Assembly (NCBI GenBank): GCA_947472735.1
Contig: CANJBY010000005.1
Location: 17,175 to 81,174, forward strand
Length of the DNA: 64,000 nucleotides
Source of the DNA: Sphingomonadaceae bacterium
Lineage (GTDB): Bacteria > Pseudomonadota > Alphaproteobacteria > Sphingomonadales > Sphingomonadaceae
Direction of reading: 5' to 3'
Each line of letters opens with the position of its first letter. The stretch's first letter is position 1. A model generated the notes under the pieces. It made no database searches, was not told the DNA's origin, and saw only the letters and a program-made list of their open reading frames with translations. Position numbers and translations under genes: made by a program. This document shows positions 1 to 64,000 of the stretch, one piece after another.

Positions 1-1
1 G

Positions 2-28
2 CGCAGCATATGGACGGGAATGGAATGA
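2..28 (+). CDS. C-terminal tail of the upstream gene (possibly ccmH), partial
   Basis: An open frame enters from the window edge and ends in a TGA that overlaps the likely ATG of the next gene as ATGA. The visible tail reads RSIWTGME. In this group the gene before ccmI is normally ccmH/cycL, so ccmH is the natural guess, but only eight residues are visible and they are not diagnostic. The main value of this entry is that the ATGA junction supports the ccmI start at base 25. Confidence 0.3.
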   Translation, partial: RSIWTGME

Positions 29-945
29 CACAAGAGAGCAGCCGCAAAATCGGCCCGGGAAAACTGTTGCTTGGCGCGGCCATCCTCGCCTTTGGCGGGG
101 CGGTGGGTTACACGATGTCGCAACGCGGCGATGCAACGCCACCCTCGGCGCTATCGGCACCGACAGTGACCGCGCTGCCCGATTCGATCGAACAGCTTAA
201 GGCAAAGGCACAGGCCGATCCCTCCAACGCCGGGGCATGGCAGGCGCTTGGCTTCGCTTACTTCGAAGCGCAGCGGTTTGCCGAGGCGGTCGGGGCTTAC
301 AAGTCGGCAGTCAATGCCAGCCCGGGACATGCCGTGCTGTTGTCGTCGCTCGGCGAGGCGCAAGTGATGGCCAGCGAGCGCGATCCGATGCCGCCCGAGG
401 CGCTGGCGAATTTCCGCAAGGCGGTGTCGCTTGATCCCAAGGATCCGCGCGGCCGCTATTTCCTGGCGGTAAAACGCGATCTCGACGGTGATCACCAAGG
501 AGCGCTTGACGATTGGCTGGCGCTGTTGGCCGATACACCCAAGGGCGCGCCGTGGGAGGTCGACTTGCGGCGCACGATCGAGCAGGTCGGCAAGATCAAC
601 AAGCTGGACGTCGCTGGCCGTCTGGCCCGCATCGAACAGGCGGAGCCGGTCGCGCTCCCGGTGGCGGCTCGCGGCATTCCAGGGCCGAGCGCGGAGGATC
701 TTGCGGCCGCATCGAAGATGCCGCCCAGCCAGCAGCAGGAGATGGTCACCGGCATGGTCGCCAGACTGGAAGGCAAGCTCAAGGCCGACCCGGCGAATGT
801 CGATGGCTGGGTCATGCTGATGCGCAGCCGCGTCACGCTCGGCCAGGTTGACAAGGCATCAGCCGCGTTGAAATCCGCTGTGACTGCTAACCCGGCGCGG
901 GCCCAGTACATCCGCCAGCAAGCGCAGATCCTTGGAGTGAAGTAG
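25..945 (+). CDS. ccmI: c-type cytochrome biogenesis protein CcmI/CycH (TPR)
   Basis: A membrane-anchored TPR protein of 306 aa, thought to present apocytochrome c to the CcmFH heme ligation machinery in the periplasm. Near the N-terminus there is one hydrophobic segment (GKLLLGAAILAFGG...), then a low-complexity linker and TPR-like helices (DPSNAGAWQALGFAYFEAQR; SLDPKDPRGRYFLA). A further TPR follows at the C-terminus (DPANVDGWVMLMRSRVTLGQ), the usual CcmI arrangement. The ORF track starts at 10, but the ATG at 25 overlaps the stop of the upstream frame (ATGA) and fits translational coupling. Other TPR proteins remain possible because the rest of the ccm operon lies outside the window. Confidence 0.8.
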   Translation: MTQESSRKIGPGKLLLGAAILAFGGAVGYTMSQRGDATPPSALSAPTVTALPDSIEQLKAKAQADPSNAGAWQALGFAYFEAQRFAEAVGAYKSAVNASPGHAVLLSSLGEAQVMASERDPMPPEALANFRKAVSLDPKDPRGRYFLAVKRDLDGDHQGALDDWLALLADTPKGAPWEVDLRRTIEQVGKINKLDVAGRLARIEQAEPVALPVAARGIPGPSAEDLAAASKMPPSQQQEMVTGMVARLEGKLKADPANVDGWVMLMRSRVTLGQVDKASAALKSAVTANPARAQYIRQQAQILGVK

Positions 946-946
946 G

Positions 947-1772
947 ATGACACCGCTTTCGCCGCGAGAATTGGCGGCCTATTGCGATCGTATTGGTTAT
1001 GGCGGCCCGCTGCGGCCCGATCTCGCCACGCTGGACGGCCTGCACCGCGCTCATGCCTTGGCAATCCCTTTCGAGAACCTCGATGTCCAGCTAGGCACGC
1101 CGCCCACGATGGACCCCGATGCTGCCTTCGCCAAGCTGGTAACCGCTCGGCGTGGGGGATGGTGCTATGAGCACAATGGCTTGTTCGCCCGGGCGCTGAC
1201 GGCCCTTGGCTTCGACGTGACGAGAATGAGCGGCGGCGTAATGCGCTCTGCGATGGGTGACACCACGCTGGGCAGCCACCTTTGCCTGAGGGTCGACATC
1301 GACGGAACCGCTTATCTCACTGACGTCGGTTTCGGTGGAACCCTGCTGGCTCCGTTGGAACTGCGACAGCTCCATGAAGCGGGCGCCGGTTCCATTCAGG
1401 CTGGGACCCGTCGAGGGCGACTACTGGCGGCTTGAACTCGACATGGGCGGCAACCCGATGTCCTACGACTTTCGCGCGGAAGCCGGCGATGAAGAGCAGA
1501 TCACAGCAATGTGCGCTTTTCAGGGCTCGCACGCGGAATCCACCTTCGTGCAGAACTTGCTGGTGCACCAGCGCCGTCCGGATGCCTTCCTGGTGCTGCG
1601 CGGCAAAGTGCTGAACCGGTTCGATCAATCCAGAGTCAGCAACCGCGAACTGGGGTCGGCGCAGGAGCTGGTCACGATCCTGCGCGAGGTGTTCGATCTC
1701 GATGTGCCCGCGGCGGCGGGACTGTGGGATGCGATTTGCGAACGTCATGAGGCGCTATTCAGCCAGATCTGA
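947..1772 (+). pseudogene. arylamine N-acetyltransferase, frameshifted
   Basis: Acetyl-CoA:arylamine N-acetyltransferase, a cytosolic enzyme that acetylates aromatic amines. The complete catalytic triad lies in the first frame: Cys73 in RGGWCYEHN, His111 in GSHLCLRV and Asp126 in YLTDVGFGG. After HEAGA the first frame reads nonsense and stops at 1435. The family sequence continues in the next frame (APVPFRLGPVEGDYWRLELD onward) to a stop at 1772, giving about 275 residues in total, the normal NAT length. The switch lies near 1382-1388 in GGGCGCC and looks like one extra base. It starts one base after the ccmI stop, so it is probably co-transcribed. Either a recent pseudogene or a base-calling error; the second half keeps good coding character. 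Confidence 0.85.
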
Positions 1773-1789
1773 GCAGATTCGCGTTCGGA

Positions 1790-2326
1790 CTACCCGGCGC
1801 CCAGCAGCCCCCGATGCTCCACGACGAACGCCACCAGTGTCAGTGCCAACCCGCCCACGAACAGCCGGTAGGCCATGCCCAGGTAGCGGTACTTCTTGCG
1901 CTGGAGCACTTGTCCGTTCTGGTAGATGTCGCGCAGCATGGTGCGGAAAACGTCTTCGTCTTCGTGCAGCACTTCGAGCATCCGCTCGGTGAACTCGTCC
2001 TCGCTCCACTGGGTGAAGACGCCAAAGAACAGCCGGTTTTCCTTGCCGGGCACCACAGGTGGCGGCTTTACCGACGGCATGATCGCCGCCACCGCGCAGA
2101 GTGCAGAGGCGAAGGAAAAGACCGCCAGCAACAGCAGAGATACCGGTACGCTGCCCTTGCTGGCCTGGCCGACCGCGATGGTGAAGACCACGAAGGTGGC
2201 ACCCATCAGGATGCTCGCCTTCTGGTCCGCCATCTGGCTCAGTTGCAGGTTCACCTGGGTGACCGTCCGGACAAGATAGATCGCGTCGCGGACGTAACCC
2301 TGCGGCTTTGCCTCCTCCTCGGCCAT
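1790..2326 (-). CDS. PycTM/DUF5706-like membrane protein
   Basis: A 178-aa membrane protein. A soluble N-terminal helix leads into QVNLQLSQMADQKASILMGA, the hallmark of the PycTM (formerly DUF5706) family. Two membrane segments follow (ILMGATFVVFTIAVG and VSLLLLAVFSFASALCAVAA), then a soluble loop with a WSEDEF stretch and charged helices, and a third membrane segment at the C-terminus (LFVGGLALTLVAFVV). In Pycsar and CBASS immunity, such proteins are the membrane-disrupting effectors gated by a cyclic nucleotide. No nucleotide cyclase lies next to it here; it begins 7 bases after the gdhA stop, so it looks like the last gene of a gdhA transcript. The family call comes from remembered motifs; an immune role is only inferred. 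Confidence 0.6.
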   Translation of the reverse strand: MAEEEAKPQGYVRDAIYLVRTVTQVNLQLSQMADQKASILMGATFVVFTIAVGQASKGSVPVSLLLLAVFSFASALCAVAAIMPSVKPPPVVPGKENRLFFGVFTQWSEDEFTERMLEVLHEDEDVFRTMLRDIYQNGQVLQRKKYRYLGMAYRLFVGGLALTLVAFVVEHRGLLGAG

Positions 2327-2333
2327 GGTCGGC

Positions 2334-3689
2334 TTATACCACCCCGAAGGCCAGCATCGCGTCGGCTACCTTCTTGAAGCCGGCGATGTTGGCGCCCTTG
2401 ACGTAATCGATATAGCCGCCGCCCTGATCGCCATATTCCTGGCAGGACTTGTGGATGCCGGCCATGATGTCCTTGAGCATCTGCTGAAGTTCATCTTCCT
2501 TCCAGGCACGGCGCCCGGAATTCTGGCTCATCTCAAGGCCCGACACGGCAACGCCGCCGGCGTTCGATGCTTTGCCCGGAGCATAAAGCAGCTTCGCCGC
2601 CTTGAAGACGTGAACGCCTTCGAGATCGGTCGGCATGTTGGCGCCTTCCGAAACCGCGATGCAACCGTTGGCAACGAGGGTCCGCGCGTCGTCGCCGAGC
2701 AGTTCGTTCTGCGTCGCGCAGGGCAGGGCGATATCGCACTTGACCCCCCAAGGGGTCTTTCCGGCGTGGAATTCGGCATTCTTGAACTCTGCGACATATT
2801 CCTCGATCCGGCCACGGCGGTGGGTCTTGTGCGTTTTCACCCAGTCAATCTTGTCCTGCGTGACCCCGTCCGGATCGTAAATGAACCCGCCCGAGTCAGA
2901 GAGGGTCACCACCTTGCCGCCCAGTTGCACGATCTTTTCGGCCGCATGGGTGGCGACATTCCCGGAGCCGGAGATGACCGCAGTCTTGCCTTTCACTCCG
3001 TCGCCCTTGGTGGAGAGCATGTTCTCGAGGAAATAGACCGCGCCATACCCGGTGGCTTCGGTGCGGATCAGCGAGCCGCCCCATTCCAGCCCCTTGCCGG
3101 TCAGCACGCCGGTAAACTCGTTGGTGATGCGCTTGTATTGACCGAACATGTAGCCGATCTCGCGCCCGCCCACGCCGATGTCACCAGCCGGAACGTCCAC
3201 GTCGGCGCCGATGTGGCGGTACAGTTCGGTCATGAAGCTTTGGCAGAAGCGCATGATCTCGCGCACGCTCTTGCCTTTGGGATTGAAGTTCGAACCGCCC
3301 TTGCCACCGCCCATCGGGAGGCCGGTCAACGCGTTCTTGAAGGTCTGCTCGAAGGCCAGGAACTTGAGCACGCTCTCGGTAACCGAGGGGTGGAAGCGGA
3401 TGCCGCCTTTGTACGGACCGATTGCGTTGTTGTTCTGCACGCGCCATCCGCGCTGGACCCGAATGTTGCCGGCATCGTCTTCCCAGCAGACGCGGAACGA
3501 GACCACCCGGTCAGGCTCGGCGATGCGGCGCAGGATCTGCTGGCGGTGGTATTCCTCCTTATCCTGCATGAAGTCGAAGATGTCTTCGGCCACTTCCTGC
3601 ACCGCCTGGACGAACTCCGGCTGATACGGATTACGGCGCTTCACGCCTTCCATGAACTGATTGAAATCGACGTGGTCCGAAATGGCCAT
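2334..3689 (-). CDS. gdhA: NADP-specific glutamate dehydrogenase
   Basis: Catalyses 2-oxoglutarate + NH3 + NADPH to glutamate, the low-affinity ammonium assimilation route. At 451 aa it has the length of the small hexameric GDH class. Visible landmarks are the substrate-site GGIRFHPSV, the catalytic lysine region PMGGGKGGSNFNPKGKS, the PAGDIGVGGREIGY stretch, and the Rossmann fingerprint ISGSGNVATHAAEK. The start MAISDHVDFNQF is preceded by GGGGAGACC (reverse strand), a good ribosome binding site. The PycTM-like gene follows after 7 bases. The 100 bases upstream contain GCGCCCCG and CGGGGCGC arms about 45 bases apart. Confidence 0.97.
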   Translation of the reverse strand: MAISDHVDFNQFMEGVKRRNPYQPEFVQAVQEVAEDIFDFMQDKEEYHRQQILRRIAEPDRVVSFRVCWEDDAGNIRVQRGWRVQNNNAIGPYKGGIRFHPSVTESVLKFLAFEQTFKNALTGLPMGGGKGGSNFNPKGKSVREIMRFCQSFMTELYRHIGADVDVPAGDIGVGGREIGYMFGQYKRITNEFTGVLTGKGLEWGGSLIRTEATGYGAVYFLENMLSTKGDGVKGKTAVISGSGNVATHAAEKIVQLGGKVVTLSDSGGFIYDPDGVTQDKIDWVKTHKTHRRGRIEEYVAEFKNAEFHAGKTPWGVKCDIALPCATQNELLGDDARTLVANGCIAVSEGANMPTDLEGVHVFKAAKLLYAPGKASNAGGVAVSGLEMSQNSGRRAWKEDELQQMLKDIMAGIHKSCQEYGDQGGGYIDYVKGANIAGFKKVADAMLAFGVV

Positions 3690-3790
3690 GATGGTCTCCC
3701 CTGGTTTACGCGCCCCGTTGCCCGGCTTGGAGCCGGATCGAATGCGGAGAGACTATGCCGTTGCGGGGCGCTTGTATAGCGGGGTGGCGC

Positions 3791-4243
3791 CTATTGCGGT
3801 GATCGCTTGAGCAGCGCGCTGCGCAGCATGGTCAGCACCGTCTCGCCGCGCTGGTTGGTCATCTCGTGCCGGAAGGTGACGATCCCCGCTTCCGGGCGGG
3901 ACTTGGAGGGGCGCAGTTCCACCACCTCGCTGTGGCAGGTCAGCGTATCACCGATGAATACCGGCGCAGGGGTAACGACCTTGTCATAGCCGAGATTTGC
4001 GATGAGGGTTCCCAGTGTGGTGTCCCCCACCGAGAGGCCGACGGCGAGGCTGAAGGTGAAGGTCGAATTGACCACAATCCGCCCGAACTCACTCGCCTTC
4101 GCCGCCTCGGCATCGAGGTGCAGCGGCTGCGGGTTGTGAGTCATGGTCGACCACAGCAGGTTGTCCGTCTCGGTGACGGTGCGCGAGGGCTGGTGGGCGA
4201 GGCGGGTGCCCACGGTCCATTCGTCGAAAAAGCGGCCTGCCAT
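3791..4243 (-). CDS. MaoC family dehydratase
   Basis: A single hot-dog domain protein of 150 aa, from MAGRFFDEWTVG to LLKRSPQ. MaoC proteins hydrate enoyl-CoA thioesters. The motif region reads MTHNPQPLHLDAEAAKAS, so the aspartate of the classical hydratase-2 motif (GDxNPxH) is replaced, as in the mesaconyl-CoA-hydratase-like subgroup. The track start at 4312 lies inside the upstream carboxylase gene; the ATG at 4243 sits one base after that gene's stop and fits the family N-terminus. Its place behind the methylcrotonyl-CoA carboxylase genes suggests a hydratase step in branched-chain acyl-CoA breakdown, which is an inference. Confidence 0.85.
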   Translation of the reverse strand: MAGRFFDEWTVGTRLAHQPSRTVTETDNLLWSTMTHNPQPLHLDAEAAKASEFGRIVVNSTFTFSLAVGLSVGDTTLGTLIANLGYDKVVTPAPVFIGDTLTCHSEVVELRPSKSRPEAGIVTFRHEMTNQRGETVLTMLRSALLKRSPQ

Positions 4244-4244
4244 G

Positions 4245-6176
4245 TCAGCTGTCCTTTGCCTCAATCCGCACCAGCAACGCCTCCACCTGCACCTGCGCCC
4301 CGGGGGCGGCATTAAGCTCGGTCACCGTGCCATCGAACGGCGCGGTGAGGGTGTGCTCCATCTTCATCGCCTCAAGCGTGAGCAGCTTCTGGCCCTTGGC
4401 GACCTGCTGGCCTTGGGAGACTTCCACGGCGATGATTTTGCCGGGCATCGGGGAGAGGATGGCGCCATTGTGAGCGGAGCGGTGAGATCCACCATCCCAA
4501 CGATTTCGTACAACCAGTGCCTCGCCCATTCGAAACACCACACCCCCATCGGCGCGCCCGTGACCTTCTATCCGCCTCTCAATGAAGTCGTCAGGCAATT
4601 CGTGGAGAATGGTTTGGCCGTCGACTTCCATTGCAATTATGTGCGACCAGTCTGCATTGAGACGGAAGCCAAAATTTTGTCGCCATGGCTCGGTTCCAAA
4701 TCGGTCGTAATAGGAATGTTCAATCGATGGACCGTGCCAATGACCAGTCGGGGTCAAATTAGTTCCTAGCATCAGGATGGCCGCTTCATCCAGCAAGGCC
4801 TCTCGGAGCTGCTTAGGTTGTTCCAATTTATCGGCATGTCTCAGAATGAATCCAGTGTCGATCTCTTCCTCAATGAACCCGCGCAGACTGACCAACCTTT
4901 CCAGGAATCCAGCGTTCGTGGTCAATCCCTCCACCTGAGTCACACTGCAGGCTTTGCGCAATTTTCTCCTAGCTTCGTAGCGGTTTATACCCTGAACGAC
5001 AATTTTTGCGATCAACGGATCGTAGTACGGCGAAACAATGTCGCCCTCTTCAATGGCGGCTTCCAGCCTCACTGGTGCGAGCACTTTGAACGTTTGAACC
5101 GATCCAATGCTCGGCAGAAACCCCTTCGCCGGGTCCTCCGCATAAAGCCGCGCTTCCATCGCCCAGCCGGTGATGCTCAGTTCATCCTGCCGCTTTGGCA
5201 ACGCCTCGCCCGAAGCTACCCGCAGCTGCCATTCGACCAGATCGACCCCGGTGATCTCCTCCGTCACCGGATGTTCCACCTGCAGCCGTGTGTTCATTTC
5301 CATGAACCAGATGCGGTCCGCACGTAGCCCCTCCGAGGCATCGGCGATGAATTCGATCGTGCCGGCGCCGACATAGTCCACCGCCTGCGCCGCGCTCACC
5401 GCCGCTGCGCAGATAGCCACGCGGGTCGCTTCGTCCATGCCGGGGGCGGGAGCTTCCTCGATCACCTTCTGGTGGCGGCGCTGGAGCGAGCAGTCGCGCT
5501 CGAACAGGTGGACCACGTTGCCGTGGCTGTCGCCGAACACCTGCACCTCGATATGGCGGGGGCGCTGGATGTATTTCTCGATCAGCACGTGCGCATTGCC
5601 GAACGAGGACAGCGCCTCGCGCTGGCACGAGGCGAGCGCATCGGCAAAGTCGTCTGCGCTCTCCACCAGCCGCATCCCTTTGCCGCCGCCGCCCGCCACC
5701 GCCTTGATCAGCACCGGATAGCCGATCTTCGCGGCCTCACTGGCGAGGGTCGCCGGGTCCTGATCGGCGCCCAGATAGCCCGGCGTCACCGGCACCCCGG
5801 CGGCCTCCATCAGCGCCTTGGCCGCGTCCTTCAGCCCCATCGCCTGAATGCTCGCGGGCGAGGGTCCAACCCAGATCAACCCCGCATCGATCACGGCCTG
5901 CGCAAACGCGGCATTCTCGGACAGGAAGCCATAGCCGGGGTGCACCGCCTCGGCCCCGGTGGCCTTCGCGGCGGCAATGATCTTCTCCCCCACCAGATAG
6001 CTCTCACGCGCCGGCGAGGGCCCGATATGCACCGCCTCATCCGCCTGCCGCACGTGCAGCGCCTTGGCGTCAGCGTCCGAGTAAACCGCGACGGTGCGAA
6101 TGCCCATTTGGCGCGCGGTGCGGATGATCCGGCAGGCGATTTCCCCGCGATTGGCGATGAGGAGGGATTTGATCAT
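4245..6176 (-). CDS. liuD: methylcrotonyl-CoA carboxylase, biotin-carrying alpha subunit
   Basis: Biotin carboxylase plus biotin carrier subunit of 643 aa. The first 450 residues are the ATP-grasp carboxylase (IANRGEIACRIIRTARQMG start, AGGGGKGMRLV ATP loop, EMNTRLQVEHPVTE). The C-terminus is the biotinyl domain with EAMKMEH, whose lysine takes biotin. The neighbouring beta subunit and isovaleryl-CoA dehydrogenase point to 3-methylcrotonyl-CoA as substrate (leucine catabolism). The region coding roughly residues 355-570 (about 4470-5110) is far poorer in GC (45-52 percent per line) than the rest of the gene, yet the frame is intact. Propionyl-CoA or geranyl-CoA carboxylase are alternatives. 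Confidence 0.9.
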   Translation of the reverse strand: MIKSLLIANRGEIACRIIRTARQMGIRTVAVYSDADAKALHVRQADEAVHIGPSPARESYLVGEKIIAAAKATGAEAVHPGYGFLSENAAFAQAVIDAGLIWVGPSPASIQAMGLKDAAKALMEAAGVPVTPGYLGADQDPATLASEAAKIGYPVLIKAVAGGGGKGMRLVESADDFADALASCQREALSSFGNAHVLIEKYIQRPRHIEVQVFGDSHGNVVHLFERDCSLQRRHQKVIEEAPAPGMDEATRVAICAAAVSAAQAVDYVGAGTIEFIADASEGLRADRIWFMEMNTRLQVEHPVTEEITGVDLVEWQLRVASGEALPKRQDELSITGWAMEARLYAEDPAKGFLPSIGSVQTFKVLAPVRLEAAIEEGDIVSPYYDPLIAKIVVQGINRYEARRKLRKACSVTQVEGLTTNAGFLERLVSLRGFIEEEIDTGFILRHADKLEQPKQLREALLDEAAILMLGTNLTPTGHWHGPSIEHSYYDRFGTEPWRQNFGFRLNADWSHIIAMEVDGQTILHELPDDFIERRIEGHGRADGGVVFRMGEALVVRNRWDGGSHRSAHNGAILSPMPGKIIAVEVSQGQQVAKGQKLLTLEAMKMEHTLTAPFDGTVTELNAAPGAQVQVEALLVRIEAKDS

Positions 6177-6186
6177 TGTAGGTCAC

Positions 6187-7788
6187 TCACATCCGGAACA
6201 CCCCAAAGCGGGGCGCCTCCTTAACCGGCGCCTCAAGGCATGCCGCCAAAGCCAAACCCAGCACATCCCGCGTCTGGACCGGATCGATCACCCCGTCATC
6301 CCACAGCCGCGCCGTGGCGTGATACGGATTGCCCTCATCCTCATACTTCTGGCGGATCGGCGCCTTGAACGCCTCGGCCTCCTCGGGCGACCACTTCTCG
6401 GCCTCGCGGTGGACGGTCGCCAGCACGCTCGCCGCCTGCTCGCCGCCCATCACCGAAATCCGGCTATTCGGCCAGGTGAACAGGAAGCGCGGGGCGAAGG
6501 CGCGGCCGCACATGCCGTAATTGCCTGCGCCAAAGCTGCCACCGATCAGCACGGTCACCTTGGGAACCGAGGCGGTGGCGACTGCGGTGACCAGCTTTGC
6601 ACCATGTTTTGCAATGCCTTCTGCCTCATACTTCCCTCCGACTATGAAGCCCGAAATGTTCTGCAGGAACAGCAGCGGTATCCGCCGCTGGCAGGCGAGT
6701 TCGATGAAATGCGCGCCCTTCACGGCGCTTTCGCTGAACAGCACGCCGTTGTTGGCCAGGATGGCCACCGGCATGCCCCAGATATGCGCGAAGCCGCAGA
6801 CCAGCGTGGAGCCGTAATGCGCCTTGAACTCGTGAAACTCACTCCCGTCGACGATCCGGGCGATTACTTCATGCACATCGTAAGGCGCGCGGACATCCTC
6901 CGGCACGATCGCGTAAAGCTCCTCCGCATCGTACTTCGGCGCGCGCGGTTCCTTAAGCTCGAGTTCGCCGCGCTGCTTCGGGCCGAGGTGGCTGACGATA
7001 TCGCGCACGATGGTCAGCGCATGTTCGTCATTCTCGGCGAGATGATCGACCACGCCGCTCTTGCGCGCATGGAGATCGCCGCCGCCCAGCTCCTCGGCGC
7101 TGATCTCCTCGCCCGTCGCGGCCTTCACCAAGGGCGGGCCGGCCAGAAAGATGGTGCCTTGGCCGCGCACGATTACGCTCTCGTCGCTCATCGCTGGCAC
7201 ATAGGCCCCGCCAGCGGTGCAGCTGCCCATCACGCAGGCGATCTGGGGGATGCCCTTGGCGCTCATCTGCGCCTGATTGTAGAAAATCCTCCCGAAATGA
7301 TCGCGGTCGGGGAAGACCTCGCTCTGGTGCGGCAGGTTGGCGCCGCCGCTGTCGACCAGATAGATGCAGGGCAGGCGGTTGGCCTCGGCGATCTCCTGCG
7401 CGCGCAGGTGCTTCTTGACCGTAAGCGGATAGTAAGTGCCGCCCTTCACAGTGGCATCGTTACACACGATCATGCACTGCCGGCCCGAAACCCGCCCGAT
7501 AGCGGTAATCAGACCGGCGCCGGGAACCTCACCCTCATACATGTCACAGGCCGCCAATTGCCCGATCTCGAGCAGCGGCGAGCCGGGATCGAGCAGGCGT
7601 TCGACCCGCTCGCGCGGCAGTAGCTTGCCCCGCGCGGTATGCCGCTCGCGCGCCTTCTCGGAGCCGCCGAGCGCCGCCTCGGCCACCTTGGTGCGTAGCG
7701 CCCGAGCCAGCGTGCGATTATGGGCGGCGCGGGCTCTGGCAACAGGATCCTCAAGATCGAGGCTGGTCGGCAGGACAGGGCCGCTCAT
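6187..7788 (-). CDS. liuB: methylcrotonyl-CoA carboxylase, carboxyltransferase beta subunit
   Basis: Carboxyltransferase subunit of 533 aa that moves CO2 from carboxybiotin to the acyl-CoA. Crotonase-fold landmarks include [37 protein letters not shown] and the oxyanion-type [17 protein letters not shown]. Length and motifs match the MCC beta subfamily more closely than propionyl-CoA carboxylase. Its ATG overlaps the stop of the dehydrogenase gene (ATGA at 7785-7788), and the alpha subunit follows after 10 bases. The order ivd-liuB-liuD-maoC is a standard leucine/isovalerate operon layout. Confidence 0.93.
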
Positions 7789-8954
7789 GCTCCGGCCCCG
7801 ATCAGTTCCCGCCCGATCAGCATCCGGCGGATTTCATTCGTTCCCGCGCCGATGTCCAGAAGCTTGGCGTCGCGTAGGTAGCGCTCGACGGGCCAGTCCT
7901 TCGTATAACCCGCACCGCCCAGCGCCTGCACCGCCTCTCCCGAAACGCGGAAGGCATTCTCGCTGGCGAGCAGGATCGCCCCGGCGGCGTCGAAACGGGT
8001 GGTCTGCCCGGCGTCACAGGCCCGGGCCACGGCATAGACGTAGGCCCGCGCCGATTGCAGCGCGACATACATGTCCGCGACCTTGGCCTGCATCAGCTGG
8101 AAGGTGCCGATCGGCTTGCCGAACTGCTTGCGCTCGCGAAGGTACGGAATGACCACATCGAGGCATGCCTGCATGATGCCCAATTGCAGTCCGGCCAGCA
8201 CCACGCGTTCATAGTCCAGCCCGCTCATCAAAACCCCGACGCCGCCGTGCAAGGGGCCCATGATGCGGTCTTCGGGGATGAAGCAGTCGTTGAATACCAA
8301 CTCAGCAGTCGGCGACCCGCGCATCCCCATCTTGTCGATTTTCTGCCCGATCGAGAAGCCTTCGTCCTCCGCTTCGATCAGGAAGGCGGAGATCCCGCGC
8401 GATCCGGACTCGGGCGCGGTCTTGGCATAGACCACCAGCGTATCGGCATAAGTCGCGTTGGTGATCCAGAACTTGGTGCCGTTAAGCCGGAACCCGCCGG
8501 AGACCGCCTCGGCCTTGAGCTTCATCGAGACGACGTCCGAACCCGCGCCCGCTTCCGACATGGCCAGCGAGCCCACGTGCGCGCCGGAAACCAGTTTGGG
8601 CAGGTACTTGGCCTTCTGCTCGTCGCTGCCCCAACGGTGGATCTGATTGATGCAAAGGTTGGAGTGCGCGCCATAGGAGAGCCCGATCGAGGCTGATCCG
8701 CGCGAAACTTCCTCCACGGCAATTACATGGTCGAGATAGCCCAGGCCCAGACCGCCCCATGCTTCGGCCACGGTGATCCCGTGCAGCCCCAGTTCGCCCA
8801 TCGTCGGCCACAGCTCGGCTCGCGGGAACCAGTCTTCGGCGTCGATGCGGGCAGCGAGGGGGGCGATCCTGTCGTCCGTGAACCGTTCGGCTGCCTCGCG
8901 GATCATCATCGCGCTTTCGGGCAGGGCAAAGTCGAATTCAGGCGTTGAACGCAT
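7785..8954 (-). CDS. ivd: isovaleryl-CoA dehydrogenase
   Basis: FAD enzyme that oxidises isovaleryl-CoA to 3-methylcrotonyl-CoA, delivering electrons to ETF. The protein is 389 aa if it starts at [11 protein letters not shown]. The acyl-CoA dehydrogenase signatures are present ([39 protein letters not shown]), and the glutamate of YERVVLAG is in the position used as catalytic base by the IVD subgroup. The track starts at 9059, but a perfect AGGAGG lies 9 bases before the ATG at 8954, which decides the start. First gene of the leucine operon, divergent from a LysR regulator. Confidence 0.93.
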
Positions 8955-8983
8955 GGCCGGCATCCTCCTGAGGGCAACGGCTA

Positions 8984-9003
8984 TCATTGATGGCGTGCAA
9001 TGA
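8984..9003. promoter_or_regulatory. inverted repeat, probable LysR-type operator
   Basis: TCATTG, 8-base spacer, CAATGA: six-base perfect arms in the 87-base gap between ivd and the divergent lysR gene. It contains the T-N11-A type arrangement expected for LysR binding, and its centre is about 40-50 bases from both start codons. The site is read directly; the regulator assignment is inferred from position. Confidence 0.45.
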
Positions 9004-9041
9004 GAAATTGATAATCCTCCGGATTGGTATAGGCTGATCCT

Positions 9042-9902
9042 ATGATAAAGCGCGCTCACCTCCGTCAGTTCATGGCCGTCGTCGATGGCGGGACCTTCAC
9101 CCGAGCGGCCGAACGGCTCGGGATCACCCAGCCTTCGCTGTCCGCCGGGATTGCCGAGCTGGAGAGACTAGTGGGCACCCGGCTGTTCCTGCGCGAACGT
9201 CGCCGGGTCCGCCTGACCGACGCGGGCAACCGCCTTGTCGCTCACGCCCGCAGCATCGAGAAGGAATTCCGAGCGGCTGAGGCCAGTCTTTCCGATGCTG
9301 CCCCGCCGGCGGAGCCACTCTCGCTGGGCGTACTGGCGAGCATTTCCACCGCGCAGCTTACGCAGTTGGTCAGGGGGTGGAGCGGGGCGCGGGCGCTGGA
9401 ACTGGTCGAAGGTACCGATGTGGAATTGCGGCGCAGGTTGGGGGAAGGGCGGCTGTCCTTTGCGCTCACCCTGTTTCGTCCGGAGGATGGCGAACGGGGG
9501 GCCGAACTCCTGCTCGACGAACCTTACCGCCTGATGCTTCCGGTCAGCCATCCTCTCGCGGCGGCGGGCCGGCTCGATCCGCGCGACGTGGCCGGTGAGG
9601 TGATGATCGCGCGCCGGTCCTGCGAGATACTCGCCGAGACCAGCCGCTTCTTCACGCAGCGCGGGGTGCGGCCACCCTTCGCCCTGCGCTCTGCCAACGA
9701 CGATCGCTGCATGGCGATGGTCGCCGCTGGCCTGGGAATCACTACTGCGCCGCGTTCGCTGGTACGCGACGGGATCGTCGCCATGCCGTTGGCCGGGTAC
9801 GACTTCCGCCGCCAGATCGGGTTGATCACCGGCGCCGGCGCGGGTGCGGAAGAGAGTGAGGCGCTGCTGACTGCTTGTCGGATAGCCTTCGGAGTGGCTT
9901 GA
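9042..9902 (+). CDS. LysR family transcriptional regulator
   Basis: A 286-aa regulator with the N-terminal winged helix-turn-helix (RQFMAVVDGGTFTRAAERLGITQPSLSAGIAELE, about residues 8-45) and a C-terminal periplasmic-binding-protein-like effector domain. It faces the ivd-liuB-liuD-maoC operon across an 87-base gap holding a TCATTG/CAATGA dyad, so it most likely controls leucine/isovalerate breakdown and itself. The effector is unknown; an acyl-CoA intermediate would be a reasonable guess. MaiA follows after 31 bases on the same strand. Confidence 0.9.
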   Translation: MIKRAHLRQFMAVVDGGTFTRAAERLGITQPSLSAGIAELERLVGTRLFLRERRRVRLTDAGNRLVAHARSIEKEFRAAEASLSDAAPPAEPLSLGVLASISTAQLTQLVRGWSGARALELVEGTDVELRRRLGEGRLSFALTLFRPEDGERGAELLLDEPYRLMLPVSHPLAAAGRLDPRDVAGEVMIARRSCEILAETSRFFTQRGVRPPFALRSANDDRCMAMVAAGLGITTAPRSLVRDGIVAMPLAGYDFRRQIGLITGAGAGAEESEALLTACRIAFGVA

Positions 9903-9933
9903 CGCCGCGCTCAGCCCGGTCGACAATCAGAAC

Positions 9934-10572
9934 ATGAGCCAACCTTACGTGCTGCACACCTATTTCCGCTCGTCGGCCAGCTGGCGCGTGCGCATCGCCC
10001 TTGGCCTCAAGGGGCTCAATTGGCAAAACGCATTCCTCCATCTGCTGCAGGACGAGCATAAGAGCGCGGCGTATCTTGCGCTCAACCCGCAGGGCCTGAT
10101 CCCGACGTTGCAGGTCGACGAAGGCGTGCTGACGCAGAGCGTGGCCATCTGCGAATACCTTGACGAGGTGCACCCGATGCCGCGGCTGCTGCCCGCCGAT
10201 CCGTTCCGGCGGGCACGGGTGAGGGCTTTCGTGCTCGCCATCGCGTGCGAAATCCATCCGTTGCAGAACTCCGGTGTGTTGCAGCGCCTGCGCCAACTTG
10301 GTCTGCCGCAAGAGGACGTGATGGGCTGGGCCCGGGATGTGATTGACCGCGGTTTCGAAGCCTGCGCCAGCATGATCGCGGAAGAGACTGGCCCTTACTG
10401 CTTTGGTGAACAACTCACCTTGGCCGATGTGTTCCTTGTCCCGCAGATGGGCAATGCTCGCCGCTATGGCGCCAAGTTCGATCGCCCCCGGTTTCTCGAG
10501 ATCGAGGCCGCCTGCATGGCCCTGCCGGCGTTTGCCGGCGCCGTGCCGGAGGTTCAGCCGGACGCGAGTTAG
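9934..10572 (+). CDS. maiA: maleylacetoacetate isomerase (zeta-class GST)
   Basis: Glutathione-dependent cis-trans isomerase of tyrosine/homogentisate breakdown, 212 aa. The N-terminal thioredoxin-like half carries the zeta signature SSASWRVRIALGLKG with the active-site serines, then NPQGLIPTLQVDEG and QSVAICEYLDE. The C-terminal helical half contains IACEIHPLQNSGVL and TLADVFLVPQ, both typical of MaiA. Next to the leucine cluster it suggests a small amino-acid catabolism neighbourhood, although fumarylacetoacetase and homogentisate dioxygenase are not in the window. Confidence 0.88.
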   Translation: MSQPYVLHTYFRSSASWRVRIALGLKGLNWQNAFLHLLQDEHKSAAYLALNPQGLIPTLQVDEGVLTQSVAICEYLDEVHPMPRLLPADPFRRARVRAFVLAIACEIHPLQNSGVLQRLRQLGLPQEDVMGWARDVIDRGFEACASMIAEETGPYCFGEQLTLADVFLVPQMGNARRYGAKFDRPRFLEIEAACMALPAFAGAVPEVQPDAS

Positions 10573-10704
10573 CAAAACCGGGGCGAAACGGAAGATTTAC
10601 GGCTACGGGACGGCTCCTGGGCGCTATCAACTGTTGACGAATGCCGCGCCAGAGAGAAGCTTAACAAATAAACCGTGCGGGGAGTCGCGCGGTCGGGGAG
10701 AGTT

Positions 10705-11568
10705 ATGACAAGCGCAACCTATCATGCACCCGCCAGCATAGCCGAAGCTGTAGGACTGTTGTCCTCCGATCCGGCAGCCCGGATCATCGCTGGCGGTACC
10801 GACCTGATCGTCCAGGCCCGCGCGGGCCGGGTCAAGCCGGGTGCTTACGTGGATATCAAGCGGATATCGGCGGCCATCGGCATCCGTTCATTCGAGGGCG
10901 GCTTCGCAATCGGCGCGGCAACGCCGTGCACCGCGCTGCTGGAACACGCTGCGTTGTGCGCCGCCTGGCCGGGCATGGTGGAGGCCGCCAACCTGATTGG
11001 CTCGGTCCAGGTCCGCAACCGCGCGACCATGGGCGGCAACCTCTGCAACGCCTCTCCCGCGGCCGACAGCGTGCCCGCGCTGATCGCCGCCGGCGCGACC
11101 TGTCTGGTGGCCGGGCCGAGTGGTGAGCGCGTCATACCTGTAACGGATATCCCGTCCGCGCCGGGCCGCACCTCGCTGGCTCAAGGCGAATTCGTGGTCG
11201 AGATTCGCTTGCCGGCGCAGCCTTCAGGCGGTTCGGATGCTTATCTGCGTGCCATCCCGCGAACCGAAATGGACATCGCCGTGGTCGGGGCGGGGGTCTC
11301 GCTGGTCATGGATGGCGGGGTCTGCAAGTCTGCCCGCGTCGGGCTCGGCGCGGTGGCTCCCACCGCACTGCTGGTCGAAGCGGCTGCGGCCGCGCTGATC
11401 GGCACCACTCTCGACGACAACGCCCTCGATGCCATGGGGGAGGCGGTAAGCGCGGCTTGCAAGCCGATCGACGACAAGCGCGGAACCGCATCTTACCGCA
11501 CCCATACCGCCGCCGTGCTCGCACGCCGTGCCGCCCTTATTGCCCGCGACCGGGCCGGAGCCAAGTAA
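10705..11568 (+). CDS. molybdenum hydroxylase, FAD-binding subunit
   Basis: Medium subunit (287 aa) of an enzyme of the xanthine dehydrogenase / CoxMSL family; passes electrons from the iron-sulfur subunit to FAD. The FAD-binding loops are clear: IIAGGTDLIVQARAG near the N-terminus and TMGGNLCNASPAADSVPAL in the middle. There is no long insertion that would carry the extra 4Fe-4S cluster of 4-hydroxybenzoyl-CoA reductase. The ATG at 10705 is preceded by GGGGAG and fits the family start better than the track start at 10675. Its stop overlaps the next start (TAATG). Confidence 0.9.
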   Translation: MTSATYHAPASIAEAVGLLSSDPAARIIAGGTDLIVQARAGRVKPGAYVDIKRISAAIGIRSFEGGFAIGAATPCTALLEHAALCAAWPGMVEAANLIGSVQVRNRATMGGNLCNASPAADSVPALIAAGATCLVAGPSGERVIPVTDIPSAPGRTSLAQGEFVVEIRLPAQPSGGSDAYLRAIPRTEMDIAVVGAGVSLVMDGGVCKSARVGLGAVAPTALLVEAAAAALIGTTLDDNALDAMGEAVSAACKPIDDKRGTASYRTHTAAVLARRAALIARDRAGAK

Positions 11569-12056
11569 TGCAGAAGATTCTCGTATCCACCACGGTCAAT
11601 GGCGAGACCTGCGAATTCGCCTGCGAGCCCGACACCAGCCTGCTCGACGCTTTGCGCACGGAACTGCGCCTCACCGGTTCCAAGGAAGGCTGCGGCTCGG
11701 GTGATTGCGGCGCCTGCACGATCTCACTCGACGGCGAGATGGTCTGCTCGTGCCTGGTCCTCGCGGCCGAGGCACAAGGACGGACGATCGGCACGGTCGA
11801 AGGAATCGCCGAAGGCTCGGCCTTGCATCCGCTGCAAACCCGCTTCCTGGAGCACGCCGCGCTGCAGTGCGGCTTCTGCACCCCGGGTTTCCTCGTCGCG
11901 GCCAAGTCGCTGCTCGAGAAGAACCCCGATCCCACCGAAACCGAAATCCGTTACTGGCTGGCAGGGAACCTTTGCCGCTGCACGGGTTATGACAAGATCA
12001 TCCGCGCGGTGCAGCACGCCGCCGCAGACCTCCGTCAGGAAAGGACCGGCGCATGA
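11568..12056 (+). CDS. molybdenum hydroxylase, 2Fe-2S subunit
   Basis: Small subunit of 162 aa with two 2Fe-2S clusters. The plant-ferredoxin-type cluster ligands are in GCGSGDCGACTI and the second, helical-domain cluster in QCGFCTPGF and CRCTGY. The start at 11568 (MQKILVSTTVNGE) overlaps the previous stop; the track's 37 extra N-terminal residues lie inside the FAD-subunit gene. Its stop overlaps the large-subunit start as ATGA. The protein lacks a Tat-type leader, so the complex appears cytoplasmic. Confidence 0.95.
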   Translation: MQKILVSTTVNGETCEFACEPDTSLLDALRTELRLTGSKEGCGSGDCGACTISLDGEMVCSCLVLAAEAQGRTIGTVEGIAEGSALHPLQTRFLEHAALQCGFCTPGFLVAAKSLLEKNPDPTETEIRYWLAGNLCRCTGYDKIIRAVQHAAADLRQERTGA

Positions 12057-14308
12057 ACGACATGTCGGGCAAGCCCCAGTATCGCGTGGTCGGCACGCGC
12101 CCCGTCCGTCCGGACGGAATCGACAAGGTCACCGGCAAGGCGGTGTTCAGCGCTGACCATTTCGTTGCGGGCATGATCTATGGCGCGATCCTGCGCAGCC
12201 CGCACGCCCATGCGCGGATCCGCTCGATCGACACCAGCAAGGCCGCCGCATTGCCTGGGGTCAAGGCAGTCGTGACCGGCGCTGATTTCCCGGCGCTGAA
12301 ATCGATGGAAGTCGATTTGGGCGAGGGCGGCGGCGATATCGTCGACATGTCGGTCAACTGCATGGCGCGCGACAAGGTGTTTTACGACGGGCACGCCGTT
12401 GCTGCGGTCGCAGCCACCTCCGCGAGCATCGCCGCCGAAGCGCTGGAGCTGATCACGGTCGATTACGAAGTGCTGCCGCATGTAACCGACCTCGCCGCCG
12501 CCATGGCGGACGACGCGCCGGTGCTGCACGCCAGAATGCGCACCAAGGGGCTCGATACGCCCAGCGACAAGCCGACCAACGTCTCGATGCGCTTCGTCAT
12601 GGAAAAGGGCGATGTCGCCGCCGGGCTTGCCCGTGCCAAAGTGGTGGCTCGCGGGAGTTTCTCCTCGGCACCGGTGCATCAGGGGTACCTGGAACCGCAG
12701 GCCTGCACCGTTGCGTACAATTCGGACGGCCAGGTGCAGATCTGGGCCTCGAGCCAGGGCGCCTTCATGATCCGCACGGTGACGGCACAAGTGCTCAACC
12801 TGCCTATCGCGGATATTCGCGTGACTCCGCTCGAAATTGGTGGAGGTTTCGGAGGCAAGACGGTGATTTACCTCGAACCTGTTGCTGTTCTGCTGTCCAA
12901 GAAGTCGGGTCGCCCGGTACGCCTGGCGATGAGCCGGTCGGACGTGTTCCGCGCCACCGGACCTGCTCCGGGCACGATCTGTGACGTCGCTATTGGCTGC
13001 GACGAGAACGGGATCATCACCGGCGCGGAAGTCACCTTCAGTGGCTCGGCCGGTGCTTTTCCCGGCTCGGGCACGCATCCGGCCGCGGTCTGCTCGCTGG
13101 CGCCATACAAGATCCCGGACTACCGGATCGTCGGGCATGACGTCGTCACGAACATGGCCTGCACCGCCGCTTACCGATCGCCCGGTGCGCCGCCGATCAT
13201 CTTCGCGGTTGAATCGATCGTCGACGAACTGGCCGGCAAGCTGGGGATGGACCCAATCGACCTGCGCCTGCGCAACGCCATCCAGGAAGGCGATCCTTCG
13301 CCGTCCGGCGTTCCCTTCGGGCCGATCGGGCTCAAGGAAATGCTTGAGGCTGCCAAGGTCCACCCGCACTGGTCCGAACCGCTGGAAGCGAACCAGGGTC
13401 GGGGCATTGCGGCAGGATACTGGCCCAACTTCGGTGGCCAGTCCACCGCGTCAGTCAGCCTGACCGACGATGGCACGGTCATTGTCACCACCGGCAGCCC
13501 GGACATCGGCGGATCGCGCGCCTCGATGGCGATGATGGCGGCCGAAGTGATCGGTCTGCCTTATGATAGCGTGCGGGCCACCGTCGCCGATACCTCCTCG
13601 ATCGGCTATTCGATGCTTACCGGCGGCAGCCGCACCACTTTCGCCACCGGCAAGGCCGTGGTCGAAGCTACGGAAAAGGTCGTCGACGGACTTAAGGCCC
13701 GCGCAGCCTCGATCTGGGGTGTCGATGCTGGCGCCGTTGAATGGGCAGGCGGGGAAGCGCGCTGCACCGCTCAAGACAAGGAAGGCACGCTCTCGGTTCG
13801 CGAACTGTGCGGCAAGGGCGGACCGATTTCGGCCGAAGCGACTGTCAATCCGCCGGATCCCGGCCCGGGCATCGCAGTGCAGATCGTCGATGTAGAGGTC
13901 GATCCCGACACCGGCACTGTCACTGTGCTGCGTGTCACCGCGCTGCAGGACGTCGGCCGGGCGATCCACCCCTCCTATGTCGAAGGGCAGATGCAAGGCG
14001 GCGTGGTGCAAGGCATCGGCTGGGCGCTAAACGAAGGCTACGTCTTCAACGCCAAGGGCCAGCTCGATAACGCGGGCTTCCTCGATTACCGCATTCCGGT
14101 CGCATCGGATCTGCCGATGATCTCGACCGTGATGATCGAGGTACCCTGGCCAAGCCATCCGTTTGGCGTGAAGGGCGTGGGCGAAGCTCCGATCTGCCCC
14201 CCGATGGGCGCGGTTGCAAATGCGGTCAGTGCGGCCACGGGCGTGCGCATGCACCACTTGCCGATGTCTCCCGATCGCATCCTCACGGAAGTAGCGGCGG
14301 CGCAGTGA
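12053..14308 (+). CDS. molybdenum hydroxylase, molybdopterin-binding large subunit
   Basis: Catalytic subunit of 751 aa holding the molybdopterin cofactor. Landmarks: the aldehyde oxidase/xanthine dehydrogenase N-terminal domain (VTGKAVFSADHF), the EIGGGFGGK cofactor loop, the AYRSPGAPP stretch, and the C-terminal GVKGVGEAPICPP whose glutamate is the catalytic base in the family. The CoxL signature AYRCSFR is absent, so this is not a form I CO dehydrogenase. The substrate cannot be read from the sequence; the MoaD-like carrier and acyl-CoA synthetase downstream would fit hydroxylation or dehydroxylation of an activated acid, which is speculation. Confidence 0.9.
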   Translation: MNDMSGKPQYRVVGTRPVRPDGIDKVTGKAVFSADHFVAGMIYGAILRSPHAHARIRSIDTSKAAALPGVKAVVTGADFPALKSMEVDLGEGGGDIVDMSVNCMARDKVFYDGHAVAAVAATSASIAAEALELITVDYEVLPHVTDLAAAMADDAPVLHARMRTKGLDTPSDKPTNVSMRFVMEKGDVAAGLARAKVVARGSFSSAPVHQGYLEPQACTVAYNSDGQVQIWASSQGAFMIRTVTAQVLNLPIADIRVTPLEIGGGFGGKTVIYLEPVAVLLSKKSGRPVRLAMSRSDVFRATGPAPGTICDVAIGCDENGIITGAEVTFSGSAGAFPGSGTHPAAVCSLAPYKIPDYRIVGHDVVTNMACTAAYRSPGAPPIIFAVESIVDELAGKLGMDPIDLRLRNAIQEGDPSPSGVPFGPIGLKEMLEAAKVHPHWSEPLEANQGRGIAAGYWPNFGGQSTASVSLTDDGTVIVTTGSPDIGGSRASMAMMAAEVIGLPYDSVRATVADTSSIGYSMLTGGSRTTFATGKAVVEATEKVVDGLKARAASIWGVDAGAVEWAGGEARCTAQDKEGTLSVRELCGKGGPISAEATVNPPDPGPGIAVQIVDVEVDPDTGTVTVLRVTALQDVGRAIHPSYVEGQMQGGVVQGIGWALNEGYVFNAKGQLDNAGFLDYRIPVASDLPMISTVMIEVPWPSHPFGVKGVGEAPICPPMGAVANAVSAATGVRMHHLPMSPDRILTEVAAAQ

Positions 14309-14324
14309 GCAGGGTTGTGCGCTG

Positions 14325-14570
14325 ATGGCGCGGGTGATCGTCACCCCGTCCTTCGCGCGCGAGCATCTCGGCGCGATCGAAGAATTCGAGCTGGAAGCGG
14401 GCAACCTCTTCCAGCTCGTTGCCGCGCTTGAACAGCGCTTTCCCGGCTTCGAGAGCTTTGCCCGAATCCGCACCACCTTCGCGGTGGACGGTACCGTGGT
14501 GAACGACTGGAGCACACCCTTGACCGCCGATAGCGAAGTGCTGCTGGTCCCCCGGATCGGCGGAGGCTGA
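14325..14570 (+). CDS. MoaD/ThiS-like sulfur carrier protein
   Basis: An 81-aa beta-grasp protein ending in PRIGGG, i.e. with the C-terminal Gly-Gly that is adenylated and thiocarboxylated in MoaD and ThiS. VDGTVVNDWSTPLTADSEVLLVPRIGGG matches the last third of the MoaD fold (VN....L.DGDEV.i.P...GG). It sits 16 bases after the large subunit of the molybdenum hydroxylase, so a dedicated role in cofactor maturation for that enzyme, or in sulfur transfer to its active site, is a fair inference. No MoaE or MoeB homologue lies nearby. Confidence 0.75.
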   Translation: MARVIVTPSFAREHLGAIEEFELEAGNLFQLVAALEQRFPGFESFARIRTTFAVDGTVVNDWSTPLTADSEVLLVPRIGGG

Positions 14571-14609
14571 TCCCTTGAATTCCCATCCACGGAGCGGCAA
14601 GCGCCGGAT

Positions 14610-16115
14610 ATGAGCACCAACGCCAACATTGCAGCGCAGTTCCTCGCCGTCGCCGCGGAGCAGGGCAGCAAGCCCTTCCTGATCGAACATGGGGAAACCG
14701 TGCTGACTTTCGCCGATCTGGAATCCCGGACCGGCCGTCTGGCTGCGCGGCTCCAGACGCTGGGCGGCAAGCCCGGTGAGCGGATCGTGGTGCAGATCGA
14801 CAAGTCGCCCGATAACGTGTTGCTCTACCTTGCCGCACTACGGCTCGGGATTATCTACGTGCCGCTCAATACTGCCTACACGGCTGCGGAACTGGCCTAT
14901 TTCATCGGCGACGCGGAGCCAGTGGTCGTCGTATGCCGACCAGGCGACGAGCTTTCGGTCCGCGAACTGGCCGGCGCCGCGCGCGTGGTGACACTGGGCC
15001 CCGCTGGCGATGGATCGCTGTTCGACTCCATCCCCGAGAATCCGGCACCTGTCGCTCACTGCGGCGCGGACGAACTGGCGGTAATCCTCTATACTTCCGG
15101 CACCACTGGTCGCTCGAAAGGCGCCATGCTCAGTCACGGGAACCTCGCCAGCAATGCCCTGACGCTGAAGGACTACTGGCGCTGGTCGAGCGACGATGTG
15201 CTGATCCATATCCTGCCGATCTACCACGTCCACGGCCTGTTCGTGGCGCTCCATGGCGCGCTGCTGGCCGGCGCAACCATGCTGTTCCACCGAGGCTTCG
15301 ATCCCGCGCAAGTGATTGCTGAATTTGCCAGTGCTACCGTTTTGATGGGGGTGCCGACGCATTACACCCGGCTCACGGCCACAGATCACCTGACGCCTGA
15401 GGCCTGCCGCTCCATGCGCTTGTTCGTCTCCGGCTCGGCGCCTCTGTTGGCCGAGGCGCACCAGCGCTTCGAAGAGAAGACTGGTCACCGCATCCTCGAA
15501 CGCTACGGCATGACCGAGACCGGCATGATCTGCTCCAATCCCTATCATGCCGAGCGGGTTGCCGGAACCGTCGGCTATGCTCTCCCGGGAGAGGAAGTGC
15601 GTATCTGCGATGAGCAGGGTAGCGCGGTGAAGCAAGGCGAGCCCGGCGTGCTCGAAGTGTGCGGACCGAATGTTTTCAAAGGGTACTGGCGCAATCCCGA
15701 GAAAACGTCCGAAGATATTCGAGCGGACGGATTTTTCATCACCGGTGACATCGCAACCATGGCTGCTGACGGCCGGGTGACGCTGGTCGGCCGGGCTAAG
15801 GACTTGATCATTTCGGGGGGTCTCAACATCTACCCCAAAGAGATCGAGGAAGCGATCGACGCGCTTCCCGGCGTAGACGAATCCGCCGTGATCGGCCTGC
15901 CAGACGCCGATTTCGGAGAGGCGGTGGTGGCCATCGTCGCCCACCAGAAGGGCGCGGACGTTCAGGAGGAAGCCGTCAAGACGGCCTTGCAAGACCAGCT
16001 CGCGCGATTCAAGCAGCCGCGCCGGGTGGTGGTGGTCGAGAGCCTGCCGCGCAATGCCATGGGCAAAGTCCAGAAGGCAGCATTGCGGCAGGAATACGCC
16101 CGATTGCTGGACTAG
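14610..16115 (+). CDS. AMP-forming acyl-CoA synthetase, MatB-like
   Basis: ANL-superfamily ligase of 501 aa that activates a carboxylic acid to its CoA thioester. The P-loop ILYTSGTTGRSKGAM, the adenylation motif ERYGMTETGM, the GDIA hinge region and the C-terminal lysine motif PRNAMGKVQK are all present. The LPIYHVHGLFVALHGALLAG and GVPTHYTRL stretches resemble malonyl-CoA synthetase (MatB) more than long-chain ligases. Placed 40 bases after the MoaD-like gene, it probably belongs to the molybdenum hydroxylase operon. Its stop shares a CTAG with the convergent regulator. Confidence 0.85.
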   Translation: MSTNANIAAQFLAVAAEQGSKPFLIEHGETVLTFADLESRTGRLAARLQTLGGKPGERIVVQIDKSPDNVLLYLAALRLGIIYVPLNTAYTAAELAYFIGDAEPVVVVCRPGDELSVRELAGAARVVTLGPAGDGSLFDSIPENPAPVAHCGADELAVILYTSGTTGRSKGAMLSHGNLASNALTLKDYWRWSSDDVLIHILPIYHVHGLFVALHGALLAGATMLFHRGFDPAQVIAEFASATVLMGVPTHYTRLTATDHLTPEACRSMRLFVSGSAPLLAEAHQRFEEKTGHRILERYGMTETGMICSNPYHAERVAGTVGYALPGEEVRICDEQGSAVKQGEPGVLEVCGPNVFKGYWRNPEKTSEDIRADGFFITGDIATMAADGRVTLVGRAKDLIISGGLNIYPKEIEEAIDALPGVDESAVIGLPDADFGEAVVAIVAHQKGADVQEEAVKTALQDQLARFKQPRRVVVVESLPRNAMGKVQKAALRQEYARLLD

Positions 16116-16840
16116 CCTGCGGCGCGCCAGTTCTCGACGGCCAAGCCATCGAGCACGTAACCGTAGGACCTTACTGTTCTCAGCGGATCGGGCACGCCGT
16201 GGGCTCTCAGCGCCCGACGCAGGCGTCCGACCCAGACGTCGACCGTCCGCTCATCGAGCGCGGCGGCGTCCTTGCCCAGCACCGTAATCAGCGCTGAGCG
16301 GCTGAACACCTGATCCGGATGCTCGACGAAGTGTGCGAGCAGGCGAAACTCGGTGGGTCGAAGCGGCACCACGGCCCCCTGCCAACGGGCATGGTGAGCC
16401 GCAAGATCGACCGATAGCGCACCGTGGGAGAGCCGGGGTTTCGCCTTGATCTGCGTACCGCCGCAATAGGTCTTCAGCCGGTCCGCGAGCTTGATGAGGT
16501 TGAGCGGTCCGAGCAGATAGTCGTCCGCGCCGGCACGTAGCGCTCGGCGGCGGACGTCGGAATTGTCTTCATCCAGCACCATCGTGATGTGCAGGTCGGC
16601 AAGTTCCGGCAAAGCGCGAAGCTGGCGGCACATTTCCAAACCCGAGATGGTCGGCAGCAGCCAGTCGATAAAACACAACGAAAGACCTCGCACGCGCTGC
16701 TTCGGGATGGTGTCGCCAATCTCGATTGCTGTCACGTCCGGCATTACTTCGCCGAGGTCAGCGAGCAGCCCTGGCTGCGTAGATGTCAAAAACAAGGTCA
16801 GTTCGTCAGGCATCGAGATCCACGAAGTTGAACGGGCCAC
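16112..16840 (-). CDS. PhoB/OmpR-type regulator with degenerate receiver
   Basis: A response-regulator-like protein of up to 242 aa. The C-terminal winged helix is very close to PhoB (RPTEFRLLAHFVEHPDQVFSRSALI; ERTVDVWVGRLRRAL; VRSYGYVL). In the N-terminal receiver the phospho-acceptor position is kept (CFIDWLLPT), but the paired acidic residues near the start are missing (LTLFLTSTQPG), as are the switch threonine and the lysine (LGPLN instead of K-P-x). It may therefore act without phosphorylation or with another input. No histidine kinase is adjacent. The track start is a GTG at 16840; ATG at 16813 (MPDELTLFL) is a plausible alternative. It is divergent from the TonB receptor across a region of PhoB-like half-sites. 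Confidence 0.82.
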   Translation of the reverse strand: MARSTSWISMPDELTLFLTSTQPGLLADLGEVMPDVTAIEIGDTIPKQRVRGLSLCFIDWLLPTISGLEMCRQLRALPELADLHITMVLDEDNSDVRRRALRAGADDYLLGPLNLIKLADRLKTYCGGTQIKAKPRLSHGALSVDLAAHHARWQGAVVPLRPTEFRLLAHFVEHPDQVFSRSALITVLGKDAAALDERTVDVWVGRLRRALRAHGVPDPLRTVRSYGYVLDGLAVENWRAAG

Positions 16841-16859
16841 GCCTTATTGCCCGTGTTGC

Positions 16860-16877
16860 ATGACGGTTTTGTGACGG
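16860..16877 (-). promoter_or_regulatory. Pho-box-like pair of half-sites
   Basis: On the minus strand the sequence is CCGTCACAAAACCGTCAT: two 7-base half-sites 11 bases apart. It differs from the enterobacterial Pho box (CTGTCATA-A/T-rich-CTGTCAY) at about three positions. It lies 20 bases upstream of the PhoB-like regulator gene, pointing toward it, so autoregulation by that regulator or control by PhoB is likely. Confidence 0.55.
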
Positions 16878-16896
16878 AAAACGGTCATTTATCTCT

Positions 16897-16947
16897 GTGT
16901 CACATCAATGACTCACTGGTGTCGGTTTGTTGTCGGCAAAGAGTCGC
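16897..16947 (+). promoter_or_regulatory. array of 11-bp-spaced PhoB-type half-sites before the TonB receptor
   Basis: Reading the plus strand with an exact 11-base step gives GTGTCAC, ATGACTC, GTGTCGG, TTGTCGG and GAGTCGC. Four of five keep a GTC or GAC core. This helical-phase direct repeat is the usual binding pattern of PhoB/OmpR dimers bound side by side. The array ends about 115 bases before the TonB receptor start, suitable for activation. The repeat is read directly; the protein that binds is inferred. Confidence 0.5.
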
Positions 16948-17062
16948 GGTGCCGCAATCGGCGGGGCCTAGCCGCCATTTCGGCAGGGGGTCTCCCGGCG
17001 AATCGCAAAGGCGATGCCGCATCTCCCGCTTCGACGACACACCCAATGAGGGACACTAAAAC

Positions 17063-19699
17063 ATGAAACGCTCAGTTTCGACTTTCGCTGCCTCGCTCTC
17101 CGCGCTGGCTTTCGCTCAGTGCGCCTATGCAGCGACAGCAAACGATTTCGTGACCGTAACCGCATCCGAAATCGCCGTGAACGCCGATGGTGCGGGCGAA
17201 GCCCCATCAGATCCCGCAGTGGCGCAAGGCAACGACAGCGGTCTCACCGACATCGTGGTCACCGCCACCAAGCGCGAGACCAACCTCCAGCGCACCCCGA
17301 TTTCGATCTCGGTGATGGGCGCAGACACGGTGCGCGAGCGCAAGGTGCAGAGCCTGCTCGACCTGTCCGACGGCGGCGTTCCCAGCTTGCGCGTCGCTAC
17401 CTTCGAGGCCCGTCAGTCCGCCCTTACCATCGGGATCAGGGGCATTGTGCCGCTGGATGCGAACCAGCCCGCGCGCGAGCAGGGCGTCGGCATCTATATC
17501 GACGGCGTCTACCTCGGCCGTCAGCATGGTCTAAACGCAGCGCTGTTCGATATCGAGCGGATCGAAGTGCTCAAAGGACCCCAGGGTACCCTGTTTGGCC
17601 GTAACACCGAGGGCGGTGCCCTTTCGATGATCAGCAAGGCCCCGAGCGGCAATTTTAACGGTCGGGTCGAAGGCAGCATCGGTAACCTTGGTTCCTACAA
17701 TGGCGGGATCCATCTTGACTTGCCTGAATTCGCCGGCTTCTCGATCAAGCTTGACGGGGTAATCTCTCATCAGGATCCGGTCACGGAAAACCCGATGTCT
17801 GGGCAGGCGGGGTGGGGCCTCTACCACCGTAAGGGCGGCCGCGTAGCGGTACGTTGGCAGCCGATCGAAGCGATCACCAACGATTTCGCATTCGATATTG
17901 CGCACGACGAGAACACGCCGTTCTACAGCCAGTTGCTGAACTACAACCCGAACAATTGCCTGAGCGGCGGTACCAATGCCGCGCCGATCGCGATCCCGAC
18001 CGGCAGTACCTGCGTCACCCCAGGTACGGCCTTCACCAGCACTCAGGGGACGATCCGTTCGCTCCTCCCCGGAGTGATTGTCAACGGAACGACGCTGATG
18101 CGCACCGCCGATATCGGAGTTCCGCAGAAGGTCAGCGTCGACAAGACCCACGGATTCACCAACACGTTCAAATGGACGATTGCACCGGAAATCGAACTGC
18201 GCTCGATCACCGCCTGGCGCGGTGTCGATGTGGAGCAGTGGGATAACTCGGGCGGCGCGCATCGCGTGCCGGTGGTTAACCTGACCGCATCGTGCACCGC
18301 TACCGCGCCTTGCGCTTTCAGCCGCTACAGCCTTGCCGATTTGCGCCAGCGTCAATTCAGCCAGGAACTGCAGGCGGTTGGTTCGATCGGTCCGGTCGAC
18401 TACGTCGCAGGTCTCTACTACTTCAACGAGCACGTCAGCGACGATGCCGCAACGCCAAACTCGATCGGTGCCGTGGCGACGCTGAACAGCGCGAATGCGG
18501 TAATCGGGGCCACTTACGTGTCCATTCCGTTCTGCACCGCCAATACACCTCAGTTTGTGGGCAACGCCGTCAATGGCTGTTCGATAGACCGCGCCTCTGA
18601 AGTCTGGTCGAAGAGCTATGCCGCCTACGGCCAGTTGACCTGGAACGCGAACGAGGCGCTGCACATCACTGTCGGTGGGCGCTATTCCAAGGACAAGAAG
18701 CGAGGCGTCCTGCACTTTTCGCGCAACATCAACTACGATACGAACCCGACTGCCGCCGCTGCCGCCGGTTACGTCCCGCTCGACAAGACCTGGGACCGGT
18801 TCAACCCGACCGCAACGGTGGCTTACGACTTCAGCGACACCTTGCACGGTTATGCCAAGTACAGCACCGGTTACCGCGCCGGCGGCGCCAGTTCGCGCAC
18901 TTCGGATTATCGGGCTTTCGATCCGGAAGAAGTGAATAGCTACGAAATTGGCCTGAAGGCGGACTTCTGGGATCGCCGTGCCCGCCTGAACCTTGCTGCC
19001 TACACAATGGACCGCAAGAACAGCCAGGTCGACCTCAGCACGATCCAGCCTACGGCGACCGGCAACTTCAACAATCTCGTCACCTTCAATGCTCCGGGGA
19101 CTACCAAGATCCGCGGGATCGAAGCGGACCTGACAGTGAAGCCGGTGGACGGGCTGACACTTGGCCTGTCCTATGCCTACACCTATACCGACGTTCCGCT
19201 GGTTCCTGTGACCTATGAGGAATTCAGCTCCGGGGGCGTGCGTACTGGTAACAAGACCACTGTGCCTCAGAAATTCTATATCGTCTTCACCCCCCGCAAC
19301 GCGGCCAGCGGCTCGATAGACTACGAGCTCCCGGCCTTCGCCGAGGCCCGCGTCAAGTTGCACATCGATGCCAACTACGCCCAGGCAACCCAGTCGTTCG
19401 ATCAGTTCGCGACCAAGGCTGACGGGTCGTTCATCGTCAATGGGCGCCTCTCGTTGCTCGACATCGGCTTGGGCGGTTCAACCAGCAAGTTGTCGGTAAG
19501 CGTGTGGGGACGTAACTTGTTCAACGAGCAGCACGTCTATCGCCGCGATCCTTCAAACAGCCTGCCGTCAGTGCAGTCGACCGCGGCCACCGGCGTGCCG
19601 AACGTGGTCGTAATCGGCAACAATGGCGGGGTTCTGGGTGACTACGGCAATTTCAACACGCCGCGCACCTTTGGTCTCGAAGCATCGCTTTCGTTCTGA
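17063..19699 (+). CDS. TonB-dependent outer membrane receptor
   Basis: An 878-aa outer membrane transporter. There is a signal peptide (MKRSVSTFAASLSALAFAQCAYA), then a TonB-box-like stretch (LTDIVVTATKRETNLQ), the plug domain (SVMGADTVRERKVQSLLDLSD; IDGVYLGRQHG; IEVLKGPQGTLFGRNTEGGAL) and a long beta-barrel ending in LEASLSF with the terminal phenylalanine needed for barrel assembly. The barrel resembles receptors used by sphingomonads for non-siderophore substrates. Substrate unknown. The upstream PhoB-type half-sites would fit uptake of a phosphorylated compound; two secreted paralogues follow downstream. Confidence 0.93.
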   Translation: MKRSVSTFAASLSALAFAQCAYAATANDFVTVTASEIAVNADGAGEAPSDPAVAQGNDSGLTDIVVTATKRETNLQRTPISISVMGADTVRERKVQSLLDLSDGGVPSLRVATFEARQSALTIGIRGIVPLDANQPAREQGVGIYIDGVYLGRQHGLNAALFDIERIEVLKGPQGTLFGRNTEGGALSMISKAPSGNFNGRVEGSIGNLGSYNGGIHLDLPEFAGFSIKLDGVISHQDPVTENPMSGQAGWGLYHRKGGRVAVRWQPIEAITNDFAFDIAHDENTPFYSQLLNYNPNNCLSGGTNAAPIAIPTGSTCVTPGTAFTSTQGTIRSLLPGVIVNGTTLMRTADIGVPQKVSVDKTHGFTNTFKWTIAPEIELRSITAWRGVDVEQWDNSGGAHRVPVVNLTASCTATAPCAFSRYSLADLRQRQFSQELQAVGSIGPVDYVAGLYYFNEHVSDDAATPNSIGAVATLNSANAVIGATYVSIPFCTANTPQFVGNAVNGCSIDRASEVWSKSYAAYGQLTWNANEALHITVGGRYSKDKKRGVLHFSRNINYDTNPTAAAAAGYVPLDKTWDRFNPTATVAYDFSDTLHGYAKYSTGYRAGGASSRTSDYRAFDPEEVNSYEIGLKADFWDRRARLNLAAYTMDRKNSQVDLSTIQPTATGNFNNLVTFNAPGTTKIRGIEADLTVKPVDGLTLGLSYAYTYTDVPLVPVTYEEFSSGGVRTGNKTTVPQKFYIVFTPRNAASGSIDYELPAFAEARVKLHIDANYAQATQSFDQFATKADGSFIVNGRLSLLDIGLGGSTSKLSVSVWGRNLFNEQHVYRRDPSNSLPSVQSTAATGVPNVVVIGNNGGVLGDYGNFNTPRTFGLEASLSF

Positions 19700-19726
19700 T
19701 CCGTTTTCAAATTGCGACCCGACCTG

Positions 19727-19762
19727 GGGCGGGCGGCAGTCAAGCCGTCCGCCCTTCCTTTT
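19727..19762 (+). terminator. rho-independent terminator after the TonB receptor
   Basis: An 11-base stem (GGGCGGGCGGC / GCCGTCCGCCC with one G-U pair) with loop AGTCAA, followed by TTCCTTTT. It lies 28 bases after the receptor stop and separates it, at least partly, from the two secreted-protein genes. Confidence 0.8.
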
Positions 19763-19873
19763 GTCCTCAGCGGAAGAACGAGCCAATTTCCTTATCGCGA
19801 TAAGTTTTCTCTTGGCAGGTCCGAGCACTCCCGCCACACCGTGAACAACAGATCGGACACGCGGGAGTTTGTG

Positions 19874-20857
19874 ATGCGACTGAGACGGATGATCCACAAG
19901 GCGTTGTTGTGCCTCGTCCTCACCCTCCCACATCCGGCGCAGGCTGCCGAGCCTTGCGATCGCAACTGCCTCGAAAGCCACGCCAACGCCTATATTGCCG
20001 CCGCGCTGGCACACGATTTGTCGAAGCTGCCGCTCGCCCCTGACGTCAAGGTCGCAGAGAACAACAGCGCGATCAGACCGGGCGAGGGCTCCTTTGCTAC
20101 GTTGAGCGGGCAAGGCAAGTATCGCCATTATTTCGCCGATCCGGTCACCGGCAGTGTCGGCCTCATCACCACGGTCACCGAGCATGGCGCGAAGGGAATC
20201 CTCGATCTCCGGATGCGCGTGGTTGATGGCAAGATCGCCGAGATCGAGACGCTGATGATCCGCGACGCTGGCGGGCATGACCGGTACGAGGCGCTGGTTG
20301 GTCCCGAGCAGCCATGGCTCGATGTCATACCTCCCGAAAAGCGTCTTTCGCGGGCGGAGATGGTCCGCGCGGTGAACCACTACTTCACATCCATGACGCA
20401 CAATGACGGTCGCGGCGATTACACCTTCTTCGACGACGAGTGCGACCGGCTCGAGCATGCGCTCAAAACCACCAACGTCCGCCAACGCGAAGCCTATGGT
20501 CATTCGAGCGATACCAACTTCAGCTCGCTGACTTGCGCGCAGCAGCAGGAGACCGGTTTCCTCGGCTTCGTCACCGAGATCCGTAACCGCCGCTTTTTCA
20601 TCATCGACGAGGAACGGCAGGTGATGCTCGCGGCTGTTACGCTGGATCACAACGGCACGATCCGCAAGCTGCCGCAAACGAACGGCACCGTCTTCGTCCT
20701 GCCGCCCTACTTCAATGTGCCCCGGACATTGCAGGTTTACGAGGCCTTCAAACTGCGCGGCGAGAAGCTCTACCGGATCGAGATGACGCTGGTCGAAACG
20801 CCCTATGGCAACCGTCCGCCCTGGCAGGACGGCGCGGACATCACGGTGATCAAGTGA
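19874..20857 (+). CDS. secreted protein of unknown function, paralogue 1
   Basis: A 327-aa protein with a signal peptide (IHKALLCLVLTLPHPAQAAEP). The mature part opens with CDRNCLESHANAYIAAALAHD, then LPLAPDVKVAENNSAIRPGEGSF. A second, weaker copy of this pattern begins near MVRAVNHYFTSMTHNDG. The start at 19874 is preceded by GGGAG; the 54 extra residues in the track lie over the terminator of the receptor. I do not know a function. The CDxxCL...EN...G-G-W pattern resembles a family also found in actinobacteria and fungi (possibly DUF8021), from memory only. It overlaps the next gene's leader and is clearly related to it. Confidence 0.8.
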   Translation: MRLRRMIHKALLCLVLTLPHPAQAAEPCDRNCLESHANAYIAAALAHDLSKLPLAPDVKVAENNSAIRPGEGSFATLSGQGKYRHYFADPVTGSVGLITTVTEHGAKGILDLRMRVVDGKIAEIETLMIRDAGGHDRYEALVGPEQPWLDVIPPEKRLSRAEMVRAVNHYFTSMTHNDGRGDYTFFDDECDRLEHALKTTNVRQREAYGHSSDTNFSSLTCAQQQETGFLGFVTEIRNRRFFIIDEERQVMLAAVTLDHNGTIRKLPQTNGTVFVLPPYFNVPRTLQVYEAFKLRGEKLYRIEMTLVETPYGNRPPWQDGADITVIK

Positions 20858-20868
20858 GGAGCGGGGCA

Positions 20869-21948
20869 ATGTTCAGGTTGATGTTTTCCGGCGTTGCCGT
20901 CGCCGCACTTGCCTTCCCGGCGATTGCGGCCACGACGCCAACCTGCGACGAGGTTTGCCTGAACCGCCTGGCCGATCAGTTCGTGCAAGCGATGGCGGTC
21001 AACGACGGTTCGCGCCTGCCGCTTGGCACGTCCTTCCGCTACACCGAGAACGGTCAAAGGCTCGAGCCGGGTGACGGGATGTGGGGCACGCTCAGTGCCT
21101 ATGCCGGACAGGATACGGCGCTGTCTCCGGCGGCGGCCAAACTACCCTATCGATTGACCCTGTTCGATCCGGCCAAGGGCGAGGTCGTTCGACTGGTAGA
21201 AACTGACGAGAACTCCACGCGGGGCCTGACCGTTTTGCGTCTGAAGCTGGACGCCGAAGGCAAGCTCGGCGAGGCCGAAGTGTTGCCGGTGCGCGAGGAA
21301 TTCGCCGGGAACCGGGGTGGAACGGTAACCCTGCTGCAGCCGTTGCTGCTGGTCACCATGGACGGTGAGAAGCTCGAGGCGGCAGACCCGCTGCTGAGCC
21401 GGCGTGAGGCAACATCGTCAAGTCCCGCCGAATTGCAGGCCGCCGCCGATGCCTATCTCGATGCCATGCAAGGCGGGAAGGGCGGGGCGGCTCCAATCGC
21501 GGAAGATTGCTTGCGCCGGGACAACGGCGTGCGCACCACGGGCAACTCCGCGAGTGATCCGCTCGATCCGGCGAAACCTGCTTTCAAGCCTTTCGCGCTG
21601 TCCTGCCAGGCCCAGCTCGACAGCGGGTTCTATTCCAATGTGGCCCGCATTCGCGACCGCCGTTACGTGGTGGACGCCGCGCGCGGTCTGGTGCTGGTGC
21701 TGACTCAGATGGATCTTCCCGGAACCTGGCTTACATTCAAGGCGCCCAAGGTGGGTACCGTTGCCTATCCCGGCCCGCGCGGCACCGATCCTGCGCTCGA
21801 CGGGCAGTTCGCCAATCGCTTCAGCGCCAATATGATCGCCCCGGTTTCGATGAATGCGGCGCTGCTGTTCAAGGTTGTGGAAGGTAAGATTGCCCGGATC
21901 GACGCGTTTTACCGCGGTGCGCCGCTGGGGATCAAGTCGGGCTGGTAG
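20869..21948 (+). CDS. secreted protein of unknown function, paralogue 2
   Basis: A 359-aa protein with a signal peptide (FSGVAVAALAFPAIAATTP). The mature N-terminus CDEVCLNRLADQFVQAMAVND and FRYTENGQRLEPGDGMWGTL align with the same places in the preceding gene, so the two are tandem paralogues. A second internal unit starts at AELQAAADAYLDAMQGGKGG and again reaches C-LRRDNGVRTTGN, so each protein looks like two copies of one domain. ATG at 20869 with GAGGAG seven bases upstream is preferred to the GTG at 20854. Role unknown; secretion and position suggest processing or binding of the substrate of the nearby TonB receptor. Confidence 0.8.
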   Translation: MFRLMFSGVAVAALAFPAIAATTPTCDEVCLNRLADQFVQAMAVNDGSRLPLGTSFRYTENGQRLEPGDGMWGTLSAYAGQDTALSPAAAKLPYRLTLFDPAKGEVVRLVETDENSTRGLTVLRLKLDAEGKLGEAEVLPVREEFAGNRGGTVTLLQPLLLVTMDGEKLEAADPLLSRREATSSSPAELQAAADAYLDAMQGGKGGAAPIAEDCLRRDNGVRTTGNSASDPLDPAKPAFKPFALSCQAQLDSGFYSNVARIRDRRYVVDAARGLVLVLTQMDLPGTWLTFKAPKVGTVAYPGPRGTDPALDGQFANRFSANMIAPVSMNAALLFKVVEGKIARIDAFYRGAPLGIKSGW

Positions 21949-24804
21949 CTAATTTGCAGGCGCTGCGGCCGCTTCTGGCAGCACCAGCACCGGCACGGCG
22001 GCAGTATCGGCAAGATATTTGCGCGCCAGTTCCTGCAATTCCGCCGGAGTGATGGCGAGCAAGCGCGCGCGCGCCTTGACGAAGCGATCGAGGCGGTCCG
22101 GCTCCGATTGCGCCCGCGCCACCAGACCGATCCAGCCGCGGTTGGTCTTGAGCTGGTTATCGTAGGCCTCAAGCAAGGGTTGGCGCGCGCGTTGCAGCAG
22201 ATCCTCGCTGACCGGCGCATCGCGCAGTCTGCCTAGCGCGGCCAGGATCGCCGCGCGGGTCGCCGCGACGTCCTTGACGTCGACAGACGCTGTTATGCTG
22301 AACGTACCGTAATCATCCCAGCTCTGGCTCAGGTTGCTGCTGGCGTTGGGCGAGTAGGCCTTCCCGAGCTGCTCGCGCAGCGTATCGTTGAGTACGATCC
22401 CGACCACCCGATCAAGCACGGCAAAACGCCGATTGTCGACGGCGTCACTGTCGTCGCGGGTGGGCCATACCAATTGGAGCAGGGCCTGGTCCTTCGGCCC
22501 GGTGTGGCGCAGCACGCGCAGGCTGCGGTTGGCAGTGAAGGGCCGCTGGCGCTGCTCGGGATAGCGCCCGAATTCTGCCTCGCGAGTGGGCAAGGCGCCG
22601 AAAGTCTTGGCGGTCAGAGCAATCGCTTGTGCTTCGTCGATGTCGCCGACGATGCCGATTTCAATTGCGCCGCGGTCCAGCCGGTCTGCCAGGTCCGCCT
22701 TGAGTTTCGCAAAGGTCAGCGCGCGGTAGTCCTCGACCTTGTGCAGCATGAAGCGCGGATCATCATCGGACAGGATGCCGCCAATTGAGGCTCCCAGTGC
22801 CGAGCCCGGCGAGGTGCGCAGCTGGGCAAAGTAGTTGTTCATCGCGAGGCGATACTGCACTTGCCCTTCCGGCCGGTAACCGGGATCGGTCACATAGGCC
22901 GCCATCAATTGCAGTTCTGTCTCGAGGTCGCGTGTCGTGGTCGTCACGGTCGAGCCGAAGACCTCGGGGTTGGCGCTGAATGCCATGGCAACGCTGCGGT
23001 CGGATAGCAGGCTCTGGAGATCGTCCTGGCTGTGCTTGCCGAGTCCACCGGCGACGAAGGCGGAGACCATCTCGGTCGCGAGCGGATTGGCCTTGGTCGA
23101 TAGTCGCCCCCCGCCGTCGAGCGCGAACTGTGCGATAACCCGATCCGTCTCGTTGTCGGTATGACGCAGGTTGAGCCGCACGCCATTGGCAAAGCGCAGG
23201 CGGCGGATGCCCAGCTGCGGTTCGCGCGCATCGGTAACGACGGCGCCGGGCCGACCGAAATCGGTGTAGCCAAACGTCCCGGTGATGGCGCTGTCAGTCT
23301 GTTGGAGCGGCGAGCGCATGGCCCGGTCCCACGCCGCTCGCAGCGCTGCGCCGCCGCCTTCGGGCTGGTATCGGCCCTGGAAGCGGATCAAAGGATCCTT
23401 GAGCGGCACGGCCTCACGCTTGAGCGCCGCCAGAACGGTTTCGGGCGTGATGCGCGGAGCAAAGGATTCGAAACGCTCCAAGGCTGACTGCGGCGTGGTC
23501 GGTACACGCTCATCACGGAGCAGCGAAAAAGCTGCGGAGATGAGCGCACCGTTGCTGCGCGTACCGGCCAGTTCGGCCTCGTTCCGGGCGGCTTTGCGGA
23601 TGACGGCGAGCTGCTCCGCCACTTCGGCGGACGTGAAGCCGAATTCCATCGCTCGCCGGTACTCGGCGATCGCAGCCGCGAATCCGCGCGGCCACTTGCG
23701 ATCCACGGTATCGACCGCCAGTTCGGTTGCTCGGCCCGCCTTGAGAAGGTCTCCGGTGTCAAAGCTTGCGGCGCGAAAAGGTGGATCTGGGAGCCGACCG
23801 GCGCGCTGGAACCGGCGGTTGACAATGCCGTAGCCGATCTGGCGCAGCAGCTCTTCCTGGCGGTTGGCTGCGGTGTCTGGCTCGTCTAGCCGCGGACCTT
23901 TGCGGGTCGCGGTGACGCGTTCCGACAGCGCTTGCTCGACGTATATCGCGGTGCGCCCGACGTCCTTCGCCCTGACCGGACCGGCCGGCGGTTGATGTGC
24001 GGCACCAGTGCGTTCCCAGTCACCAAACTGCGCGCGGATGGCGGTCTCGACCGCATCGGGCGCAAAGTCTCCGACTACGACGATGGTGACATGATCCGGC
24101 ACGTATTCGCGTTGCCAGAATGCCTTGAGGTCGCTCGCGGTTGCGGCTGAAATGGTTTCCGTCGTGCCAATTGCCAGGCGGCGGGGATACAGCGCCTGAG
24201 GATCGGTGAAGGACAACTGATCAGCCAGATTGCGGAAGCCTGGGCTGTCCCGGTCGCGCCGCTCGGCCAGGATCACTCCGCGCTCGCGCTCGACCGCTTC
24301 TGGCGCGAAGATCAGTTCGCTCGCCGTCTCGCGCATCAGCATCAGCGCGGTATCGAGCAGCGCGGGCTTCGCCTCCGGAAGGTCAAGCAGGTAGGTTGTG
24401 CGCTGGAACCCGGTCTGCGCGTTGGTATCGGCGCCGAAGGCCAGACCATTGCGTTCGAGCAGTCGAACCATTTCGCCTTCGGGCACCCGGGTCGAGCCAT
24501 TGAAGGCCATGTGCTCTACAAAGTGGGCATAGCCGCGTTCGTGCTCAGCCTCGTCAAGCGACCCGGCCGCCACCTCCATCCGCACCAGCGCGGTGCCCTT
24601 CGGCGTGGCGTTCTGGCGGATGACATAGCGCATCCCGTTAGACAGTCGACCGAAGCGCCAGGCCGGATCGACCGGCAGGTCGCTCTTCTCGAAAGCCCAG
24701 ATGGACGCAGGCGGCGGGGCCAGTTGCGCGAGGCGCACATCGCCGGCGCAGGCGGAGAGAGCGAGACCGAACAGGACGGCAAGGTGCAGAGATCGCAAAC
24801 GCAT
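21949..24804 (-). CDS. M16 family zinc peptidase, lipoprotein
   Basis: A 951-aa insulinase/pitrilysin-type protease with tandem M16 units. The inverted zinc motif HFVEHMAFNGS is present, followed by the downstream acidic region ERERGVILAERRD. The second half (from about residue 530) lacks an obvious HxxEH and would be the inactive partner. The start at 24804 gives a lipoprotein signal (MRLRSLHLAVLFGLALSACAGD) with lipobox LSAC; the track's 79 earlier residues have no signal-like sequence. It is likely anchored in the periplasm. Convergent with the secreted paralogue; stops are adjacent. Confidence 0.92.
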   Translation of the reverse strand: MRLRSLHLAVLFGLALSACAGDVRLAQLAPPPASIWAFEKSDLPVDPAWRFGRLSNGMRYVIRQNATPKGTALVRMEVAAGSLDEAEHERGYAHFVEHMAFNGSTRVPEGEMVRLLERNGLAFGADTNAQTGFQRTTYLLDLPEAKPALLDTALMLMRETASELIFAPEAVERERGVILAERRDRDSPGFRNLADQLSFTDPQALYPRRLAIGTTETISAATASDLKAFWQREYVPDHVTIVVVGDFAPDAVETAIRAQFGDWERTGAAHQPPAGPVRAKDVGRTAIYVEQALSERVTATRKGPRLDEPDTAANRQEELLRQIGYGIVNRRFQRAGRLPDPPFRAASFDTGDLLKAGRATELAVDTVDRKWPRGFAAAIAEYRRAMEFGFTSAEVAEQLAVIRKAARNEAELAGTRSNGALISAAFSLLRDERVPTTPQSALERFESFAPRITPETVLAALKREAVPLKDPLIRFQGRYQPEGGGAALRAAWDRAMRSPLQQTDSAITGTFGYTDFGRPGAVVTDAREPQLGIRRLRFANGVRLNLRHTDNETDRVIAQFALDGGGRLSTKANPLATEMVSAFVAGGLGKHSQDDLQSLLSDRSVAMAFSANPEVFGSTVTTTTRDLETELQLMAAYVTDPGYRPEGQVQYRLAMNNYFAQLRTSPGSALGASIGGILSDDDPRFMLHKVEDYRALTFAKLKADLADRLDRGAIEIGIVGDIDEAQAIALTAKTFGALPTREAEFGRYPEQRQRPFTANRSLRVLRHTGPKDQALLQLVWPTRDDSDAVDNRRFAVLDRVVGIVLNDTLREQLGKAYSPNASSNLSQSWDDYGTFSITASVDVKDVAATRAAILAALGRLRDAPVSEDLLQRARQPLLEAYDNQLKTNRGWIGLVARAQSEPDRLDRFVKARARLLAITPAELQELARKYLADTAAVPVLVLPEAAAAPAN

Positions 24805-24880
24805 TGGAACTCTCGTGGCCCAAACCGGCCAGCGCAGCAAGAGCCGCCCGACGAGCACCACTCGTCGTTGGAGGAATAGG

Positions 24881-26917
24881 CTACTTGCCGGCCGGTTGCG
24901 GAGCCAGACAAGCGTCAGGATTGCGCTCCCAATCGATGTCGTAAGTCGCCGGCACTGTCTCGCTGGCCGGCGACCGACCAAAACTGGCCGGATCGTAGTA
25001 GATCCAGGCCATGGAGTTGTCGAAGCGCGACAGTTGCCCATTATCGGCTGCCGCGACGCTGGGGGCGACTTCCAGTTGCACCGTGCGATTTGCCCGGATC
25101 ATCCGGATTGCGCCGGCGCGGCGCTCAAAACTCCGCCGGTAGATTTTGCCATACATTACGCGGTTGAATGTGGTGTTGAACGACCAGTCCTTTTCCGCCG
25201 TCGCTGTGGGTAGGCGCACGGTTGTGACGTAGCAGTCAAACCCCGGTTGGGTATAAAATGGGACGGTGGAGGTGGCATCATTGCCGTGCTGACGACGGTC
25301 GGGTGGGGAGAACCCTCCGCCAGGCAAAGACAGCGAGCGTGATTGCGTGGAACCGGTCTCCCAATCGACCGGACCCGTTCCCGATATCTCGAGAATGCTG
25401 GCTAGCTCGGCGGAATCAAACCGCCAGCTAACCTTGCCGACCGCATTCCAGTTTGAGCTGCCTTCAAGGTTTTGCCGAAAGCTGCTTTCCAGCTGACTGT
25501 CGCTCACGGTGCTGAACTGAAGATATTCCACGAGCGCCTGTGCGCCTCGTTTGATCGAAATCTGCCGGATTTTTGCCGGCACTTCAAATCCGCCCCGGGC
25601 GTCGATCTCGTAAAGGTTCGTTTCGTCCGGCTTTGTCGCGGGCTTCCATGGATTGGCCTCAAGCGCTGTGCCGCTTGCAGACAAGGGCAGAACCCAGCGA
25701 TAGGGCATGACCGGCTCGGACGTAGGATGATACTGGTGTGGAAGCGTCCCATCGAGCCACCACACCTTGCCAGCGATTTGCGCCCGGACCAGCACATGGT
25801 CGAACATGAAGGGATTGGGCATGCGCGCGTCCATCCCGTCATCCGAGCCATTGTTGCTCACCAGCACCGCCTCGGCGGGCACACCCAGCTCGTGCAGCAG
25901 CGCGAGGAGCAGTGCGGTCTTGCCTTTGCAGTCGCCGTAGCGGCGCTGCCAGGTCACATCGGCTTGGGCCGGGGTCAGATTTCCGCCGTTCAGCCCGACA
26001 TAAACGTAGCGGACCTGTTGCTGAACCAGCTTCAAGGCCGCAGCGGCACGGGCCATGGGATCGCTACTGGCTGCCGCGATCTCCGCAGCTTCGTGCTTGA
26101 TCGGAGAATTGGCCGGGAGGGCGGCGGCATTGGAAAACAGAGGTGCGATACGGCCCGACACCGACTGCCAGGTGGGAAAATCGCTGTATTCGATCAGCCG
26201 CTGCCAGTTGTAGCGAGGCGGAGCGCTCTTGGGTGGATTCAACGGACCGGGGTTATCCAGCGATACCCGGATTGCCTGCGCCTCGCGCACCATCTGCGGG
26301 GAAAGATCGCTGGTCGGCCGCAGCATCGGCTCCTGCTGGCTGTCCCACGAAAGCCGCAAATTGTATCGCCCCGGCGGCGGCGTTGCAGCTAGATACATCA
26401 GGCCGGCGTTATCCGGGCCGAGCGTCGGGTCCTGGGTCCGCAGGGTGTAGGAGACTTCGAGATCATCCCCGACACGCAGATCGGGCACTCGCAGCACCGC
26501 TGTCAGTGCGCCGTCCAGCATGGCGGTTTCCAGCTGATCTTCTCGTCGAAGAATCTCGAACTGGGTGGTTGCCAGCACATCGCGCATCACCCCGTTGCGA
26601 TAAACCTTGATGGCGTGGACGACCGGCGCTCCTGCGGCCGGGTTCCATGTCAGAGTGACATTGCCCAATTGCAGCGCGGTGGGTTCCAGCAACCGGAACA
26701 TCGAGGAAATGAACGAGGATTGCCCCGAGCGGTCGAGATGGACCTGCACGTCTTGCTGGCGCAGGAAAATCGGGCCGCGGACATTGTCAGGTACCGGCAG
26801 TGGATCGGGTGTGAGGACCCAACCCGGCGGCGGCCCGAACTTGATATCCTGATCCTTGGCATAAATGGGAGATGCAAACAGTCCGCAAATCGCAACAACG
26901 GTGAATATTGGACGCAT
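24881..26917 (-). CDS. secreted DUF3857 / transglutaminase-like protein
   Basis: A 678-aa exported protein with signal peptide MRPIFTVVAICGLFASPIYA. An N-terminal beta-rich DUF3857-type region is followed by a transglutaminase-like domain with the full triad: Cys in YGDCKGKTALLLALL, His in FMFDHVLVRA and Asp in WWLDGT. A C-terminal domain with beta strands ends in the mature tail. Such proteins are predicted periplasmic peptidases or isopeptidases; substrates are unknown. ATG at 26917 is preceded by GAGGGGGAA and is the only start with a signal peptide. It is upstream of the M16 lipoprotein on the same strand with 76 bases between, so the two may act together. Confidence 0.88.
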   Translation of the reverse strand: MRPIFTVVAICGLFASPIYAKDQDIKFGPPPGWVLTPDPLPVPDNVRGPIFLRQQDVQVHLDRSGQSSFISSMFRLLEPTALQLGNVTLTWNPAAGAPVVHAIKVYRNGVMRDVLATTQFEILRREDQLETAMLDGALTAVLRVPDLRVGDDLEVSYTLRTQDPTLGPDNAGLMYLAATPPPGRYNLRLSWDSQQEPMLRPTSDLSPQMVREAQAIRVSLDNPGPLNPPKSAPPRYNWQRLIEYSDFPTWQSVSGRIAPLFSNAAALPANSPIKHEAAEIAAASSDPMARAAAALKLVQQQVRYVYVGLNGGNLTPAQADVTWQRRYGDCKGKTALLLALLHELGVPAEAVLVSNNGSDDGMDARMPNPFMFDHVLVRAQIAGKVWWLDGTLPHQYHPTSEPVMPYRWVLPLSASGTALEANPWKPATKPDETNLYEIDARGGFEVPAKIRQISIKRGAQALVEYLQFSTVSDSQLESSFRQNLEGSSNWNAVGKVSWRFDSAELASILEISGTGPVDWETGSTQSRSLSLPGGGFSPPDRRQHGNDATSTVPFYTQPGFDCYVTTVRLPTATAEKDWSFNTTFNRVMYGKIYRRSFERRAGAIRMIRANRTVQLEVAPSVAAADNGQLSRFDNSMAWIYYDPASFGRSPASETVPATYDIDWERNPDACLAPQPAGK

Positions 26918-27012
26918 CAAATTCCCCCTCGGTCCGAGAGGATTACCATGAATCACTGTATGATAGGATGCAAGTCGGCCTGTGATTGCGTCCATATCGG
27001 ATGAACCGCCGG

Positions 27013-27795
27013 TTACTTGCCCCGCAGCTTGCGATGCGCCGAAAGGTCGAACACTTCGCTCGGGCCGTTGTCGCTTTCCAGCAGGCCAAGGCGGCGGGCG
27101 ACTTCCTGGTAAGCTTCTTCCTCGCCGCCCAGATCGCGGCGGAAGCGGTCCTTGTCGAGCTTTTCGCCGGTGGTCATGTCCCACAGTCGGCAGCCGTCCG
27201 GGCTGATCTCGTCCGCCAGGATCACGCGACTGTAGTCGCCGTCCCAGATGCGTCCGAATTCCAGCTTGAAATCAACCAGCCGGATGTTGATCGCCGCGAA
27301 CATGCCGGACATGAAATCGTTGATCCGGATCGCCATCGACGAGATGTCCTGCATCTCTTCGTTGCTGGCCCAGCCGAAGCAGGCAATGTGCTCTTCGGCG
27401 ATCATCGGATCGCCCAGCGCATCGTCCTTGAAGTAGTATTCGATCAGGGTGTGCGGCAGCATCTCGCCTTCGGGAATGCCGAGCCGCTTGCTGATCGAGC
27501 CTGCGGCCACATTGCGGATCACCACTTCGATCGGAATGATTTCCACCTGCCGCACCAGCTGCTCGCGCATGTTGAGCCGCTTGATGAAGTGCGTGGGGAT
27601 GCCGATGTGCGAAAGCCGCGTGAAGACATACTCGCTGATGCGGTTGTTGATCACGCCCTTGCCGTTGATCGTGCCCTTTTTCTGGGCGTTGAAGGCGGTG
27701 GCATCGTCCTTGAAATACTGGATGATGGTGCCGGGCTCCGGACCTTCGTAGAGGATCTTGGCCTTGCCTTCGTAGATCTGACGGCGACGCGACAT
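27013..27795 (-). CDS. purC: phosphoribosylaminoimidazole-succinocarboxamide synthase
   Basis: SAICAR synthetase of purine biosynthesis, 260 aa. Family landmarks: [16 protein letters not shown] at the start, [22 protein letters not shown] with the ATP-binding lysine, [17 protein letters not shown], and DFKLEFGR with the catalytic acidic residues, then [14 protein letters not shown]. Start at 27795 has AAGGAA nine bases upstream. The gene stands alone here; no other pur gene is adjacent. Confidence 0.97.
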
Positions 27796-28004
27796 GCGGG
27801 TATTCCTTGGGATAAATGCCAAACCCCGGCTGCGGCAGGCCGATTGGCAACTGCGTGGCCGGGGCGTTCTGCCGGCCCTTACGCGAAAAGCCGCTCATGC
27901 GCAATCGAGCGTCCGGTCACTTCCGCAGTGCGCCTCCCGGAACATTTCGGCTCTCCGGCAGATTCCGGACAACAGGCCCAATCGCGAGCCGCCAGGAGAT
28001 CCGC

Positions 28005-28625
28005 ATGAGCAAGGTCCTCGTCCTCTACTATTCGAGCTACGGCCATATCGAGACCATGGCCCATGCCGTCGCCGAGGGCGCGCGCGGCGCCGGTGCGGAG
28101 GTCGTGGTCAAGCGCGTGCCCGAAACGGTTCCGCAAGAGGTCGCGCTGAATGCCCACTACAAGCTGGATCAGTCCGCACCGATCGCGACGGTCGCCGAAC
28201 TCCCCGATTACGACGCGATTGTGATCGGCACCGGCACCCGCTTTGGGCGGATCAGCTCGCAGATGGCTGCTTTCCTGGACGGGGCCGGAGGGTTGTGGGC
28301 CAAAGGCGCGTTAATCGGTAAGGTCGGTGCGGCTTTCACGTCCTCAGCAACGCAGCACGGGGGGCAAGAAACAACCCTGTTCAGCATCATCACCAACATG
28401 CTGCATTTCGGGATGACCGTGGTCGGGCTGGACTATTCCCACACAGGGCAGATGCGGCACGACGAGGTGGTCGGTGGCGCGCCTTATGGCGCGACCACCA
28501 TTGCCGGGGGCGACGGCAGCCGCCAGCCGAGCGAGACCGAGCTGGAAGGCGCGCGCCATCTCGGGCGGCGCGTGGCGGACACGGCGGCTCGCTTGTTCCG
28601 TGCGGACCGGCACGGAGACGATTGA
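28005..28625 (+). CDS. wrbA: NAD(P)H:quinone oxidoreductase, WrbA family
   Basis: A 206-aa flavodoxin-like FMN protein that reduces quinones by two electrons and limits oxidative stress. [24 protein letters not shown] is the phosphate-binding loop; [45 protein letters not shown] is the strongly conserved WrbA core. The start at 28005 follows CAGGAGATCCGC, a good ribosome binding site, and removes 63 non-conserved residues from the track ORF. Confidence 0.95.
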
Positions 28626-28671
28626 GCCAAACGCGCCGCACCGCTAGGGATGCGCTTCTCAAGGAGAAGCC

Positions 28672-29082
28672 ATGTCTCGCGAAGCCACACTAGCGTTACT
28701 CGGTCGCTACTATCGCGCCTTCAATTCGGGTGACTGGGCTGGCATGCTCAGCTGCCTCGCTGACAATGTCGCCCACGATATCAACCAAGGCGGTCGCCAG
28801 CCCGGCAAGGACGCGTTCCGGGCGTTCCTTGCGCACATGGAGCGCTGCTATCGTGAGCGGCTTGAGGATCTTGTGGTCATGGCTTCGGACGACGGCGCCC
28901 ACGGGGCGGCGGAATTCGTGGTCCACGGCGAATATCTTGCCACTGACGAAGGATTGCCGGAAGCCGATGGCCAGACCTACGTTCTGCCGGCCGGCGCCTT
29001 CTTCGATATCGCGGACGGCCGGATCGCCCGCGTCTCGGTCTATTACAACCTGGCCGACTGGACGGCGCAGGTCGGCGGATGA
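28672..29082 (+). CDS. ketosteroid-isomerase-like SnoaL protein
   Basis: A 136-aa protein with the NTF2/SnoaL cone fold: YYRAFNSGDWAGMLSCLADNVAHDINQGGRQPGKDAFRAFL, then beta strands with AAEFVVHGEYLAT and LPAGAFFDIADGRIARVSVYYN. Members bind or isomerise small hydrophobic molecules, but many have no known activity. The ribosome binding site AAGGAG sits before the ATG. The stop overlaps the GNAT gene as ATGA, so this, the acetyltransferase and the nitrilase-family gene form one operon. Confidence 0.82.
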   Translation: MSREATLALLGRYYRAFNSGDWAGMLSCLADNVAHDINQGGRQPGKDAFRAFLAHMERCYRERLEDLVVMASDDGAHGAAEFVVHGEYLATDEGLPEADGQTYVLPAGAFFDIADGRIARVSVYYNLADWTAQVGG

Positions 29083-29666
29083 ACCTGACGGTCCGGACCC
29101 TTTCCGGCACGGAACTGCATGCGGCGCTCGACGACCTGTCGCGGCTGCGGATCGCGGTGTTCGCGGCCTTTCCCTATCTTTACTATGGTACGCAAGCGTA
29201 CGAACGCGAATATCTGGCCGAGTTCACGGCCTCCGCAGATGCGGTGCTGGTGGCCGCGCTGGACGAGGACCGGATCGTCGGGGCCGCCACTGCCTCGCCC
29301 CTGATTGCGCAGGAAGACTACATCCGCGCGCCGTTTGAGCGGGCCGGAATCGATTCGGCTTCGGTATTCTACTTCGGCGAGAGCGTGTTGCTCCCCGAGT
29401 ACCGCGGTCACGGCATCGGCCACGCCTTTTTCGACCAGCGGGAGGCTGCGGCGCGGAGTTGGGGGGCAAAGTTCGCCAGTTTTTGCGGCGTGGTGCGCCC
29501 ACCCGACCACCCCGCGCGGCCGGCCGGCTATTTCCCACTCGACGCCTTCTGGCGCAAGCGCGGTTATGCTCCGGTCGAAGGGCTGACCGGCAGCTTCAGC
29601 TGGAAGGAACACGGCGAGGCGGAGGAGAACGAGAAGCCGATGCAGTTCTGGATGCGCGAGCTGTGA
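29079..29666 (+). CDS. GNAT family N-acetyltransferase
   Basis: A 195-aa acetyltransferase. The acetyl-CoA-binding motif A region reads FGESVLLPEYRGHGIGHAFFDQREAAARSWG (R-G-H-G-I-G being the pyrophosphate loop). FSWKEHGEAEENEKPMQFWMREL closes the fold. The substrate cannot be predicted. It overlaps the SnoaL gene by four bases at its start and the nitrilase-family gene by four bases (GTGA) at its end, a tightly coupled operon. Confidence 0.88.
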   Translation: MNLTVRTLSGTELHAALDDLSRLRIAVFAAFPYLYYGTQAYEREYLAEFTASADAVLVAALDEDRIVGAATASPLIAQEDYIRAPFERAGIDSASVFYFGESVLLPEYRGHGIGHAFFDQREAAARSWGAKFASFCGVVRPPDHPARPAGYFPLDAFWRKRGYAPVEGLTGSFSWKEHGEAEENEKPMQFWMREL

Positions 29667-30559
29667 CTTGCTTCACCGTCGCCGCTGCGCAATATCCGAT
29701 CGAGCAGCTGGCCGACTGGAATGCCTATGTGGCCAAGCTCACTCGCTGGGTGGAGCAGGCCGCCGCCGGTGGCGCGAGCCTGGCCGTCTTCCCCGAATAT
29801 GGCGCGATGGAGCTGGCCTCGCTCGATCCGGAGACGATGGGCGACCTCGCAGCCTCGCTTCAGTCGGTCACAGCATTGCTCCCGCAGGTTGACGCACTCC
29901 ACGGTGAACTGGCGGCCCGCCATGGGCTGCATTTGCTCGCCGCCAGCGCCCCGGTGCGGCGAGATGATGGAGCCTGGGTCAATCGTGCCCGGCTGTTCGC
30001 GCCCAATGGCAAGTCTTCCCATCAGGACAAGCTGATCATGACCCGCTTCGAGCGCGAGGAATGGGGCATCTCCGCGGGCGGTTCGCTGCGCTTGTTTGAA
30101 ACCACACTTGGCCGCATCGGCATCGTTACCTGCTACGACGGCGAGTTTCCGCTGCTCTCCCGCACGCTGGTCGAGGCCGGTGCGGAACTGCTGCTCGTTC
30201 CTTCCTGCACTGATAGTCTCCACGGCTACTGGCGGGTGCGGATCGGAGCGCAGGCGCGCGCGCTGGAAGGCCAATGCTATGCGGTCCACGCCCCCACCGT
30301 GGGCTCCGCGCCATGGTCGCCTGCGGTGGACGTCAACCACGGTTCGGCGGGAATCTACGGTCCGCCCGATGGAGCCTTCCCGGCGGACGGCGTAGTTGCA
30401 ATCGGTACGCTCGATATGGCGCAATGGGTGTTCGGAGAGATCGACACCGACCGGGTCGCTCATCTCCGCGCCGATGGCGGAGTGCTCAACGTCCGGCACT
30501 GGGCGGAGCAGCCGGGAGCTGCGGCGCTGCCTCCGGTCGAGGTTGTGGACCTGACCTGA
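29663..30559 (+). CDS. carbon-nitrogen hydrolase (nitrilase superfamily)
   Basis: An amidase/nitrilase-fold hydrolase of 298 aa. The Glu-Lys-Cys triad is visible: E in VFPEYGAMEL, K in HQDKLIMTRFE and C in IVTCYDGEFP. The additional QARALEGQCYAVHAPTVG segment is typical of the family. The track ORF begins at 29459 but runs through the GNAT gene; the GTG at 29663, overlapping its stop, gives the normal N-terminus (TCFTVAAAQYP). Together with the GNAT enzyme it may acylate and deacylate one small amine or amide, an inference from operon structure. Confidence 0.9.
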   Translation: MTCFTVAAAQYPIEQLADWNAYVAKLTRWVEQAAAGGASLAVFPEYGAMELASLDPETMGDLAASLQSVTALLPQVDALHGELAARHGLHLLAASAPVRRDDGAWVNRARLFAPNGKSSHQDKLIMTRFEREEWGISAGGSLRLFETTLGRIGIVTCYDGEFPLLSRTLVEAGAELLLVPSCTDSLHGYWRVRIGAQARALEGQCYAVHAPTVGSAPWSPAVDVNHGSAGIYGPPDGAFPADGVVAIGTLDMAQWVFGEIDTDRVAHLRADGGVLNVRHWAEQPGAAALPPVEVVDLT

Positions 30560-30562
30560 CCG

Positions 30563-31306
30563 CTACAAGAAGTTATTCGGCCAGATCATCGTCCGCCACA
30601 TGTGCGCGCTGGGCGAATCGTCAAGGCCCAGGCCTTCCTCCGGCTGGCGGAAGTTGCGGCCGATGATGTCGGTGAACTCTTCCGGCGTCGCGGTTTCCAG
30701 ATCGTCGTAGAAGTAGACGTCGTTGATCGTCACAACCCGTGAGGTCAAGTACCACTTGTGCTCGCGCGCCACCTCGGCATCGCGGCGCAGATAGGCGGGC
30801 ATTTCATAGTCTGGCCCGAAGAATTTGTCATAGCTTACCGGATAGTCATAGCCGACTGCCGGATCGGGCACATAACGCAGTGCCTGATGATACTTGATCG
30901 CCCAGGCCACTTCCTCATCGACATAGGGCGCGACAATCTGAGCGCTCCAGTAGCCGTGATCAGGGCGGACCAGGCAGCCGTTGGAGATGTCGTGCAGCAG
31001 GCAGGCCATCACCACTTTCTCGCTGTGCCCCGCCACCAGCGCCCGCTTTGCGCTGCCAAGCAGGTGCTGGCAGGTCATGTCGGAAAAGCGCAGGCGGAAG
31101 TAATCAAGCAGCGTGGGTCTTTCGGGCATCCGGGGGAGGGCAGGATTGTCGCCCATCATCATCACGGTGTCCGGCCCGAGCCTGGCAAGCAACTCGTTCT
31201 CGTCGTTGATGTTACCCTGCCCGATCACCCCGATGGGCGAGGTCTGGATCAGACGCTCATAGCCCTGCTGGGGGTAAGGCCGGGTATCGCTATGGTCGCC
31301 GAACAT
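30563..31306 (-). CDS. HD domain protein, predicted phosphohydrolase
   Basis: A 247-aa protein with an HD-type metal-binding pattern: GHSEKVVMACLLHDISNG supplies H...HD, and IKYHQALRYVPD a later histidine. It is related to catalase-like/inositol oxygenase-type HD proteins in general look, but the substrate is unknown. ATG at 31306 has GGAG and AGGA just upstream; the track start at 31444 runs across the tRNA gene and is wrong. Convergent with the nitrilase-family gene. Confidence 0.78.
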   Translation of the reverse strand: MFGDHSDTRPYPQQGYERLIQTSPIGVIGQGNINDENELLARLGPDTVMMMGDNPALPRMPERPTLLDYFRLRFSDMTCQHLLGSAKRALVAGHSEKVVMACLLHDISNGCLVRPDHGYWSAQIVAPYVDEEVAWAIKYHQALRYVPDPAVGYDYPVSYDKFFGPDYEMPAYLRRDAEVAREHKWYLTSRVVTINDVYFYDDLETATPEEFTDIIGRNFRQPEEGLGLDDSPSAHMWRTMIWPNNFL

Positions 31307-31399
31307 GATCCTGCTCCGTGTCTTGTGAACCCCGCATAGTGCGGGATACGCGCGGGGACAATCGGGCAAGTCGTGGGGAGAGGCGAAGGGGTGGGGCAG

Positions 31400-31475
31400 T
31401 GGTGCCCGGGGGCGGATTCGAACCACCGACACGCGGATTTTCAATCCGCTGCTCTACCAACTGAGCTACCCGGGC
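31400..31475 (-). tRNA. tRNA-Phe (GAA), CCA encoded
   Basis: On the minus strand the gene starts GCCCGGGTAGCTCAGTTGG and ends CCCGGGCACCA. The acceptor stem GCCCGGG/CCCGGGC is perfect, the D-arm has AGCTCAG...AGAGC, the anticodon stem is GCGGA/TCCGC with loop TTGAAAA (anticodon GAA), and the T-arm has GGTTCGAATCC. Length is 76 with the encoded CCA. Confidence 0.98.
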
Positions 31476-31573
31476 AGCGCCGCCGCGATCGACTGGATGG
31501 GTGGTTACACCCGGGACCGGTCGCGCTTGGAAGCGCGCCTATGGCGAAGCGGGCGCAGCTTGGCAAGCCTCAT

Positions 31574-31741
31574 TTACTCGTCCGGCGGGAGATCGGGTTC
31601 GGCCGGCGGACCCGGCAAGGCGTAGCCATCGTCCAGCCACTTGACGAGGTCGCGGTCTCGGCAGCGGGTCGAGCAGAAGGGGCTATGCTCGGCGCTGCGG
31701 GGCTTGCGGCAGATCGGACATTTGCGGACCGGGTGAGTCAT
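31574..31741 (-). CDS. yacG: YacG, zinc-finger DNA gyrase inhibitor
   Basis: A 55-aa protein that the ORF track misses because of its size. It begins MTHPVRKCPICRKP and continues SPFCSTRCRDRDLVKWLDDGYALPG, i.e. the CPxC ... FCSxRC four-cysteine zinc finger and the DL..WL signature of YacG. YacG binds GyrB and inhibits DNA gyrase in E. coli. Its ATG overlaps the stop of the RNase E/G-like gene (ATGA), and the infA-maf-RNase-yacG order is the standard one in this group. Confidence 0.92.
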   Translation of the reverse strand: MTHPVRKCPICRKPRSAEHSPFCSTRCRDRDLVKWLDDGYALPGPPAEPDLPPDE

Positions 31742-32712
31742 GATGCCACCGCCTGCGCGAAGCCGGCATCAAGCGCAAGGGCGGAATCGCTGCGCCACTC
31801 CAGCTGCCGCCCAGTCCGCCGCGCCAGTTCGGTTTCCCACTCCGGCCGAATAGCGGCGCGAACTGCGGGGTGGAGCGTGAGAAGCAGGAGTCCGGGTTCG
31901 GCCATCCGCTCGGCCTGACGCAGCAGCAGGCGCGCGGCGGCGCCGGCACGGTCGGCCGCGACGCGGTGGAGCAGCGAGGACCGCTCGAGCCGGGCAACAA
32001 GTTGGACGAAGCCGAAGCCGTTCATCGCCGTACTCTCGTGCGGCCACCCGGCCAGAGCCTGGCCAAGCGCTTCGTCGACCGCGCGGCGGTCGGGCTTGTC
32101 GGAGAGGCTCGGGAAGTCGATGCCGATCGAACCGCCCAGGTCAAGCCAGAGGATGGACTCGGCGATAGAGCGGGTCGCGCTCAGGGCGAGTTCGGGTGCC
32201 CTCAAGTGACCATCGACGTCGATCAAGGTCATCGCCGGCGTCGCACTGAAGGTCAGCGAGCCGCCGGAAAAATCCGTTGTGCCGCTCCATGCAAGGCCGA
32301 AGACCTCTTCCCACATACCGGCCGGAAAAGCACGGACGGTGGAGACGCTCCGGCCCTCGGCCATCAGGGCTTGGGCCAGCGAGGGCGCCGGGCGGAGCGG
32401 ATCGGCCGTCGGTCGGCATTGAGCGCGCTTGTAGCGGCCGGTTTCCGCCATGGCGGCGCGGGTTACGGCAACGCGGAGCGGACTGCCTTCGCTGGCATCG
32501 CGGGGCAAGCCGGATACGAGGGCTTCCTCGCCGTCCGGCAGCCGGACAGTGCCGCGCGGATTTCCCGCGCTACGGGCGACAAGAACGGCCTCGGTGACGA
32601 GGCCGGCGGCGGCCCGGCCGGGCCAGTAGATCCTGGCGTCGGTAACCTGGCCAGCTTCAACGCAGATCGCTCGCTCCTCAGCGATTCCGTCCTCGATCAA
32701 CCACTCAGCCAA
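31738..32712 (-). CDS. short RNase E/G family protein
   Basis: A 324-aa protein related to the catalytic part of RNase E/G. The N-terminus has an S1-like start (ERAICVEAGQVTDARIYWPG), and the conserved metal-site block appears as LWLDLGGSIGIDFPSL (DLGGLIVIDF in RNase E/G). It is about 160 residues shorter than RNase G, and I see no CPxC zinc link. It overlaps maf by eight bases upstream and yacG downstream. A minimal RNA-processing enzyme is likely; whether it is active or only structural cannot be told here. Confidence 0.75.
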   Translation of the reverse strand: MAEWLIEDGIAEERAICVEAGQVTDARIYWPGRAAAGLVTEAVLVARSAGNPRGTVRLPDGEEALVSGLPRDASEGSPLRVAVTRAAMAETGRYKRAQCRPTADPLRPAPSLAQALMAEGRSVSTVRAFPAGMWEEVFGLAWSGTTDFSGGSLTFSATPAMTLIDVDGHLRAPELALSATRSIAESILWLDLGGSIGIDFPSLSDKPDRRAVDEALGQALAGWPHESTAMNGFGFVQLVARLERSSLLHRVAADRAGAAARLLLRQAERMAEPGLLLLTLHPAVRAAIRPEWETELARRTGRQLEWRSDSALALDAGFAQAVAS

Positions 32713-33280
32713 TGGGAAAGCCCGCAGCCTTTAGCAATGCCCGCGTTTCGAACAGCGGCAGACCGACCACGCCGGAATGGCTCCCCGAGATCCACGCAAT
32801 CAATCCCTCGGCACTGCCCTGGATGGCGTAGCCTCCGGCCTTGCCGTGCCACTCTCCGCCGGCAAGGTAAGCGGCGATCTCGGCTTCGCTGAGAGGCTTG
32901 AACCGGACAATCGTTTCGGACAGACGTTCGCGCAAAGTGCCATCAGGCGCCTTGAGTGCGGTGGCCGAGAGGACCTTGTGGCGGCGGCCGGACAGCAACT
33001 TGAGGCAATGCCGTGCGGTTGTCTCGTCCTCGGCCTTGGGCAGGATGCGCCGGCCCAGTGCGACGACCGTGTCGCCCGCAAGCACGTGCGCATTGCCGTC
33101 TGCCACCGCAAGCGCTTTTTCGCGGGCCATGCGCGCGGCATAGGCGCGGGGCGGTTCGGCCTTTCGCGGGGTTTCGTCGATGTCGGCAGCGACCAATACG
33201 TCGGGCGCGATTCCCAGTCGGGCGATCAATTCGCGCCGTCTCGGGCTGGCAGATGCAAGGATGAGCCTCAGGGCCGGCAC
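32705..33280 (-). CDS. maf: Maf family nucleotide pyrophosphatase
   Basis: House-cleaning nucleoside triphosphate pyrophosphatase (dTTP/UTP or modified nucleotide class), about 191 aa. LRLILASASPRRRELIARLGI is the P-loop-like start, and LAGDTVVALGRRILPKAED holds the catalytic aspartate. GGYAIQGSAEGLIAWISGSHSGVVGLP is the conserved C-terminal block. The track starts at a GTG at 33307 inside infA; the GTG at 33280 gives the normal N-terminus (PALRLILAS) seven bases after the infA stop. Both are possible. Confidence 0.93.
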   Translation of the reverse strand: MPALRLILASASPRRRELIARLGIAPDVLVAADIDETPRKAEPPRAYAARMAREKALAVADGNAHVLAGDTVVALGRRILPKAEDETTARHCLKLLSGRRHKVLSATALKAPDGTLRERLSETIVRFKPLSEAEIAAYLAGGEWHGKAGGYAIQGSAEGLIAWISGSHSGVVGLPLFETRALLKAAGFPIG

Positions 33281-33287
33281 CCCGGAG

Positions 33288-33533
33288 TTAGAACTGGCCA
33301 GGTCCACCGCGGCCGGGCATGAAGCGGTAGGTGATGCGACCCTTGGTCAGGTCGTAAGGTGTCAGTTCGACCAGCACCTCGTCGCCAACCAGCACGCGGA
33401 TGCGGTTCTTGCGCATCTTGCCGGCCGTATGGCCAAGGATCTCGTGATCGTTCTCGAGCCGCACGCGGAACATCGCGTTGGGCAGCAGCTCGACCACTTG
33501 CCCGCGCATTTCGAGGAGTTCTTCTTTCGCCAT
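33288..33533 (-). CDS. infA: translation initiation factor IF-1
   Basis: An 81-aa S1-like OB-fold protein that occupies the ribosomal A site during initiation. [24 protein letters not shown] and [33 protein letters not shown] are the IF-1 core. It carries a short extra tail [11 protein letters not shown] beyond the common 72 residues, as often seen in alphaproteobacteria. The track start at 33698 adds 55 non-conserved residues; the ATG at 33533 is the family start. Confidence 0.97.
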
Positions 33534-33743
33534 CCGCCTGTCGTGTTCCATCTTCGAGAATATTGGGATGGCGCGCCATAGCGGCGATGCCGGGAAAAGG
33601 GAAGCCTTGGCGCAATCGCGACCGACACCGGAACCCGAGACGTCACGCGACAATTTAATACCCGCCATTCTCTTGCCCCGGCAGCCGCAATTGCGCATTC
33701 GGCGGGAGGACGAGCAGGGGACCGACTTCGTGGAGACTAACGC

Positions 33744-36194
33744 GTGATCCTGCTTTCCGGCCTACCCCTGCTCCTTGCTGCCAATAGTCTGCTTCAGGAT
33801 GCCGCCCTGCCCGGGGACACCGCTCCGGTGGAGCGCGAGCAGGACCTGGGTGGGATCGTTGTCGTGGCGACCCGGATACGGGGCCAGCTCGATGTGCCGG
33901 ATGCGCCGGTCGCCACGCTCGACGAGGAAGAGGTCGCAGCTTACGGCGCGTCTTCGTTGCCGGATCTGATCGCGGCACTGGGTCCGCAAACCGGTTCAGG
34001 CCGGGGAAGGGGCGGCGGCTTTCCGATCATGCTGGTCAACGGCCAGCGGATTTCGAACTTTCGCGAGATGCGCAATTTTCCGCCCGAAGCCATCCGGCGC
34101 ATGGAGATCCTGCCCGAGCAGGTTGCGCTCCGCTTCGGCTTCCCGCCCAACCAGCGGGTGGTGAACCTCATCCTGAAAGACAACTTTTCAAGCCGCACGA
34201 TTGATCTCGAATATGGCCTGCCGCAGCGCGGTGGCTTCTCCACCGCCGAGGGCGAAGCCAGTCTGCTCAAGATCAATGGACCAAGCCGGCTCAACCTTTC
34301 GATCAAGCTGGAAGACTCGAGCATGCTGACCGAGGCCGAGCGCGGGGTCATCCAGCAGGCGGCCAGTCTGCCCGGTGTGAATACCGATCCCGATCCGGCC
34401 GCTGCCCGCAGCCTGATCGCCGACAGCCGGACCCTGACCGGTAATGGCACCTGGACCCGCGGTCTCGGCGAGCAGGGCCTTGGCGGGCAAGTCAGTCTCA
34501 ACCTTGCGGCGAGCCGCGCGGACAGCCTCTCGCTTTCGGGTTTCAATAGTGCGCGACTGATCGATGCTGCGGGCCATACCGAGCTTCGCACTTTCGGCGA
34601 CGCGCTTGAGCGCAGAACCCGCACCGACAATGTGCAAAGCAGCACGTCGTACAACCGCAGCCTGGGCGCCTGGCAACTTGCTGCTACCGTCGATGGCGGC
34701 CACCAGGTCACCACCACCCTGATTGATCGCCGTGCCGATACCACCGGACTGGCTGCGGCGGCGCTTGCTGGCAACCTCGCCATCTCCGGACCGCTCGCGA
34801 TACTCGTCTCGCCGGGGCAGGATACGGCCAGGGTTGCCAGCGACACAGTCACCAGCCTCGTCACTCTGACCGGGCGTCCGCTGCGACTGCCCGCGGGTGA
34901 AGCATCGTTGACCGTCAAGGCCGGTCTCGCCTGGAATGGCATCACCAGCGAAGACACGCGTGGCACGGCCGGCAAGTCGAAGCTGCACCGCGGCGACTTG
35001 TCCGGCGGGTTCAACCTCGCCCTGCCGATCGCCAGTCGCCGGGAAGGCGTGCTCGCGGGTCTGGGCGAGTTGAGCGCGAACCTCTCCGCCGGGTTCGATC
35101 GTCTGTCCGACTTTGGTACCCTGACTGACTGGTCGGCCGGATTGACCTGGTCCCCCACCGAAACGCTTAACCTGCAAGCCAGTTACATGGTCAACGAGGC
35201 CGCCCCGTCTCTGACTGATCTCGGCAATCCCACGGTGGTGACCTTCAACGTACCGGTCTACGATTTCTCCACGGGGCAAACCGCGCTCGTCACGTTCACG
35301 GGTGGGGGCAACCCCCAGCTCCGCCGAGAAACTCAACGCGACCTCAAGCTGACGGCCAATTGGAAAGTGCCGGGCGTTAAGAATGGCAATCTCCTGGTCG
35401 AGTATTTTCGCAACCGTTCAAACAATGTGACCGCATCGTTCCCCTTGCTCACTCCGGCCATCGAGGCCGCAGGCCCCGGGCGAGTTACGCGTGACGCTTC
35501 GGGCCGGTTGACCGCGATCGACCAGCGCCCGGTGACCTTGGCCCGCGAAGAAAGCGAGCGGATCCGCTGGGGGCTCTCGATTGGTGGCCCAGTCGGAAAG
35601 CCTGCTCCGGGCGGCAGAGGTGAAGGCTTTGGGCAAGCTTCAGCTCGGCAGTCCGGCCTTCCCGGTGGCGGCGGTTTTGGGCGCGGCCCCCGCGGAATGG
35701 GACGCGGCGGGCAGGGCCGGTGGAACATCGCGCTGTTCCACACCTGGCGTCTGGCTGAACGCGTCGCGATCGCACCGGGCGGCCCGCTGCTCGATCTGCT
35801 GGGCGGCGATGCCCTGAGCGGAGGAGGGGTGGCGCGCCATGCGATCGAGACCGAGGGCGGGTTCTTCTACAAGGGCTTCGGCTTGCGGCTTAACGGCCGC
35901 TGGAACGCCCCGACCCGGGTGCGAGCTAGCGGTTCGCCCGGATCGTCCGACCTGCGCTTCGGTTCGGTGATCAGATTGAACCTGCGAGCCTTTGTCGACC
36001 TAGGCCAGCAGAAGCGTCTTGCCGATGCCTCATCCTTCTTCAAGGGCGCCCGCCTTGCGTTCACAGTCGACAACCTGTTCGACTCGCGCCAGCGCGTTAC
36101 CGACGCCAGCGGGGCGGTGCCGCTGAGCTACCAGCCCGACTATCTCGATCCGCGCGGACGCGTGTTCGGCATAGACTTCCGCAAGTTGTTCTGA
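33744..36194 (+). CDS. TonB-dependent receptor-like protein with Gly/Arg-rich insert
   Basis: An 816-aa outer membrane protein. A short hydrophobic start ([19 protein letters not shown]) can act as a signal peptide. A TonB-box-like [12 protein letters not shown] and a plug domain follow ([41 protein letters not shown]), then a barrel ending in DFRKLF. Between about residues 620 and 660 there is a Gly/Arg-rich run (GRGEGFGQ...[19 protein letters not shown]). A TAA lies two codons before the GTG at 33744, so this GTG is the earliest start. Substrate unknown. The family is common in sphingomonads and lacks an assigned role. Confidence 0.85.
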
Positions 36195-36237
36195 AGCCCG
36201 GGATGACGCAGGCGGGGAGATCGCCTATCTGACCCAC

Positions 36238-38178
36238 ATGGCCCGCAAGTCTGCCCCACCACCCAATCGCGACAGTGCCGAGCGCTTTAACGAGGAGCGC
36301 GCTGCTTATACGCTCAGGGGCAGCGATCAGCCCGACCTCGACCAGGGCGTCGCCGCAATCCGCGAGACCCAGGCGACCTTGCCGGCCAAGCCCGGCGTTT
36401 ACCGGATGTGCGACGCCAAGGGCGATGTGCTCTATGTCGGCAAGGCCCGCGTGCTGCGCAACCGGGTGGCGAACTATACCCAGGTCGATCGGCTGCCGCA
36501 GCGGCTCAAGCGGATGGTCAGCCAGACCCGCAGCATGACCATCGTCACCACCAATTCCGAGGCCGAGGCGCTGCTACTCGAGGCGCAGCTGATCAAGCGC
36601 TTCCGTCCGCCCTACAACGTGCTGCTGCGGGATGACAAAAGCTTCCCGTTCATCCTGCTGCGTGCTGATCACGCGTTTCCCCGGATCATGAAGCACCGCG
36701 GTGCGCGCAAGGCGAAGGGTGATTACTATGGCCCCTTTGCCAGCGCCGGGTCAGTCAACACCACGATCAATGCGATGCAGAAGCTGTTCCTGCTGCGCAG
36801 TTGTACCGACAGCTTCCTCTCGCGGCGCGACCGGCCTTGCCTGCTTTATCAGATCAAGCGCTGCTCGGCGCCGTGTGTCGAACGGATTGACGAAGCCGGC
36901 TATGCCGAACTGGTCCGGCAGGCGAAGGACTTCCTTGGCGGCAAGAGTTCCTCCGTGCAGCGAGAACTCGAAGAGCAGATGGCTGCTGCCGCTGCTGCGC
37001 TCGATTTCGAACGTGCCGCCATGCTGCGCGACCGCTTGCGCGCTGCGACCTTCATTCAGGGCAGCCAGGCGATCAATGCCGAAGGGCTGGGCAACGCCGA
37101 TGTCTTCGCCATGGCGACCAAGGCCGGACAAGTGGCAGTGCAGGCGTTCTTCATTCGCGGGGGCCAGAACTGGGGGCACCGCGCGTTCTTCCCCAGCCAC
37201 ACCGAGGGGCTGGAGGAAGGCGAGGTGCTCGCCGCGTTCCTCGCCCAGTTCTACGAGGAAGTGCCCCCGGCACGGACGATCCTGGTCGATCGGGAATTGC
37301 CCGAAGCGGAGCTGCTGGCCGAGGCATTCCGGGCCGGAGCAGGCGGCAAGATCGACATCTCCGTCCCGCAGCGCGGCGACCGGCGGCGGCTGATGGAACA
37401 GGCGGCCCGCAACGCCGTGGAGGCGCTTGATCGGCGGCTCGCGGAGAGCGGCTCCAAGGCCAAGGTCAATCGGGAGATGGCGGAGTTCTTCGAGCTGGCC
37501 GAAGTGCCGCAGCGGATCGAGGTCTACGACAACAGCCATATCCAGGGCACCAATGCGCTGGGGGCCATGATCGTTGCCGGGCCGGAAGGGTTCATCAAGG
37601 GCCAGTACCGCAAATGGAACATTAAGGCCGCCCAGACCAATGATGACTTCGCGATGATGCGCGAGGTCTTCCAGCGGCGCTTTGCCCGGGCGCAGGAGGC
37701 AGACCCGGATCGCGACAGCGGCATGTGGCCCGACCTCGTGCTGATCGACGGCGGCAAGGGCCAGATGAGCGCGGTGCGCGATGCACTGGAGGAACTGGGG
37801 ATCGAGGACGTGCCCCTGATCGCCATCGCCAAGGGCCCGAACCACGGCCGTGAGGGGCGCGAGGTGTTTAACTTTCCGGACGGCCGGGAGAGGATGCTCC
37901 CGGTCAATTCGCCGCTGCTGTTTCACCTTCAGCGGCTGCGCGACGAGGTCCACCGCTTTGCCATCGGCGCGCACCGTGACAAGCGCAGCCGGGCCATCAC
38001 CGCCAGCCCGCTGGACGAGATCACCGGCATCGGTCCGGCCCGCAAACGCGCGCTGCTGCTGCACTTCGGCACGGCGGGCAAAGTCCGCGCCGCCTCTCTC
38101 GAAGACCTGCAGCGCGCGCCCGGAGTAAGCGCAGCGGTGGCGCAAGCGGTCTATGATTTCTATCATCCAGGCGGGTGA
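36238..38178 (+). CDS. uvrC: excinuclease ABC subunit C
   Basis: The dual-incision nuclease of nucleotide excision repair, 646 aa. Domains in order: GIY-YIG nuclease (PGVYRMCDAKGDVLYVGKARVLRNRVANY), a Cys-rich region (CLLYQIKRCSAPCVERI), the UVR motif (ELEEQMAAAAAALDFERAAMLRDRL), the RNase H-like nuclease (VYDNSHIQGTNALGAMIV; DLVLIDGGKGQ) and C-terminal helix-hairpin-helix (ITGIGPARKRALLLHFG). The full-length gene is intact. A strong antisense ORF in the track (36751-38817) is a codon-bias shadow. Confidence 0.98.
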   Translation: MARKSAPPPNRDSAERFNEERAAYTLRGSDQPDLDQGVAAIRETQATLPAKPGVYRMCDAKGDVLYVGKARVLRNRVANYTQVDRLPQRLKRMVSQTRSMTIVTTNSEAEALLLEAQLIKRFRPPYNVLLRDDKSFPFILLRADHAFPRIMKHRGARKAKGDYYGPFASAGSVNTTINAMQKLFLLRSCTDSFLSRRDRPCLLYQIKRCSAPCVERIDEAGYAELVRQAKDFLGGKSSSVQRELEEQMAAAAAALDFERAAMLRDRLRAATFIQGSQAINAEGLGNADVFAMATKAGQVAVQAFFIRGGQNWGHRAFFPSHTEGLEEGEVLAAFLAQFYEEVPPARTILVDRELPEAELLAEAFRAGAGGKIDISVPQRGDRRRLMEQAARNAVEALDRRLAESGSKAKVNREMAEFFELAEVPQRIEVYDNSHIQGTNALGAMIVAGPEGFIKGQYRKWNIKAAQTNDDFAMMREVFQRRFARAQEADPDRDSGMWPDLVLIDGGKGQMSAVRDALEELGIEDVPLIAIAKGPNHGREGREVFNFPDGRERMLPVNSPLLFHLQRLRDEVHRFAIGAHRDKRSRAITASPLDEITGIGPARKRALLLHFGTAGKVRAASLEDLQRAPGVSAAVAQAVYDFYHPGG

Positions 38179-38250
38179 GGAGCGGCTGCAATCCGTGCAA
38201 GTTGATAAACATAGCTTCTGCCCATGCAGGAAAATCGAAGGAGCCCTGAA

Positions 38251-39078
38251 GTGAGCAACAGTCCCTGGTCCCACACCCGCAGCGCAAGCATTGCCGACGA
38301 CATTGATTTCGAGATCAAGGGGCAGGAACTGCAATTCCTCGAAATCGAACTCGATCCGGGCGAAAGCGCTGTGGCGGAAGCCGGTGCCATGGTCTGGAAG
38401 GACGCCGCGATCGGCATGAGCACCGTGTTCGGGGACGGACGCGGGGCAGAAGGTGGGTTCATGGGCAAGCTGCTGGGGGCGGGCACGCGGCTCGTCACCG
38501 GCGAAAGCCTGTTCACTACCGTGTTCACTCACAATGGCTCGGGCAAGGCTCGCGTTGCCTTTTCGGCGCCGGTACCCGGAGCGATCCTGCCGCTCAAGCT
38601 GGACGAGGTCGGCGGCACGCTGATCTGCCAGAAGGACAGTTTCCTGGCGGCCGCGCGCGGGGTGTCGATCGGGGTCCAGTTCCAGCGCAAGATCCTGACC
38701 GGCCTGTTCGGCGGGGAAGGCTTCATCATGCAGCGGCTTGATGGTGATGGCTGGGTCTTCGTGCAAATGGGCGGCACCATTGTCGAGCGCACGCTGGCAC
38801 CGGGCGAGGAACTGCATGTCGATACCGGATGCCTTGCTGCCTACACGCCCGATGTCGATTTCGACCTGATCGGTGCCGGCGGGGTCAAGTCGATGCTGTT
38901 CGGCGGGGAGGGACTGTTTTTTGCCCGCCTGCGCGGTCCGGGCAAGGTCTGGATCCAGTCGCTGCCATTTGCCCGACTGGCCGGACGCATGCTGGCGGCA
39001 TCTGGTTCGATGGGCGGACAGAACCGCGGAGAAGGGTCCATGCTGGGCGGTCTGGGCAATCTGCTCGACGGGAATTGA
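38251..39078 (+). CDS. AIM24 / TIGR00266 family protein
   Basis: A 275-aa protein of the TIGR00266/AIM24 family, a beta-helical fold of unknown biochemical role. Visible family blocks: FLEIELDPGESAVAEAGAMVWKDAAIGMSTVFGDG, TTVFTHNGSGKARVAFSAPVPGAILPLKL, QKDSFLAAARGVSIGVQFQRK and LHVDTGCLAAYTPDVDFDL. The GTG at 38251 has AAGGAG at ideal spacing and is preferred to the upstream ATG at 38224. It follows uvrC by 72 bases. Confidence 0.9.
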   Translation: MSNSPWSHTRSASIADDIDFEIKGQELQFLEIELDPGESAVAEAGAMVWKDAAIGMSTVFGDGRGAEGGFMGKLLGAGTRLVTGESLFTTVFTHNGSGKARVAFSAPVPGAILPLKLDEVGGTLICQKDSFLAAARGVSIGVQFQRKILTGLFGGEGFIMQRLDGDGWVFVQMGGTIVERTLAPGEELHVDTGCLAAYTPDVDFDLIGAGGVKSMLFGGEGLFFARLRGPGKVWIQSLPFARLAGRMLAASGSMGGQNRGEGSMLGGLGNLLDGN

Positions 39079-39096
39079 GCACCGCCCCGGCGCGCC

Positions 39097-39933
39097 CTAG
39101 CGCACCCCGAGCTTGCGCAGCATGCGCCAGCCGATCGCCTTGGCCCGGTTGCGATGCGGCCAGCGGCCTGGTGCCATCGGCTTGAACCCGGCCCGGCGCA
39201 GAATTGCGTTGAAGGCGCGGGCATCGGCTTCGGCATAGCTCCATTCACTGCGCCAGGTGATCGAGAGCGAGACTGACGATTCCGGGCCGTTGCGCACGAA
39301 GTGCGGGGCCATGACCGGCACGAACAAGGCTTCTCCGGCGGCGAGGGCAAAATCCCGGCCGCCGGGCACCAGTTCGTCGCGCCATTTAAGCTCCCGCGGA
39401 CCACCGGTGTGGTAGCTCTCGTGCACCAGATCCGGCGCAAAACTGGCATCACCCGCCGGAAATTGGGTCATTACCTTGGACCCACGGATCTGGAGCAGGA
39501 TGTTGTGCTCCGGATCGAAGTGGTATGGCGTGACGCCGCCGGGTGAAGTGACGAAGATGAAACCCTGGGTCTTGAGCATTCGTCCGGTCTTGGCCTCGAT
39601 CTCGGGCCGGAGCTCGGCCAGCAGCTCAGCCAGAAGTTCGGCATAGGCCGGATGCTGCTCGATGTTCTTGAGCGCTGCCCAGCTGCCGCAACTGCCGATC
39701 GAGCGGATCGTCTCGCCGATGGGTACGCCGGTGGCACCCGGCTTGCCCTCGATGCCGATCGGCAGGTCGGCCAGGTTGTACTCGACCGAGCTTTCCGGGA
39801 GTCCTTCCGCGAGGCGGGCCAGGGCGTCGAGTTCGAGCAGCGGATGCGCACCCAGGGCATGCCGCAGCACATGCGGCGTCTCCGGATAATGCGCGGCAAA
39901 GAGTTGGCGGTCCTGCGGCGAAAAGACGGTCAT
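39097..39933 (-). CDS. cupin-like (JmjC-type) oxygenase-fold protein
   Basis: A 278-aa double-stranded beta-helix protein. The Fe(II)-binding HxD is in YHFDPEHNILLQIRGSK and a distal histidine in VMAPHFVRNGPE, with an arginine/lysine-rich strand between. Such proteins are 2-oxoglutarate-dependent hydroxylases or inactive relatives. Its start overlaps the stop of the upstream BioF2/CelD-like acyltransferase (ATGA), so the two proteins are made together, perhaps modifying the same product. Confidence 0.78.
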   Translation of the reverse strand: MTVFSPQDRQLFAAHYPETPHVLRHALGAHPLLELDALARLAEGLPESSVEYNLADLPIGIEGKPGATGVPIGETIRSIGSCGSWAALKNIEQHPAYAELLAELLAELRPEIEAKTGRMLKTQGFIFVTSPGGVTPYHFDPEHNILLQIRGSKVMTQFPAGDASFAPDLVHESYHTGGPRELKWRDELVPGGRDFALAAGEALFVPVMAPHFVRNGPESSVSLSITWRSEWSYAEADARAFNAILRRAGFKPMAPGRWPHRNRAKAIGWRMLRKLGVR

Positions 39934-41120
39934 GGTTTCAGTCCCACGGGATTGCGCCGAAGTTCGGCTTTGAGCAGCAAGCGGAAAGCGCGGCGCCGGA
40001 GCGGGCCGCCGATGGCGATCGATATCCGGCCGACCGCGCGGCGTTCACTCCATAGATGGTCAATCATCGGATGATCGGCGGCGGCGCAGCTATCGGTCCA
40101 GGCGATGTCTGCGCGCTCCAGCACGGCCAGGTTCTCGCGCTGGAGCAAGACGCCCGGCGAAAATCTCGAATAGCGCTCGTCAAAAGCGGTCTTGAAGGAA
40201 TAGGCGCCGGGTGGTGTCAGTAAGCTGGCGAGCATCGCGATGGGCTGGCCGTCAAGCGTAAGCGAAAGCCGCTCCAACTTGCCTCGGTCCGCCGCACCGG
40301 CAAGGGCGTCGCCGAACAAGGTCTGCGTTGCCTGATGGGAGGCCAGCGCCGATCCCGCTGCGCCCTTCCAGCCCGACGCTTCGAGCGCGAGAAAATCATC
40401 GCACCAGCGCCGCAGCCCGCTGGCGTCGGTACGCCGATTTACTCGCAAGTCGCCCAGCTCGGATAGCCGGGCATGTTGTCGTCGCAGTTCCTTGCGCTTC
40501 TTGCCGGATAGCGCGGCTTCGAGATAGGCGTCCGGCGAGTGCCCCGAGGCGAGCATCGCACGGTTCTCCCGGAACACGGTTCCGGCCTCACGCTGTTGCA
40601 GGGTCAATACATCGACCAGAGCGGCATGAAGCAGCCCTTCGAGCGGGAGTGCCCCGATGTGGAGGAACTGCGCAGGGCCGGGTTCCCGGTCACACCAGGC
40701 AAACAGTGATTGCCAGAAGGCGTGCTCGCTCCCCCGGGCAACCAGCGGCGCACCGAGGAAGCAATTGGCATGGACCCAGTTGCGCATGTGCGGCACCGGC
40801 CAGCGATAGTAGCGCCGCTCGCGCACCAGCGGCATCAGTCCCGCCAGCTGCCCTTCGTGGTTGAGCCGCAAGAGCTGCACCTCGCGACGGGGATCGAGCG
40901 CACGCAAGGCCGGGAGAAGGTACCAGCTTTCAAAGAAAGGGTTGGGCTCGACCGCGTGCTGCGCGAGTGCGTCCCAGGCGGCACGGGCGTTGGGCGCTTC
41001 GAAAACCTGCCAGTCGAGCGCTCGGAGCGAGCCTGCGCTCGGCGCGCCGGCAGGTGCGATTGCCGGCACCGGGCCGGGAGCTTGGAGTGCGAGGCTGTTC
41101 ATGGCCGTATGCGGCGGCAT
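39930..41120 (-). CDS. BioF2/CelD-like GNAT acyltransferase
   Basis: A 396-aa protein with two GNAT-like halves, the FemAB/CelD type. The first half has FFESWYLLPALRALDPRREVQLLRL, and the second has GKLERLSLTLDGQPIAMLASLLTPPGAYSFKTAFDERYSRFSPGVLLQRENL, the acyl-CoA-binding part. KKRKELRRQHARLSELGDL is the conserved basic helix of the family. CelD-like proteins acylate cell-surface polymers or amino acids. Start choice between 41120 and 41102 is open; neither has a strong ribosome binding site. Confidence 0.8.
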   Translation of the reverse strand: MPPHTAMNSLALQAPGPVPAIAPAGAPSAGSLRALDWQVFEAPNARAAWDALAQHAVEPNPFFESWYLLPALRALDPRREVQLLRLNHEGQLAGLMPLVRERRYYRWPVPHMRNWVHANCFLGAPLVARGSEHAFWQSLFAWCDREPGPAQFLHIGALPLEGLLHAALVDVLTLQQREAGTVFRENRAMLASGHSPDAYLEAALSGKKRKELRRQHARLSELGDLRVNRRTDASGLRRWCDDFLALEASGWKGAAGSALASHQATQTLFGDALAGAADRGKLERLSLTLDGQPIAMLASLLTPPGAYSFKTAFDERYSRFSPGVLLQRENLAVLERADIAWTDSCAAADHPMIDHLWSERRAVGRISIAIGGPLRRRAFRLLLKAELRRNPVGLKP

Positions 41121-41165
41121 TAGCGTATGAAAACCAAGGAATTGCTAACAATCCACCCGGAATCA

Positions 41166-41197
41166 AAACCCCGCCCGGATCGCTCCGGACGGGGTTT
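41166..41197 (-). terminator. rho-independent terminator after hppA (bidirectional)
   Basis: AAACCCCGCCCGG and CCGGACGGGGTTT form a 13-base stem with one mismatch and a six-base loop. On the minus strand the stem is followed by TTTT. It lies between the hppA stop and the acyltransferase start, so it ends the hppA transcript. Confidence 0.85.
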
Positions 41198-41224
41198 CAT
41201 TTCACCTTGAAAGGCGCGGCGGGG

Positions 41225-43333
41225 TCAGACCCCGGCGTGCGCCGCCAGCGCGGCGAGCAGAAGCAGCGCCACGATGTTGGTGATCTTGATCATCGGGTTG
41301 ACGGCCGGACCAGCGGTATCCTTGTAGGGATCGCCGACCGTGTCGCCAGTCACCGCGGCCTTGTGGGCGTCAGAGCCCTTGCCGCCGTGATGGCCATCTT
41401 CGATGTACTTCTTGGCGTTGTCCCACGCACCGCCGCCCGAGGTCATCGACACTGCGATGAACAGGCCGCCGACGATCACACCGAGGAGCAGGGCGCCCAG
41501 GGCGGCAAAGCCGTTGGCCTGACCTGCCACTGTGGTGATCACGAAGTAGACCGCAATCGGAGCGAGCACCGGCAGCAGCGACGGGATGATCATCTCCTTG
41601 ATCGCCGCCTTGGTGACCAGATCAACCGTGCGGGCATAGTCCGGCTTGGTCTCATAGGTCATGATGCCCGGGTTCTCCCGGAACTGGTTGCGTACGTCGA
41701 GCACCACGTCGCCCGCAGCGCGGCCAACAGCAGTCATACCCATCGAGCCGAACAGGTTCGGCAACAGCGCGCCGAGCAGCAAGCCAACGATCACATAGGG
41801 ATTCTCAAGGCTGAAATTGACATTCAGCTCAGGGAAGAACTCCTTGAGATCGGTGGTGTAGGCTGCAAACAGCACCAGCGCGGCAAGACCGGCCGAACCG
41901 ATGGCGTAGCCCTTGGTCACGGCCTTGGTGGTGTTGCCCACGGCGTCGAGCGCGTCGGTCTTTTCACGGACCGAATCGTCGAGGCCGGCCATTTCGGCAA
42001 TGCCGCCAGCGTTGTCGGTGACCGGACCGTAAGCGTCGAGCGCCACGACCATGCCGGCCAGCGCCAGCATCGCGGTGGCGGCATAGGCAATGCCCATGAG
42101 CCCGGCGAGCTGGTAAGCGATGACGATGCCGGCGCAGATGACCAGCGTCGGCAAGGCGGTTGCTTCAAGGCTGATGGCGAGACCCTGGATCACGTTGGTG
42201 CCGTGGCCCGTTTCCGATGCCTTGGCGATCGACTTCACCGGGCGATAGTTGGTGCCGGTGTAGTATTCCGTGATCCAGATGATCAGGCCGGTGATGACCA
42301 AGCCCAGGAAGCAGCAGTAGAACAGGACCCGGCCCGAATAGGCCTGATCGCCGATTGCGCTCTCCATGTCGCCGCCCAGTGCATACTGGATGGCCCACCA
42401 GATCGCGGGAACCGACAGCACGGCCGTAACAAGGAAGCCCTTGTACATTGCGCCCATGATGTTCTTGCCGCTGCCGAGACGGACGAAGTACGTGCCGATG
42501 ATCGAGGTGACGATGCAGACGCCGCCGATCAGCAGCGGAAGCGCCATCATCGGCATCAGCAAATCGCCGACGCCCTTGAGCAGCAATGCGGTGAGCACCA
42601 TGGTCGCACCGACGGTGACGACATAGGTTTCGAACAAGTCAGCGGCCATGCCGGCGCAATCGCCCACATTGTCGCCCACGTTGTCCGCAATCACGGCAGG
42701 GTTGCGTGGATCATCTTCAGGAATTCCAGCCTCGACCTTGCCGACGAGGTCGGCGCCGACGTCGGCAGCCTTGGTGAAGATACCGCCGCCGAGACGGGCG
42801 AAGATCGAGATCAGCGAAGCGCCGAAGGCGAGGGCAGTCAGCGCCTCGACCACGGTGCGATCACCTTGCCCAACCGTGTAACCGCCGGGACCGATCAGGT
42901 ACCAGTAGAACACGGCAATGGCGAGGAGCGCGAGGCCCGCAACCAGCATGCCGGTGATGGCGCCCGCGCGAAATGCGAGGGTCAGGCCAGCTTGAAGCCC
43001 GGTCTGCGCAGCCGCAGCGGTCCGGACGTTCGAGCGCACCGAGATGTTCATCCCGATGAAGCCCGCCACGCCTGAAAGCACGGCGCCGATGATGAAGCCG
43101 GCGGCCGAGATTGGCCCAAGCGCCCAGGCCACGATGGCCGCGACGATTACACCGACGATGGCGATGGTGGTGTACTGACGCTTCAGGTAGGCTTGTGCAC
43201 CTTCCTGGATCGCCGCGGCGATCTCCTGCATCTTTTCATTGCCGGCGGGTGCACCGAGCACCTGACGACTGGTGATGAAACCATAGACCACGGCCAATAG
43301 GCCAAGGACTATCGATAATGTGACGAGATTCAC
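41225..43333 (-). CDS. hppA: proton-translocating pyrophosphatase, K+-insensitive
   Basis: Integral membrane pump of 702 aa that couples PPi hydrolysis to H+ export. There are about 16 membrane segments. Catalytic blocks visible: [56 protein letters not shown] and [40 protein letters not shown]. The sequence [10 protein letters not shown] has lysine where K+-dependent pumps have alanine, pointing to the K+-insensitive subtype. GTG at 43333, preceded by GGGGGAG, is preferred over the track start at 43366. Confidence 0.97.
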
Positions 43334-43367
43334 GCGGCTCCCCCTCTTCCTGGTTGCGCATAGCATG

Positions 43368-43389
43368 CGGCCCCGCCGGAACGGGGCCG
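43368..43389. terminator. GC hairpin between thiL and hppA
   Basis: CGGCCCCG, six-base loop, CGGGGCCG: a perfect eight-base stem in the 137-base gap. It has no clear T-run on either side, so it may be a weak terminator of the his-nusB-thiL transcript or an RNA-stabilising hairpin. Confidence 0.4.
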
Positions 43390-43470
43390 ATTAAGCCGTT
43401 TGGGTATAGGCGAGCAGAGACGGCGCGCAAGCCCAAATGCCGCAATTCCGCCGGATTTCCGGGGGGCAAC

Positions 43471-44343
43471 CTAGCTATGTTCGAAACCGAGCGCTTCGCC
43501 TTCCGCTGGAGGCAAGCCGTCCAGCAGCAACGGGTGCGAACCGCGCGGTTGGACCGTGCCGATCCGGATGGCGGTCACGGGCAAGACGACATCGGCGGGC
43601 GCGATGAACAGCAGTTGGTAATCGTCCCCCCAGCGCAAGGCATCGTGCCGCCGGCTCTCGGGGCAGGCAATGGGCACGGCGGCGCTGTCGAGCGCGAGCG
43701 TAACTGCGGAGGCTTCCGCCATCCGGTGCGCGTCAAGCAGGAGCCCGTCAGAGACATCCATCATAGCCGAGACGTGCGGCGCCAGCGCTTGCCCTTGGCG
43801 GAGCAGGGCCGCAGGCCGGCGATAGGCCAGGCTGTCTCCGCTGCCTGCGCGCAAGGCTTCGAGACCGATCATCGCAGCACCGACCGGGCCGGTTATCCAG
43901 ACCGTGTCGCCCGGTGTGGCGCCAGCCCGGGACGGCACGGGTCGGCAGGTGGCGCGTCCGATTGCAGTCAGACCCATGACCTGCGGACCGCTTCCTGCCA
44001 CCGTATCGCCGCCCAGCAGCGCAGCGCCGTAATGGGCCAACGCTGCTGCTAACCCCTCCACGAACCGCGCGTCGTCTCCGTCCAGCATGTAGCCCAGCAG
44101 CACTCCGACCGGCTCCGCGCCCTTGGCGGCGAGATCGGACATGTTGGTGGCAACAAGCTTCCAGGCGACGTCGGCCGGGTCTTGTCCGGGGAGGAAATGC
44201 ACGCCTTCAACCAGCATGTCGTGCGTCAGGATCAGCGTTTCACCGCCGACTTCCAGGACTGCACAGTCATCGCTGAGCCCGCGTGCCGCCGGGTGCGTGG
44301 CCAGGCCGCGCAAGGATGCGATGAGGGCGGATTCGCCGGTCAG
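43471..44343 (-). CDS. thiL: thiamine-monophosphate kinase
   Basis: ATP-dependent kinase making thiamine diphosphate from the monophosphate. Family blocks: ARGLSDDCAVLEVGGETLILTHDMLVEGVHF (metal site), ATNMSDLAAKGAEPVGVLLGYML, LLGGDTVAGSGPQVMGLTAIG and MMDVSDGLLLDAHRMAE. The track begins at a TTG (44313) inside the expected N-terminus. The frame is open only back to a TAA just upstream, and TGESALIASLRGLATHPAARGL would be the normal beginning, reached only from a CTG at 44343 that overlaps the nusB stop. So the gene starts at TTG (280 aa, short) or CTG (290 aa). Confidence 0.92.
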   Translation of the reverse strand: MTGESALIASLRGLATHPAARGLSDDCAVLEVGGETLILTHDMLVEGVHFLPGQDPADVAWKLVATNMSDLAAKGAEPVGVLLGYMLDGDDARFVEGLAAALAHYGAALLGGDTVAGSGPQVMGLTAIGRATCRPVPSRAGATPGDTVWITGPVGAAMIGLEALRAGSGDSLAYRRPAALLRQGQALAPHVSAMMDVSDGLLLDAHRMAEASAVTLALDSAAVPIACPESRRHDALRWGDDYQLLFIAPADVVLPVTAIRIGTVQPRGSHPLLLDGLPPAEGEALGFEHS

Positions 44344-44789
44344 CGCACGCTCTTAGCCACGGAGTCGAGCACGCCATTGACGAACTTCGCCTCGCGGCTG
44401 TCGAAGAAGGCGTGGGCGACGTCGAGGTACTCGCTGATGGCGGTGCCCGTGGGCACGTCGGAGCGGGCCATCAGTTCCCAGGCGCCGGCGCGCAGGATCT
44501 GGAGCATGGTGCGGTCGAGCCGGTGCAGGGTCCAGCCTTCGGCCAACTTGCTTTCCAGCAGAGCGTCGATCTCCTCGCGGCGGGCCAGGACACCTTTGAC
44601 CACATCGTCGAAGAAGGCGGTTTCCGCCGCGGCGAACTGGATGTCGTCGATCTGGGCGCCGAGCCGGTGCTGGTGAAACTCGTCCAGCAACTGGACCCAC
44701 GGAGTGGCTTCCATGTCGTGCTGGTACAGCGCCTGGACAGCGGCAAGCCGCGCCGCGGCGCGCGCGGTCTGGCGGGCGTTCGAACTCAT
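44340..44789 (-). CDS. nusB: transcription antitermination factor NusB
   Basis: A 149-aa all-helical RNA-binding protein; with NusE it binds boxA to support rRNA antitermination. ARLAAVQALYQHDME at the start and the C-terminal TAISEYLDVAHAFFDSREAKFVNGVLDSVAKSVR are typical. Start overlaps the hisD stop by four bases (ATGA). The hisG-hisD-nusB-thiL order is common in sphingomonads. Confidence 0.96.
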   Translation of the reverse strand: MSSNARQTARAAARLAAVQALYQHDMEATPWVQLLDEFHQHRLGAQIDDIQFAAAETAFFDDVVKGVLARREEIDALLESKLAEGWTLHRLDRTMLQILRAGAWELMARSDVPTGTAISEYLDVAHAFFDSREAKFVNGVLDSVAKSVR

Positions 44790-46078
44790 ATTCCAAGCCT
44801 CGTTTCGATCGAGCGGGCGTGTGCCGGCAGGCCTTCGGCGTCGGCCAGCGCGATGGCGGCGGGGCCGATCTGCGCCAGCGCTGCAGCATCTAGCTGGATG
44901 AAGCTGGTGCGCTTCATGAAGTCGAGCACTGAAAGGCCGGAAGAAAAGCGGGCGCGGCGCCCGGTAGGGAGCACGTGGTTCGGACCGGCGACGTAGTCCC
45001 CGACCGCTTCGGGAGTGTAACGCCCCAAGAACACCGACCCGGCGTGTCGGATTAGGCGGAAGATCGCTTCGGGATCATCGGTGGCGATCTCGACGTGCTC
45101 GGCGGCGAGCAGGTTGGCCAGCGCGGCTGCCTCGGCGATGTCAGGCACTTCGATGATTACACCGTGAGTGTTCCAGCTCTCGCTGGCGACGCGGGCGGTG
45201 GGGAGCATGGTCAGTTCCACCCCGACCCGGTCAGCTACGGTGTCAGCAAACAACGGGTCGTCGGTGATCAGGATCGATTGCGCCGCGGGATCGTGCTCAG
45301 CCTGGCTGAGCAGGTCGGCGGCGATCCATTCGGGATCGTTCTTGCCATCGGCGATTACAAGGATTTCGCTAGGTCCGGCGACCATGTCGATCCCGACCAC
45401 GCCGAAGAGCTGGCGCTTGGCCTCGGCCACCCAGGCGTTACCGGGTCCGGTGATGACATCGACCGGACGGATGCGCTGCGTGCCATATGCCAGCGCCGCT
45501 ACCGCCTGCGCCCCGCCGACACGCCAGATCTCGTCCACGCCCGCAAGGTGCGCCGCGGCCAGTACCAGCGGGTTGATCTGCCCTTTGGGAGTGGGGGTGA
45601 CGACCACGAGCCTTTCGACCCCGGCAACCCTGGCCGGAATGGCGTTCATCAGCAGCGATGAAGGATAAGCGGCTCGCCCGCCCGGTACATAAAGGCCGGC
45701 GGCATCGACTGGCCGCCACTTCGCGCCCATGCGCACGCCGGCGGCATCGGTGTCGTCTCGATCGGCCGGGAGCTGCGCCTCGTGGAAGATGCGGATCCGT
45801 TGGGCGGCCAGTTCAAGCGCAGCGCGGAGGTCAGGTAGCAGCGCGTCAAAGGCTTCGCGGCAGGTCTCAGGGCCGATCCGCCAGTCATCGTCGGTGGTCA
45901 GCGCATGACCATCGAAGCGCTGAGTCAGCTCGGCCAAGGCGGCATCCCCGCGGTTCTTCACGTCGTTGAGGATCAGTGCAACATCGCGCGCCACGTCCTC
46001 GTCGCTCTCGCGGCGATCCGCCACCAGACGGCGAAAGGCCTTGTCGAAACCGGAATCGGCGGAATTGAGGCGCAGCAT
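44786..46078 (-). CDS. hisD: histidinol dehydrogenase
   Basis: Zinc-dependent NAD enzyme that performs the last two steps of histidine synthesis, 430 aa. Landmarks: GLYVPGGRAAYPSSLLMNAIPARVAGV, ITGPGNAWVAEAKRQLFGVVGIDMVAGPSEIL, LSQAEHDPAAQSILITDD, NHVLPTGRRARFSSGLSVLDFMKRTSF with the catalytic and zinc-binding histidines. Its start overlaps the hisG stop by one base (TGATG). Confidence 0.98.
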   Translation of the reverse strand: MLRLNSADSGFDKAFRRLVADRRESDEDVARDVALILNDVKNRGDAALAELTQRFDGHALTTDDDWRIGPETCREAFDALLPDLRAALELAAQRIRIFHEAQLPADRDDTDAAGVRMGAKWRPVDAAGLYVPGGRAAYPSSLLMNAIPARVAGVERLVVVTPTPKGQINPLVLAAAHLAGVDEIWRVGGAQAVAALAYGTQRIRPVDVITGPGNAWVAEAKRQLFGVVGIDMVAGPSEILVIADGKNDPEWIAADLLSQAEHDPAAQSILITDDPLFADTVADRVGVELTMLPTARVASESWNTHGVIIEVPDIAEAAALANLLAAEHVEIATDDPEAIFRLIRHAGSVFLGRYTPEAVGDYVAGPNHVLPTGRRARFSSGLSVLDFMKRTSFIQLDAAALAQIGPAAIALADAEGLPAHARSIETRLGI

Positions 46079-46731
46079 CAGGCGGTTTTGCCCGAAGCAA
46101 CCAGCGCGCGGAAGGCATCGACCAGTTCTGCGACCCGGCCGTCGGTCTTCAGCGCAGCGCGGTTGACGATCAGCCGTGCCGAAACCGGAAGGATCACGCT
46201 GGTTTCCTCCAGCCCGTTGTCCTTCAGGGTTCGCCCGGTCGAGACCAGATCGACGATCCGGCTGGCAAGGCCGAGGCCGGGGGCGAGTTCCATTGCACCA
46301 TTGAGCTTCACGACCTCGGCCTGGATGCCCTGCCGCTCGAAATGGCGGCGCGTGAGGTTGGGATACTTGCTGGCGACGCGCAAGTGACTGGCGGAAGCAA
46401 CATCGCGGCGGTTCACCGGCTCCGCCACCGACAGGCGGCAGTGCCCGATGTCCAGATCGACCGGGGCGTAGAGATCGGAATAGGCGAATTCCTCAACCAC
46501 GTCGGAGCCGACGATGCCTGCCTGCGCCGCGCCATGGGCAACGAAAGTGGCAACGTCAAAGGCGCGGACGCGGATGATGCGCATGTCCGGCCGCTCGCAG
46601 GCGAAGGACAGTGCGCGTGACTTCTTGTCGTGGAACTCCGCCTCGGGAACCACGCCGGCGCGGGCCATCAGCGGCAGCGCCTCATCCAGGATGCGGCCCT
46701 TGGGCACGGCAAAGGTCAATGGCTTCGACAT
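46078..46731 (-). CDS. hisG: ATP phosphoribosyltransferase, short form
   Basis: First step of histidine biosynthesis, 217 aa. [51 protein letters not shown] and [16 protein letters not shown] are HisG signatures. The protein ends without the C-terminal regulatory domain of the long form, so it should need HisZ for activity; no hisZ is in the window. ATG at 46731 is the family start; ATG at 46743 (MARRMSKP) is also possible. The track ORF runs 78 residues too far upstream. Confidence 0.95.
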
Positions 46732-46822
46732 GCGGCGCGCCATAGGGACAGCGCGCGCAAAGGGCAAGGAAATGGCTGCGACTTCCCGCTTGTGCATTGC
46801 GGCAATCCCATGCAGCCTGTTC

Positions 46823-46842
46823 GCAATTGCAATACGAATTGC
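46823..46842. promoter_or_regulatory. inverted repeat between hisG and DUF2332 gene
   Basis: GCAATT, eight bases, AATTGC: a dyad in a comparatively AT-rich stretch of the 129-base divergent gap. It probably belongs to one of the two promoters; no protein can be assigned. Confidence 0.25.
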
Positions 46843-46860
46843 ACCCCGCAGGAGGCAGGC

Positions 46861-47964
46861 ATGGTTGACGAAAAGCGCGCCGGAGACACGGCGGTGATGC
46901 ACATGACTGACGTGGCAGATGCTTTCGAATGGCAGGCACGGCACGCCGAGTGGGCCGGATCGCATGCGACGGCCCGGGTGGTACGCAGCTTTGCGCCGAT
47001 GCTCGAGAGCGACCTCGCCATTGGCAAGCGGATGCGCGAGTGGCCCGGATTGACGCTGGAAGACGCCATGCCGCTGCGGTTAGCGGGCGGGTTCCACAAC
47101 TTGCAGCTGACCGGCGCGGAACAGCGGCTCGCACCGATTTATCGCGGCGAGATTGCCGATCAGCCAGCGGTTGACGCAATCATACTGGCGGTGGCGCGCG
47201 ATCACGATGCGCGCTTGATGCCATGGCTCGATGGGCCGCCGCAAACCAATGAAGCGGGCCGTTCGGCCGGGATCATGGCGCAGTTGCTGTGGCTGTCGGC
47301 TCGGCTAGGACCCCGCTTCGAACTCAATGAACTCGGCGCGAGCGCCGGGATCAACACCATGCTGGACCGGTTCGACTATGACCTGAGCGGCGTTCGCGCC
47401 GGCTTGGCCGGATCTCCCTTGCGGATCGTGCCCGAATGGCGCGGGGCTCCCCCGCCGGACGAGCCGGTGGAGGTCGTCTCGATCCGTGGCTGCGATCCGA
47501 CGCCGATCGACTTGACCAATCCCGCCGACGCCTTGCGGCTGAAAAGCTACGTCTGGCCGGACGTGCCCGCACGAATCGCACGCATCGACGATGCCATCGC
47601 TCTGGCGGCCGAGCACGCACCGCTGGTCGAGCAGATGGACGCCGGACAGTTTGTTGCCGAGCGACTGGCCGCGCCGCAGGAGGCAGGGGTGACACGCTGC
47701 TTCTTCCACTCGATTGTCTGGCAATATATCCCGTCCGACCAGCGCGGCCGGATCGAGGCGATGATCGAGGCGGCGGGCGCCGCGGCCACTCCCCTACGCC
47801 CCATCGCGTGGGTCATGGTTGAAACCAACCGCGAGACCTTCCGCCACGAATTGCGCACCCGCTACTGGCCGGGCGGCGGGGAACAGTGGGCGTTGCTAGG
47901 CGAGGCGCATGCCCATGGAGCCTGGGTGGAGTGGTATGGCGAAGGCGTCACGCCTCAGTCCTGA
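46861..47964 (+). CDS. DUF2332 family protein
   Basis: A 367-aa soluble protein of the DUF2332 family, function unknown. [19 protein letters not shown] resembles the SAM-binding loop of class I methyltransferases, and [30 protein letters not shown] is the other strongly conserved block. A perfect GGAGG precedes ATG 46861; the 77 earlier residues of the track lie in the promoter gap and over hisG. It stands alone, divergent from hisG. A methyltransferase-like activity is a guess. Confidence 0.88.
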
Positions 47965-48014
47965 ATCGCTTCCGCCGATGCGCCTGGATTGACTCTGGCG
48001 TTCGTCTGCGGATG

Positions 48015-48035
48015 TGTTTAGACCTTTACTAAACA
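48015..48035. promoter_or_regulatory. 21-bp palindrome upstream of the SnoaL gene
   Basis: TGTTTAG, seven-base spacer, CTAAACA: perfect seven-base arms. It ends 17 bases before the start codon, next to AAGGAG, so a repressor bound here would block transcription start or initiation. The TTTAG/CTAAA arms suit a TetR- or MarR-type dimer. Confidence 0.6.
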
Positions 48036-48052
48036 TGATAAGGAGTTTGGGG

Positions 48053-48565
48053 ATGAGCGATCAGGCAAGCGCGGGCGATCTCGCGGCACGGGTGCAGCGG
48101 ATTGAAGATCGCATTGCGATCGAGGAACTGTTCCACACTTACTTCGGCTATGGCCGGACTGCGGATCATGGCACCTTTGCCGACTATTTCACTGACGAGT
48201 TCTATCTCGACATCAACGGCATCATCTGCACCTCGAAGGAGGATGTGACCAAGCTCTACAAGGATGTCTTCGCCAACAAACCGCGGCTGACCGGCAAGTT
48301 CCACATGCAGCTGACCAACTTCGTGATCAACATCGACGGCGATACGGCAACCTGCAGTCTGGTCTGGACCCAGCAGCTCAATGACACGATCAAGGGTCCC
48401 CCGCGCTACATTGAGCAGGGCCGCGAGTTTGACTGGCTGGTGCGCACGGACGGCAAGTGGAAGATCCGCAAGCGCATCGTCATCGCGGATTCAGGCATGC
48501 CGGATATCTTTGACGAAACCTGGACCCCGCAGGTCGATTTCTCGTTCGACAAGGCCGGCGACTAG
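48053..48565 (+). CDS. SnoaL-like (NTF2 fold) protein
   Basis: A 170-aa protein of the SnoaL_4/scytalone-dehydratase-like group. RIEDRIAIEELFHTYFGYGRTADHGTFADYFTDEFYLDING is the N-terminal helix and first strand with the typical Y and D; FDWLVRTDGKWKIRKRIVIAD closes the cone. Members in sphingomonads often sit in aromatic or steroid catabolic regions, but activity is not predictable. The start at 48053 is set by AAGGAG seven bases upstream. It is preceded by a 21-bp palindrome. Its stop shares a CTAG with the convergent hydrolase. Confidence 0.85.
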   Translation: MSDQASAGDLAARVQRIEDRIAIEELFHTYFGYGRTADHGTFADYFTDEFYLDINGIICTSKEDVTKLYKDVFANKPRLTGKFHMQLTNFVINIDGDTATCSLVWTQQLNDTIKGPPRYIEQGREFDWLVRTDGKWKIRKRIVIADSGMPDIFDETWTPQVDFSFDKAGD

Positions 48566-49455
48566 GCGCCTTTCAGAAACGCATCCATCGCCGCATTGAC
48601 CGCGGCCGGCGCTTCCCACGGCACGAAATGCCCGCAGCCCGGCATCTTTACAACGGTGAGTTGCGGGATGATTGCGTCCATGCCGTCCAGATTGCAGGGG
48701 GGCAGGGCGAGGTCAGCCAGCGCCCAGATCAACAGCGTCGGGATGGTGAGCTTGGGCAGGGGTGGGGGCGTCCAGCCTTCCGGCAAGCCATAAGGCGCGT
48801 CCGGCGTCGGCACGTCGATCGGGCTGGCCCGGTACCAGTTTAGCATGCCGAAGGCGGCGTCGCGATCCTGCCAGTCATGCATCAGCGCATCGCGTTCCTC
48901 CGGCTCCATTGCGGGTGAGCGTTCCCATTTCACCACCTTGAGGAGCAGCCCGCCAAGACCATGCTCACGCACCAGTGCGTCGTTGGCCGGATCGCGGAAC
49001 GCTCGCATGTACTGGCTGGCCTCGCGCTGCACCGGATCGGTATAGAGCAGTTGCTGGAAGATCGCCGGGTGCGGGGCGTTTGCCACTATCGCTCGGGTGA
49101 CGCGCCCGCTCATCTGTCCCATCAAGGCCACGCCCCAGGCGATCGCGCCGCCCCAGTCATGCCCGACCACCGTGAAGTGCTGTACCCCGAGCGCATCGGC
49201 CAGCTGGAACACATCGCCGATCAGCTTGTCCGGCGTGTAGCTCGCCACGTCCTGCGGCTTGGACGAGCCGCGATAGCCGCGCTGGTCAGGCGCGATGCAC
49301 CGGAAGAGATCCGAAAAATGCCTAATCTGATGCCGCCAGGTGCGGTGTGATTCGGGAAAACCGTGGAGGAAGATCAGCACCGGAGCATCGCGCGGGCCAG
49401 TATCGAGCACATCGAGCTCGATGCCGTTGGCGAGGGTGACGCGGATGAGAGCCAT
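48562..49455 (-). CDS. alpha/beta hydrolase, epoxide hydrolase-like
   Basis: A 297-aa alpha/beta hydrolase. The oxyanion motif HGFPESHRTW and nucleophile elbow VVGHDWGGAIAW with Asp100 (not Ser) place it with epoxide hydrolases and haloalkane/fluoroacetate dehalogenases. The third acid lies in WALADLALP and the histidine in PGCGHFVPWEAP. It faces the SnoaL gene tail to tail and is followed upstream by bolA. Confidence 0.9.
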   Translation of the reverse strand: MALIRVTLANGIELDVLDTGPRDAPVLIFLHGFPESHRTWRHQIRHFSDLFRCIAPDQRGYRGSSKPQDVASYTPDKLIGDVFQLADALGVQHFTVVGHDWGGAIAWGVALMGQMSGRVTRAIVANAPHPAIFQQLLYTDPVQREASQYMRAFRDPANDALVREHGLGGLLLKVVKWERSPAMEPEERDALMHDWQDRDAAFGMLNWYRASPIDVPTPDAPYGLPEGWTPPPLPKLTIPTLLIWALADLALPPCNLDGMDAIIPQLTVVKMPGCGHFVPWEAPAAVNAAMDAFLKGA

Positions 49456-49457
49456 CG

Positions 49458-49730
49458 TTACTCCCCCGGCGCCCGCGCCTTGACGGCCAGTGCATGGACG
49501 CGCTGGCCCGGGATGTCGCCCAGCGCGGCGTTGACGAGGCGCTGCCGCTGTAAGCGGGCAACGCCCGCGAACGCTGCGCTTTCGATCTCCACGGTGAAGT
49601 GCGATTCGCCGCTGCCGTCATCGCCGGAATGGCCGTGATGGCGCGCAGAATCATTTATCACGGCGAGGTGGGTGGGGGCGAAGGCTGCGACAAGCAGTGC
49701 TTCGATTTCGGCGGCGAGGGGTCCGGTCAT
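49458..49730 (-). CDS. bolA: BolA family protein
   Basis: A 90-aa BolA/YrbA-type protein that partners with monothiol glutaredoxins in iron-sulfur cluster and iron-homeostasis control. AAFAPTHLAVINDSARHHGHSGD and GESHFTVEIESAAFAGVARLQRQRLVNAALGD are the conserved core, with the invariant histidine in VHALAVKA near the end. It is followed two bases later by the hydrolase gene. Confidence 0.94.
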   Translation of the reverse strand: MTGPLAAEIEALLVAAFAPTHLAVINDSARHHGHSGDDGSGESHFTVEIESAAFAGVARLQRQRLVNAALGDIPGQRVHALAVKARAPGE

Positions 49731-49756
49731 GCTTCCCTTCTAGCCGATTGGACGGC

Positions 49757-50347
49757 ATGGGGAAGGGGATGAAGCACGACAGATTCCATGGGCGGGTAGC
49801 CGGCAGAAGCCGGCGCTGTGATATACCGGGATGCTCCGAACAGGGCGAGTTCCGCGCTCCGGGCGAGCGGCGACCGGGGTTTGACGGGCCCGGGGACTAT
49901 CGCTGGTTTTGCCTGGACCACATCCGCGCCTTCAATTCCGGCTACAACTACTTCGCCGGTATGTCGCCCGAGGAAATCCAGGCCGCACAGAACCCGATCC
50001 ATGGTTGGGAGCGCGAGACTCGGGCTTTTTCGCCGACAGCCGGGGTCGATAACGCCCCGCGCTGGGCAGACTTTGCCGATCCGCTTGAAGCGATCAACCA
50101 GCGGGCCAGGGCGCGCCGTCCGGCCGAACGGGAGGATGGCCGCCTGGTCACTCCGGATGAGCGCCGTGCGCTGGAGGTGCTCGAACTACCGCTCGATGCT
50201 GATCGCAAGGCGCTGCGCAGCCGCTATTCCGATCTGGTCCGCCGTTACCACCCGGATCGCAACGGCGGCGACCGGGGTTTCGAGAAGAACTTGCAGCAAG
50301 TGGTTGAAGCCTACCAATTGTTGAAGAAAGCCGCGGCTTTCGCCTGA
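49757..50347 (+). CDS. J-domain (DnaJ-like) protein
   Basis: A 196-aa protein with a C-terminal J domain: LEVLELPLDADRKALRSRYSDLVRRYHPDRNGGDRGFEKNLQQVVEAYQLLKK, including the HPD tripeptide that stimulates DnaK ATPase. The N-terminal 100 residues carry a possible zinc-binding CDIPGCSEQGEFRAP and a WFCLDHIRAFNSGYNYF motif typical of alphaproteobacterial bolA-linked J proteins. Start at 49757 or 49769 (MKHDRFHGR); neither has a clear ribosome binding site. Divergent from bolA, a common pairing. Confidence 0.88.
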   Translation: MGKGMKHDRFHGRVAGRSRRCDIPGCSEQGEFRAPGERRPGFDGPGDYRWFCLDHIRAFNSGYNYFAGMSPEEIQAAQNPIHGWERETRAFSPTAGVDNAPRWADFADPLEAINQRARARRPAEREDGRLVTPDERRALEVLELPLDADRKALRSRYSDLVRRYHPDRNGGDRGFEKNLQQVVEAYQLLKKAAAFA

Positions 50348-50352
50348 CGCGG

Positions 50353-50796
50353 TCAGGCTTCGCGTTCGCAAATTGCCGCGAGTTGCGCCGCGCAGGCTTC
50401 CCAGCCCTCGGTAAAGCCCATCTCGTCGTGCTGCTTCATCGCTTCCTCGGTCCAGTGCCGGGCGCGGGCGGTGTAGCGGGTGCCTTCGCCTTCGGGCTCG
50501 ACGCTCCAGATGCCGATCATGAACGGTCCGTTGGGGGCCAGATCACCGACAATCGCGTCGGTGGTGGCGATCCGGCTGCCTTCGTCCCAAGCGAGGATGA
50601 TGCCGGGATGCTCGTGCACTTCGCCCTCGGGGCCGTACATCACGGTGTGCACAGCCACGCCCGGCGCGCGCGCACCCCAGTCAACCTCGGCGCGCCAGGG
50701 AACGGGGCACCACCATTCGTTGGTGCGGTTGGCCAGAACGTCCCAGGCTTTCGCAGGCGGCGCGGCGATGAAACGGGTGACGGAGAGTTCGTTCAT
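50353..50796 (-). CDS. SRPBCC/AHSA1 family protein
   Basis: A 147-aa START-like protein beginning MNELSVTRFIAAPPAKAWDVLAN and ending in MKQHDEMGFTEGWEACAAQLAA, the AHSA1/polyketide-cyclase pattern. The pocket binds hydrophobic ligands; function unknown. Start at 50796 is preceded by AAAGGA. Last gene of the GST/VOC run on this strand. Confidence 0.85.
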   Translation of the reverse strand: MNELSVTRFIAAPPAKAWDVLANRTNEWWCPVPWRAEVDWGARAPGVAVHTVMYGPEGEVHEHPGIILAWDEGSRIATTDAIVGDLAPNGPFMIGIWSVEPEGEGTRYTARARHWTEEAMKQHDEMGFTEGWEACAAQLAAICEREA

Positions 50797-50809
50797 GGCA
50801 TGTGTCCTT

Positions 50810-51457
50810 TCAATCGCGATCCGGCGCGCCGAGGGGAAAGTAGTGGCGGAACGGGCGGGCGTCATCGACGCACCGCTTGACCGGTGGCAGTGTCAGAAGG
50901 TGCGCACGCCAATGCCGGAGCCGAGCGAATTCCGCCGGGATCTGGTGGACCCAGTCGGCGTAGAACAATGACGGCGCCGCTGCGCATTCGACGATGGAGA
51001 TGGCATCGCTGACCGGATAATCAGCGAGCCAGGCGTCGATCCAGCGATAGGAACGTTCGAGCCGGGTGGCGACACTTTGGCGTGTCGCTTCGCTGAGCGT
51101 GCCGGTTGCGATCACTTCGGCGACGGGTTCCTGCATGATCGACATCACGTAATTGTCGAACATCCGGTCCCACATTCGCGCCCGCTGCGCCGCATCGGGA
51201 TCCGCCGGGATCAGCGGCGCAGGGCCGGGGTGGTGCAAGGCGAGGTATTCGATGATCGAGGTCGCCTCAAACACCGTGCTCGCACCATCCGCCAGTACCG
51301 GAAACTTTCCTTGCGGGCTTGCCGCATGCACCAGCGCATCGTCTCCGGCATTGCCTTCGCCCAGCGTGCGGAAGGTGAAATCCGTCCCGTTGGCGTAAAG
51401 CGGGATCAGCGCTTTCCACGTATAGGACGAGAAGGGGTGGCCATAGAGCGACAGCAT
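50810..51457 (-). CDS. glutathione S-transferase
   Basis: A 215-aa GST. The thioredoxin-like half is MLSLYGHPFSSYTWKALIPLYANG and SPQGKFPVLADGASTVFEATSIIEYLA (glutathione-site E/S). The helical half follows with RMFDNYVMSIMQEP. Substrate unknown. It lies four bases after the frameshifted PhnB-like gene, in the same operon. Confidence 0.87.
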   Translation of the reverse strand: MLSLYGHPFSSYTWKALIPLYANGTDFTFRTLGEGNAGDDALVHAASPQGKFPVLADGASTVFEATSIIEYLALHHPGPAPLIPADPDAAQRARMWDRMFDNYVMSIMQEPVAEVIATGTLSEATRQSVATRLERSYRWIDAWLADYPVSDAISIVECAAAPSLFYADWVHQIPAEFARLRHWRAHLLTLPPVKRCVDDARPFRHYFPLGAPDRD

Positions 51458-51461
51458 CGTC

Positions 51462-51946
51462 TTACCCCGCCACCGCAGCTTCGATCGCCGCAATGTCGAT
51501 CTTCTGCATCTGCATCATCGCCTCGAACCCGCGCTTGCGCACCACGGGGTCGGGATGGGTGGTCGCCCGGGTCAGCGCCCGGGGCGTGATCTGCCACGAC
51601 AGACCCCACTTGTCCTTGCACCACCCGCACATGCTGGCCGTGCCACCATTGTCGACAACGGCATGCCACAGCCGGTCCGTTTCGGCCTGATCGTCGGTGT
51701 GGACCTGAAGTGAAAACGCCTCGTTCTTCAGGAAATGAGCGCCACCGTTGAGGAGGATTGCCGGAATGCCCAACAGCGTCATCTCCACCACCAGCACCGC
51801 GCCTTCAGGGGCGGAGGGATTGTCTGACGGAGCCCGCATGGTCCCGCCAACCCGGGTATCCGGGTATCCGGGAAGGTGGCAGCGTAATAGGCCGCGGCTT
51901 CCTCGGCGTCGTTGTTGTACCACAGGCAGATGGTGGACTTGTTCAT
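51462..51946 (-). pseudogene. PhnB-like VOC protein, frameshifted by an 8-bp duplication
   Basis: A glyoxalase/PhnB-type (formerly 3-demethylubiquinone methyltransferase-like) protein. It starts at ATG 51946 (MNKSTICLWYNNDAEEAAAYYAATFPDTR), which overlaps the stop of the GST upstream (ATGA). After FPDTR the frame breaks; the family sequence resumes in another frame as VGGTMRAPSDNPSAPEGAVLVVEM and ends at 51462 with FEAMMQMQKIDIAAIEAA. Removing one copy of the tandem GGGTATCC restores the frame exactly. The track shows only the second part (51462-51923). Confidence 0.88.
51854..51869. repeat. 8-bp tandem duplication (GGGTATCC x2)
   Basis: Two adjacent perfect copies of GGGTATCC inside the PhnB-like gene. 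The second copy is the cause of the frameshift. Such slippage repeats can revert. Confidence 0.9.
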
Positions 51947-52569
51947 TTGCGCATCTTCGCGATCAGAGCATTGTCGATGGCCTTGGCGGCCTGGTAAGCG
52001 GGCCGGGCCTGGATCCGCTCAACATAGGCGGCGAAGGCCATGCGCGGCGGGATCGAGCCGAAGTTGAGACCCCAGTCGATCTGGCTGCCGACATAGACAT
52101 CCGCCATGGTGAAGCGCTTACCGCAGACCCAGTCGCGGCTGGAGAAGTGCCCTTCGAGCGTGGCCAGCACTCGCTCGAGACTGCCGAAACCGACCATACC
52201 CTCGCGCTCCTTCGGCACTTCCCAGCCCATGGAGCGGGCGACCGTGGCCTGCTCCACCGGGCCCGCAGCGAAGAACATCCAGCGGTAGTAGTCGGCGGCC
52301 TCCTCTTCCCATGGGGCAAGGTCGCTGCCGGTGGTGACTTCGGCGAGGTAGGCGCAGATCGCTGCGCCTTCCGCAACCACCCGGTCCCCTTGCTTCGCGT
52401 GATGGATGATCGTCGGCACCTTGCCCATCGGGTTGGCGGACATCAGGCCGGCGGGTTTGTCGGCCCAGTCGACCAACACCTGCTCGTAGTCGACCCCGGC
52501 CTCATGCAGCGCCCAGCGGGCAATCTGTCCGCGCGACATCGGGTGAGTGAAAAAGGTGTAGTCGGCCAT
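51943..52569 (-). CDS. glutathione S-transferase
   Basis: A 208-aa GST with N-terminal THPMSRGQIARWALHEAGVDYEQVL and NPMGKVPTIIHHAKQGDRVVAEGAAICAYLAE, a catalytic serine being likely at SRG. The helical half ends RPAYQAAKAIDNALIAKM. AGGAG precedes the ATG. It begins the downstream part of the operon after a 48-base AT-rich gap. Its closest visible neighbours are VOC proteins, so glutathione adducts of electrophiles such as glyoxals are plausible substrates. Confidence 0.9.
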   Translation of the reverse strand: MADYTFFTHPMSRGQIARWALHEAGVDYEQVLVDWADKPAGLMSANPMGKVPTIIHHAKQGDRVVAEGAAICAYLAEVTTGSDLAPWEEEAADYYRWMFFAAGPVEQATVARSMGWEVPKEREGMVGFGSLERVLATLEGHFSSRDWVCGKRFTMADVYVGSQIDWGLNFGSIPPRMAFAAYVERIQARPAYQAAKAIDNALIAKMRK

Positions 52570-52617
52570 GGCATTCTCCTCTGGGGAGATGAGAACATAT
52601 CTAGTACATAACTGCCG
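52570..52617. promoter_or_regulatory. AT-rich gap, possible internal promoter
   Basis: This 48-base gap in the otherwise tight operon contains ACATATCTAGTACATAAC, the most AT-rich run for several kb around. It may hold a second promoter for the GST-PhnB-GST-SRPBCC part. No defined -35/-10 pair or operator was proven. Confidence 0.25.
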
Positions 52618-53394
52618 TCAATCGCCCTTGGCACCGGCCAGCGAGCAAATTGCGCCTTGGGGGTCGCGGAGCTGCATGACCCAGTCTCCTCCCGGCACTT
52701 CATGCGGTTCCATGATCACGGTACCGCCCAGTTCCGCGCCGACCCGGGCCGCACGGAAAATGCTGGCAACGCGGAAATAGTGGTTCCAGTAAGCCCCGCT
52801 TTCGCCCGGCACCTGCTGCATCATCGCCCCAAGCGTAACCCCGCCGTCCGAAAAGTAGTTGTACTTGCCGAGCGGGCCCATATCGAGCGGCTCGGGCAGT
52901 TCCCACCCGAACAGCGAGGTGTAGAAATCGAGCGCCGCCGCGATGTTTCCGGCGCGCAATTCGTTCCAGGTGCAGCGGCCCTCCAGACTGGGCGAAAAGG
53001 CTGTGCTTTCCCCGCTGCCCGGGGGCGGGGTGGGGGTCATGACGTAGAAGGGCGCGCCGCAGCAGTCGGCTGCCATGGCCATGCGGCCGGCCATCGGCAC
53101 GTCGGTCGGCGGCATCAGGCATTTCCCGCCCATCGCCACGATTGCCTTCACCGCCGCGTCGCAATCGGGCACCTGGATATAGCCGAGCCAGCATGACCGG
53201 GCGCCGTGCGCACGCATCGCCGGGGTGAGTTGCATGATCCCGCCGGTCATCGCGCCATCGGCATTGGCGATGAAGCCATATCCGTTGGTTTCTGCAGAGC
53301 CGGCGCTGATGCTCCAGCCAACCACGGCCTCGTAGAATTCTCGCGCCGATGCCACGTCGGTGGTCATCAATTCATACCAGATGAAGCCGGACAT
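52618..53394 (-). CDS. two-domain VOC family protein
   Basis: A 258-aa glyoxalase-fold protein with two VOC modules: FIWYELMTTDVASAREFYEAVVGW at the start and CTWNELRAGNIAAALDFYTSLFGWELPE at about residue 140. Each module closes with a strand such as FRVASIFRAARVGAELGGTVIMEPHEV. This arrangement is found in actinobacterial and sphingomonad antibiotic- or glyoxal-resistance-like proteins. Ligand unknown. Confidence 0.88.
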   Translation of the reverse strand: MSGFIWYELMTTDVASAREFYEAVVGWSISAGSAETNGYGFIANADGAMTGGIMQLTPAMRAHGARSCWLGYIQVPDCDAAVKAIVAMGGKCLMPPTDVPMAGRMAMAADCCGAPFYVMTPTPPPGSGESTAFSPSLEGRCTWNELRAGNIAAALDFYTSLFGWELPEPLDMGPLGKYNYFSDGGVTLGAMMQQVPGESGAYWNHYFRVASIFRAARVGAELGGTVIMEPHEVPGGDWVMQLRDPQGAICSLAGAKGD

Positions 53395-53405
53395 GGTTCT
53401 CCCCC

Positions 53406-53765
53406 TCAGGCTTTGTGATCGACGATGGTCTGGAAACCGCTGAAAACGATGCGGAGTGGATCGAACACCGCTTCGACCTGCATCTCGTCAAATCGAGGAT
53501 CGGCCATGGCCGCCTGGTTGCCCCTGTCGCGCGTTTCTTTGTCGGGCCAGGAGATCCAGCTAAATACGACATTCTCATTCTCTTCGGCCTGCACTGCCAT
53601 GAAGAAGTCCGTGTGTTTGCCTCGCATCATGTCGTCGCCCCAGCACTCGGCAACATGAACGGCGCCGTGGTCGATGAAGACTTGCGATGCAACTTCGGCC
53701 ATCGCGCGATAAGCCTCGCGGTTCGCCGTCTTTACGGGGACGAGGTATCCATCGACGTAATTCAT
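53406..53765 (-). CDS. DUF1428 family protein
   Basis: A 119-aa ferredoxin-fold protein of the DUF1428 family, recognised by MNYVDGYLVPVKTANREAYRAMAE at the start and ENVVFSWISWPDKETRDRGNQAAMADPRF near the end. Function unknown; members often sit with VOC and SRPBCC genes as here. Twelve bases separate it from the genes on each side, so it is in the operon. Confidence 0.92.
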   Translation of the reverse strand: MNYVDGYLVPVKTANREAYRAMAEVASQVFIDHGAVHVAECWGDDMMRGKHTDFFMAVQAEENENVVFSWISWPDKETRDRGNQAAMADPRFDEMQVEAVFDPLRIVFSGFQTIVDHKA

Positions 53766-53776
53766 GGTCCTCTCCC

Positions 53777-54198
53777 TTACTGTGCCGCCGGAGCGTCACC
53801 GCTGGCGAAATCGGCGTCCATCCAGAAAGGTTCCCAGATGTGGCCCTCGGGATCGGCAATGGTGCGCTGGAACATGAAGCCGTGATCTTCCGGCGGGTTG
53901 ACGTCGGCCGTTCCACCCTGGCCGCCGCCGGCTTCCACGAGCGTGTTGACCTCGTCGCGGCTGGCGCAGCCCAGCGCGAGCGACACCTCGCTCGAACCCG
54001 GCGGACATATCGGCCGGGTGGTGAAGCCTTGCCACTTCTCGTGCGTCAGCAGCATCACGAAGATCCCTCGGACAGGACCATGCAGGCCGACTTCTCGTCG
54101 GAGAAGCGTGGGTTGGCGGTGAATCCAAGGGCCGAATAAAATGCCTTGGACCGGTCCAGGTCGGTCACGGGCAGGTTGACGAATATGGCTTTGGTCAT
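53777..54198 (-). pseudogene. VOC family protein, frameshifted
   Basis: A glyoxalase/bleomycin-resistance-like protein of about 140 aa. It starts at ATG 54198 (MTKAIFVNLPVTDLDRSKAFYSALG), overlapping the TetR stop as ATGA, with AAGGA upstream. The first frame ends SACMVLSEGSS-stop; the family sequence goes on in another frame as GIFVMLLTHEKWQGFT and ends HIWEPFWMDADFASGDAPAAQ. One missing base in the GGG near 54065-54067 explains it. The track reports only the second frame, extended wrongly upstream. Real lesion or homopolymer error. Confidence 0.85.
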
Positions 54199-54851
54199 CG
54201 GGGGGCTTCCTTCTCGTCAGCGTTGAACAGCATGGTGAAATAGCGGCGCAGATGCCCAAGTTGCTCGCGCGCAAGATCCGCGCAGGATTGGTTCTCCTGG
54301 GTCTTGGCGAGAACGAATGCGCCCTGGATCACGGCCTGGATGTGCCGGGCAAGGCTTGCCGCCGTTGTTCCGGTAACGCCGGCCTGAGCCATTGCTGCGG
54401 CGATGTCGGACTCCAGCGCCGCGGCGTTGGTCATGATGCTGGTTTCACAAGCAATCCGGATCGCGGCGGAAGTGCGGAATGCCTCCTGCACCATGGTCCC
54501 GGCCACGCAGGTGAAGCTTTCGACTGGTCCGCCGATCAACGCCATGCGCAGATCAATATAGGCCAGCACCCGATCCACCGGATCCTCGATCAGGTGATAG
54601 GGTGCCGACGCGAAGAAGGCGCCGGTGCTTTGCGACCAGTAGTCGGCCGCTGCTACCCCGAGCGCTTCCTTGCTTGGGAAGTGGTGGAAGAAGGCACCTT
54701 TAGTGACACCCGCTTCGCGGCACAGATCATCCACGCTGGTCGCGGCAAAACCTTGCGTGCGCACCAATCGTACTGCCGCTTCGAGCAGCTTTCCCCGGGC
54801 ATTGGCCGCAGGTTCTCGAAAGGGACGATTCGGGAGCACGACCGGAAACAT
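54195..54851 (-). CDS. TetR/AcrR family regulator
   Basis: A 218-aa repressor. The N-terminal helix-turn-helix is ARGKLLEAAVRLVRTQGFAATSVDDLCREAGVTKGAFFHHFPSKEALG; the C-terminal half is the ligand-binding helical domain. The ATG at 54851 overlaps an 18-bp palindromic operator and has no ribosome binding site; a GTG at 54839 would be a leaderless start. The stop overlaps the VOC gene start, so it heads the VOC-DUF1428-VOC-GST operon and likely represses it and itself in response to an electrophile. The track's 149 upstream residues are spurious. Confidence 0.9.
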   Translation of the reverse strand: MFPVVLPNRPFREPAANARGKLLEAAVRLVRTQGFAATSVDDLCREAGVTKGAFFHHFPSKEALGVAAADYWSQSTGAFFASAPYHLIEDPVDRVLAYIDLRMALIGGPVESFTCVAGTMVQEAFRTSAAIRIACETSIMTNAAALESDIAAAMAQAGVTGTTAASLARHIQAVIQGAFVLAKTQENQSCADLAREQLGHLRRYFTMLFNADEKEAPR

Positions 54852-54867
54852 ACCAACCGGTCGGTAT
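54850..54867. promoter_or_regulatory. TetR operator overlapping the tetR start codon
   Basis: ATACCAACCGGTCGGTAT: 18 bases, palindromic except at one pair, of the TACCGACCGGTCGGTA kind bound by TetR-family proteins. On the minus strand it falls between a possible -35 TTGCAC and -10 TATGTT (16-base spacer), so binding would block the promoter. Confidence 0.65.
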
Positions 54868-54921
54868 GGTGCAAGGGCCGGAAAAAGGCCGGTCGGAAAA
54901 ATTCCGGCCGGCCGATCTCCT

Positions 54922-55554
54922 TTAGCGCTGAAGCGACTTCGCCTCGGTCTCGGCCACGGCTTGCCAGGCGGGACGAGCAGCAACGCGAGCGAACCAGGCC
55001 GCGCTGCGCGGATGCGTGTCGGGATCCGGCGTGAGCCGCACATAGTTGAGCGACTTGAGCATGCAGGCCACGGAGATGTCACCGATGCTGCAATCAGCCC
55101 CGGCCAGCCAGCCTTCCGCGGGGGCGACCGATTCCAGATACTCCAGAATCGGCACCAGTTCCGCTTCACCCTGCTCGGCCAGTTCGACATTGCCCTGCAT
55201 GCCGAGCATCGGGGCGACGAAGCGGTTGAACACCACCTTGATGCCGGCGCCGAACAGGATCGTGTCAGCGAATTCCTCGAACCACACCGCGCGGGCACGC
55301 TGCTTGGCGTCTCCGCTGATCAGCGCAGGACTGGGCTGGAGCGCATCCATGTATGAGACGATCGCGGTTGAATCGGGCAGCCCGAAATCGCCGTCCATCA
55401 TGGCGGGAATCTTGCGGAACGGGCTGGCGGCGGCGAATTCCGGCGAGGGATCGCGCGGGTTGGCCGGGGCCGATTCTACCGCGATGCCTTTTTCCGCCGC
55501 CACGACATGGACCTTGCGCACGTAGGGCGAAATCAGGCTGCCGAAAATCTTCAT
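54922..55554 (-). CDS. glutathione S-transferase
   Basis: A 210-aa [27 protein letters not shown] at the N-terminus and [29 protein letters not shown] form the glutathione site; the helical half has [24 protein letters not shown] is a good ribosome binding site for ATG 55554. It lies upstream of the TetR promoter on the same strand and may be transcribed separately from the TetR operon. Confidence 0.9.
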
Positions 55555-55644
55555 GGGTATTCTCTCCGATCGGGGATTGAGTCGATATTGCACATGCAAA
55601 GCTTATTGCAGCGTCGCGCCCGCGCGTATAGGCGGGTTTGCGAC

Positions 55645-56637
55645 ATGACTGACATCCCCAATATCCAGCTCGGCACGGCCGGCAACACCGTTCTTCCTGA
55701 ACCCGACCGCATGATCGACGTGCGCGAGATGTTCGGGATCGACATCGACATGCAGTGCCCGGCCTTCAGCCAGCCTGACGAGCGCACACCCGATGTCGAC
55801 GACGCCTACGTCTTCGATGCCGACACCACGCTGGCGATCCTCGCAGGCTTCGCGTTCAATCGCCGGGTGATCGTGCAGGGCTATCACGGCACCGGCAAGT
55901 CGACTCACATCGAGCAGGTCGCCGCGCGGCTCAACTGGCCCTGCGTGCGCATCAACCTCGACGCGCATATCAGCCGCATCGACCTGATCGGCCGTGACGC
56001 GATCGTGCTGCGCGATGGCCTGCAGGTCACCGAGTTCCGCGAAGGCCTGCTGCCCTGGGCGCTGCAGCATCCGGTGGCGCTGGTGTTCGACGAGTATGAC
56101 GCCGGCCGACCCGACGTGATGTTCGTGATCCAGCGCGTGCTGGAAACCGAGGGCAAGCTCACCCTGCTCGACCAGAACCGGGTTATCCGCCCGAACAAGT
56201 TCTTCCGTCTGTTCGCCACGGCCAACACGGTCGGTCTCGGGGACACCTCGGGGCTCTACCACGGCACCCAGGCGATCAATCAGGCGCAGATGGACCGCTG
56301 GAACATCGTCGTCGCGCTCAACTACCTGCCCGCGCAGGTCGAGGCCGAGATCGTGCTGGCCAAGGCCACCGATGCCGCGCAGGAAATGGTCGCCAAGATG
56401 GTCAAGGTTGCCGACCTGACTCGGCAGGGCTTCATCAACGGCGATATCTCCACCGTGATGAGCCCGCGCACCGTGATCACCTGGGCCCAGAACACCGCGA
56501 TCTTCAAGGACCCCGGCTTCGCCTTCCGCCTCTCGTTCCTCAACAAGTGCGACGAGACCGAGCGGATGCTGGTGGCCGAATACTACCAGCGCGTGTTCGG
56601 CACGGACCTGCCGGAGAGCGTGGTGGGGAAGGCTTGA
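55645..56637 (+). CDS. cobS: aerobic cobaltochelatase subunit CobS
   Basis: AAA+ subunit (330 aa) of the cobalt-inserting complex CobNST in aerobic cobalamin synthesis. Walker [11 protein letters not shown], Walker [10 protein letters not shown], and the sensor region [20 protein letters not shown] are clear. The start [10 protein letters not shown] at 55645 matches the family; the track begins 46 residues too early. CobT, its usual neighbour, is not in the window. Confidence 0.96.
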
Positions 56638-56755
56638 TGTTGCCGGGAATTTGAGCCGACAAAATCACAGCCGTCTGTGTTGAAGAATGTCCCATTGAGG
56701 GGTTTTCTCCCCAAAAGCCACCTATCCGAATACGACAAATTATCGGACGATGAGG

Positions 56756-57280
56756 TTAGCTGCTCCATGTTCGCGTGGCTACTGGCGGGTCTGCTATCCA
56801 CCCCCGCGAAGTCTTCCGCAGCCTGACTTGATAGCCACTTCCACATAGAGGGCACCTGTCCTCGAATGTGACGATCGCCTCAACAGACGTGCCGGTTGGC
56901 AGCCTTATTTCCACAAAATCTGGTTCGTGCAATACCAGAGTGTGGCGGCAACCTGATTTGACACTTCCAGACGGAAAATATGCAGTTGCTTGCCGCGGCA
57001 GCTTTCCCAGTTTCGCACTACTAATGATACGATAAGCTTCCGACGAACCCGAGGCGACAATCCAGCCGTCGGGTACTTTGGAATCAGTCCAAATAGCCGT
57101 GGACTGGTCTAGCTCCTCGATCACGCAATAGCCCTGTGGAAGGCTATGAGTGTTTTCGGCGACACTGACCGCCTCGGTCAATACATGCGCTGCTTCACGA
57201 GCCGAAATTGTGGATGTTTGGGCACAGCTGATGAGAGCTAGAGGCAGCAAGAAAAGTGCGGGAAGATTGGTGCAGTCCAC
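56756..57280 (-). CDS. putative lipoprotein, low-GC
   Basis: A 174-aa protein with a lipoprotein signal (MDCTNLPALFLLPLALISCAQT; lipobox LISC). The rest is hydrophilic with four later cysteines (GSVKSGCRHTL; FEDRCPLCGSGYQ), possibly disulfide-linked or metal binding. No family recognised. GTG start with GAGGAA upstream. The gene and its flanks (about 56640-57290) have clearly lower GC than the neighbours, suggesting recent acquisition. Confidence 0.6.
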   Translation of the reverse strand: MDCTNLPALFLLPLALISCAQTSTISAREAAHVLTEAVSVAENTHSLPQGYCVIEELDQSTAIWTDSKVPDGWIVASGSSEAYRIISSAKLGKLPRQATAYFPSGSVKSGCRHTLVLHEPDFVEIRLPTGTSVEAIVTFEDRCPLCGSGYQVRLRKTSRGWIADPPVATRTWSS

Positions 57281-57292
57281 AGGCGTAATTCC

Positions 57293-58405
57293 TCACCCAT
57301 TCGGCACCACCAGATACTTCTCCCCGGTCCGCCGCGCGTTGTAGGCGCTGACGGCTTCGCGGGTGAGCATTCCTTCCAGCGAGACCTGCGCCTTGTAGTG
57401 GCTGGCAAAGGTCGTGGTCAGCTCGCGCATCACGCGCTGGCGCATCTGGGCGACTACTTCCATCCCCGCCTTGGCGAGGAACGGGGTCATCAGCCAGCCG
57501 GCGACATCCCAGGTGAAGCCGTAATTGCGGTGGAGGATCGTCGGCCCGGTATCGAGCGCGCCGTAGATGTAGACCTTCTTGGGGGTGGATGAGCCATAGC
57601 GGCTCCAGGCCATGCCCTTGCTCGCGCTGGCTTCCATCGCGGCGAGCATCTTGCTGGCGGTGGTGCCGCCGCCGATCGGATCGAAGCCGAGCATCGCCCC
57701 GGTCTCGTCGATCGCGGCGGTGAGCTGTGCCGGGAAATCGGCGGCGGTGGTGTCGATCACATGGGTCGCGCCGATCCCGCGCAGCAGGTCCGCCTGCACC
57801 TGGCTGCGCACCAGATTGACCAGCGGGACGCCATCGTCCTTGCAGATCCGGACCAGCATCTGCCCGAGGTTCGAGGCCGCCGCGGCGTGGATTATGCCCT
57901 TGAAGCCCTCGGCCTTCATCGTCTCGACAAAGCCCAGCGCGGTCATCGGATTGACGAAGCTCGAGGCGCCTTGTTCAGCGGTGACGCCTTCGTCCAGCAC
58001 CATGCACATCGCCGCCTCGCACGTGGCGTAGGTCGCATAGGCCCCGCCAGGCACGCAAGTCACGCGCTTGCCGAGCAGCGCCTGCGCGGCAGGATCCTCA
58101 CCCGCGGCGACCACCGTTCCGGCGCATTCATTGCCCACCGGCAACGCATTGCCGATCCGGCTCGCCATGGCCCGGACGGCGGCTTCAGGCATCGGCGCGA
58201 CGATCTTGCCCGCTGAGTATTCGGCATTGTCGGTATCCGCGACGGCGAACAGCACGCCAAGGTCGGACGGGTTGATGGGCGAAGCCTCAACATTGATCAG
58301 CACGCGCGAACCGCTTGGATCCTTGAACTCGCGCTCGATCAGTTCGACCGTGAGCTTGCCGTCCGCATCGAGGCGACTGGTGACTTGCTTGCCGGTGAAT
58401 GCCAT
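57293..58405 (-). CDS. MDR-family zinc-type alcohol dehydrogenase-like oxidoreductase
   Basis: A 370-aa medium-chain dehydrogenase/reductase. The N-terminal GroES-like domain has VLINVEASPINPSDLGVLF and GNECAGTVVAAG; the Rossmann region is IIHAAAASNLGQMLVRICKDDGVPLV. The usual zinc ligands are not evident, so it is closer to quinone or enoyl reductases. ATG at 58405 with GGGGAGA upstream is preferred to the TTG at 58411. It begins two bases after the truA stop. Confidence 0.88.
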   Translation of the reverse strand: MAFTGKQVTSRLDADGKLTVELIEREFKDPSGSRVLINVEASPINPSDLGVLFAVADTDNAEYSAGKIVAPMPEAAVRAMASRIGNALPVGNECAGTVVAAGEDPAAQALLGKRVTCVPGGAYATYATCEAAMCMVLDEGVTAEQGASSFVNPMTALGFVETMKAEGFKGIIHAAAASNLGQMLVRICKDDGVPLVNLVRSQVQADLLRGIGATHVIDTTAADFPAQLTAAIDETGAMLGFDPIGGGTTASKMLAAMEASASKGMAWSRYGSSTPKKVYIYGALDTGPTILHRNYGFTWDVAGWLMTPFLAKAGMEVVAQMRQRVMRELTTTFASHYKAQVSLEGMLTREAVSAYNARRTGEKYLVVPNG

Positions 58406-58407
58406 CG

Positions 58408-59163
58408 TCAATTCTCCCCTTCGCCGTCATAGATCGCGGCGGTGAAATATAGTCCGTCGGGCGGGGCGTTGAGCCCCAGTTGCTGCCGGTCACGTGCCGC
58501 GAGTGCTACACCGACCTGTTCCACGCTCCAGCGGCCGAGACCGACCAGCGCGAGGCACCCGACCATCGAGCGGACCTGATGGTGCAGGAAAGAGCGCGCC
58601 TCGGCAATGATCCTGATTTCCTTGCCGTCGCGAAAGACCTCCAGCCGGTCGAGCGTCTTGAGCGGACTTTGGGCCTGGCATTGGACCGAGCGGAATGTGG
58701 TGAAATCGTGATGTCCCACCAATGACTGCGCCGCCCGTTGCATCGCCGCGGCGTCAAGCGGACGCGTGACTTGCCAGGCGAGGCCAACGTCGACCGTGAG
58801 CGGAGCGCGGCGGTCGATGATGCGGTAGAGATAGCTGCGGCCGACGCAGGAGAACCGGGCGTGCCAGTCGTCCGGCTTGGCCTCGCAGGTCAGAACCGCG
58901 ATCGGGTGCGGGCGCAGCCTTGCGTTAAGGGCTTCCATCAGCCGGAAGGGCGCAATCTCCCGCGCGATATCGACGTGCGCCCGCATCGCCAGTGCATGAA
59001 CCCCGGCATCGGTCCGTCCGGCGGCGTGCATCGACACGGTCTCCGCAGTCACGGCATGCACCGCTTCTTCGACGGCCTGTTGCACCGAAGGCCCGTGCGC
59101 CTGCCGCTGCAGGCCCATGAACGGGCGACCGTCGAATTCGAGGGTGAGGGCGAAGCGGGTCAA
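58408..59163 (-). CDS. truA: tRNA pseudouridine synthase A
   Basis: Makes pseudouridine at positions 38-40 of tRNA anticodon arms. The catalytic aspartate is in [14 protein letters not shown], and RSYLYRI and [15 protein letters not shown] are family blocks. The track starts at ATG 59193, 30 bases inside fmt; the TTG at 59163 gives the normal N-terminus [11 protein letters not shown] and overlaps the fmt stop as TTGA. About 251 aa. Confidence 0.95.
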
Positions 59164-60077
59164 ATCAGGCGCTTTCCCTGTGGGATGGCCCATCCGCGCA
59201 GCAGGTCTTCGGTGGTCATAGCCGGCCGTCCCGCTCGTTGGACCAGCGTCGGGCGGACCGCGCCGGAGCCGCAGGCAATAGTCAGACGGTCGTCCAGGAT
59301 GGTTCCCGGCAATCCGTCGTCGCGGACAATCTCAGCCGCCAGCACCTTGCAGCGTTCCCCGTCCAGCTCGGAGAAGGCCCCGGGTGCCGGGGCAAAGGCG
59401 CGGACCTGTCGTTCCACTTCCCCGGCGCTGCGGGTCCAGTCAATCCTCGCCTCGGTTTTCGCGATCTTGGCAGCATAGGTTACCCCTTGCTCCGGTTGCC
59501 GCATCGGCGGGTATGCGGTTGAATCCGCTAAGACGTCGATCATCAACCTCGCACCGAGGTCTGCCAGCTCCGCAGTGAGTTCACCTGCTGTCTTCCGGTC
59601 GAGCGGCGTACGCACCTTGGCCAGCATCGGTCCGGTATCGAGGCCCGCTTCCATTTGCATGATGGTCACCCCGGTTTCCTCGTCGCCCGCCAGGATCGCG
59701 CGCTGCACCGGGGCGGCGCCGCGCCAGCGGGGAAGGAGCGAGGCATGGAGGTTGAGGCAGCCAAACCGCGGCGCAGCAAGCACCGCCGGCGTGAGGATCA
59801 GGCCATAGGCCGCGACGATCGCAACGTCCGCGTTCAGCGCCGAAAACTCCGCCTGATCCTCCGCACCCTTGAGCGAGACCGGATGCCGCACCGGAATGCC
59901 GAGCGCTTGTGCCGCCCGGTGGACCGGGGTTGGCGTCAACTCTTGGCCGCGTCGCCCGCCGGGTCGCGGGGGCTGGGTGTAGGCGCACACCACCTCATGC
60001 CCCGCCGCCACCAGCGCGTTCAGCGCCGGCACGGCAAATTCCGGGGTTCCCATGAAGATGACGCGCAATTTTACCAA
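59160..60077 (-). CDS. fmt: methionyl-tRNA formyltransferase
   Basis: Formylates initiator Met-tRNA, 305 aa. [55 protein letters not shown] (catalytic N, H and D nearby) and [19 protein letters not shown] are diagnostic. No ATG is available; translation begins at a TTG, at 60077 or at 60068 ([10 protein letters not shown], the usual beginning). Confidence 0.96.
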
Positions 60078-60165
60078 GCTTGTCCGCCCTGAAGCTGGTC
60101 GACCCGCAGGGGGACCGACTGGTCAAGGGCAGTCCTTACCTTTACCGGAGCAAAAGAAAAGGACG

Positions 60166-60181
60166 GGGCTTCGACAAGCCC
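60166..60181 (+). repeat. short palindromic hairpin, REP-like
   Basis: GGGCTTCGACAAGCCC forms a six-base stem with a CGAC loop, followed by AGACCGAGCGGG. It resembles the CTTCGACAAGCTCAG...CGAACGG interspersed element common in sphingomonad genomes (from memory). It lies 23 bases before the recR start. Confidence 0.4.
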
Positions 60182-60204
60182 AGACCGAGCGGGTAGGGGA
60201 GAAC

Positions 60205-60801
60205 ATGGCTTCGACAGAAATCGAATCTCTGACCGCCGCCCTTTCCCGGTTGCCTGGCCTCGGCCCGCGTTCCGCACGGCGCGCTGTGTTGTGGTTGGTC
60301 AAGCGGCGGGAAACATCGCTGGTGCAGCTGCTCGAAGCATTGGACGCCGTACGCGAGCGCCTGATCGAATGCCGTACCTGCGGCAACGTCGACACCTCCG
60401 ATCCTTGCGGCATCTGCGCCGACCCGCGCCGAGACCAGCGCGCGCTGTGCGTGGTGGAAGACGTCTCCGATTTGTGGGCTCTGGATCGCGCGCACCTCTT
60501 CACGGGCCGCTATCACGTGTTGGGAGGGCGACTTTCGGCGCTGGAAGGGATCCGGCCGGAGGATCTGTCGATCGGACCGCTGGTCGAGCGGGTCGCAGCG
60601 GGCGGAATTGACGAGGTCGTGCTGGCGATGAACGCCACGCTGGAGGGCCAGACCACCGCGCACTACATCGCCGAGCGGCTCGAAGGTCTGGCGGTGCGGA
60701 TAACCCAGTTGGCCCATGGACTGCCGGTCGGCGGTGAACTCGATTACCTCGACGAGGGCACCCTGGCGCAAGCTCTGCGGGCTCGTCGTCCGGTGGGTTG
60801 A
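60205..60801 (+). CDS. recR: recombination protein RecR
   Basis: A 198-aa recombination mediator that loads RecA with RecO at gaps. [19 protein letters not shown] is the HhH start, [18 protein letters not shown] the four-cysteine zinc finger, [37 protein letters not shown] the Toprim domain. The ATG at 60205 is set by GGGGAGAAC. Thirty-one bases before def. Confidence 0.97.
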
Positions 60802-60832
60802 TCCTTCGGGCTTGCCCTACTATCTGGCCACC

Positions 60833-61399
60833 ATGGCTATCCGAGAAATCATCGAAATCCCCGACCCGCGGCTCAAGCAGGTCTCCGCGCCCGTGACAGA
60901 GTTCGACGAAGAGCTGAAGGCGCTCGTCGCCGATATGTTCGAGACGATGTACGATGCTCCCGGGATTGGCCTCGCTGCGATCCAGGTGGGTGTACCGTTG
61001 CGGGTGCTGGTGATCGATCTCCAGCCCGAAGACCCTGACGCCGAGCCCGAGGCTTGTGACCACGATGGCCACCACCATCACCACCAGCCGACCAAGCGGG
61101 AACCGCAGATCTTCATCAACCCGGTGCTGTCCGATCCTTCCGAGGAGCATTCGGTGTACAACGAAGGCTGCCTTTCGGTTCCCGAGATTTACGCTGAGGT
61201 CGAACGTCCGGCCCGGGTGCGGGTGCAGTGGCAGGACCTGGACGGCAATCATCACGATGAAGTGATGGAAGACATCATGGCGACCTGCATCCAGCACGAG
61301 ATCGACCATCTCGAAGGCATCGTCTTCATCGATCACCTCAGCCGGCTGAAGCGGCAGATGGCGCTCAAGAAGCTCGAAAAGCTGCGCAAAGCGGCGTGA
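60833..61399 (+). CDS. def: peptide deformylase with His-rich insert
   Basis: Removes the N-formyl group from nascent proteins, 188 aa. The three motifs are present: GIGLAAIQVG, EGCLSVP and QHEIDHLEG (metal ligands Cys and two His). Between the first two motifs there is an insert EACDHDGHHHHHQPTKR not seen in ordinary deformylases of this length. Start at ATG 60833. Its stop overlaps the next gene (GTGA). Confidence 0.97.
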   Translation: MAIREIIEIPDPRLKQVSAPVTEFDEELKALVADMFETMYDAPGIGLAAIQVGVPLRVLVIDLQPEDPDAEPEACDHDGHHHHHQPTKREPQIFINPVLSDPSEEHSVYNEGCLSVPEIYAEVERPARVRVQWQDLDGNHHDEVMEDIMATCIQHEIDHLEGIVFIDHLSRLKRQMALKKLEKLRKAA

Positions 61400-61806
61400 T
61401 CATAGCCGTTAACGCAACGGCCGATCGCACGGTCGAAGCCGCCAACAAGCAGCTGGTGCTCGATATGTGGCACGAGGTGCTCAACGGCCGGAATTTTGCT
61501 GCCGCCGCGAAGTACATCGCCGATGACTACATCCAGCACAGCCCCAGCGCCGAGCAAGGCCTGGCCGGACTGATGCGCTTTTTGACCGAGGTCGAGTTTC
61601 CGGGCGCCACACCGCTTGAACCCGGCACCCACCCGCTCACCCCGTTCGTGCACGTCATGGCCGAGGGCGATCTCGTCCAGCTAATGTTCCAGCGTGAGAT
61701 ACCGAATCCGAAGGAACCTTCGGAAACGATCAGAGTGTGGTGGTACGATACCTATCGCTGCAAGGACGGTATGATCGTCGAGCATTGGGATTCGGCGCTG
61801 GAATAG
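61396..61806 (+). CDS. SnoaL-like protein
   Basis: A 136-aa NTF2-fold protein: QLVLDMWHEVLNGRNFAAAAKYIADDYIQHSP and VWWYDTYRCKDGMIVEHWDSA are typical of the SnoaL/polyketide-cyclase group. It starts at a GTG inside the def stop, so it is made from the recR-def transcript. Function unknown. Confidence 0.85.
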   Translation: MIIAVNATADRTVEAANKQLVLDMWHEVLNGRNFAAAAKYIADDYIQHSPSAEQGLAGLMRFLTEVEFPGATPLEPGTHPLTPFVHVMAEGDLVQLMFQREIPNPKEPSETIRVWWYDTYRCKDGMIVEHWDSALE

Positions 61807-61838
61807 CTCCCGTCGCGTCCGGTCTGGGGAGACGGACT

Positions 61839-62819
61839 TTGGAAGAACGCCTGAAGAAGCTGGAAGCCGAGGCCGAGATCGCCCGGATCTTGGTTGAATA
61901 TGCCACAGCCCTCGATGCCCGCGATTTCGCGACCTACGTGAACCTGTTCACCCCCGATGGCGAATGGGCCGGCGGGTTTGGGCGGTTTCAGGGCAGGGAG
62001 GCGATCGAGGCGATGCTGGTCGAGCATCTCGGCCGGCCCGGTCCGGGATTCGTCAACGTTTCGAGCTTCCATTCGGTCGCCAACCCGCTGGTCAACGTGA
62101 CTGGCGATACTGCCACGGCCAGTTCACTGTTCCTCGTCTGGGTCCGCAATGGAGAGGATCCGCCGCAGCCCAAGCCGGTGCTCGCAGGGCGCTACGTAGA
62201 TGAACTGGTCAAGACTGCAGTAGGGTGGAAGATTGCCAGGCGCACGGCGCACGACATGATGCCTTTCAAGGATCCGCACGATCCCGCGCTGCCCGATCCG
62301 GGCCGCAAGCCCGGCCCGCCTGTGCTCTCGATCGAGGCGCGGTTGCGCAAGGTGGAGGACGAGTTGGCGATCAGGCGGGCACTGGTGGAATACGGTGCGC
62401 GGCTCGATGCCAGGGACATCGACGGATACGTTCAGGTGTTCGCGCGCGATGGCACCTGGCAGAACGAGGATCAGATCTACCGCGGGCACGCCCAGTTGCG
62501 CCAACTGCTGATCGACCAGTTCGGCGGGGTGCCCGAGCCGGACTATCTGCCGGATCAGGGCTATCTCATCATTCACAATCCGCAAGTCGATGTAGACGGC
62601 GACCGGGCGAAGGTCCGGTCCCGCCATACCCTGATGTGGCGCGACGAGACCGGGCATCCCAAGCCCATGTTGGCCGGCATCTACGAGGACGAATTCATCC
62701 GCGAGGATGGCGAATGGAAAATCCTCTATCGCCGCGATAACCCGGTGATCCCGTCGCGCAACGATTGGGAAGACGAACGCGTTGCCGCGCTGGAAGCGTC
62801 CTTGCGCGACGGCACATAA
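61839..62819 (+). CDS. tandem SnoaL (double NTF2-fold) protein
   Basis: A 326-aa protein made of two SnoaL_4-type domains: EERLKKLEAEAEIARILVEYATALDARDFATYVNLFTPDGEW (from residue 2) and EARLRKVEDELAIRRALVEYGARLDARDIDGYVQVFARDGTW (from about 165). The repeat is a clear internal duplication. The linker reads DPALPDPGRKPGPP. A TTG at 61839 with GGGGAGA upstream is the probable start. Function unknown; the double form may be an obligate intramolecular dimer. Confidence 0.83.
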   Translation: MEERLKKLEAEAEIARILVEYATALDARDFATYVNLFTPDGEWAGGFGRFQGREAIEAMLVEHLGRPGPGFVNVSSFHSVANPLVNVTGDTATASSLFLVWVRNGEDPPQPKPVLAGRYVDELVKTAVGWKIARRTAHDMMPFKDPHDPALPDPGRKPGPPVLSIEARLRKVEDELAIRRALVEYGARLDARDIDGYVQVFARDGTWQNEDQIYRGHAQLRQLLIDQFGGVPEPDYLPDQGYLIIHNPQVDVDGDRAKVRSRHTLMWRDETGHPKPMLAGIYEDEFIREDGEWKILYRRDNPVIPSRNDWEDERVAALEASLRDGT

Positions 62820-62847
62820 AAAACCGCCCGGCATTGCTGCCGGGCGG
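62818..62847 (-). terminator. rho-independent terminator of the ligase gene
   Basis: CCGCCCGGCA, loop TTGC, TGCCGGGCGG: perfect ten-base stem. On the minus strand it is followed by TTTTTT, so it ends the fhs transcript; it also closes the plus-strand gene within a few bases. Confidence 0.9.
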
Positions 62848-62904
62848 GGTCTTAGGTCCCGGTCCTTCTATGGGGAGAGCGAAGGACCATCGAAAAGCGG
62901 TAGA

Positions 62905-64000
62905 TCAGAACAGGCCTTCGATCTGGCCGTTCTCGTCAAGATAGATGGCTTCGGCGCTGGGCACCTTGGGCAGGCCCGGCATGGTCATGATGTCGCCCGC
63001 AATCGCCACCACGAAGCCGGCACCGGCCGAGAGGCGCACTTCGCGGATGGTCACGTCGTGGTCCACCGGAGCGCCCAGCTTGTTCTGATCGGTCGTGAAG
63101 CTGTACTGCGTCTTGGCCATGCAGACCGGGAAGTGGCCGTAGCCCATGTCTTCCCAAGTCTTGAGCTGGTTTCTCACCGCGCTCGACAGCGTCACTGTTC
63201 CGGCCCGGTAGATTTCGCGGCAGACGGTCTCGATCTTCTCGGCAAGCGGCATGGCGTCTTCATAGAGCGGCTTGAAGTCCGGGGCACCGATATCGGCCTT
63301 GGCCGAAACGATCCGGGCCAGTTCTTCCGCGCCCGCGCCGCCATCGGCCCAGTGCTTGCAGATCACTGCTTCGGCCCCGTAGGACTTGGCCATTTCCTCG
63401 ATCACAGCCAGTTCGGCATCGGTGTCGAGATAGAAGTGGTTGATCGCGATGGTCGGCGTGATGCCAAACTTCTTCACGTTCTCGATGTGGCGCTGCAGGT
63501 TCACGGCGCCCTTGCGGACGGCGTCGACGTTCTCGCCCTTGGTCAGGTCGGCCTTGGAAACCCCGCCGTTCATCTTGAGCGCGCGGACGGTGGCGACCAG
63601 AACCACGGCGTCAGGCTTGAGGCCCGCCATGCGGCACTTGATGTCCATGAACTTCTCGGCGCCAAGGTCGGCACCGAAGCCCGCCTCGGTCACCACATAG
63701 TCGGCCATGCCCAGCGCGGTCTTGGTGGCAATCACCGAGTTGCAGCCGTGGGCAATGTTCGCGAAGGGACCGCCGTGGAGGAGGGCCGGCCGGTTCTCGA
63801 GGGTCTGCACCAGGTTCGGCTGGATCGCATCCTTGAGCAACACGGTCATCGCGCTGTCGGCCTTGATGTCGCGGCAGTAGATCGGGGTCTTGTCGCGGCG
63901 GTAGCCGATGATGATGTCGCCCAGGCGCTTCTGCAGGTCCTTGAGGTCGGAAGCGAGGCACAGGATCGCCATGATTTCCGAAGCGACGGTGATGTCGAAG
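62905..64000 (-). CDS. fhs: formate-tetrahydrofolate ligase, 3' part
   Basis: ATP-dependent 10-formyl-THF synthetase, C-terminal 365 residues; the gene continues beyond the window (frame open to 64000 with [10 protein letters not shown]). [49 protein letters not shown] and [15 protein letters not shown] are diagnostic. The ATG used by the track at 63972 is an internal methionine. Confidence 0.96.

Follow-up and report, generated by a model that had tools for sequence, protein, structure and literature searches.

Opposed arrays of Pho-type half-sites between the genes of a pseudo-receiver PhoB paralogue and a TonB-dependent receptor in Novosphingobium

The Pho box is composed of two 11-nucleotide direct repeats, which read CTGTCAT in Escherichia coli (PMC4415409). 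At E. coli pstS and phoA, these repeats, with their GTCAY core, occupy the -35 position ahead of the -10 element. Receptor and lipid genes are also found behind boxes of this type: in the excerpts of the reports considered here, the Pho regulon of Caulobacter has TonB receptors among its members, which are thought to take up other phosphate donors (PMC11208175), and plcP-agt serves phospholipid replacement under phosphorus deficiency, with plcP being phosphorus-responsive in marine bacteria and putative Pho boxes lying ahead of the plcP clusters (PMC4796936); a dedicated pseudo-receiver PhoB paralogue is mentioned in neither excerpt. Winged helices that bind direct repeats are likewise present in HP1043, ChxR and GlnR, whose receivers lack phosphorylation residues or are phosphorylation-independent; none of these regulators is known to be a close PhoB paralogue associated with Pho boxes. 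Pseudo-receivers are common, and how they are switched is still an open question (PMC12632262).

The locus described here lies in a 64,000-nucleotide stretch of a sphingomonad draft genome (hereafter, the window), in the gap between a regulator gene on the minus strand (16112-16813), which encodes a 233-aa protein with a pseudo-receiver and a PhoB/OmpR-type winged helix, and a gene for an 878-aa TonB-dependent receptor on the plus strand (17063-19699; Pfam Plug, 3e-16; TonB_dep_Rec_b-barrel, 1e-34). This gap contains two opposed rows of 7-base half-sites set in 11-base steps. On the minus strand, positions 16877-16860 read CCGTCAC AAAA CCGTCAT, which matches CTGTCAT-N4-CTGTCAT at 11 of 14 positions and bears out the Pho-box-like sequence that an earlier note on this DNA, made from the sequence alone, had placed facing the regulator. 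The proximal half-site, CCGTCAT (16860-16866), and the second, CCGTCAC (16871-16877), one exact 11-base step away, are both supported by direct reading, the orthologous gaps, the sister species and a genome-wide motif scan. A further exact 11-base step leads to a third, weaker and degenerate half-site that had been overlooked, ATGACCG (minus strand, 16888-16882); in the family column profile, roughly 86-88% of the promoters of one regulator branch (the TonB branch, see below) have TG(T/A)C at this phase, and TGAC is kept in the sister species. On the plus strand, four half-sites in exact 11-base steps can be read directly between 16897 and 16936: GTGTCAC (16897-16903), which is identical in the sister species and has the T-type form found at pstS; ATGACTC (16908-16914), which corresponds to CTGTCGC in the sister species; GTGTCGG (16919-16925), with TGTCGG kept there; and TTGTCGG (16930-16936), with GTCGG kept. 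The earlier note had listed the same run, and its exact spacing toward the receptor stands, but ATGACTC is a degenerate half-site and a weak element. The GTCAY core, the 11-nucleotide direct repeats and the -35 position before a -10 element are shared with the E. coli Pho box; unlike the latter, the present gap holds two opposed arrays and belongs to a PhoB paralogue, its regulator side carries CGTCAY rather than TGTCAY, and its receptor side ends in TGTCGG.

The open frame of the regulator extends to a GTG at 16840; the alignment of orthologue starts favours the ATG at 16813, most likely the actual start codon, and this places the regulator-side box outside the coding sequence. A candidate -10 element, CAATAA (minus strand, 16844-16849), is positioned 10 bases past the proximal half-site. 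When the promoters were aligned on the proximal pair, more than 90% of the regulator promoters had a CA at one and the same distance downstream of the proximal GTCA core, and the third half-site appeared at the same phase in the column profile. The conserved CA stands where a -10 element would be expected and is probably part of the regulator -10. The geometry of the regulator promoter is that of an activator box at the -35 position. On the receptor side, a candidate -10 element, CGCAAT (plus strand, 16953-16958), lies 17 bases past TTGTCG, and CGCAATC is kept in the sister species; the TTGTCG of the fourth half-site fits a -35 element and could double as one. A fixed position of the box ahead of the -10 was found on the regulator side and is presumed on the receptor side.

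Within the single sequence, the 18-base regulator-side box alone is moderately unusual: dinucleotide shuffling of the gap gave an equally good box in 14 of 1000 trials, and the 64-kb window has three places with an equal score. The four-step run has no second occurrence among the 127,920 positions of the window, and none of 500 shuffled gaps contained it. Both sets of statistics are post hoc, the pattern having been picked after it was seen, and the decisive support is the comparison of orthologous gaps. A search with the regulator protein, covering 61 relatives as well as 196 genomes from its genus, which named relatives identify as Novosphingobium, revealed two branches of regulators, hereafter the TonB branch and the plcP branch. 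In the 44 tested gaps of the TonB branch, exact GTCA pairs occur 57 times at a distance of 11 bases and 31 times at 22 bases, against 0.3 expected in either case, and each distance from 12 to 21 bases gave at most 3 pairs; in the 37 gaps of the plcP branch, the corresponding numbers are 56 at 11 bases and 41 at 22 bases. An arrangement of two or more 7-mers in 11-nucleotide direct repeats, as in a Pho box, was thus found, with enrichment only at 11 and 22. The exact pair GTCA-N7-GTCA is present upstream of 38/46 and 56/62 regulators, compared with 27/460 other genes of the same loci, several of these 27 themselves adjoining the loci, as well as upstream of 26/29 plcP genes and 7/8 pstS genes, and a pair upstream of the regulator was found again in Erythrobacteraceae. 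The sister species has a regulator with 73% identity; in its gap, identity amounts to 83% over the regulator-side box and 70% over the run, compared with 54-58% for the remainder, and the phase of the half-sites is unchanged. The phase in orthologous gaps had been chosen beforehand as the point on which the array should stand or fall, and the 11-base phase is kept in nearly all of them; on this comparative evidence, the array is conserved across dozens of related species, and the earlier claim that the pattern exceeds chance in 90 bases holds.

A scan of the 2.48-Mb genome with the strict motif YGTCAYN5YGTCAY gave five matches, and the reversed control gave none. One match is the present gap, three are at the phoR-pst locus (contig C21), where genuine Pho genes of this genome reside, and one falls within the coding sequence of a short-chain dehydrogenase. 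In this genome, the box of pstS reads TGTCATCAATTTGTCAT. Since the strict motif is confined to the gap, phoR-pst and one coding site, the gap is assigned to the Pho-box type: by sequence, it holds an operator of the same kind as those of pst, to which PhoB is predicted to bind. The earlier suggestion that PhoB-like half-sites tie together the regulator, the receptor and possibly phosphate supply is supported, and the phosphate link is stronger than could then be known, because the phase is conserved, the motif elsewhere occurs essentially at phoR-pst only, and the sister branch of regulators lies beside plcP-agt and often pst-phoB. At the same pst locus, a DUF2490 gene divergent from pstS (L050:1480-2151) has a Pho-type box of its own, CGTCATCAACCTGTCAC. 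The PhoB proteins of Novosphingobium fall into two lineages that are about 65% identical (L050:7531-8223 and L089:10189-10878).

The regulator matches Pfam Trans_reg_C (8e-18) and, partially, Response_reg (2e-9). Its best family is PhoB (TIGR02154), with which it shares the order of domains, at a score of 140.6 bits, below the curated cut-off of 296.2 for this equivalog. The true PhoB of the genome, which scores 341.5 bits, is encoded by the last gene of the pst operon on contig C21, and the possibility that the regulator is PhoB itself is ruled out. The paralogues, which are distributed in Novosphingobium and Erythrobacteraceae, form a clade separate from PhoB with a support of 100/100, and the TonB branch is nested within it (92/100). 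Among 104 paralogues, Thr83 is replaced by Leu or Met and Lys105 by Gly or Ala in all 104, the metal-binding acid pair (E9/D10) is lost, and the phospho-acceptor Asp53 is retained in 103; the receiver is accordingly not an intact one, which would carry E9/D10, D53, T83 and K105. A receiver devoid of key phosphotransfer residues is thus fused to a winged helix, as in atypical regulators, and fits the definition of a pseudo-receiver (PMC12632262). The receivers of HP1043, ChxR and GlnR are similarly degenerate; in contrast to them, the present clade keeps Asp53 and co-occurs with PhoB. In the winged helix, the DNA-contact residues R193, T194, R201, R203, T217 and R219 are invariant and identical to those of PhoB, whereas His198 of the recognition helix is Trp and Arg200 is lost (Gly, Ser or Thr) in 104/104, and the RNA-polymerase contact Trp184-Gly185 is Gly-Lys in 103/104. 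The E. coli PhoB substitutions W184R and G185R are reported to abolish transcription activation (PMC3973317). From this signature of residues, the paralogue should bind DNA, is apparently blind to phosphorylation, lacking the normal switch, and may not activate in the manner of PhoB.

The two branches differ in their neighbourhoods. In the plcP branch, the regulator is divergent from a calcineurin-like phosphoesterase gene and a glycosyltransferase gene (plcP-agt), and these loci are often within 3-5 kb of phoB-phoU-pst. In the TonB branch, the regulator is divergent from genes for a small secreted protein and a receptor, or from a receptor gene alone as in the window; plcP-agt is nearby in three genomes of this branch (G001, at about 4 kb and together with olsB, G142 and G174), and a phoB gene is just downstream of the receptor gene in a fourth (G214). 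No plcP was found in the genome of the window, a draft that is 95% complete, and part of the phosphate link accordingly rests on relatives.

The organization described above is probably that of a bidirectional Pho-type promoter, at which phosphorylated PhoB would raise the transcription of both genes and the paralogue would also bind and tune the arrays. Winged-helix protomers would line up in tandem, head to tail, each on a half-site displaced from the next by one helical turn (11 bases). Three of these half-sites face the regulator gene and four the receptor gene; on the regulator side, the proximal half-site occupies the -35 position, with the conserved CA-containing -10 element 10 bases further on. 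By analogy with known families, phosphorylated PhoB would occupy the arrays under phosphate limitation; with less certainty, the adjacent paralogue would do so too, and it might control its own gene and adjust receptor expression, perhaps acting as a damper or brake, a speculative role proposed because the paralogue has Gly-Lys in place of the Trp-Gly pair on which activation by PhoB depends. The affinity of PhoB on the receptor side is uncertain, since the two receptor-proximal half-sites are TGTCGG rather than TGTCAY and the second half-site is degenerate. One locus speaks against the bidirectional promoter: in genome G190, the genes for the small protein and the receptor have neither an adjacent regulator nor an array. 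In genome G161, the gene for the small protein is also without an adjacent regulator, and one TGAC-N7-TGAC pair is present upstream, which indicates that the array does not strictly require the regulator as a neighbour.

The base preceding GTCA bears on which protein reads which side. Among 79 regulator promoters, 72 have C at this base of the proximal half-site, as opposed to T in 44 of 46 promoters of small-protein, receptor and pstS genes, and in 12 of the 15 single gaps that have both boxes, the regulator-side box has C and the receptor-side box has T; the direction of the contrast is uniform, the gap in the window agrees with it, and the rows are related, so that Fisher values overstate its significance. 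The contrast may mean that the sites are read by two proteins, PhoB and the paralogue, or by a single one that binds them with two affinities, and the two sides may not share one reader at equal affinity. It is one of three observations, together with the recoded recognition helix and the absence of an array in G190, in favour of a self-contained, autoregulated regulator-receptor module that answers to another signal, in which the array is read by the adjacent paralogue only, with a specificity of its own, and not by PhoB. This is considered unlikely: the receptor-side boxes resemble the pst boxes, which PhoB must read, the sister branch often adjoins pst-phoB, and a C-specific reader leaves the T-type boxes of the receptor side unexplained. 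In addition, when CGTCAYN5CGTCAY was searched in 121 genomes, C-type matches outside the regulator promoters were found at porin-like genes, one of them beside pstS, in the gap between genes for a NUDIX hydrolase and an engB-like GTPase, and in the rpsG-fusA gap, the last being probably unrelated. C-type pairs at the porin and NUDIX hydrolase genes imply that this type is not exclusive to the paralogue, and the idea of a paralogue-only regulon of C-type half-sites was rejected on this account. Upstream of the porin-like genes (L287:3317 and L284:3424) lie several GTCAY half-sites, some of them forming exact 11-base pairs. The 11-base CGTCAC/CGTCAC-type pair at the NUDIX hydrolase gene recurs in five genomes (L280, L281, L282, L283 and L286), with the engB-like gene next door in most.

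A reading of both sides by PhoB alone, with C or T setting the affinity or the strength of the promoter and the paralogue acting elsewhere or only through protein contacts, is regarded as quite improbable. It would agree with CCGTCA being less -35-like than TTGTCA, with the differences in sequence and affinity that the Pho boxes of a single species show (PMC4415409), and with the C-type boxes at other probable phosphate genes; it is opposed by the persistence of operator and paralogue gene together across two families and by the retention of most of the checked DNA-contact residues in the paralogue. An origin of the half-site-like words by chance or base composition, to which the moderate rarity of the 18-base box by itself lends some colour, is ruled out for practical purposes by the phase statistics and the orthologous gaps, with the phase kept in more than 80 gaps, the motif rare genome-wide and the spacing to the -10 fixed.

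Within the bidirectional promoter favoured here, a more specific possibility, put forward tentatively, is that sphingomonads possess a dedicated Pho brake, a phosphorylation-blind and Pho-controlled PhoB paralogue that would sit on the 11-base arrays of PhoB and, owing to its Gly-Lys pair, would not recruit RNA polymerase. If so, the paralogue and PhoB would share the arrays, singly or as mixed tandem arrays, the recoded recognition helix (His198 to Trp) would be matched to the CGTCAY half-sites, and the paralogue would modulate the timing of plcP-agt lipid remodelling in one branch and, in the other, that of TonB-dependent uptake. As an operator, the array is of a known kind; what looks new is a clade of pseudo-receiver PhoB paralogues with Pho-type promoters of their own. 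Among the open-licence papers searched, none connects Novosphingobium, PhoB and phosphate limitation, and none of those listed on atypical regulators describes the clade in its title or abstract. The finding provides a predicted phosphate link for the TonB receptor and for the plcP-agt genes of Novosphingobium, and, because a pseudo-receiver paralogue, its probable operator, PhoB and named phosphate-stress targets can all be identified, their competition or co-operation on one array is directly testable.

Several further genes were identified at these loci. The small secreted protein, whose gene usually sits between the TonB-branch regulator and the receptor, belongs to a family of about 175 aa with no Pfam or NCBIfam match (L039:9914-10435 and about 40 genomes), and a diverged copy is encoded elsewhere in the genome of the window (G000:C37:14491-14991). 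In the window itself, the receptor gene is followed by two tandem genes (19712-21948) for probable secreted proteins without Pfam matches, which are also present in the sister species. A conserved cluster adjoining the plcP-branch regulator (L047:11320-19001, with equivalents in L043, L044, L046, L048 and L051) comprises genes for a TonB receptor, a protein of approximately 530 aa without a Pfam match and a TPR protein, together with VirB2/VirB3/VirB4-like genes; GTCA pairs at exactly 11 bases precede several of its genes, which points to a secretion or surface system that responds to phosphate.
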